Below, in pieces: positions 1 to 21,772 of a stretch of 21,772 bases of DNA. Origin of the DNA: Candidatus Bathyarchaeota archaeon. GTDB lineage: Archaea > Thermoproteota > Bathyarchaeia > RBG-16-48-13 > GCA-020355125. Under the pieces are notes generated by a model. The model was given only the letters and a program-made list of their open reading frames with translations, had not been told where the DNA came from and ran no database searches. The position numbers were made by a program, and so were the translations under genes. The stretch spans positions 1-21,772 of the forward strand of contig DAOVAG010000002.1 in NCBI GenBank assembly GCA_030671165.1, given 5' to 3'. The stretch's first letter is position 1; every line of letters begins with the position of its first letter.

Positions 1-159
1 AAGGTAATCAAGAAACTTAATGATTTGCCAAGCGGATTAACTGGGATACTCACTCTTGATGATGGAGCAAATTGGAATGTTGCCTTAACATTTGAGGATG
101 GAATTTTAACAACTCAAGTTATAGGAGCATCAACGGGAGCATCGGCAACTTGGACATAA
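1..159 (+). CDS. C-terminal end of a virion-like protein (partial)
   Basis: The reading frame is open from the first base of the window and ends at TAA 157-159, giving the last 52 residues of a longer protein. The tail is rich in Gly, Thr, Ala and Ser with alternating hydrophobic residues (LTLDDGANWNVALTFEDG, then TTQVIGASTGASATWT), a composition common in beta-structured surface, fibre or spike proteins of viruses. The start lies outside the window, so the family cannot be named. A TATA box for the next gene follows directly. The virion assignment is inference from composition only. Confidence 0.55.
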   Translation, partial: KVIKKLNDLPSGLTGILTLDDGANWNVALTFEDGILTTQVIGASTGASATWT

Positions 160-167
160 AATAAGTG

Positions 168-180
168 TTTTTTATATATT
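168..180 (+). promoter_or_regulatory. TATA box for the coiled-coil gene at 200
   Basis: TTTTTATATATT is centred about 25 bases before the ATG at 200, the spacing expected for an archaeal leaderless transcript. No Shine-Dalgarno site precedes this ATG. Confidence 0.6.
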
Positions 181-199
181 AAAATACGATAATTAATGT

Positions 200-442
200 A
201 TGAGTCTATCAAAAAAAGATTTAGAAAGAAAAATTCAAGAACTTGAATTCCGAAAAAACGCATTAGCGAAAATGGTTCAAGAAACAACTACTAAACTTAC
301 CCAACTTAACCAAGAGTTTTTTATGGTTATAGGTTCAATTACTACTATGAAAAGTCTCATGGGCGAGATTTTAACTAAAGAAGGGGCAGATAAGAAAAAC
401 ATACCACCTAAACCTAAAAAACCTACTCCTAAGAAGAAGTAA
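200..442 (+). CDS. Small coiled-coil protein with Lys/Pro tail
   Basis: Eighty residues. Residues 1-55 are charged and heptad-like (DLERKIQELEFRKNALAKMV), suggesting a coiled coil. The last 15 or so residues are a Pro/Lys tail (PPKPKKPTPKKK) that could bind nucleic acid or a partner. I do not recognise a family. The ATG is placed about 25 bases after a good TATA box, so the start is well supported. The RHH-like gene at 448 follows after 5 bases and is probably in the same transcript. Possible roles are scaffold, adaptor or DNA-associated structural protein; none is proven. Confidence 0.7.
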   Translation: MSLSKKDLERKIQELEFRKNALAKMVQETTTKLTQLNQEFFMVIGSITTMKSLMGEILTKEGADKKNIPPKPKKPTPKKK

Positions 443-447
443 GTAAA

Positions 448-855
448 ATGGTTAGAGATAATAAGGTAACACTTTCTTTTGATGATATTGAATACGAAGA
501 AATCAAGAAGAGAGCTAAGGAAGCTCATTTAAGCGTGGCAACTTATTGTCGGCATCATTTATTTGACGCAAATGGTCATTATGTCGTTGGCAAACCACGA
601 CAAGAAGATGCGATAAGACTTAAAGTTCCTAAGCCACCACCCGACCCATATATCATAGAAAAACAGAAAACTCATGCTACATTCAAAAATGAGGTTCAAG
701 GTCAGCTTTTTGAAGCTCTTGCTAAACCTAATTATCTCGAAAAAGTGTCCGATGAGATTAAAGCTGAAATGAAAGCACACCACGAATCAAGAAAAGTTAT
801 TATTAATAAAGAATCTAAAGCAATTGAGATTAAGAACCGTGATGCGGGTTTTTAA
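448..855 (+). CDS. Ribbon-helix-helix-like DNA-binding protein
   Basis: 135 residues. The first 40 or so fit a ribbon-helix-helix fold: a short strand (NKVTLSFD), helix 1 (YEEIKKRAKEAHL) and helix 2 beginning with a Ser cap (SVATYCRHHLF). This layout is seen in plasmid and virus repressors and in MobC-like mobilisation proteins. The remainder is charged and helical, with a proline-rich linker (VPKPPPDPY) near residues 60-70. It starts 5 bases after the coiled-coil gene and probably shares its transcript. Its 3' end overlaps the end of the reverse-strand GIY-YIG gene by 26 bases, tail to tail. RHH assignment is by pattern; the target is unknown. Confidence 0.6.
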   Translation: MVRDNKVTLSFDDIEYEEIKKRAKEAHLSVATYCRHHLFDANGHYVVGKPRQEDAIRLKVPKPPPDPYIIEKQKTHATFKNEVQGQLFEALAKPNYLEKVSDEIKAEMKAHHESRKVIINKESKAIEIKNRDAGF

Positions 856-1219
856 GCATTTTTAAAACACTTTGATTTAAACCAATTATTATTTGTATTT
901 CAGGGTCTAATAATTCTTGCATCATTTTTATTTTTTTATCTCTTGAGAATGTCTTTATCTCATCTTCTCTTTTTCTTGCTTCACGCTCAGTTGTATATGC
1001 TTCTAAATAACCAAGTTCTAACATTCCTTTAAACTGCGAAGTATATGTGGGTCTACTACCAAATCTTTTTCCTGTTAGGTGTTGATGTAATCTACGAGCA
1101 ATATTACTTGAATATCCCGTATAAATGGCATGACCATGCTTAGGTATGCCTTTCTTGAAAGCTTTTGGAGTTCTCCAACATTTTAGCATATAAGTAAAAT
1201 AAATATTTTGTAGCGACAT
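830..1219 (-). CDS. GIY-YIG family endonuclease
   Basis: 129 residues with the compact UvrC-type/UPF0213-like GIY-YIG layout. The N-terminal strand YFTYMLKC takes the GIY position, AIYTGYSSNIARRLHQH gives the second motif (YTG at 33-35) with the conserved Arg helix, and Glu residues in TEREARKREDEIK supply the likely metal ligand. A basic insertion (RTPKAFKKGIPKHGH) separates the first two strands, longer than in the usual 80-90 residue members. These enzymes nick or cleave DNA; in mobile elements they can be stand-alone homing or anti-competitor nucleases. The gene is isolated on the reverse strand. Its promoter and start codon carry three TGTA-N2-TACA-type palindromes matching those at the RHH gene at 9115, implying shared control. 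Confidence 0.85.
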   Translation of the reverse strand: MSLQNIYFTYMLKCWRTPKAFKKGIPKHGHAIYTGYSSNIARRLHQHLTGKRFGSRPTYTSQFKGMLELGYLEAYTTEREARKREDEIKTFSRDKKIKMMQELLDPEIQIIIGLNQSVLKMLKNPHHGS

Positions 1220-1250
1220 TTTTATATTTGTAGATACATTTGTATATACA
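1209..1250. promoter_or_regulatory. Three-site operator array at the GIY-YIG promoter
   Basis: Three 10-bp palindrome-like sites lie at 1209-1218 (TGTAGCGACA), 1229-1238 (TGTAGATACA) and 1241-1250 (TGTATATACA). Their centres are 20 and then 12 bp apart. The first overlaps the start codon of the GIY-YIG gene (CAT 1217-1219). The last is centred about 26 bases upstream of that start, where the TATA box should be. The same spacing occurs at 9084-9125. An RHH repressor is the natural candidate to bind here. Confidence 0.65.
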
Positions 1251-1286
1251 TTTATTCGACTCTAATATTTGATTAAATAGTAGGTG

Positions 1287-1300
1287 TTTAAATATTTAAA
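1287..1300 (+). promoter_or_regulatory. Palindromic TATA region for the gene at 1318
   Basis: TTTAAATATTTAAA is a perfect 14-bp palindrome centred about 25 bases upstream of ATG 1318 and contains a TTTAAATA-type box. Being symmetric, it could serve either strand. Confidence 0.5.
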
Positions 1301-1317
1301 TACTGATATTAAGTCAA

Positions 1318-1698
1318 ATGAAGCAGCTTACTTTTAAAATAGAAATAAACAAAGACGATTCTAAGGTTTATGAAATTTACATTGGAAGGGATTTAAACTT
1401 AGAGAAAGAGATAGAGTTCATTAAACTTCTTAAGGATGTTCAAATATTTGAGCAAGAGAATTTCATAAAAGTTGTATTAGAAAAATCTGATTTGGTTTAT
1501 ACGCTCTTATATACCCTTATTGATGATATATACCGTATGAATGAGAATGAAATAGATTGGCTTCTTGACGCAAAGAATAACCCTCTAAGACGACCAACTT
1601 TAGGAGCAGAGAAGAACATTCTCAAAGTTCAAATGCCGAGTATATGGAATGAGAAAGAAACCGAAGAGATTAAAAAACAACAACTAATCAAATCTTAA
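1318..1698 (+). CDS. Hypothetical protein, 126 aa
   Basis: I do not recognise this protein. It starts with a strand-like segment (MKQLTFKIEINKDDSKVYEIYIG), followed by acidic amphipathic helices and a Lys/Glu/Gln-rich C-terminus (KETEEIKKQQLIKS). There is no signal peptide, membrane segment or cysteine cluster. The ATG sits about 25 bases after a TATA palindrome and has no Shine-Dalgarno site, fitting leaderless translation. A TATA box for the next gene begins right after the stop, so it is probably a single-gene transcript. Confidence 0.65.
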   Translation: MKQLTFKIEINKDDSKVYEIYIGRDLNLEKEIEFIKLLKDVQIFEQENFIKVVLEKSDLVYTLLYTLIDDIYRMNENEIDWLLDAKNNPLRRPTLGAEKNILKVQMPSIWNEKETEEIKKQQLIKS

Positions 1699-1700
1699 GT

Positions 1701-1710
1701 TTTTTATATT
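1701..1710 (+). promoter_or_regulatory. TATA box for the gene at 1732
   Basis: TTTTTATATT is centred about 26 bases upstream of ATG 1732, matching the other leaderless promoters in the window. Confidence 0.6.
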
Positions 1711-1731
1711 TTTAAAACTATTATATCTTTA

Positions 1732-2688
1732 ATGCCAACTCTTATTGAAAATAATCCTAAATATTGGATTATTGAAATTAATCCCCAATTACGAGAAGTT
1801 GGAATGCCACAAAAGAAGAGGGGTGGCTTTACTTGGGTTTGGGGCACAGATGGTAATGTCTATAAGCTGAAAAGAGCATTATATCCTAAGAGCTTATTTA
1901 CAAGAAGCCAAATGACGAAATTAATGATAAAATATAGGGTGTGCCCAAATTGTAATATCGGAAGAAAGAACTTAAAATTTAAATATCCAAAAAAACAATA
2001 TACCAATATGGCATTAAAAGAAAATTTTCACATGAGTTATCCTTTTATTTGGCTGACTGAGAAGATAATTCCAAGAATCGCAGGGAATCCTTCTTTACAT
2101 CAATTCTGGAAATCATACTTATCTACTCTCGTAGGTAATGTTGTGAATGCCCCTACACATTCTTTTAAAGAACCTATCAGCAAATACCTTTATCGACTAT
2201 TGGTCGGAGCTGGTCTTATAGGAATTGGAGCGGTGACTGACTATAAAGGGTGGATTGGCGGAAATCTAAGAGATGAGTTAATAACGATGGGAACTCACAT
2301 TCTAAACACACCAAGCTTTAACCCAGTTTTCGATGGCTTCGCTCCCGGTGAAATCAAGATGTTAAAAGAAAGTGCTGCAAGGGTTATCCAAAAAGCCAGA
2401 GTAGGTAGTATGAGTTTACAAGCTCCTAATGTAGCGATTGCACGAATTAAAAACGCATTGAATATGGGATTCGGAAAAATTGCTTCAAATTTCAATAAGA
2501 TAGGAAGTGGTCGTTTCTGGGAAGTTCCAACAACTCACGCTCCCGTAGGTGGGGGTCAATTCGCAACAAAAGAAGCAGGAGATTATGGATACCAAGATGC
2601 TGACTGGTTTCAAGATGTTTCAAAATTCAGTCCAAGTTTCTTAAGCTCACAGCGACTTAAAATATCTGGAGAAGGACACGAATATTAA
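1732..2688 (+). CDS. Probable virion-associated protein, 318 aa
   Basis: No family is recognised. The N-terminal third (to about residue 90) has many aromatic and basic residues and a single CPNC pair (VCPNCNIGRKNLKF) that could be half of a zinc site. A hydrophobic glycine-rich stretch near residues 152-172 (LYRLLVGAGLIGIGAVTDY) may insert in a membrane. The C-terminal half is Gly/Ser/Ala-rich with low charge, as in structural proteins (GKIASNFNKIGSGRFWEVP, THAPVGGGQF). It follows a leaderless-type TATA box. Its stop overlaps the end of the reverse AbrB-like gene by 4 bases. Position next to the candidate coat genes suggests a minor structural or packaging role; this is inference. Confidence 0.6.
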   Translation: MPTLIENNPKYWIIEINPQLREVGMPQKKRGGFTWVWGTDGNVYKLKRALYPKSLFTRSQMTKLMIKYRVCPNCNIGRKNLKFKYPKKQYTNMALKENFHMSYPFIWLTEKIIPRIAGNPSLHQFWKSYLSTLVGNVVNAPTHSFKEPISKYLYRLLVGAGLIGIGAVTDYKGWIGGNLRDELITMGTHILNTPSFNPVFDGFAPGEIKMLKESAARVIQKARVGSMSLQAPNVAIARIKNALNMGFGKIASNFNKIGSGRFWEVPTTHAPVGGGQFATKEAGDYGYQDADWFQDVSKFSPSFLSSQRLKISGEGHEY

Positions 2689-2858
2689 AGGGGTTTAAAT
2701 CTCTCCTTTTTATCGTCAATATTTTTCGTGAGAACCACAGCTCCATTTTTATTACTATAAATAAGCTCATCTCCGTCTTCAAGTTCGAGAACTTCTCTAA
2801 CTTTTTTAGGAATAGTGGTTTTAAACTTATCATATAGTTTGCTTATCCCGTAAATCAT
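2685..2858 (-). CDS. AbrB/SpoVT-like DNA-binding protein, 57 aa
   Basis: Reading from ATG 2858-2856 to TAA 2687-2685 gives a 57-residue protein with the swapped-hairpin AbrB/MazE signature: strand KLYDKFKTTIPKKVREVL, then LELEDGDELIYSNKNGAVVL. The motif K-x-TIPKxVR-x2-LxLexGDxL is typical of archaeal and bacterial AbrB-type regulators and antitoxins, which act as dimers. The ATG overlaps the TGA of the upstream coiled-coil gene as ATGA, showing translational coupling. No toxin gene is evident next to it unless the coiled-coil partner is one. A transcription regulator is more likely than an antitoxin. Confidence 0.8.
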   Translation of the reverse strand: MIYGISKLYDKFKTTIPKKVREVLELEDGDELIYSNKNGAVVLTKNIDDKKERFKPL

Positions 2859-3148
2859 TTTGGCTTCACTTGATTTAGTTCATGTTCTACTTCTTGTAAT
2901 TCAATTTCTTCCTGAAGCATTTTTTTTGAAAAACTAAGTAAGTTTTGCGCTAGATTATATCGACTTTTAAAAGCTTCTAAATCCTTCTTTAATTGTTCTT
3001 GTTGTTGTATAACTCTTGGATTTGACTGTCTTTTATTTAGGTCTCTTCGAGCAATAACTAATCGGTTAATTGCGGGAGAGAAAACACTTACATCGTCTTC
3101 GAGGTATTTCACTAACTCTTCTAACATCTCTTTTTTTAATGGTGGCAT
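2855..3148 (-). CDS. Coiled-coil protein upstream of the AbrB-like gene
   Basis: From ATG 3148 this gives 97 residues; an in-frame TTG at 3160 would add 4. The protein is almost entirely helical and charged, with heptad-like stretches (QQEQLKKDLEAFKSRYNLAQ; MLQEEIELQEVEHELNQ). No membrane segment or known motif is present. It overlaps the AbrB-like gene by 4 bases, so the two are co-translated and may form a complex. AT-rich promoter sequence lies upstream in 3161-3200, divergent from the candidate coat genes, which suggests the pair may regulate them. Function unknown. Confidence 0.7.
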   Translation of the reverse strand: MPPLKKEMLEELVKYLEDDVSVFSPAINRLVIARRDLNKRQSNPRVIQQQEQLKKDLEAFKSRYNLAQNLLSFSKKMLQEEIELQEVEHELNQVKPK

Positions 3149-3292
3149 TTTTTTAGACAACCTTTTATCTATTATTTACTATAAATCACACTATCTTTAT
3201 ATATAAACCTAGTGTTTATTCTATTAATCATAATTTAATATAAATTATAAAAAACAAACTATAAAAAATTAAATATAGAGGTTGTAAAACAG
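3149..3292. promoter_or_regulatory. Divergent promoter region
   Basis: This gap separates the reverse AbrB operon from the forward coat-like genes. It holds several TATA-like runs (TTTATATATAAA near 3193-3204, TTTAATATAAATTATAA near 3234-3250) and, next to ATG 3293, the Shine-Dalgarno-like AGAGGT about 10 bases before the start. Reverse-strand TATA sequence near 3170-3185 could serve the coiled-coil gene. Confidence 0.45.
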
Positions 3293-3814
3293 ATGTTAGG
3301 ATATTTTCTGACCAAAGACCCTATTATCTACGATACTATCGTAAATATCATTGATGCTCATCGTTCTAAAGTAGCGGAGTATAACAATTCAGTTCCATTA
3401 AAAGACATTGCTGCGAGATTACTTAGACCAAACGACCAAGTTATCGGTGGAACAGCAGAAACTTACTCGGCAACTTACACTAACGCAACTGACGAATATC
3501 TCTTAGGTTTATCAGCAGAGCAACGAGTTCCAATCGGTATGGGAGTTCTCTCATTAGGTTGGTATTCTCAGCTTGATTTTGGAGCTAATGGTATTCTCGA
3601 AGTAGATTTAGAAGGCATTAAACGACAAGAAGTATTAGCTCGTTTTGTCTATGAATCTGATATGAACTTGTATGTAGAACCACAGCAAGTCGTATTTGCC
3701 AAAGAGAACGATAAGATTGCTTGGATAGTTCGAAACGAGTCGGGTATAGATTTGACGGGTGTGGTTTTTCCTTTTGCATTTTTGATTGGACCTAGAAAAC
3801 AACTTCTGTTATAG
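3293..3814 (+). CDS. Probable virion structural protein, 173 aa
   Basis: A helical N-terminus (about 1-45, with AARLLRP) is followed by a long beta-rich region with alternating hydrophobic residues: ETYSATYTNATDEYLLGLS, VLSLGWYSQLDFGANGILEV, MNLYVEPQQVVFAKENDKIA and GIDLTGVVFPFAFLIGP. Such a beta sandwich-like pattern with no catalytic motif suits a capsid or coat protein. It has a Shine-Dalgarno-like AGAGGT and is directly followed by a second small gene behind a very strong Shine-Dalgarno site, as expected for abundantly made proteins. A pair of single jelly-roll capsid proteins would be one model. Family membership cannot be assigned from sequence inspection alone. Confidence 0.6.
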   Translation: MLGYFLTKDPIIYDTIVNIIDAHRSKVAEYNNSVPLKDIAARLLRPNDQVIGGTAETYSATYTNATDEYLLGLSAEQRVPIGMGVLSLGWYSQLDFGANGILEVDLEGIKRQEVLARFVYESDMNLYVEPQQVVFAKENDKIAWIVRNESGIDLTGVVFPFAFLIGPRKQLLL

Positions 3815-3820
3815 GAGGAG
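3814..3820 (+). promoter_or_regulatory. Strong Shine-Dalgarno site for the gene at 3829
   Basis: GGAGGAG lies 8 bases before ATG 3829 and overlaps the TAG stop of the upstream gene. It is among the strongest ribosome binding sites in the window and implies high translation. Confidence 0.75.
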
Positions 3821-3828
3821 ATAATTAA

Positions 3829-4206
3829 ATGTCAAGCCCATTAACAGATATTTTAACTCCAAACGAAAAACAACGGGGTGGAATGATAGCAGGTGGAGCA
3901 GAAGTGGCTTCCGCAGCGGCAGGAGTAAAAACTATTACTCTTGGTAATGGTTATCCCGCAATAAATCGTAAAATTCAAAGTCCAGTTCTTTTGATACTTC
4001 TTGTCCAATATGACCCAGTCTTGGTTCAAAATGGATGCGAAGCTTTCTTTATTAGTGGACAAATGGATAGAGCAACAGCTCCCGATAGTGCTGGAGAGTT
4101 CCAGATAACAGGAGCAAGAACGATTGATGTTTATTCCACAGCAAATAATGAAACTTTACATGCGATAGTTTTCTACATTCCAGAAGGTTCTGGAGCAAAA
4201 GTGTAA
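3829..4206 (+). CDS. Probable second virion structural protein, 125 aa
   Basis: A Gly/Ala-rich N-terminus (GGMIAGGAEVASAAAG) leads into beta-type segments (VKTITLGNGYPAINRKI, PVLLILLVQYDPVL, CEAFFISGQM, ARTIDVYSTANNETLHAIVF). Small size, low charge and a single cysteine fit a coat or decoration protein. The gene is 14 bases after the previous stop with a strong GGAGGAG site and is followed by a T10 run, so the two form a short operon that ends here. It is a natural partner of the 173-aa protein. Structural role is inferred from composition, expression signals and neighbours. Confidence 0.6.
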   Translation: MSSPLTDILTPNEKQRGGMIAGGAEVASAAAGVKTITLGNGYPAINRKIQSPVLLILLVQYDPVLVQNGCEAFFISGQMDRATAPDSAGEFQITGARTIDVYSTANNETLHAIVFYIPEGSGAKV

Positions 4207-4216
4207 TTTTAATAAA

Positions 4217-4231
4217 TTTCTTTTTTTTTTC
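4217..4231 (+). terminator. T-run terminator after the coat-like genes
   Basis: A run of ten T (4221-4230) lies 15 bases after the stop, with no stable hairpin, as expected for archaeal T-tract termination. Confidence 0.6.
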
Positions 4232-4236
4232 TTACC

Positions 4237-4247
4237 TTTTTTATATT
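4237..4247 (+). promoter_or_regulatory. TATA box for the membrane protein at 4268
   Basis: TTTTTTATATT is centred about 25 bases before ATG 4268, immediately after the terminator of the preceding operon. Confidence 0.6.
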
Positions 4248-4267
4248 AGAATTCCCTAATTCTATAT

Positions 4268-5014
4268 ATGCTTAATAAAAAATCAAAGCCACAGATAAGC
4301 TTCTCAGGAGTTCTGACAATTCTTTTCACCCTTGCTCTCGTTCTTTTGCTTCCCGATAAAGGGGTATCAGAGATACAACAAACCATACAGAACTTATGTC
4401 TTATCGTGATTTATTTCATACTGGCATTGTCATCAAGTAATTTAGCAATAATAGCAGAGATAATGGCTTCACTTCTCCAAATTAATCGTGATACTGACAT
4501 GAACAACATTGATAAGGTATTGCTAATAAGAAATCAGTTAGATATATACACGGGGTTATTTAACTCGATTTTTACTGAGGTCAGAGAATTAGGTCATAAC
4601 GGAAAATTTCACAAGCGATACCAAAGAACGAAGACCAGTATTAGTAAGCTATTTAAAGGCGGGGTTTCCATATATCAAGCGATATGGATATTTGTTTACA
4701 CATTTTATCTATTTGTCTTAAAGCAAAATATTTTCGATGTCGCAAAACCATTTGACGCTATGATAGTTTTTGGATTTAATATAGGTTTAGCTCTAAGCAA
4801 TAGAAACATAAAAGGTATGGGGAGTTTGATTAAAGACCTGTTTGTATTCTCACATAAAGAGAAACCCGATAAGATTACCTTAGCTAACATTATTCACACG
4901 ATTAGGTTATTATGTTTGAGTTATAGTAGAGTTGCTAAAAGAATTAAACTATGCACGGGTTATAGTGTTCAAGAACTTGTAGATAGAACGGGTCTTACTG
5001 TCGAAGCTAAGTAG
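4268..5014 (+). CDS. Polytopic membrane protein, 248 aa
   Basis: Four hydrophobic segments are visible: about 13-29 (LTILFTLALVLLLP), 42-65 (LCLIVIYFILALSSSNLAII), 135-155 (IYQAIWIFVYTFYLFVL) and 163-177 (AMIVFGFNIGLAL). A charged loop of about 65 residues separates the two pairs and contains a basic patch (KFHKRYQRTKTSISKLFKGG). The C-terminal 60 residues are soluble and basic. No transporter, pore or enzyme motif is recognised. It is a single-gene unit with a leaderless-type promoter. It could be a virion or host-membrane protein acting in egress; that is inference. Confidence 0.7.
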   Translation: MLNKKSKPQISFSGVLTILFTLALVLLLPDKGVSEIQQTIQNLCLIVIYFILALSSSNLAIIAEIMASLLQINRDTDMNNIDKVLLIRNQLDIYTGLFNSIFTEVRELGHNGKFHKRYQRTKTSISKLFKGGVSIYQAIWIFVYTFYLFVLKQNIFDVAKPFDAMIVFGFNIGLALSNRNIKGMGSLIKDLFVFSHKEKPDKITLANIIHTIRLLCLSYSRVAKRIKLCTGYSVQELVDRTGLTVEAK

Positions 5015-5415
5015 ATAAATCGAATCTATTAAATATACGGGAAATATACCAATTTTCCACTAATTTTTTTTTAATTTTAATCCTTAATCTTAGATAGAAC
5101 AATCGCTACGACATTACTCTATGATTCTCTAACTTTTTATCAGCTATCGCTTCCGCTTCCATGAGCTTACCTACCCCCCCGTATGTGTTGATAATTTGAA
5201 TGTTTGTTAGGTGGTTAGTTAGAAAGGTTTCCGCAGGTGGTATTGAGAAAATTATTAATCTAACTAGGTATAAGACTTAAATAAAGCTGAAACCTATTAA
5301 GGTTAGAGAGAAAATAAGTAAGTTTGTTAGTAAGTTAAGTTTACGGTTTTTCTCTTTATATTAAAAATCAACCTAGTTGGTCAAACTAGCGATAAAAAAT
5401 GAATGGTGGTTACTT
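5015..5415. other. Non-coding region with repeats, possible control or origin
   Basis: About 400 bases without a credible gene. A T9 run at 5064-5072 probably ends the membrane protein transcript. A C7 tract (around 5174-5180) is followed by repeated TTAG-type words (GTTAGGTGGTTAGTTAG). Inverted repeats include AACCT/AGGTT at 5291-5304, AGAGAAAA/TTTTCTCT at 5307-5314 and 5348-5355, and CTAGTT/AACTAG at 5373-5389. A TATA-like TCTTTATATTAAAA lies near 5352-5365. No tRNA could be folded. It may be a leader, a small RNA or part of a replication origin. Confidence 0.5.
5064..5072 (+). terminator. T-run terminator after the membrane protein
   Basis: Nine T about 50 bases after the stop, preceded by a weak GGAAA/TTTCC hairpin (5040-5058). 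Confidence 0.45.
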
Positions 5416-6648
5416 ATGTCAAATATGGATTATAGTCTAAATGTAAAGAAATTTACTGATTTTAATCAAGCAGTTAAGGTTTTAGGTCAGAGAACCTATA
5501 AAACCTATAAACTATGTGGTTTGAGTTCACTAAGATTCAATCAATATGGTGACTTAACTGTTGGTTATGAAGTTATTGATACTGACTTATCTGGTGTTGC
5601 TGAATATTCTCAAGAATATACTAAACGGTTATTTACTCCTAAGCATGTGTGGAATCATTTAGTATCTATGCTTAAGCTTCCTTCTATGTTATACGATTAC
5701 TATGAACTATTCAAGAAACTTGGTCAATCTCAATTAGATATGTGCTTAGACATGGAGAGAGATATACTTAGTATGTTTTTTGACCATAGAGAAGCTGACA
5801 AATTACAGAGAGAAGAGAATAAATCGGGTCACTACTTAAAAGACCATTACATTAGTGTTTTTACTGATATACATGGAGAGTTTCCAAGAGTTATTAGAAG
5901 TGAACTTTATAGACCTTATTCGGATTTAGATGCTTTAATTGATACTAACGATAATCTTAAGAAGCATAATGAAGTTAAAGGTTCAGATTTTAACTTTAAA
6001 AATGCTACCTATTCACCTTATAAGCTTAAAGCTAATTTTCTTGATAACAAGAAAAAAGCAGAACTTCATAAGGTGGGTGATAAGGTGTGTGCTGGTGTCA
6101 ATATGTTTAACTCTGAAACTAAGGATTCTTCTTACGGTTTTCAAGTTCTAATGATGCGGTTAATCTGTTCAAATGGAGCAGTTAGTTCATTTGTAGATAA
6201 TACCTTAAAGGTTAAGCATATAGGAGCTGACTTCGAAAAGAATACTCTAATAGCTTTTAAGAGAGCTTTACAACTATCGAATAAGTATATTGAGCAATAC
6301 ATGAACTTAGAGAAATTTTCAGAACCTATCTCTAATTCTTGGAATGATTTACTTGAAATTCCTTCAAAACTCATTACACTTAACAACAGAGAGAAACTGA
6401 ACCTAATTCAAGTTGCTGAGAGAGAGAGTTATAACTTCTCTGCTTACGGGTTAGTTCAAGCTTTAACTTTTGAAGGTTCAAATAATAGTAGAACCGACAA
6501 AGATATTAAAAGATACAACGATAAAGCTAATTTAATAATCGAAAATCCGACAAATATTAGTAAATGGATACCAAATAGACTATTACCAAAAAAAGATGAA
6601 AAAACGGAAATAAACGATATAGGAGAGCTTAGTTTATATCCTAATTAA
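5416..6648 (+). CDS. DUF932-like phage/plasmid protein
   Basis: From ATG 5416 the protein is 410 residues; a TTG at 5377 would add 13 residues encoded inside an inverted repeat and is less likely. The diagnostic DUF932 block lies near residues 220-255: GVNMFNSE, a gap, then LMMRLICSNGAV (G227, N232, C251), matching the family's G-x-x-x-x-NS-x-TG...RLxCSNGxV pattern. DUF932 proteins are frequent in phages and plasmids and some are linked to ssDNA recombination or anti-restriction, but no activity is settled. The gene stands alone between two repeat-rich non-coding stretches, the setting of a replication- or maintenance-related gene. A T10 run follows. Confidence 0.75.
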   Translation: MSNMDYSLNVKKFTDFNQAVKVLGQRTYKTYKLCGLSSLRFNQYGDLTVGYEVIDTDLSGVAEYSQEYTKRLFTPKHVWNHLVSMLKLPSMLYDYYELFKKLGQSQLDMCLDMERDILSMFFDHREADKLQREENKSGHYLKDHYISVFTDIHGEFPRVIRSELYRPYSDLDALIDTNDNLKKHNEVKGSDFNFKNATYSPYKLKANFLDNKKKAELHKVGDKVCAGVNMFNSETKDSSYGFQVLMMRLICSNGAVSSFVDNTLKVKHIGADFEKNTLIAFKRALQLSNKYIEQYMNLEKFSEPISNSWNDLLEIPSKLITLNNREKLNLIQVAERESYNFSAYGLVQALTFEGSNNSRTDKDIKRYNDKANLIIENPTNISKWIPNRLLPKKDEKTEINDIGELSLYPN

Positions 6649-6678
6649 ATCATGTGTAATTCGATATTTAAATCAAAC

Positions 6679-6688
6679 TTTTTTTTTT
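6679..6688 (+). terminator. T-run terminator after the DUF932-like gene
   Basis: Ten consecutive T about 30 bases after the stop. Confidence 0.55.
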
Positions 6689-6870
6689 CTTATTTCTCTA
6701 CTGGTTTCTTACAAACTTCATGTAGTTTGACTGAAACATTTTATAGGTTCTTGGTTATTAACCTAAAAATTAGAACCGACATAACTTTTAAATAAAACCT
6801 TAACCTATTACCAATTAGAATGAAGTCTTATTCTAAGAACGGTAGCAGTTTTGAAGTCTTAATAGGTGAT

Positions 6871-6939
6871 AAAGTTAGGAGTTTTCATCTAGCACAAAAT
6901 ATACTATATATATTGTGCTAGTTAATTTCTCCTAACTTT
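6871..6939. repeat. 69-bp nested palindrome
   Basis: Outer arms AAAGTTAGGAG (6871-6881) and CTCCTAACTTT (6929-6939) are perfectly complementary. After unpaired 7-base spacers on each side, inner arms CTAGCACAA (6889-6897) and TTGTGCTAG (6913-6921) pair perfectly, and the AT centre is also nearly self-complementary. The symmetry of both spacers suggests a real site for a dimeric or tetrameric protein, or a cruciform-forming origin element, rather than a chance repeat. Confidence 0.75.
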
Positions 6940-7006
6940 TATTTCTGTAAAGTCTACAAACTCTCTACCTATGTTAAGATAAGACTTGTTTAAGAAGTGT
7001 TAAAAA

Positions 7007-7882
7007 ATGGTAGAAGTAAAGGAAATTATCTGTAAGCATGATACCGTTAAAGAAAACGGTTTTACGGTGTGTGTTCTATGTGGAGTTTGCGTAGAATCAG
7101 ATTACTTCCTTTTAGACCAAAAGGAGCTAAATTCAAGAAACAGTCAACCGTTTAAGCATAATGAAAACTACATAATCGAAACTGAGAAAACTAAGAAATT
7201 TAAAGCTTCATTTAAGTATAATAGATTAATGAAAATAGATAGAAGTTCTAAGAATACAGTATCGGGTTATATATCGTTAAAAACAACCTTACTTCTCAAC
7301 AAACTAAGTGAGTTTCTCAACAAAAAACAACTTAATGAACTTAAGAACTATATATGGAATAATGAACCAAAAACAGTAAAGGATTTGTTTCAATCAGTAT
7401 TCTACTATGTGGATTCTATGGATTTACCTATACTTTCAAGTCAATTGATTCATATTATCAAACAAGACACGGTTCTTAGTTCACGGATAAAAATTTACAG
7501 AGATATACGGAGATTCAAGACTATTCGAACTTACTATTGGTATATTTCCAAAAGAATCTCTGAGATACAACAGATTCCAATAGAGAAACACCATGAAATT
7601 TTTGAAACAGTAAAGGAGTATTACAAGATTATTCGATTTAGGTTATTAGATTCTTGTAATCCTATACACTTAATAGATTACCTATTATATGAAGCTATAA
7701 ATCAACATTTTAGACACATACCAAAAGAGTTTAGAACCTTAAAGAAATTCAATTTAACTCATTTTTTCAAGCTAGATAACAAGAAATATTTAATGAAGTT
7801 AAAAAGGCTTAAATTAGATGAAAAAATAGCTTTAAAACTGATATTTTTGTTTGATAGATATAACAAAAAGGAGAGAGAGTAA
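7007..7882 (+). CDS. Divergent TFB-like transcription initiation factor
   Basis: 291 residues. The N-terminus has a TFIIB-type zinc ribbon: C9, H11, C22 and C25 in ICKHDTVKENGFTVCVLCG. The rest is helical; residues 85-170 could be a first cyclin-like repeat and 215-275 (CNPIHLIDYLLYEAINQHF onward, ending in a basic KYLMKLKRLKL helix) resembles the second cyclin repeat of TFB. The usual B-reader and the clear GxGAA-type motifs are not seen, so it is divergent. A TFB-like protein would redirect host RNA polymerase to viral promoters. It is followed after 1 base by the gp88-like gene, which starts behind a Shine-Dalgarno site located in this gene's end. The zinc ribbon is seen; TFB homology of the rest is inferred. 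Confidence 0.6.
   Translation: MVEVKEIICKHDTVKENGFTVCVLCGVCVESDYFLLDQKELNSRNSQPFKHNENYIIETEKTKKFKASFKYNRLMKIDRSSKNTVSGYISLKTTLLLNKLSEFLNKKQLNELKNYIWNNEPKTVKDLFQSVFYYVDSMDLPILSSQLIHIIKQDTVLSSRIKIYRDIRRFKTIRTYYWYISKRISEIQQIPIEKHHEIFETVKEYYKIIRFRLLDSCNPIHLIDYLLYEAINQHFRHIPKEFRTLKKFNLTHFFKLDNKKYLMKLKRLKLDEKIALKLIFLFDRYNKKERE
7871..7876 (+). promoter_or_regulatory. Shine-Dalgarno deciding the start at 7884
   Basis: AAGGAGAGAGAG upstream of ATG 7884 supports this ATG over the in-frame TTG at 7851, which lies inside the preceding gene. Confidence 0.6.
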
Positions 7883-7883
7883 T

Positions 7884-8480
7884 ATGATACACATAACAGA
7901 AGGAAACGGAAAATTGGAGTTAATTAACTCAATCAATACAAACCCGTTAGATAATGAATACTGTATAAAAATGAGTAAGAAACCTAATACGGTTTGTTTC
8001 AAGTGTTATTCTATAAGAACACTAAATCGTTGGTATCAAGTTAGAAAACCTTTAACCCGTAATTCGATTGAACTTTCTGAAACTGTATTACCTATGAGAG
8101 ATTTACCAACAATTAATGCATTATATTTCAGGTTTAATTCTCATGGTGAATTAATAAATAAGAAGCATCTACTCAATCTTTTTAAGATTTGTCGGAAAAA
8201 TCCAAAAGTGAGTTTTGCTTTATGGTCAAAAAGGATAGAAGTGTTTGATGAGTTAAATATGGATAAAAGACCCGACAATTTAGTTTTAATATATTCTTCT
8301 CCAATAGTGAATCTGAAATCAAGAAAACCAAGAGAGTATTTTGATAAGGTATTCACGGTTTTCACGGAAGACTATGTTTCTGAGAATAGTATTGAGATTA
8401 ATTGTCAAAAGAAGTGTTATCGGTGTTTAACTTGTTATTCAAGAACCACACCAGTTTTTATACAAGAATTAATTAAGTGA
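7884..8480 (+). CDS. Phage gp88-like cysteine protein
   Basis: 198 residues from ATG 7884. The order of motifs follows the phage gene product 88 (gp88-like) family: an N-terminal cysteine group (C27, C38, C41 in TVCFKCYSIRTLNRW), a central FRFNSHGELINKKHLLNLF segment (the family's fRxhxsGDf block), then PKVSFALWSKR and a beta-rich stretch, and a C-terminal cysteine cluster C174, C178, C181, C184 (CQKKCYRCLTCYS). The family is common in phages and archaeal elements; the cysteines probably bind a metal or Fe-S centre but no reaction is established. It is co-transcribed with the TFB-like gene. A T10 run follows. Confidence 0.7.
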   Translation: MIHITEGNGKLELINSINTNPLDNEYCIKMSKKPNTVCFKCYSIRTLNRWYQVRKPLTRNSIELSETVLPMRDLPTINALYFRFNSHGELINKKHLLNLFKICRKNPKVSFALWSKRIEVFDELNMDKRPDNLVLIYSSPIVNLKSRKPREYFDKVFTVFTEDYVSENSIEINCQKKCYRCLTCYSRTTPVFIQELIK

Positions 8481-8491
8481 AATTTAAATTC

Positions 8492-8501
8492 TTTTTTTTT
8501 T
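8492..8501 (+). terminator. T-run terminator after the gp88-like gene
   Basis: Ten T start 11 bases after the stop. An overlapping AAATTTAAATT at 8480-8490 is centred about 26 bases before ATG 8512 and is likely the TATA box of the next gene. Confidence 0.55.
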
Positions 8502-8511
8502 ATTGTTATTT

Positions 8512-8781
8512 ATGGAAACTAAAAGAGTAATCTGTATTACTTTAGGTTGTAATGAAACCGCAGTTCTTAAGAATCTCAGTAGATTTGAAGGAGCAGTAAG
8601 TTTCACGGATATTTTTGAAACTCATAGAGAGAATACATCTTTAGCTTATGAAACTCAACTTGGTATGGTTTTAGGAAGACTAAAACATAAACAACTAATC
8701 GAATGGTTTGCTTGGGAAAATCAATCCTATTGTCAGATTACTGAGAAAGGAAGAATGATGCTACTGGTGTTAAAGAAATGA
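8512..8781 (+). CDS. Small winged-helix-like regulator
   Basis: 89 residues from ATG 8512, placed correctly after a TATA-like AAATTTAAATT; a TTG at 8503 would add three residues. The predicted pattern of helices followed by a hairpin (TQLGMVLGRLKHKQLIEWFA, then QSYCQITEKGRMML) is typical of winged-helix proteins, with the wing at YCQITEKG. It may be a repressor or activator of nearby genes. It overlaps the HNH-like gene as ATGA, so the two are coupled. Family assignment is by pattern only. Confidence 0.6.
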   Translation: METKRVICITLGCNETAVLKNLSRFEGAVSFTDIFETHRENTSLAYETQLGMVLGRLKHKQLIEWFAWENQSYCQITEKGRMMLLVLKK

Positions 8782-9080
8782 GCAAAGAATACAAAAAAGA
8801 CTGGTATCAAAAAAATAAAGCACGATTAAATGGAAAACAAAACCTATTCCATGAAGGTTTTAAAGAGAGAAACGGTATTCATTATGCTACTTTACATAAT
8901 TGGATTCGAAAAAATATAGAAAGAACTCATTTTTGTCCTATTTGTTTTGAGTTTCACGATAAGACCGAATTTGCTAATATCTCTCAAGAGTATAAGAAAG
9001 ATGTGAAAGACTACATAGAACTATGTAGACCGTGCCATAGAGATTTTGATTCAGTAATAAAACTTAATAGTGTAGTTTAA
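8778..9080 (+). CDS. HNH-like zinc protein
   Basis: 100 residues. Two CxxC pairs bracket a short core: C53 and C56 (HFCPICFEFH) and C83, C86 with H87 (ELCRPCHRDF). Between them FANISQEYKKDVKDYIELC matches a small phage HNH-type family in which the cysteines bind structural zinc. The canonical catalytic DH/HH pair is not obvious (H87 and possibly H60 are candidates), so nuclease activity is uncertain. The basic N-terminus (KKDWYQKNKARLNGK) resembles a DNA-binding element. It is translationally coupled to the winged-helix gene, and its stop is followed at once by the operator palindrome of the RHH gene. Confidence 0.65.
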   Translation: MSKEYKKDWYQKNKARLNGKQNLFHEGFKERNGIHYATLHNWIRKNIERTHFCPICFEFHDKTEFANISQEYKKDVKDYIELCRPCHRDFDSVIKLNSVV

Positions 9081-9085
9081 ATATG
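9076..9085 (+). promoter_or_regulatory. TATA-like box for the RHH gene
   Basis: TTTAAATATG is centred about 35 bases before ATG 9115 and overlaps the first operator. An alternative box, ATATTATAAA (9093-9102), lies between the first and second operators. Confidence 0.4.
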
Positions 9086-9125
9086 TAGCTACATATTATA
9101 AAATGTAGATACAAATGTCAATACA
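9080..9125. promoter_or_regulatory. Three-site operator array at the RHH promoter
   Basis: A perfect 18-bp palindrome AATATGTAGCTACATATT (9080-9097) contains TGTAGCTACA (9084-9093). TGTAGATACA follows at 9104-9113 and TGTCAATACA at 9116-9125. The centres are 20 and 12 bp apart, exactly the spacing found at 1209-1250. The last site contains the TG of the start codon. Autorepression by the RHH protein encoded here is the simplest reading. Confidence 0.75.
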
Positions 9126-9426
9126 AAACTCAAAAGGTAATAAAGAAAAATTTATTTCCATACGAACCGATGAGCAGTTCAGAGACCTCTACAAAGAGAA
9201 AGCCTTAGAACTCAATTATCGGAAGAGTTCTGAATACTTTCGATATATTGTCGAGAATTACAACGATTTGGAAGAATGTTATAAGATGCTAAACTCTCTT
9301 TTTGTTGATTTAAGCAATAAAGCAGATACAGTTATAAGCAATTTTGGTGTTCTAAGAGATATGATAACCGACAATTTGGATATTGAAAAATTGAAAAGAA
9401 TGAATAGGATATTGGAGTTGGAATAA
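9115..9426 (+). CDS. Ribbon-helix-helix repressor, probably autoregulated
   Basis: 103 residues. Residues 11-50 fit an RHH domain: strand KEKFISIRT, helix 1 EQFRDLYKEKALELNY and helix 2 SSEYFRYIVENY. The C-terminal half is helical (KMLNSLFVDLSNKADTVISN) and may mediate multimer formation. RHH dimers bind short palindromes as tandem arrays, and three TGTA-N2-TACA-type sites with 20 and 12 bp spacing overlie this promoter and start codon. The same array at the GIY-YIG nuclease makes that gene a likely second target. The start is set by the TATA-like sequence and absence of another Met. The gene at 9428 follows after 1 base. Confidence 0.75.
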   Translation: MSIQNSKGNKEKFISIRTDEQFRDLYKEKALELNYRKSSEYFRYIVENYNDLEECYKMLNSLFVDLSNKADTVISNFGVLRDMITDNLDIEKLKRMNRILELE

Positions 9427-9427
9427 A

Positions 9428-9760
9428 ATGTCGCAATTCGATAATTTAATGGAGAAAAAACCCGAACTTGAGCTAGAAGACATAGAAGAAATGGTAGAAG
9501 AAGCAAAACAAGACCCAGTAGCTTTTCTTGAAAAGGTTGAGAAGAAACCTAAAAAAGAAAAAATCAAGCAACCTAAGATTGACTATGAACAGGAGTTAAA
9601 AGATATTTATAATCCTCCGATAGAATACTTAATGTCGGCTTTTCGAATGATTACAAACAAACCTTATCACCATAATAAACTAAAAATTCTTGCGAAATTA
9701 GAAGAATACATACCAAGACTTAAGGAAAAGCTCATTGACCTTAAAAAATCTAAAAAATAA
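9428..9760 (+). CDS. Hypothetical charged protein, 110 aa
   Basis: The first half is acidic and helical (ELELEDIEEMVEEAKQDP), followed by a Lys/Pro linker (KKPKKEKIKQPKIDY) and a helical C-terminal domain (PPIEYLMSAFRMITNKPYHH, ending in basic residues). No family is recognised. It starts one base after the RHH gene and is probably in the same autoregulated operon. The charge pattern fits an adaptor that binds a basic or acidic partner; this is inference. Confidence 0.65.
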   Translation: MSQFDNLMEKKPELELEDIEEMVEEAKQDPVAFLEKVEKKPKKEKIKQPKIDYEQELKDIYNPPIEYLMSAFRMITNKPYHHNKLKILAKLEEYIPRLKEKLIDLKKSKK

Positions 9761-9763
9761 TAA

Positions 9764-9782
9764 CTTTTTATATCTTTTTTTT
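9764..9782 (+). promoter_or_regulatory. TATA box and T-run between operons
   Basis: CTTTTTATATC lies about 30 bases before ATG 9800 and is followed by eight T (9775-9782). The region may both end the RHH operon and start the next transcript. Confidence 0.45.
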
Positions 9783-9799
9783 AATACTTATTGATTCAA

Positions 9800-10108
9800 A
9801 TGAATATATCTCAAATTGCTGAATTAATGGATAAAACACGAAGAGAATTTCTCTTAAATTCTGAGAACATTTGTATTGATGAGAATGATTTAAAAGAGTT
9901 AGATGCTACTGAAGTTCTTGAAATGTGGAATTGTATCGTATTTCACTATGAACATATTGAGTTCTATAACACACTTGAACTATATACCTATGAAGTCTAT
10001 GATAAGACTCCCGATGGAGCTATATCTTGGTTTAATGATAATGTGAGGAGTGATGAGCTTGGTGTTGACAGAATCTCAAGAAATCTACACGATTGGCAAA
10101 CTATTTAA
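9800..10108 (+). CDS. Hypothetical acidic protein, 102 aa
   Basis: Starts at ATG 9800; an in-frame TTG at 9791 is less likely. The sequence is acidic with several aromatic residues (MWNCIVFHYEHIEFYNTLEL, TYEVYDKTPDGAISWFND) and no recognised motif. Small acidic viral proteins of this kind sometimes inhibit host DNA-binding proteins, but nothing here shows that. The zinc-ribbon gene begins inside its 3' end in another frame. Confidence 0.6.
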   Translation: MNISQIAELMDKTRREFLLNSENICIDENDLKELDATEVLEMWNCIVFHYEHIEFYNTLELYTYEVYDKTPDGAISWFNDNVRSDELGVDRISRNLHDWQTI

Positions 10109-10319
10109 TCCGTTTTGGTTTCTATGTAGTGATAAGTTCAAGAGAATGGCTTTAGAGCATTTTCGGATATGTCCCGAATGTCGTTCTAAGAATGTATGGC
10201 ATTATTATGAGAGAATTGTCATGTATGATGAGAATGGTGAAGTTTTTGGATATAAAGACTGGTGTGATAATCCTTACTCTGCTTACGAATGTCAAGAATG
10301 CGGTTTTAACGATTTTTAA
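10053..10319 (+). CDS. Small zinc-ribbon protein
   Basis: 88 residues from ATG 10053, with GAGGAG immediately upstream. A later in-frame ATG at 10146 would give 57 residues, avoid the 56-base overlap with the previous gene and still include the zinc ribbon. The core is CPEC ... CQEC (RICPECRSKNVWHYYERI; SAYECQECGFNDF), a rubredoxin-like ribbon with a long acidic loop. It could be a nucleic-acid-binding or transcription-associated protein. The next gene, a Fe-S nuclease, starts about 17 bases later and is likely co-transcribed. Confidence 0.6.
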   Translation: MSLVLTESQEIYTIGKLFNPFWFLCSDKFKRMALEHFRICPECRSKNVWHYYERIVMYDENGEVFGYKDWCDNPYSAYECQECGFNDF

Positions 10320-10336
10320 AAGAAGTGAAAAAAATA

Positions 10337-11257
10337 ATGGAAGAAATTGAAATACTACCAAATGTGAAAGTAAAAGCATACTTTCTTGAAGACGGAGCTA
10401 ATTTAGTGGGGAATTATATTGATTTAGACGATTATGTGGGGGGTTCATGGCACGAAAAGGAAGATAAAGTCTTACACATTACACCGTTGTTAGTATGTTT
10501 AAAGAAATCATACCATAATGATGTTTTAAACTATGAACCTAATCTCGAAACAAAAGGAGCATGGGCAGTTGGAACTATTGACCATAATCTCTTTCAAGAT
10601 AAGGTTTGCGAAACTGACGGGTTCTATGTTAAGGAATTTCCTTTAAATGTCGAGCTTGAGTTCAAAAACGATGAGTTCAAACTGAAAATTCCAGTAGACG
10701 ACACAGTAGTTTACCTTGTCGGGAAAATTGACCTTTTACATAACAGAGAGCATAGAATAGAAGATTTAAAGACATTCCAACATTTTTTCTTACCTAAAGA
10801 TGTGTCTAAGGTTGATATTAAATATTTCATACAACCTATTTGCTATACTTTTGTAGCAAATCACACCTACTATGTAAACGACCCAATAACTGAAGTTTAT
10901 GTAGTTTGTATAAGCAAGAAGAACCTATATACTAAGGTTTTAAGCATAGAATATACTGAAGAAGTAGGTTATGCTTGTTATAAATGGCTTATAGAACGAG
11001 CTAAAAAGATGTATGGTTGTCTAAAATCAGCTACCATTCCCGAAGGTGAGGTTTCTATGTGGTGTAAGTTTTGTAATTGGTTAGACCTTCCATGTGCGGA
11101 AGGAAGAGAGCATTTGAAAGATATTTTAGAACCAATTACTCTCGAATCTACTCAGTTTAAGAAGAAATACCCCGATAAAAAACCCTATTATCGTAGAGAC
11201 GGTAAATGGAACGAAACCAAGCTATTTAAGGAGTTCAAGCAGGAGTCTAAAAATTAG
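10337..11257 (+). CDS. Cas4/RecB-like PD-(D/E)XK nuclease with Fe-S cluster
   Basis: 306 residues from ATG 10337; GTG 10325 would add 4. All features of the Cas4/AddB branch are visible: a lone N-terminal cysteine (C54, PLLVCLKKSYH), motif I His (GTIDH, H82), D131 in GKIDLL, the D142-L-K144 motif (IEDLKT), QxxxY (Q165-Y169 in QPICYTF), and three C-terminal cysteines C242, C245, C252 (WCKFCNWLDLPC). The four cysteines would bind a 4Fe-4S cluster. Such nucleases resect DNA ends for recombination, here alongside the Sak4-like ATPase gene. The last 35 residues carry a Tyr/Lys motif (YYRRDGKWNETKLFKEF) that reappears in the protein at 11976, probably a contact element. Confidence 0.85.
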   Translation: MEEIEILPNVKVKAYFLEDGANLVGNYIDLDDYVGGSWHEKEDKVLHITPLLVCLKKSYHNDVLNYEPNLETKGAWAVGTIDHNLFQDKVCETDGFYVKEFPLNVELEFKNDEFKLKIPVDDTVVYLVGKIDLLHNREHRIEDLKTFQHFFLPKDVSKVDIKYFIQPICYTFVANHTYYVNDPITEVYVVCISKKNLYTKVLSIEYTEEVGYACYKWLIERAKKMYGCLKSATIPEGEVSMWCKFCNWLDLPCAEGREHLKDILEPITLESTQFKKKYPDKKPYYRRDGKWNETKLFKEFKQESKN

Positions 11258-11277
11258 AAATTCTCTACACTCAAATC

Positions 11278-11286
11278 TTTTTTTTT
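11278..11286 (+). terminator. T-run terminator after the nuclease
   Basis: Nine T about 20 bases after the stop, followed by TATA-like sequence (CTTTTTATAT, 11293 onward; AAATATAAT, 11328-11336) serving the gene at 11357. Confidence 0.55.
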
Positions 11287-11356
11287 CTTTACCTTTTTAT
11301 ATCATATTACCAATAGAAATTTAACCTAAATATAATATAAAATGTGATATAAAAGC

Positions 11357-11983
11357 ATGAAAATACAAAATTTAGACCTTGAAATGTTTGACGAAGCATT
11401 AGAACGAGTCGGAAAACGGGAAATGAGTGAAGACGGTTTAATGGCATTTGTTAAAGAACTTCTAACTCACGAAACGACAAATCTGAAAGAGAGAGTAGAA
11501 ATGTTCGATAAAGAGGAAATAGAGGAAAAAGAGATTAATCAATTTGACTTCTATTCTGATGGTTATCATTTTGGAATATTAGCACATTTCAATAACGACA
11601 ATCTGCTTACTCTTGAGAGAGAGAAACAAGACAATGGTGATTCAATTGAAGTTAAGGCTAAGTATGTAGACCAAGACGGTAAAAGAGTTAGATTAGTATT
11701 ACGCTCTCGAAAAGGATTAGTTACCATTTTCACATCAACCGTTTGGTTTATGAAATTGAATGAGCTAATGGAGACTTCTGAACATTTTGTCTTAGTTGGT
11801 GGCTTACAAACCAAATTCAAAAATTCTCGAACTCAAGAATGGGAAAAAGTGAAACAAGAAAACGAAGAATACTATGAAATGGAGAATTATACCTTTAATC
11901 TCTGGCAATTGGTTCATTTAATCAAAAAAGGCAAAACTATTGACCTTGTTAGCATTGAAAAACCCGAAGAAAACGGTGATTAA
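11357..11983 (+). CDS. Hypothetical protein of recombination cassette, possible ssDNA-binding
   Basis: 208 residues, no certain family. The N-terminal 70 residues are acidic helices; the middle is beta-rich and basic (SIEVKAKYVDQDGKRVRLVL, GLVTIFTSTVWFMKL), and the last part has a strand-type HFVLVGGLQTKF followed by aromatic residues (YYEMENYTFNLWQL). Beta strands with exposed aromatic and basic residues, between a RecB-like nuclease and a Sak4-like ATPase, would suit an OB-fold ssDNA-binding protein, which usually accompanies these enzymes. The ATG lies about 25 bases after an AAATATAAT box. The next gene overlaps by 8 bases. The ssDNA-binding idea is inference. Confidence 0.55.
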   Translation: MKIQNLDLEMFDEALERVGKREMSEDGLMAFVKELLTHETTNLKERVEMFDKEEIEEKEINQFDFYSDGYHFGILAHFNNDNLLTLEREKQDNGDSIEVKAKYVDQDGKRVRLVLRSRKGLVTIFTSTVWFMKLNELMETSEHFVLVGGLQTKFKNSRTQEWEKVKQENEEYYEMENYTFNLWQLVHLIKKGKTIDLVSIEKPEENGD

Positions 11984-12647
11984 TATTAAGATTGTATTGG
12001 GAAAAACATCGAGTCAAAAAGAACCCGAACCCGATAAACCTTCTGACCAACAGCTTTATGATGCTTATAAGAAAGAAAAAGGCAAATCCGCTATTTACAA
12101 ACGAGGCGGGGAATGGCACGAATCAAAAGAGTATCAAGAATGGAGTTCTAATTATTTTGCTACTCAATATGCGGAACTTGAAGAGGAAGGCATAGTAAAC
12201 GGTCAACTAACTCCTAAAGAACAACAAATTGCTGATATGGGATTTGACCCTAAACTTCAGAAATTAACACCCGAAGAGTTTCAGCATAAACAAACTCTCA
12301 AACTACTTGGCATTTCTCAAAAAGAAATAGATAGAACTTTATCTAAAGAGAAAATGAAAGAAGAATTAGACCTTTCTGACGAAGAAATTGAAGACATGGA
12401 AAAAGCTGTTGCTATTGTTAACGGTGAGAAGCCTAAGCCTAAAGCTACTAAATCTAAGAAACCAACTATATCTGGGCACGAATTACAAGCTAAAATATCT
12501 TTATATCAAAAAAACATGGAAATGCGATGTCTATTTCTCTATAAGCTAATGGGAGAAAAAATGGAATTTATTGAAGAACTAACTCCCGAAGAACTTGAGT
12601 ATATCAAAGAAATTGACGGAGCATTAAAGGAGAAGATGGAAGAATGA
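11976..12647 (+). CDS. Acidic adaptor-like protein with YKRGGEWHESK motif
   Basis: 223 residues from GTG 11976, which overlaps the upstream stop by 8 bases; a TTG at 11940 would overlap far more, and no in-frame ATG is near. Residues 25-50 hold a short motif (AIYKRGGEWHESKEYQEW) similar to the C-terminus of the neighbouring nuclease. The rest is acidic and helical (LDLSDEEIEDMEKA) with a Lys/Pro linker (KPKPKATKSKKP). No enzyme motif is present. Its 3' end overlaps the ATPase gene by ATGA. It may bridge nuclease and ATPase; this is inferred from the motif and gene order. Confidence 0.65.
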   Translation: MINIKIVLGKTSSQKEPEPDKPSDQQLYDAYKKEKGKSAIYKRGGEWHESKEYQEWSSNYFATQYAELEEEGIVNGQLTPKEQQIADMGFDPKLQKLTPEEFQHKQTLKLLGISQKEIDRTLSKEKMKEELDLSDEEIEDMEKAVAIVNGEKPKPKATKSKKPTISGHELQAKISLYQKNMEMRCLFLYKLMGEKMEFIEELTPEELEYIKEIDGALKEKMEE

Positions 12648-13546
12648 GTCTATTAGAAAAAGCAAAAGCATCATTACCAAAAGCTAAAGTAGGAACTCCA
12701 AAGAAACCTAAAGTAAAAGTTTCTCAATCTGGTAAACCAAAAACAAAAACTCAGAAAAAACCTAAAGTTTCTGTCGATTCTCGTATTATTGGTTTCATAG
12801 GTAAACAAGGAACTGGTAAAACTTATTCTGCTATGAGTTTTGGAAAGTTTGGGAATGTTATGTATTTGGATTCAGAAAGTAAAGCACAGATAATTAAAGA
12901 AGCTCATTTTTCTGAATATAACATCGACATACGACCTTTTAGGCAAGTAGATGCTCAGTATAGGTTAAACAAATTAGCAACTGTTCAATATTTTGAAAAG
13001 AATACTCCGTTATGGATAAAAGAACTCAAAACGGGAGCTTTTAAGGTTGTTGTTATTGACAATTGCGATATTTTTAGACCCTATGCTAAGTATGAATGGC
13101 TAAGAAGAAATCCTAAACGAGTTAAACCACAAACTTACGAATGGGGAGAGATTGAAGAGATAGTTCAAGATTTTATATATCCTTACATAAATCTCTGTCG
13201 GAGTGAGGGATTGATTCTAATTCTCTGTTTTGGTATAAAAGACTTATACCTTAATGATACGGTTATCGGAACGAGTGAAAATGCGAAACAATGGATACTG
13301 GGAGAATTGGATGTCGAGATGTGGTTGGAATGGGATTACAAACGATTTTGTCTTAAACATCCTTACAAGCCTTTCTGGGAATATCGAGACCAAGATGAGT
13401 TTCCTGCGGATTATCTTCTTAACTCAGATTTTATAGATGAGTATGTTATTTTTAAAGAATATCAACAATTTAAAGAAGAAACACTTGTTAGTGAAGGTAA
13501 AAAGCAAGATATTAAACGCTCTCGTAAATCTTTAGCAATAAAATAA
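12644..13546 (+). CDS. Sak4-like RecA-fold ATPase
   Basis: 300 residues. A Lys/Pro-rich, probably disordered tail (1-45) precedes a single AAA_24/RecA-like core: Walker A GKQGTGKT (53-60) after a hydrophobic strand (RIIGFI), a short MYLDSES strand, and Walker B KVVVIDNCD (D139). This layout fits the short phage Sak4 ATPases, which promote ssDNA annealing together with an SSB and often sit with a Cas4-like nuclease, as here. It overlaps the upstream gene by ATGA and is followed by T9. The C-terminus (about 230-300) is charged. It could instead be a packaging or replication ATPase, but the neighbours favour recombination. Confidence 0.8.
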   Translation: MSLLEKAKASLPKAKVGTPKKPKVKVSQSGKPKTKTQKKPKVSVDSRIIGFIGKQGTGKTYSAMSFGKFGNVMYLDSESKAQIIKEAHFSEYNIDIRPFRQVDAQYRLNKLATVQYFEKNTPLWIKELKTGAFKVVVIDNCDIFRPYAKYEWLRRNPKRVKPQTYEWGEIEEIVQDFIYPYINLCRSEGLILILCFGIKDLYLNDTVIGTSENAKQWILGELDVEMWLEWDYKRFCLKHPYKPFWEYRDQDEFPADYLLNSDFIDEYVIFKEYQQFKEETLVSEGKKQDIKRSRKSLAIK

Positions 13547-13560
13547 ATAACTAAATACCC

Positions 13561-13569
13561 TTTTTTTTT
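13561..13569 (+). terminator. T-run terminator after the ATPase
   Basis: Nine T 14 bases after the stop of the Sak4-like gene. The remaining gap to 13774 has several TATA-like runs and no gene. Confidence 0.55.
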
Positions 13570-13747
13570 ATTAAAATTATGAAGTTTATACACGCTTGTG
13601 CGTATGTAATAACAAAAATCTATACCCGAAACTCAAATACCATAATTTACCTAACTTATATAGCATACTATATCGAAAAGATTTATAGAGTTATACGGGG
13701 TTGGAAAAAGGTTTAATTTATATAATCTAAAACTAATTAATATTTAC

Positions 13748-13757
13748 CTATAAACTT
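13748..13757 (+). promoter_or_regulatory. TATA box for the primase-helicase
   Basis: CCTATAAACT is centred about 23 bases before ATG 13775; another box (TTTATATAATC) lies further upstream near 13715-13727. Confidence 0.45.
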
Positions 13758-13774
13758 TTTTTAAGGCTTTTTGT

Positions 13775-16700
13775 ATGGATTGGAAATCTTTCAAATCGTT
13801 CTTTGTTGGTAATGTCTCTGCGTATGCTACTCAGAATCATAATGGAAGTTGGGTAGTTCATAAAGAGAGAATTACTAAGACTATAATTGACGCACATTTA
13901 AATCAGAAAATAACCATTGGTAGCTATAATGCGTATTATAAAGACCATAACGATAGGTGTAAATGGATTTGTATAGATTTAGATTTACATCCTTTTACAT
14001 TAGAAACTGGCTTATTATTAGATAATTCCGACAAATTATCAAAAGTCAAGTATCCTATTAGAGTATTAGACGACAATACAAAAAAGCCTAAGAAAACACT
14101 ATTTATGAATCAAGAATCTCTTGAAGAATATTATTGGAGTAAAGCAGGACTTATTGTATATGAAGTAATAGATTATGAAAATAAGAAAGTTCATAAAGAG
14201 AAATTCCGAATTGAAGCAAATGAATTAAGTAAATTAGAAACTCTAAGTGAACTTATATATGATTTTCTCATTAGCTATTATAATATCAGAGAAACTGATA
14301 TATGTCGTGAAAAATCTGGTCGTGGTTATCATATATGGATTAAATTAAAAGACTTGTCTACTCTCAAACGAGCTTGGGATTTCAGAGAAAGTATAAGAGA
14401 GAAAGTAAAACAATTCTTTCATATTGAAGTTGAGTTATTCCCTAAACAAGCAAGTTTAAAAGGATTAACAAAAGGATTGGGAAATTTTGTTAAGCTTCCT
14501 TTCTCAATTAATAGAAAGAATAATGTAGAATGTGTTGTATTAGATAATTTCGATGTTGACAAACAAACTGAAGGTTTTGAGATAAGCAAAATAATAAAAG
14601 AAATAAGAACTGAGAAGAGAAAAGAGAAACATTATGATAGCAATGAAACGGAGTTAGATTTATCAAAATGGAAGCCTTTAGAGAATATAGACACATATAA
14701 GTTCTATGAAAAGCTTAGACCTTGTATGAAAGCTCTTGTTCGTGGAAGACATGCGGGTGGGAAAATTGCTCATGCTGTCGGAACTCACGGGCACGATATA
14801 AGAAGAAACTTGGCTAATGAACTTTTTAAACTTAAAGCTCCCTTAGATGTTAGAATACAAGCTTTTGGTAATCAACCCGACTTCAAATATAGCACATCTC
14901 GTTATCAATGTATTGACTTAGAAATGAGAGCAAGAAATAACAATAGATTCTATGTTTCTTCTTGTAAAACAATTGCTTCTTGGGGTTACTGTTTACCTAG
15001 CTGTCCTCAATTACATAGAGCTAAAATTGATTTATCTGACGAAGAACTTGAACTACTTTTCGAAGAAACAACTAAGAAAGGTATAAAAGGTGGTTGGAGT
15101 GCGGTTAGAGAGCTAATCAAAACTAAAATCAATGATATTGACAAAACAAAAGAATATGTAATCAAGACTACTCGGAGTGGAACTACGACAAATATAATTG
15201 TAGAAAGCATAGAAAATGATAAAAAGATTCTCGTTATTGCTCCTACTATAAAAATCTGTGAAATAACAGTAAAAGATGCTATGGCTTTAATGACTAAAGA
15301 ACCTACTTTATTTAGGTTCGGAAGTAATACAGATTTATGTTTGAACTTATTTGATAAAACAGAAAGAATCCCAGATTTAAAACGATTTCCCTTTCTTCTT
15401 AAAGACAATTGTCAATTCTGTAATTTCTCGGAAATGATTGTTTGTAATAGACACCAAGAATATAAAGATGATTGCGATGATTGTAAAGAACTTAATAAAG
15501 CAAGAGAAAAATGTAATTGGAGAATTGCGCTAGAAGACATAGAAGATTTTGACATAATTTATGTAACAACCGCAAAAATTCATGCTTTAACCAAAACTTC
15601 TGATGGTGACGCTCAACAGATATTAAGAAATATCTATAAGCATGTAGATGTTATCTTTTTAGACGAAGTATCTGAAGTTTTAGATGTCGGTAATTCAGGA
15701 ATTACCTTTATTGCTATTCCCGATTCAATGTATAAGAAAATATCACCAAAACACGATTTTCCTACTCGATTTCGGTATGAATATGAAAGAATTACTGAAT
15801 TTATGGAAAGTAGTCTTAATCGTAATCAAAAAAAGATTTGGCATGGATTATATGACTATGTAAGGGAAATTTACAGAGTTCATAAACGATGGAAAACATT
15901 ATCAAGAAACAATCTCTTTCTCTGTTTAGACTCTCCATTATACCGAATCCTTAGAGATATAGATGCGTGGTATATAGAACATGAAAGGCGTGGGAGTGGT
16001 GATAAAGATTGGCTAAAGACTTATCGAATGCTTATTGAATATACTGAGCAAACTGATTATTATCCAAATACTATTGTAGACACACTAATTCTTGCGAAAT
16101 TTCCACAATTTTATATCCAATATACTAATCCTATCAGATATGAATTAAAAATGGATATTTTACCCGCAAAACCAATAAAAGAATTTCTTGACTTTCTGAA
16201 TAATTTATCTGAGCAAAAACAGTTCTTTACAACTGACGCTACTGAACCTCCCATACCTATTAGGAAATTATTCCCTAATATTGTAGAATTGATTATAAAC
16301 GACCCTATGGATACAGCAATAAAGCAAACTGTATATCCAGATGAGTATTCAATCAATATTTCTCAACCTCGTTATTTGGAAAAAAATCTTGAAGACATTA
16401 TCAAATACATTCATAGATTTGGTAATTCGAATACTATGATAATCTGTCAGAATATCTATACAGCATTCAGATTGAGAAAAATCTTGAAACGGGGAAAAGA
16501 TTATAAAACCCTCACATATTTCAGGAGTTCGGCAACAATCGGAACTCCTTCAGATTGTAGGACTATTATATCAATTGGCACACCTTATCCACCTAAAGAC
16601 TCTTATCGTTGGTTAGCTGATTTATTTATGAAGCAAGGTCTTGTTGAAAAGGATGAATATGATATAGATGGTCTTACTAAACATTTGGAATATTATAATG

Positions 16701-16879
16701 CTAAATCTATGTTTTTTCAAGCTATATCACGGGGAAAAGACCCTCATGGTAAAGTATTAAGTAGTGTTTATTGTTATGGTCTAAATTATTATCAAGTAAA
16801 GCAATTGCTTAATTTTCCTATTGCGACACCTAAAATAAGTTTATCTAAACCTAAAAATATATCAGATTTAGCTATTTAA
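13775..16879 (+). CDS. Primase-helicase fusion (AEP + PriL-like Fe-S + SF2)
   Basis: 1034 residues. An archaeo-eukaryotic primase domain comes first: metal-binding D68xD70 (CIDLDLH), the SGRGYHIW motif (H186) and KLPFSINRKNN. A PriL-like Fe-S region follows, with C317 (RPCMKAL), C397, C406 and C410 (SSCKTIASWGYCLPSC). The C-terminal half is a superfamily 2 helicase resembling XPD/DinG: a Walker A-like segment at 465-472, a cysteine-rich insertion (about 545-585, many Cys), DEVS (D630, E631) and motif VI FFQAISRGKDP (Q982, R986). The Walker A lysine is replaced by Thr (T470, RSGTTT), so ATP use is doubtful or relies on another residue. It would prime and unwind the element's DNA. It has its own promoter and is followed by T8. 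Confidence 0.8.
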   Translation: MDWKSFKSFFVGNVSAYATQNHNGSWVVHKERITKTIIDAHLNQKITIGSYNAYYKDHNDRCKWICIDLDLHPFTLETGLLLDNSDKLSKVKYPIRVLDDNTKKPKKTLFMNQESLEEYYWSKAGLIVYEVIDYENKKVHKEKFRIEANELSKLETLSELIYDFLISYYNIRETDICREKSGRGYHIWIKLKDLSTLKRAWDFRESIREKVKQFFHIEVELFPKQASLKGLTKGLGNFVKLPFSINRKNNVECVVLDNFDVDKQTEGFEISKIIKEIRTEKRKEKHYDSNETELDLSKWKPLENIDTYKFYEKLRPCMKALVRGRHAGGKIAHAVGTHGHDIRRNLANELFKLKAPLDVRIQAFGNQPDFKYSTSRYQCIDLEMRARNNNRFYVSSCKTIASWGYCLPSCPQLHRAKIDLSDEELELLFEETTKKGIKGGWSAVRELIKTKINDIDKTKEYVIKTTRSGTTTNIIVESIENDKKILVIAPTIKICEITVKDAMALMTKEPTLFRFGSNTDLCLNLFDKTERIPDLKRFPFLLKDNCQFCNFSEMIVCNRHQEYKDDCDDCKELNKAREKCNWRIALEDIEDFDIIYVTTAKIHALTKTSDGDAQQILRNIYKHVDVIFLDEVSEVLDVGNSGITFIAIPDSMYKKISPKHDFPTRFRYEYERITEFMESSLNRNQKKIWHGLYDYVREIYRVHKRWKTLSRNNLFLCLDSPLYRILRDIDAWYIEHERRGSGDKDWLKTYRMLIEYTEQTDYYPNTIVDTLILAKFPQFYIQYTNPIRYELKMDILPAKPIKEFLDFLNNLSEQKQFFTTDATEPPIPIRKLFPNIVELIINDPMDTAIKQTVYPDEYSINISQPRYLEKNLEDIIKYIHRFGNSNTMIICQNIYTAFRLRKILKRGKDYKTLTYFRSSATIGTPSDCRTIISIGTPYPPKDSYRWLADLFMKQGLVEKDEYDIDGLTKHLEYYNAKSMFFQAISRGKDPHGKVLSSVYCYGLNYYQVKQLLNFPIATPKISLSKPKNISDLAI

Positions 16880-16883
16880 TCTC

Positions 16884-16891
16884 TTTTTTTT
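16884..16891 (+). terminator. T-run after the primase-helicase
   Basis: Eight T begin 5 bases after the stop and overlap the 3' end of the converging reverse-strand operon. Confidence 0.5.
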
Positions 16892-17252
16892 ACATCTTCA
16901 TTAATGCTTTCTTTAGAATATTAATGAATCTCTCAATCCAATTACGATATACTGGGTTTTTTAAAATAAGAGATAAATCTGGGCGATTCTGCTCCACTTT
17001 CGACATTAACCAGTCAAATCTTAACCACTTTTCAAGAAGACCAGCATTTTCGGCAAGAACTTTTCTCGCTCTCATTTTAATATTCTCAGGAACAGAATTA
17101 ATATATGGTCTTGGGTCTATTCCTAAGTTTCTTTCTGCATAATAAACAATGTCTTTAGCTTTAATAGGCTTAAAAATCCCTAAAATATAACTATAAATAA
17201 AATTTCTTAGAAGTTCGATTTCGTGGGGTGAATATACTTTAGATTTAGACAT
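16890..17252 (-). CDS. Hypothetical protein, 120 aa, end of reverse operon
   Basis: Not recognised. Basic and helical, with a possible winged-helix start (SPHEIELLRNFIYSYILGIF, KAKDIVYYAERNLGI) and a Trp-rich middle (LLEKWLRFDWLMSKVE). The C-terminus is very basic (RFINILKKALMKM). Its ATG follows directly on the stop of the methionine-rich protein with no gap, so it is translated from the same transcript. The possible DNA-binding role is inference. Confidence 0.6.
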   Translation of the reverse strand: MSKSKVYSPHEIELLRNFIYSYILGIFKPIKAKDIVYYAERNLGIDPRPYINSVPENIKMRARKVLAENAGLLEKWLRFDWLMSKVEQNRPDLSLILKNPVYRNWIERFINILKKALMKM

Positions 17253-18431
17253 TTAGTAATCCTCATCCTCAGAATCGGAAGAACGCACTTGAAATCTACC
17301 CCCTTTCGTTTGTGGTGGTTGCGTTTCTGGATTATAGTAATCTGGTGGAATCTTATCAATATCTAAGTCTAAATCATCCATGCTCATAGGAACTTGACCA
17401 TAATCTGGTTGTTTTGGGTGTCGGGGGTTCTCTATTCGGTTTTTTAACCCATCAGCCATAGGTTTAGCCAATACATCAGCAAAAGTGCCAATAGATTTTG
17501 AGATTAAATCACCTACTTGACTCATTCTACTCTCCTGCTCAACAGATTTTCTCATATCTTTTTGTTGTTCAAATTTGAGTTTCTGAAGCTCTAAATCATG
17601 ACTCATTGCTGCGGGAGTTTGCTCACCACCAAACAGCGTCTTAAAAGTTCCCATATAATCAATCATTCTCTTAGCTTCGTTCATAGGGTCTACATTAGCG
17701 GCACGGTATTCGATTTCTTTTAATTTATCCATTACTAATTGTCGTTCAGTCACATTTTGCTGAGAAATTAACTGAAATAATTGAGCTGTTAGTTTGTCTT
17801 TTTCATTAATTCCCGTATCTTGTTTAGGTTGATTGCGTTGATTTTGCTGTTGCATCATAAGCATCATAAGCATCATTTGCATATCATTATTACCATTTCC
17901 TTTAGGTTTATCCTCATCCGACATCTCTTTCATAGTCTTTAATGCAGTAACTAATTCTACAATAGAGTTAGGTTGTGATTGATTTTGACCCATTAACATC
18001 ATCATTAACAATGGATTCATACCACCACCCTTATTACCACCCATTAACATAGCAAGTTTCATTATTGAGTCTTCGGAAACATTCTCCAATTTTTCGGGGT
18101 TTGCCATAAGTAAATCGGCAACAGGATTAGTATCTTTCTCTTCCTTTTTAGCTGAAAGCGGTTTAGTTCTTGTTTTCTTACGCTCTTCTTGTTCATAAAG
18201 AAATTCGTCTAACTCATTAGAAACTGCTTTCTTCTTTTTTAATGCCACGATTTCGTCTAAGTCAGTTGCGATATATCTCCTTTTAGGAGCATCATCATCA
18301 TCTTTCTTCTTACCAGTCACTTCTTTTTCCCTTTCTTTTTTATATCGTTCTTCTATTTTTTTAATTTGACCCTTAGTAGCTCTGTCAATCTGGGGTCTAA
18401 GCTTATTCTGTAATTCCTTCAAGCTCGGCAT
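17253..18431 (-). CDS. Low-complexity protein with methionine-rich tracts
   Basis: 392 residues with no recognised domain. The N-terminal 100 residues are Lys/Glu/Asp-rich. Two methionine tracts follow, NPLLMMMLMGQNQ (about 140) and DMQMMLMMLMMQQQNQ (about 185), each next to Asn/Gln-rich and Gly-rich sequence. The 230-330 region is helical with heptads (ELQKLKFEQQKDMRKSVEQE). The C-terminus is acidic (SDSEDEDY). Low-complexity, mostly disordered and helical sequence with an acidic tail is seen in scaffold-type or nucleoprotein-assembly proteins. Its start overlaps the upstream gene by 29 bases. Function is unknown. Confidence 0.65.
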   Translation of the reverse strand: MPSLKELQNKLRPQIDRATKGQIKKIEERYKKEREKEVTGKKKDDDDAPKRRYIATDLDEIVALKKKKAVSNELDEFLYEQEERKKTRTKPLSAKKEEKDTNPVADLLMANPEKLENVSEDSIMKLAMLMGGNKGGGMNPLLMMMLMGQNQSQPNSIVELVTALKTMKEMSDEDKPKGNGNNDMQMMLMMLMMQQQNQRNQPKQDTGINEKDKLTAQLFQLISQQNVTERQLVMDKLKEIEYRAANVDPMNEAKRMIDYMGTFKTLFGGEQTPAAMSHDLELQKLKFEQQKDMRKSVEQESRMSQVGDLISKSIGTFADVLAKPMADGLKNRIENPRHPKQPDYGQVPMSMDDLDLDIDKIPPDYYNPETQPPQTKGGRFQVRSSDSEDEDY

Positions 18432-18744
18432 CTTCTTGAATTTTCTCCTCTCTTTCTGATTTAACTTCTTGTAGTAATTTTAATCTATGTTCGAATTTTG
18501 TCTTTAAACTATCGTGTTTCTCAATTAATTCCAACAAATCATCCGCATCATAAACAAAATCTGGAATTACCTCATCTGCGAACTCGAATAGAGTGCTTAA
18601 AGCACAATACTTCATTAAACCATATTTAGTGTCGCTGTCGATTAACTTATTTTTAAATAAATACTCCCTCAAATTATGCATAATGACACTTTCAGCATTA
18701 TTTAATCGAGTCACCCATTGTTGCGTGTATTGCTTCTTTGCCAT
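18403..18744 (-). CDS. Hypothetical helical protein, 113 aa, first in reverse operon
   Basis: Not recognised. Predicted all-helical; a possible helix pair (WVTRLNNAESVIMHNLREYL; KYGLMKYCALSTLFEFADEV) and a charged C-terminus (LQEVKSEREEKIQEDAE). ATG 18744-18742 lies about 25 bases from a reverse-strand TATA sequence, so it leads a three-gene operon with the methionine-rich protein and the 120-aa protein. The operon is divergent from the caspase-like gene. Confidence 0.6.
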   Translation of the reverse strand: MAKKQYTQQWVTRLNNAESVIMHNLREYLFKNKLIDSDTKYGLMKYCALSTLFEFADEVIPDFVYDADDLLELIEKHDSLKTKFEHRLKLLQEVKSEREEKIQEDAELEGITE

Positions 18745-18757
18745 AGTTAGGGAATGA

Positions 18758-18773
18758 AAATTTTAATATCTTT
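18758..18773 (-). promoter_or_regulatory. TATA region for the reverse operon
   Basis: On the reverse strand TAAAAGATATTAAAAT is centred about 22 bases upstream of ATG 18744. Confidence 0.5.
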
Positions 18774-18871
18774 TACGATGTATTATAATTGATATACAGA
18801 GCTATATAATAAAAGCAATATCACATTTAAAAATGTTAGGGAATACTATGTTTTGCACTTTCGAAAAAAGG

Positions 18872-18920
18872 TGTAAATAGTATCTACACCATTAAATATT
18901 TATAGTAGGATGTGTCTACT
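18872..18920. promoter_or_regulatory. Weak operator-like sites before the caspase-like gene
   Basis: AGTATCTACA (18879-18888) matches TGTATCTACA in nine of ten positions, and TGTGTCTACT (18911-18920) in eight. Their centres are 32 bp apart, the same outer distance as in the two strong arrays (20+12), but no middle site is seen. GGTGTA/TACACC also flank 18871-18890. The TATA box lies between them. This may be a third, weaker target of the RHH protein. Confidence 0.35.
18891..18904 (+). promoter_or_regulatory. TATA box for the caspase-like gene
   Basis: ATTAAATATTTATA is centred about 31 bases before ATG 18929. Confidence 0.5.
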
Positions 18921-18928
18921 TATAAGTA

Positions 18929-19567
18929 ATGAAGATATTAATAATTGCTCCATTCCACGATTTAGCAACCAGTATATCTTCTACTGCTGTTGATTTCTTA
19001 ATTCTCTGGATACAAAATCGGAATATAGTATTAAATAAGCAAGGGAGAAAATTAATACAATACAAGAGTCTTCGGTTTATCGCTGCTAATAGATGGGCTA
19101 TACCATTAAATCAGGGATATGATGGAATCTTTTACTTCGGGCATGGATTAAAAGACCGCTTAGGAGATTTTGCGATAGGCTTCCTTCCGATTATTGATAC
19201 TAAGAACTGTAATTTATTAGCGGGGTCAGTTGTCTACACTATGGCTTGTTATTCAGGAGAAACTTTAGCTCCAACTTGTATTAATAGGGGAGTAAAAGCA
19301 TATTTCGGTCAAACTACTCAATTCTATGGGTTCATGCCAACTATAAAGCAAGAATATTTAGCAGATTGGTATAGGTTAGTGAATGTAATACCTATTTCAT
19401 TAATGTTAGGTAATAGTTGCAGTAGGGCACTTGAAGAATATGAAGGCTATGCTAATGAATTACGAGTTAAATATTTGGTTAAGCCACCTTCGGTTAATTC
19501 CAAGCTGTTATTTAGTAATGCGTTAAATATGAACTTATATGGAGATAAGACAGCAAAACTATATTAA
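18929..19567 (+). CDS. Caspase-fold cysteine peptidase
   Basis: 212 residues. The order of elements matches the caspase-gingipain-separase fold (clan CD): an N-terminal strand (MKILIIAPFHD), then GYDGIFYFGHG carrying the catalytic His (H72), then GSVVYTMACYSGE with the catalytic Cys (C107) followed by Ser-Gly. Both residues of the dyad are present, so it is probably active. No signal peptide or extra domain is seen, so it is a minimal stand-alone enzyme. It heads a block of small membrane and cysteine-rich genes, which suggests particle maturation, but a host-directed or anti-defence role is possible. Substrate unknown. Confidence 0.7.
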   Translation: MKILIIAPFHDLATSISSTAVDFLILWIQNRNIVLNKQGRKLIQYKSLRFIAANRWAIPLNQGYDGIFYFGHGLKDRLGDFAIGFLPIIDTKNCNLLAGSVVYTMACYSGETLAPTCINRGVKAYFGQTTQFYGFMPTIKQEYLADWYRLVNVIPISLMLGNSCSRALEEYEGYANELRVKYLVKPPSVNSKLLFSNALNMNLYGDKTAKLY

Positions 19568-19579
19568 AATTTAAATACC
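19566..19579 (+). promoter_or_regulatory. TATA box for the gene at 19600
   Basis: AAAATTTAAATACC is centred about 27 bases upstream of ATG 19600, right after the peptidase stop. Confidence 0.5.
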
Positions 19580-19599
19580 ACTAAACCTATTTATAAAGT

Positions 19600-19836
19600 A
19601 TGCCTACCGTTCAAATTAAAGAAGCAAGTATAAGGACATGGGGTTACAATCTTAAAAATTATTATTATAAGCTTAAGACCTTTGTTAGAGAAAACACCAC
19701 AACCTTAGCTTTTGGGAGCATTATCGTTATTCTTGCGGTTGGTGGGGGGTATTATATTGGAAGAAAAGTCGGGGAAGCGGGAACACCTAACATTCTATAC
19801 AATGAAGAGTGGAGAAAATTTTTCCGAAAGGATTGA
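19600..19836 (+). CDS. Single-pass membrane protein, paralogue A
   Basis: 78 residues: a basic amphipathic N-terminal part (SIRTWGYNLKNYYYKLKTFV) and one transmembrane segment near 34-53 ending in a glycine-rich GGGYYIGRKVG, then a short charged tail. It aligns over about 45 residues with the next gene product (GY-N/D-L/I-KN, then the membrane segment and GGYYxG). No signal peptide. The pair could be virion membrane or coat proteins. It has its own leaderless-type promoter. Confidence 0.7.
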   Translation: MPTVQIKEASIRTWGYNLKNYYYKLKTFVRENTTTLAFGSIIVILAVGGGYYIGRKVGEAGTPNILYNEEWRKFFRKD

Positions 19837-19845
19837 AACTAAACA

Positions 19846-19855
19846 TTTTTATATT
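19846..19855 (+). promoter_or_regulatory. TATA box for the gene at 19876
   Basis: TTTTTATATT is centred about 26 bases before ATG 19876, a close match to the other promoters. Confidence 0.6.
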
Positions 19856-19875
19856 CTAAAGTCTAATTTTAATGT

Positions 19876-20187
19876 ATGTATGATGGAAATGTAATTCGAT
19901 ATGGAACTTTTAAAGATGTCGTGAGCGATTATCCCGATGCGACTGGTCAAAGAATTCGTGTGCCACCTAACATACAACATCTTGGATATGATATTAAGAA
20001 CAAATTCATAAGAGTTAGAGAATATGCTATGAAACATGGATTTGGAGCTGAAGTTGCAGTAGGTGTAATTGCTCTCATTCTCGGATTAGGTGTTGGCGGA
20101 GTAGGTGGATATTATCTCGGACAATATATGGGTAGCGGAAAAGCAATTTTCAAAGGTCTTAAAACGGTAGGAAAATTCATTCAATAG
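19876..20187 (+). CDS. Single-pass membrane protein, paralogue B
   Basis: 103 residues. A 35-residue N-terminal extension precedes a region related to the previous gene product: LGYDIKNKFIRVREYAMKH, a transmembrane segment near 58-82 (VAVGVIALILGLGVGGVGGY) and YYLGQYMGSG. Glycine spacing in the membrane segment permits tight helix packing, as in small virion membrane proteins. The C-terminal tail is basic (KAIFKGLKTVGKFIQ). Duplication of a membrane-protein gene next to a peptidase and structural-type genes suggests a particle component. Start chosen from the TATA box; a nearby ATG at 19872 is in another frame. Confidence 0.7.
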   Translation: MYDGNVIRYGTFKDVVSDYPDATGQRIRVPPNIQHLGYDIKNKFIRVREYAMKHGFGAEVAVGVIALILGLGVGGVGGYYLGQYMGSGKAIFKGLKTVGKFIQ

Positions 20188-20190
20188 GGC

Positions 20191-20197
20191 AGGGGAG
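20191..20197 (+). promoter_or_regulatory. Shine-Dalgarno for a TTG start at 20202
   Basis: AGGGGAG lies 4 bases before TTG 20202 and is the best start signal for a gene that has no in-frame ATG nearby. Confidence 0.6.
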
Positions 20198-20201
20198 TTA
20201 G

Positions 20202-20546
20202 TTGGACAAGTGGTCAGCAATCCTCGCACAAGTTCGTAATCTTGGAAAATGGCTTGTCAAAGATGATATTCACGATTTTGGATATTTCACTTATTATGAC
20301 CGAGACGGACATGAAGACCACCCTTTACCATTACACCATTGGCAATACGGGTTAGCTCTATGGATGGCTTCAGAATATCTTACACTTTTGAATATGTTTT
20401 ATCCACTTGATAAGCAAATTAAGAAAGCTCAATTAAAAAATAAAATAGAGATGATGAAAAGAGATGCCAAGCAACGAAATCCACAGCCTAATAGACAAAC
20501 TACTGTTCGGAAAGGATGGCAAGTCTATTCACAAATGGATGGATGA
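20202..20546 (+). CDS. Hypothetical His/Trp-rich protein, 114 aa (TTG start)
   Basis: Starts at TTG 20202 because of the AGGGGAG site just upstream; the next in-frame ATG falls within an apparently conserved segment. Notable is a charged and His-rich stretch (DRDGHEDHPLPLHHWQYG) that could bind a metal, then a hydrophobic helix (LALWMASEYLTLLNMFYPL) and a basic tail. No family is recognised. Its last 83 bases are shared in another frame with the next gene. Confidence 0.6.
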   Translation: MDKWSAILAQVRNLGKWLVKDDIHDFGYFTYYDRDGHEDHPLPLHHWQYGLALWMASEYLTLLNMFYPLDKQIKKAQLKNKIEMMKRDAKQRNPQPNRQTTVRKGWQVYSQMDG

Positions 20547-20757
20547 ACCCCATAAATGGATGGGTAAAAACCATCGTGAGCTTCGGCACGATATTTTTAC
20601 AGTAGCTTTTCTTGGTATGACTAAAGGAAATGAAGCTTCTCAACATGCTATTTCTCATATAGTGACAGATAAGGTGTTTACTAAATCTTATAACCTTATG
20701 ATGACCAGTCTCCGAAAAATCATAACTGATGCTTTTGGCGGGGCACTAAAATTTTAA
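20464..20757 (+). CDS. Hypothetical protein, 97 aa, long overlap
   Basis: The ATG 20464 start gives a coherent N-terminus (NEIHSLIDKLLFGKDG) leading into HKWMDEPHKWMGKNHRELRHD, a His-rich motif of a type I recall from viral and archaeal hypothetical proteins, though I cannot name the family. A later ATG at 20539 would reduce the overlap with the previous gene from 83 to 8 bases but would lose the N-terminal helix. A moderately hydrophobic segment follows (DIFTVAFLGMTKG). Function unknown. Confidence 0.6.
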   Translation: MPSNEIHSLIDKLLFGKDGKSIHKWMDEPHKWMGKNHRELRHDIFTVAFLGMTKGNEASQHAISHIVTDKVFTKSYNLMMTSLRKIITDAFGGALKF

Positions 20758-20782
20758 TAGTTTAATATGGTATTATTAAATT

Positions 20783-21157
20783 ATGGCTGATGTAGAAAAA
20801 CAAATTAAATCTGAAATGAAAGCCTTCAGAAAGAAAGCCAAATCAGAGATTTTCGGAAATCCTGACGAACCTATCAAGAAAAAAGTGCCACGATTAGGTC
20901 AATGGCAAGACTATCTTAAAGTTTGCCTTGCGAAAGTAGATGCCAATCAAGAAGGTTCTCCTTTTGCTATTGAACAACTAACTGGGAAAAAAATCAGTAA
21001 AGAAGGGGGGAGAGTTGTTGTGAATGATGTTATGAAGCAATGTGGGGAACTATGGCATGATAAATACAGAGACCGAACCAACCCACGACAAGCCTTTACT
21101 GAAGATTTAAGGAGAGAACAAAATATAGAATGTGAAGAAGGTGAATGTGTTGAGTAA
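20783..21157 (+). CDS. Hypothetical basic protein, 124 aa
   Basis: Basic and helical N-terminus (EKQIKSEMKAFRKKAKSEI), then a central block (GQWQDYLKVCLAKVDANQEG, MKQCGELWHDKYRDRTNP) and a Cys/Glu tail (NIECEEGECVE). Four cysteines are present (C48, C87, C117, C122). The composition suggests a small DNA- or particle-associated protein. The promoter contains TTTAATATG near 20760-20768, and the thioredoxin-like gene begins inside its 3' end. Confidence 0.6.
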   Translation: MADVEKQIKSEMKAFRKKAKSEIFGNPDEPIKKKVPRLGQWQDYLKVCLAKVDANQEGSPFAIEQLTGKKISKEGGRVVVNDVMKQCGELWHDKYRDRTNPRQAFTEDLRREQNIECEEGECVE

Positions 21158-21416
21158 AGAAAAAGAGATAATGATTGTTCAAGACGGATGTGGTCATTGC
21201 GAAGATGCTATTGAGAAATTACAACCTTTTATAAAGAATGGTCAAGTAGAAGCTGTTAATGCTTTCTCTCCAAGAGGTCAAGCATATTGCGATAAATATG
21301 ATGTTGATGCGACACCGACAATTCTCTCTGGGAAGGGAGACGACTTAAAGAAATGCCTACTTTCTGAAGATGGTAAAAAAATATTCTGTGAAGATGGGTC
21401 AGAGAAGGTGTTGTAA
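21150..21416 (+). CDS. Thioredoxin/glutaredoxin-fold protein with CGHC site
   Basis: 88 residues from TTG 21150, which has AAGGTG about 7 bases upstream; GTG at 21132, 21141 or 21147 or ATG 21171 are alternatives, but the last would trim the first beta strand. The active site is CGHC (C14-C17), the same dipeptide as in protein disulfide isomerase, which favours oxidising or isomerising disulfides. The cis-proline is P56 (ATPTIL). C47 and two later cysteines (KCLL, FCED) are extra. No signal peptide is visible, so it acts in the cytoplasm unless it is packaged. It is overlapped by the seven-cysteine gene, a likely substrate. Confidence 0.75.
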   Translation: MSKEKEIMIVQDGCGHCEDAIEKLQPFIKNGQVEAVNAFSPRGQAYCDKYDVDATPTILSGKGDDLKKCLLSEDGKKIFCEDGSEKVL

Positions 21417-21724
21417 TGGTTAAGAACCAAATGTGTCAAGGCGGAGCATTACTTAATTTATTAAAACAATTTAGGACTTGGACTGAAAAGAAAGAATTTC
21501 TCGAACAAGCTATTGTAGATTGTTCTCCTAAACAAAAGAAATGCCCATCGAAATCAAACGGAGTAAAGAGACAAATGAACGGTTGGTCTTGTGCCTTGAA
21601 AAAGTGTTCTAAGGATAATAACGGTATGAAAATGCCCGATTGTATGCAGAGTTCGGTTGTCAAACAAGATTATTACGATAATAAAGAGCAATATACCCAA
21701 ATGGCTAAAGAGGGATGTAATTGA
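21416..21724 (+). CDS. Seven-cysteine small protein
   Basis: 102 residues with seven cysteines (C7, C36, C43, C59, C64, C76, C101), basic and with a conserved-looking core (NGWSCALKKCSKDNNGMKMP). No known zinc-finger spacing is clear; disulfides are as likely as metal binding. It overlaps the CGHC gene by one base (TAATG), so both are made together and may form an enzyme-substrate pair. A virion structural or core protein is a reasonable guess. The next gene starts as TTGA over its stop. Confidence 0.65.
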   Translation: MVKNQMCQGGALLNLLKQFRTWTEKKEFLEQAIVDCSPKQKKCPSKSNGVKRQMNGWSCALKKCSKDNNGMKMPDCMQSSVVKQDYYDNKEQYTQMAKEGCN

Positions 21725-21772
21725 GCGAAGAAGAATGGGAATACCCTAAAAAACGGAGAGTAAGAGAAGGAG
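21721..21772 (+). CDS. Start of a further gene (partial)
   Basis: A TTG at 21721 overlaps the upstream TGA (TTGA) and opens a frame running off the window: MSEEEWEYPKKRRVREG. With only 17 residues visible, acidic then basic, function cannot be judged. The overlap suggests the operon continues. Confidence 0.45.
   Translation, partial: MSEEEWEYPKKRRVREG

Follow-up and report, generated by a model that had tools for sequence, protein, structure and literature searches.

According to excerpts of PMC5569661, F55 is a small virus-encoded regulator with the ribbon-helix-helix (RHH) fold, and its tandem sites lie in several viral promoters, including its own, where they overlap the start site and the BRE. 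The same excerpts describe SvtR of SIRV1, which binds at its own promoter and also at three further sites, most strongly at a structural gene where the site is located upstream of TATA, and AvtR, which stimulates or represses depending on its concentration; PDB entries are given for SvtR, AvtR and E73. For the RHH protein RelB of E. coli, excerpts of PMC2812701 describe the operator relO as a pair of 12-bp palindromic half-sites that abut each other and are built from [A/T]TGT[A/C]A hexads. Sites of the repressors of Cluster A mycobacteriophages (stoperators) are spread over the genome, and related phages differ in immunity specificity (excerpts of PMC6550527 and PMC9283540).

The window, i.e. 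the whole stretch of 21,772 nucleotides analysed here, is contig C170 of a MAG with 227 contigs (assembly 77% complete), and it carries an array of three short palindromes at the start of ORF 9115. Like the sites of F55, such arrays were found at the promoter of the presumed regulator and at several other viral promoters, a likeness at sequence level only (five arrays, one of them at ORF 9115). F55, which we liken to this locus by description, uses tandem ATAGATAG repeats with one or two sites per promoter, whereas here three TGTANNTACA palindromes are arranged with centre distances of 20 and 12 bp. As with SvtR, the arrays lie at the presumed regulator's own promoter and at others, including that of a presumed structural gene, where the array is upstream of the TATA-like element; the putative SvtR site, ATnnTTCAAnAnnnnnAAAATG, is however unlike TGTANNTACA. 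The second and third sites of the array at ORF 9115 (9103-9126) read ATGTAGATACAA-ATGTCAATACAA, two abutting 12-bp units in closely the same layout as relO, as far as the excerpts describe it. Unlike relO, this array has a third site 20 bp away and there are five genomic copies, and the next ORF, 9428-9760, matched no toxin family (Pfam, E up to 1). Cluster A stoperators are single short asymmetric sites present in many copies; here, in contrast, a probable archaeal virus has five copies of a triple palindrome array, and the type of DNA-binding domain apparently changed between relatives.

Results

Two triple arrays in the window

Array A consists of three 10-bp sites (no strand assigned) at 9084-9093 (TGTAGCTACA), 9104-9113 (TGTAGATACA) and 9116-9125 (TGTCAATACA), with centres at 9088.5, 9108.5 and 9120.5 and thus with spacings of 20 and 12 bp. 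The first site is enclosed in a perfect 18-bp palindrome at 9080-9097. Both the spacing and this palindrome, as reported in the initial annotation, were recovered. The third site departs once from TGTANNTACA (TGTC) and covers the start codon (ATG) of ORF 9115-9426 on the plus strand, which encodes a probable regulator of 103 aa with an N-terminus that is RHH-like by residue pattern only. A TATA-like element, TTTAAATA, assigned by eye on the plus strand at 9076-9083, is located immediately 5' of the array, which begins right after it and extends to the start codon. The sites had been described as overlying the promoter and start codon of an RHH gene; the overlap with the start codon holds, and the RHH identity of the product is only plausible, with no Pfam RHH family matched. 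An inverted repeat at 9010-9030, CTACATAG-AA-CTATGTAG, was considered as a fourth site and set aside; its half-sites are array-like, their polarity is opposite, and it lies within the HNH-like ORF 8778-9080.

Array A alone had been described previously, and a motif scan beyond its promoter yielded the overlooked second array of the window (array B, 1209-1250) and three more on other contigs. Array B comprises sites at 1209-1218 (TGTAGCGACA), 1229-1238 (TGTAGATACA) and 1241-1250 (TGTATATACA), again without an assigned strand. Its first site covers the start codon of the minus-strand ORF 830-1219, a GIY-YIG nuclease-like gene (PF01541, E 4.3e-10) that begins inside the array. On the other side, array B ends 36 bp upstream of TTTAAATA, which occurs as two adjacent TATA-like copies at 1287-1302 on the plus strand (by eye), between the array and the plus-strand ORF 1318-1698. 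The orthologue of ORF 1318 in the related virus G101 (28% identity, E 3.7e-7; see below) also has an upstream array. A NikA-like RHH protein is encoded nearby at 448-855 on the plus strand (PF21983, 29.9 bits, cut-off 27).

At both ORF 9115 and the GIY-YIG gene the outermost site reads TGTC and not TGTA. This shared departure probably reflects a coding constraint, since an A at that position gives a stop as the second codon. The GIY-YIG gene had no tblastn match in G101, where the neighbour at that place differs. It may thus have been inserted, with its start codon falling within the operator.

Number, arrangement and distribution of the arrays

The full 20/12 pattern was found five times in the MAG assembly: twice in the window, with one mismatch each, and once each in contigs C14 (5819-5860), C74 (5364-5405) and C164 (1753-1794), with 0 mismatches of 24. 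In all five arrays the spacing was exactly 20/12 (mismatches 0, 0, 0, 1 and 1 of 24). The window showed no excess of single sites with up to one mismatch (13 found, shuffled mean 11.75; at least 13 in 35 of 100 shuffles). For triples the outcome was different: 20 Mb of Markov-1 sequence contained no 20/12 triple at up to 3 of 24 mismatches, against two in the window with one mismatch each, so that the equal frequency in randomised sequence that would have spoken against the array was not seen. Across the four array contigs (55,106 bases), 13 of the 14 exact TGTANNTACA sites fell inside arrays, and in 40 Markov-3 simulations the mean number of exact sites was 1.05, while a triple within 45 bp never occurred. 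The significance is in the arrangement of the sites, not in the frequency of single sites.

The rest of the MAG assembly (77% complete) was without a 20/12 array outside C170, C14, C74 and C164. The pattern was likewise absent from the other 255 of 256 genomes of the class at up to 3 mismatches, and from the other 100 of 101 genomes at up to 2. An exact array search gave no match in genome_contigs or viral_contigs, collections from which records close to the genome of the window may be missing.

Of the 42 bases of an array, 31 or 42 fall outside predicted genes, although of all 42-bp stretches in the array contigs only 3-15% are mostly non-coding. All five lie over a gene start or at most about 65 bp upstream of one, and two overlap start codons. 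In C14 the array is located just upstream of a TATA-like TTTAAATATTTAAA (by eye) of gene 5757(-), and in C74 it is flanked by two divergent genes, 5319(-) and 5450(+), each of which starts about 45 bp away. The C164 array ends 11 bp before ORF 1806, where no clear TATA was seen. Altogether, the arrays occur in both orientations and at varied distances from TATA-like elements.

Four contigs, probably of one archaeal virus

C170 and C74 are joined by an exact 141-bp end overlap; for the ends of C14 and C164 no match in another contig was found. All four contigs encode proteins that matched the 56.7-kb IMG/VR record IMGVR_UViG_3300017963_000058 (G101) in the consistent order C164, C14, C170, C74, with the exception of repeat-rich fibre-like proteins, which matched several places. 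Two small proteins were 80% and 73% identical to their G101 counterparts. Because of the overlap and because proteins of all four contigs match this single IMG/VR virus, the four contigs are probably one virus of about 55 kb and the five arrays one viral regulon, C14 and C164 being placed in it by homology and co-binning only.

The virus is probably archaeal, as suggested by the TATA-like elements, a zinc-ribbon TFB-like ORF (by eye; no TFIIB match in Pfam) and a primase that is distantly homologous (41% identity) and is labelled Promethearchaeo... in one source. Another primase, P0003, is 82% identical. G101 was found by a viral scan with a primase alignment; viral scans with the 9115 protein alone and with the primase alone gave no match, and neither did the primase alignment in genome_contigs. 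Other primase matches in the 256 class genomes were weak and partial. More distant relatives with a capsid-like protein were present in 3 other genomes of the class, and no triple palindrome array was found in two contigs of these relatives, L056 (20,000 of 24,752 bases) and L057 (20,000 bases).

Several further features were recorded. A long imperfect hairpin with 81-nt arms occupies the intergenic region 6815-6995 of the window, directly upstream of ORF 7007 (RNA MFE -61.6 kcal/mol, z -7.8); it is not unique by energy alone, since its MFE ranked second among 2467 180-nt segments of both viruses, and Rfam gave no match within the window. ORF 18929-19567 of the window showed a weak, below cut-off match to Peptidase_C25 (caspase-like) and is conserved in G101 at 42%. 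At L014 5682-8696 a 1004-aa protein with a G101 relative (31% identity) contains a TOPRIM-like stretch (ITDFDPAGYSIA) that by eye recalls topoisomerase VI A / Spo11, with no convincing Pfam match. The viral contig L015 carries at 3537-4281 a gene for APS kinase and, after it, an ORF that by eye is adenylyltransferase-like, and at L013 5861-8440 a very cysteine-rich ORF (5861-6643) adjoins sulfotransferase-like and radical SAM genes.

The 9115 protein and its counterpart in G101

The 9115 protein and G101 7971-8495 were reciprocal best matches among 148 G101 ORFs (score 67, z 5.2, 0 of 500 shuffles). The second-best G101 match, 47137-47547, followed close behind (score 55, z 4.2, 1 of 500 shuffles); in the reverse direction, with G101 7971-8495 as query, the scores were 67 versus 45 for the next. 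BLASTP of the pair alone gave an E value of 2e-4. The similarity spans at most residues 37-103 of the 9115 protein, such that the C-terminus is common and the N-termini are unlike: by eye, that of 9115 has the RHH-like residue pattern, and that of G101 7971-8495 has a helix-turn-helix-like stretch (Pfam HTH_24, E 0.11) together with a CxxC zinc ribbon. In both genes an array separates a TATA-like element from the start codon. Orthology between the downstream ORF 9428 and G101 7648-7974 was also considered and dropped, as the two did not align.

A search of 5.8 billion proteins returned no homologue of the 9115 protein beyond itself, and G101 7971-8495 likewise retrieved only itself from the large protein collection. 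Neither the complete 9115 ORF (at E up to 1) nor the N-terminus taken separately (at E up to 10) matched a Pfam RHH family. The best NCBIfam match was a weak one to TprA (E 0.013; 16 bits, cut-off 150), a protein called Arc-like RHH in the excerpts of PMC8565334. AlphaFold, run without an alignment, gave a poor model of the full-length protein (pLDDT 53.5; helices at 19-32 and 36-48, no strand), for which all Foldseek matches had E values above 5. A 46-residue fragment was predicted as one long helix (pLDDT 74.3), not as strand-helix-helix. Against PDB chains, phmmer (E up to 10) listed five weak matches, none of them a named viral RHH protein, and thus revealed no sequence homology to the characterised members of the F55/SvtR type that have PDB entries (SvtR, AvtR and E73). 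As no Pfam RHH family was matched, the TprA match is weak and the AlphaFold models are poor, the assignment of the 9115 protein as RHH is only plausible.

Different arrays in G101

In G101 the TGTANNTACA site was entirely missing, and a loosened pattern with 3 mismatches allowed yielded no TGTA array either. Four triple arrays of TTAA(A/T)TTAA in 10-bp steps were present, at 8508, 24318, 38145 and 42656; in 60 Markov-2 simulations no TTAA(A/T)TTAA cluster exceeded two sites. An unbiased triple search (any perfect palindrome with 4-bp arms, within 45 bp, A/T runs aside) returned only the C14, C74 and C164 TGTA arrays and these four TTAA arrays, the two window arrays being missed since each has a mismatch. 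The exact TTAA triple was present in 22 of 2.9 million viral contigs; only G101 had it in four separate places, and one other contig had two adjacent copies.

In gene 7971-8495, one of the G101 arrays fills the span from the TATA-like element to the gene start, and at the ORF 1318 orthologue another array precedes the TATA-like element. Two of the four G101 arrays thus lie at promoters orthologous to array promoters of the window's virus, those of the regulator gene and of ORF 1318. The chance of this is about 0.04-0.06 assuming 35-40 promoters (39 gene starts have a gap of at least 40 bp) and four orthologous targets by our own count, and the coincidence is therefore only mildly unexpected. 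G101 carries, besides, a second dispersed repeat set, three copies of a nested palindrome of about 50 bp around CCAAGTAACATTACTTGG (L047 203 and 10550; L048 18022, which is G101 38022).

Discussion

We consider it fairly probable that array A is one of five three-site operators in one probable archaeal virus, at which a regulator, most likely the 9115 product, binds palindromes as dimers, represses its own gene and acts on other operons. This virus-encoded regulator would occupy the three 10-bp palindromes of each array on roughly one helix face, since centre distances of 20, 12 and 32 bp correspond to about 1.9, 1.1 and 3.0 helical turns. In the regulator's own promoter the array fills the stretch between the TATA-like box and the start codon, the presumed transcription start included, so the bound regulator should block transcription. 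The array is placed upstream of the TATA-like element at ORF 1318 and at C14 5757(-), the presumed structural gene, and probably also between the divergent C74 genes; from there a bound regulator could recruit or obstruct TBP/TFB. Our favoured picture is a dual regulator that would repress itself and set the timing of other operons, including that of the conserved presumed structural gene. We infer from the DNA the binding itself, the identity of the binder, the sign of regulation and a role in lysogeny or timing, and likewise the TATA assignments, made by eye. As for the autoregulated virus switch proposed in the initial annotation, the five like arrays lend good support to an operator array at a viral promoter under autoregulation, and 'switch' is our interpretation of that arrangement.

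The protein in question could also be a different one. If the arrays were the operator of the NikA-like protein 448-855 instead of the 9115 product, which we regard as unlikely, the binder would be the better-supported RHH protein of the two, one that passes the Pfam NikA-like cut-off and is encoded about 350 bp from array B. This is a real rival because a TTAA array precedes the start of its G101 homologue, 42158-42592 (z 4.7, 0 of 300 shuffles), by about 63 bp; in addition, the presumed DNA-contacting strand differs by eye between the two homologues. However, the 448 gene has no TGTA array upstream, and NikA itself is a mobilisation protein (Pfam description; excerpts of PMC8565334). Binding by another viral factor or by a host protein seems rather improbable to us. 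Candidates on the array contigs are the MazE/AbrB-like 2685-2858, the PadR-like C164 8527-8808 and the DUF7557/VapB-like C164 1516-1746, the last of which ends 6 bp before an array, but no gene among them has one of the five arrays directly upstream. A host factor is disfavoured because the array is missing from the rest of the host assembly (77% complete) and from 255 other genomes of the class.

Short palindromes at fixed spacing that are repeated round a viral genome could also serve replication, recombination or packaging. That the arrays are such sites and not operators is very improbable in our judgement, given that each of the five copies covers a gene start or is found no more than about 65 bp upstream of one, two of them overlapping start codons, and that G101 has a different array set with two of four at orthologous promoters. 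Chance, finally, would agree with the one-mismatch single sites being no commoner than in shuffled sequence (13 versus 11.75), yet five arrays against none in 20 Mb of simulated sequence (up to 3 mismatches), with 13 of 14 exact sites inside arrays, already refute it, and we give it next to no weight. The reading we retain is that of operators bound by a virus-encoded regulator, most likely the 9115 product.

On this reading, the locus would be an autoregulated multi-promoter switch of the F55/SvtR type, in which the DNA-binding domain and the operator may have changed together between relatives. More specifically, and only tentatively, the two related viruses might share the same autoregulated switch gene, recognisable by its C-terminal domain and by array promoters at the regulator and at ORF 1318, while its DNA-binding domain (RHH-like versus helix-turn-helix plus zinc ribbon) was exchanged along with the operators (TGTANNTACA at 20/12 versus TTAA(A/T)TTAA at 10/10); we would sooner doubt this proposal than rely on it.

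What had been a single palindrome cluster becomes a defined regulon of five arrays with named candidate targets in an uncultivated, probably archaeal virus, and since these targets are named, binding can be tested on synthetic DNA without the host. Among open papers, we found none that treats heteroimmunity or superinfection immunity together with archaeal viruses. If the comparison with G101 holds, an archaeal virus would alter its regulatory specificity and keep the circuit, a question well studied in phages; the joint exchange of domain and operator, if true, would amount to heteroimmunity by modular domain exchange in archaeal viruses.
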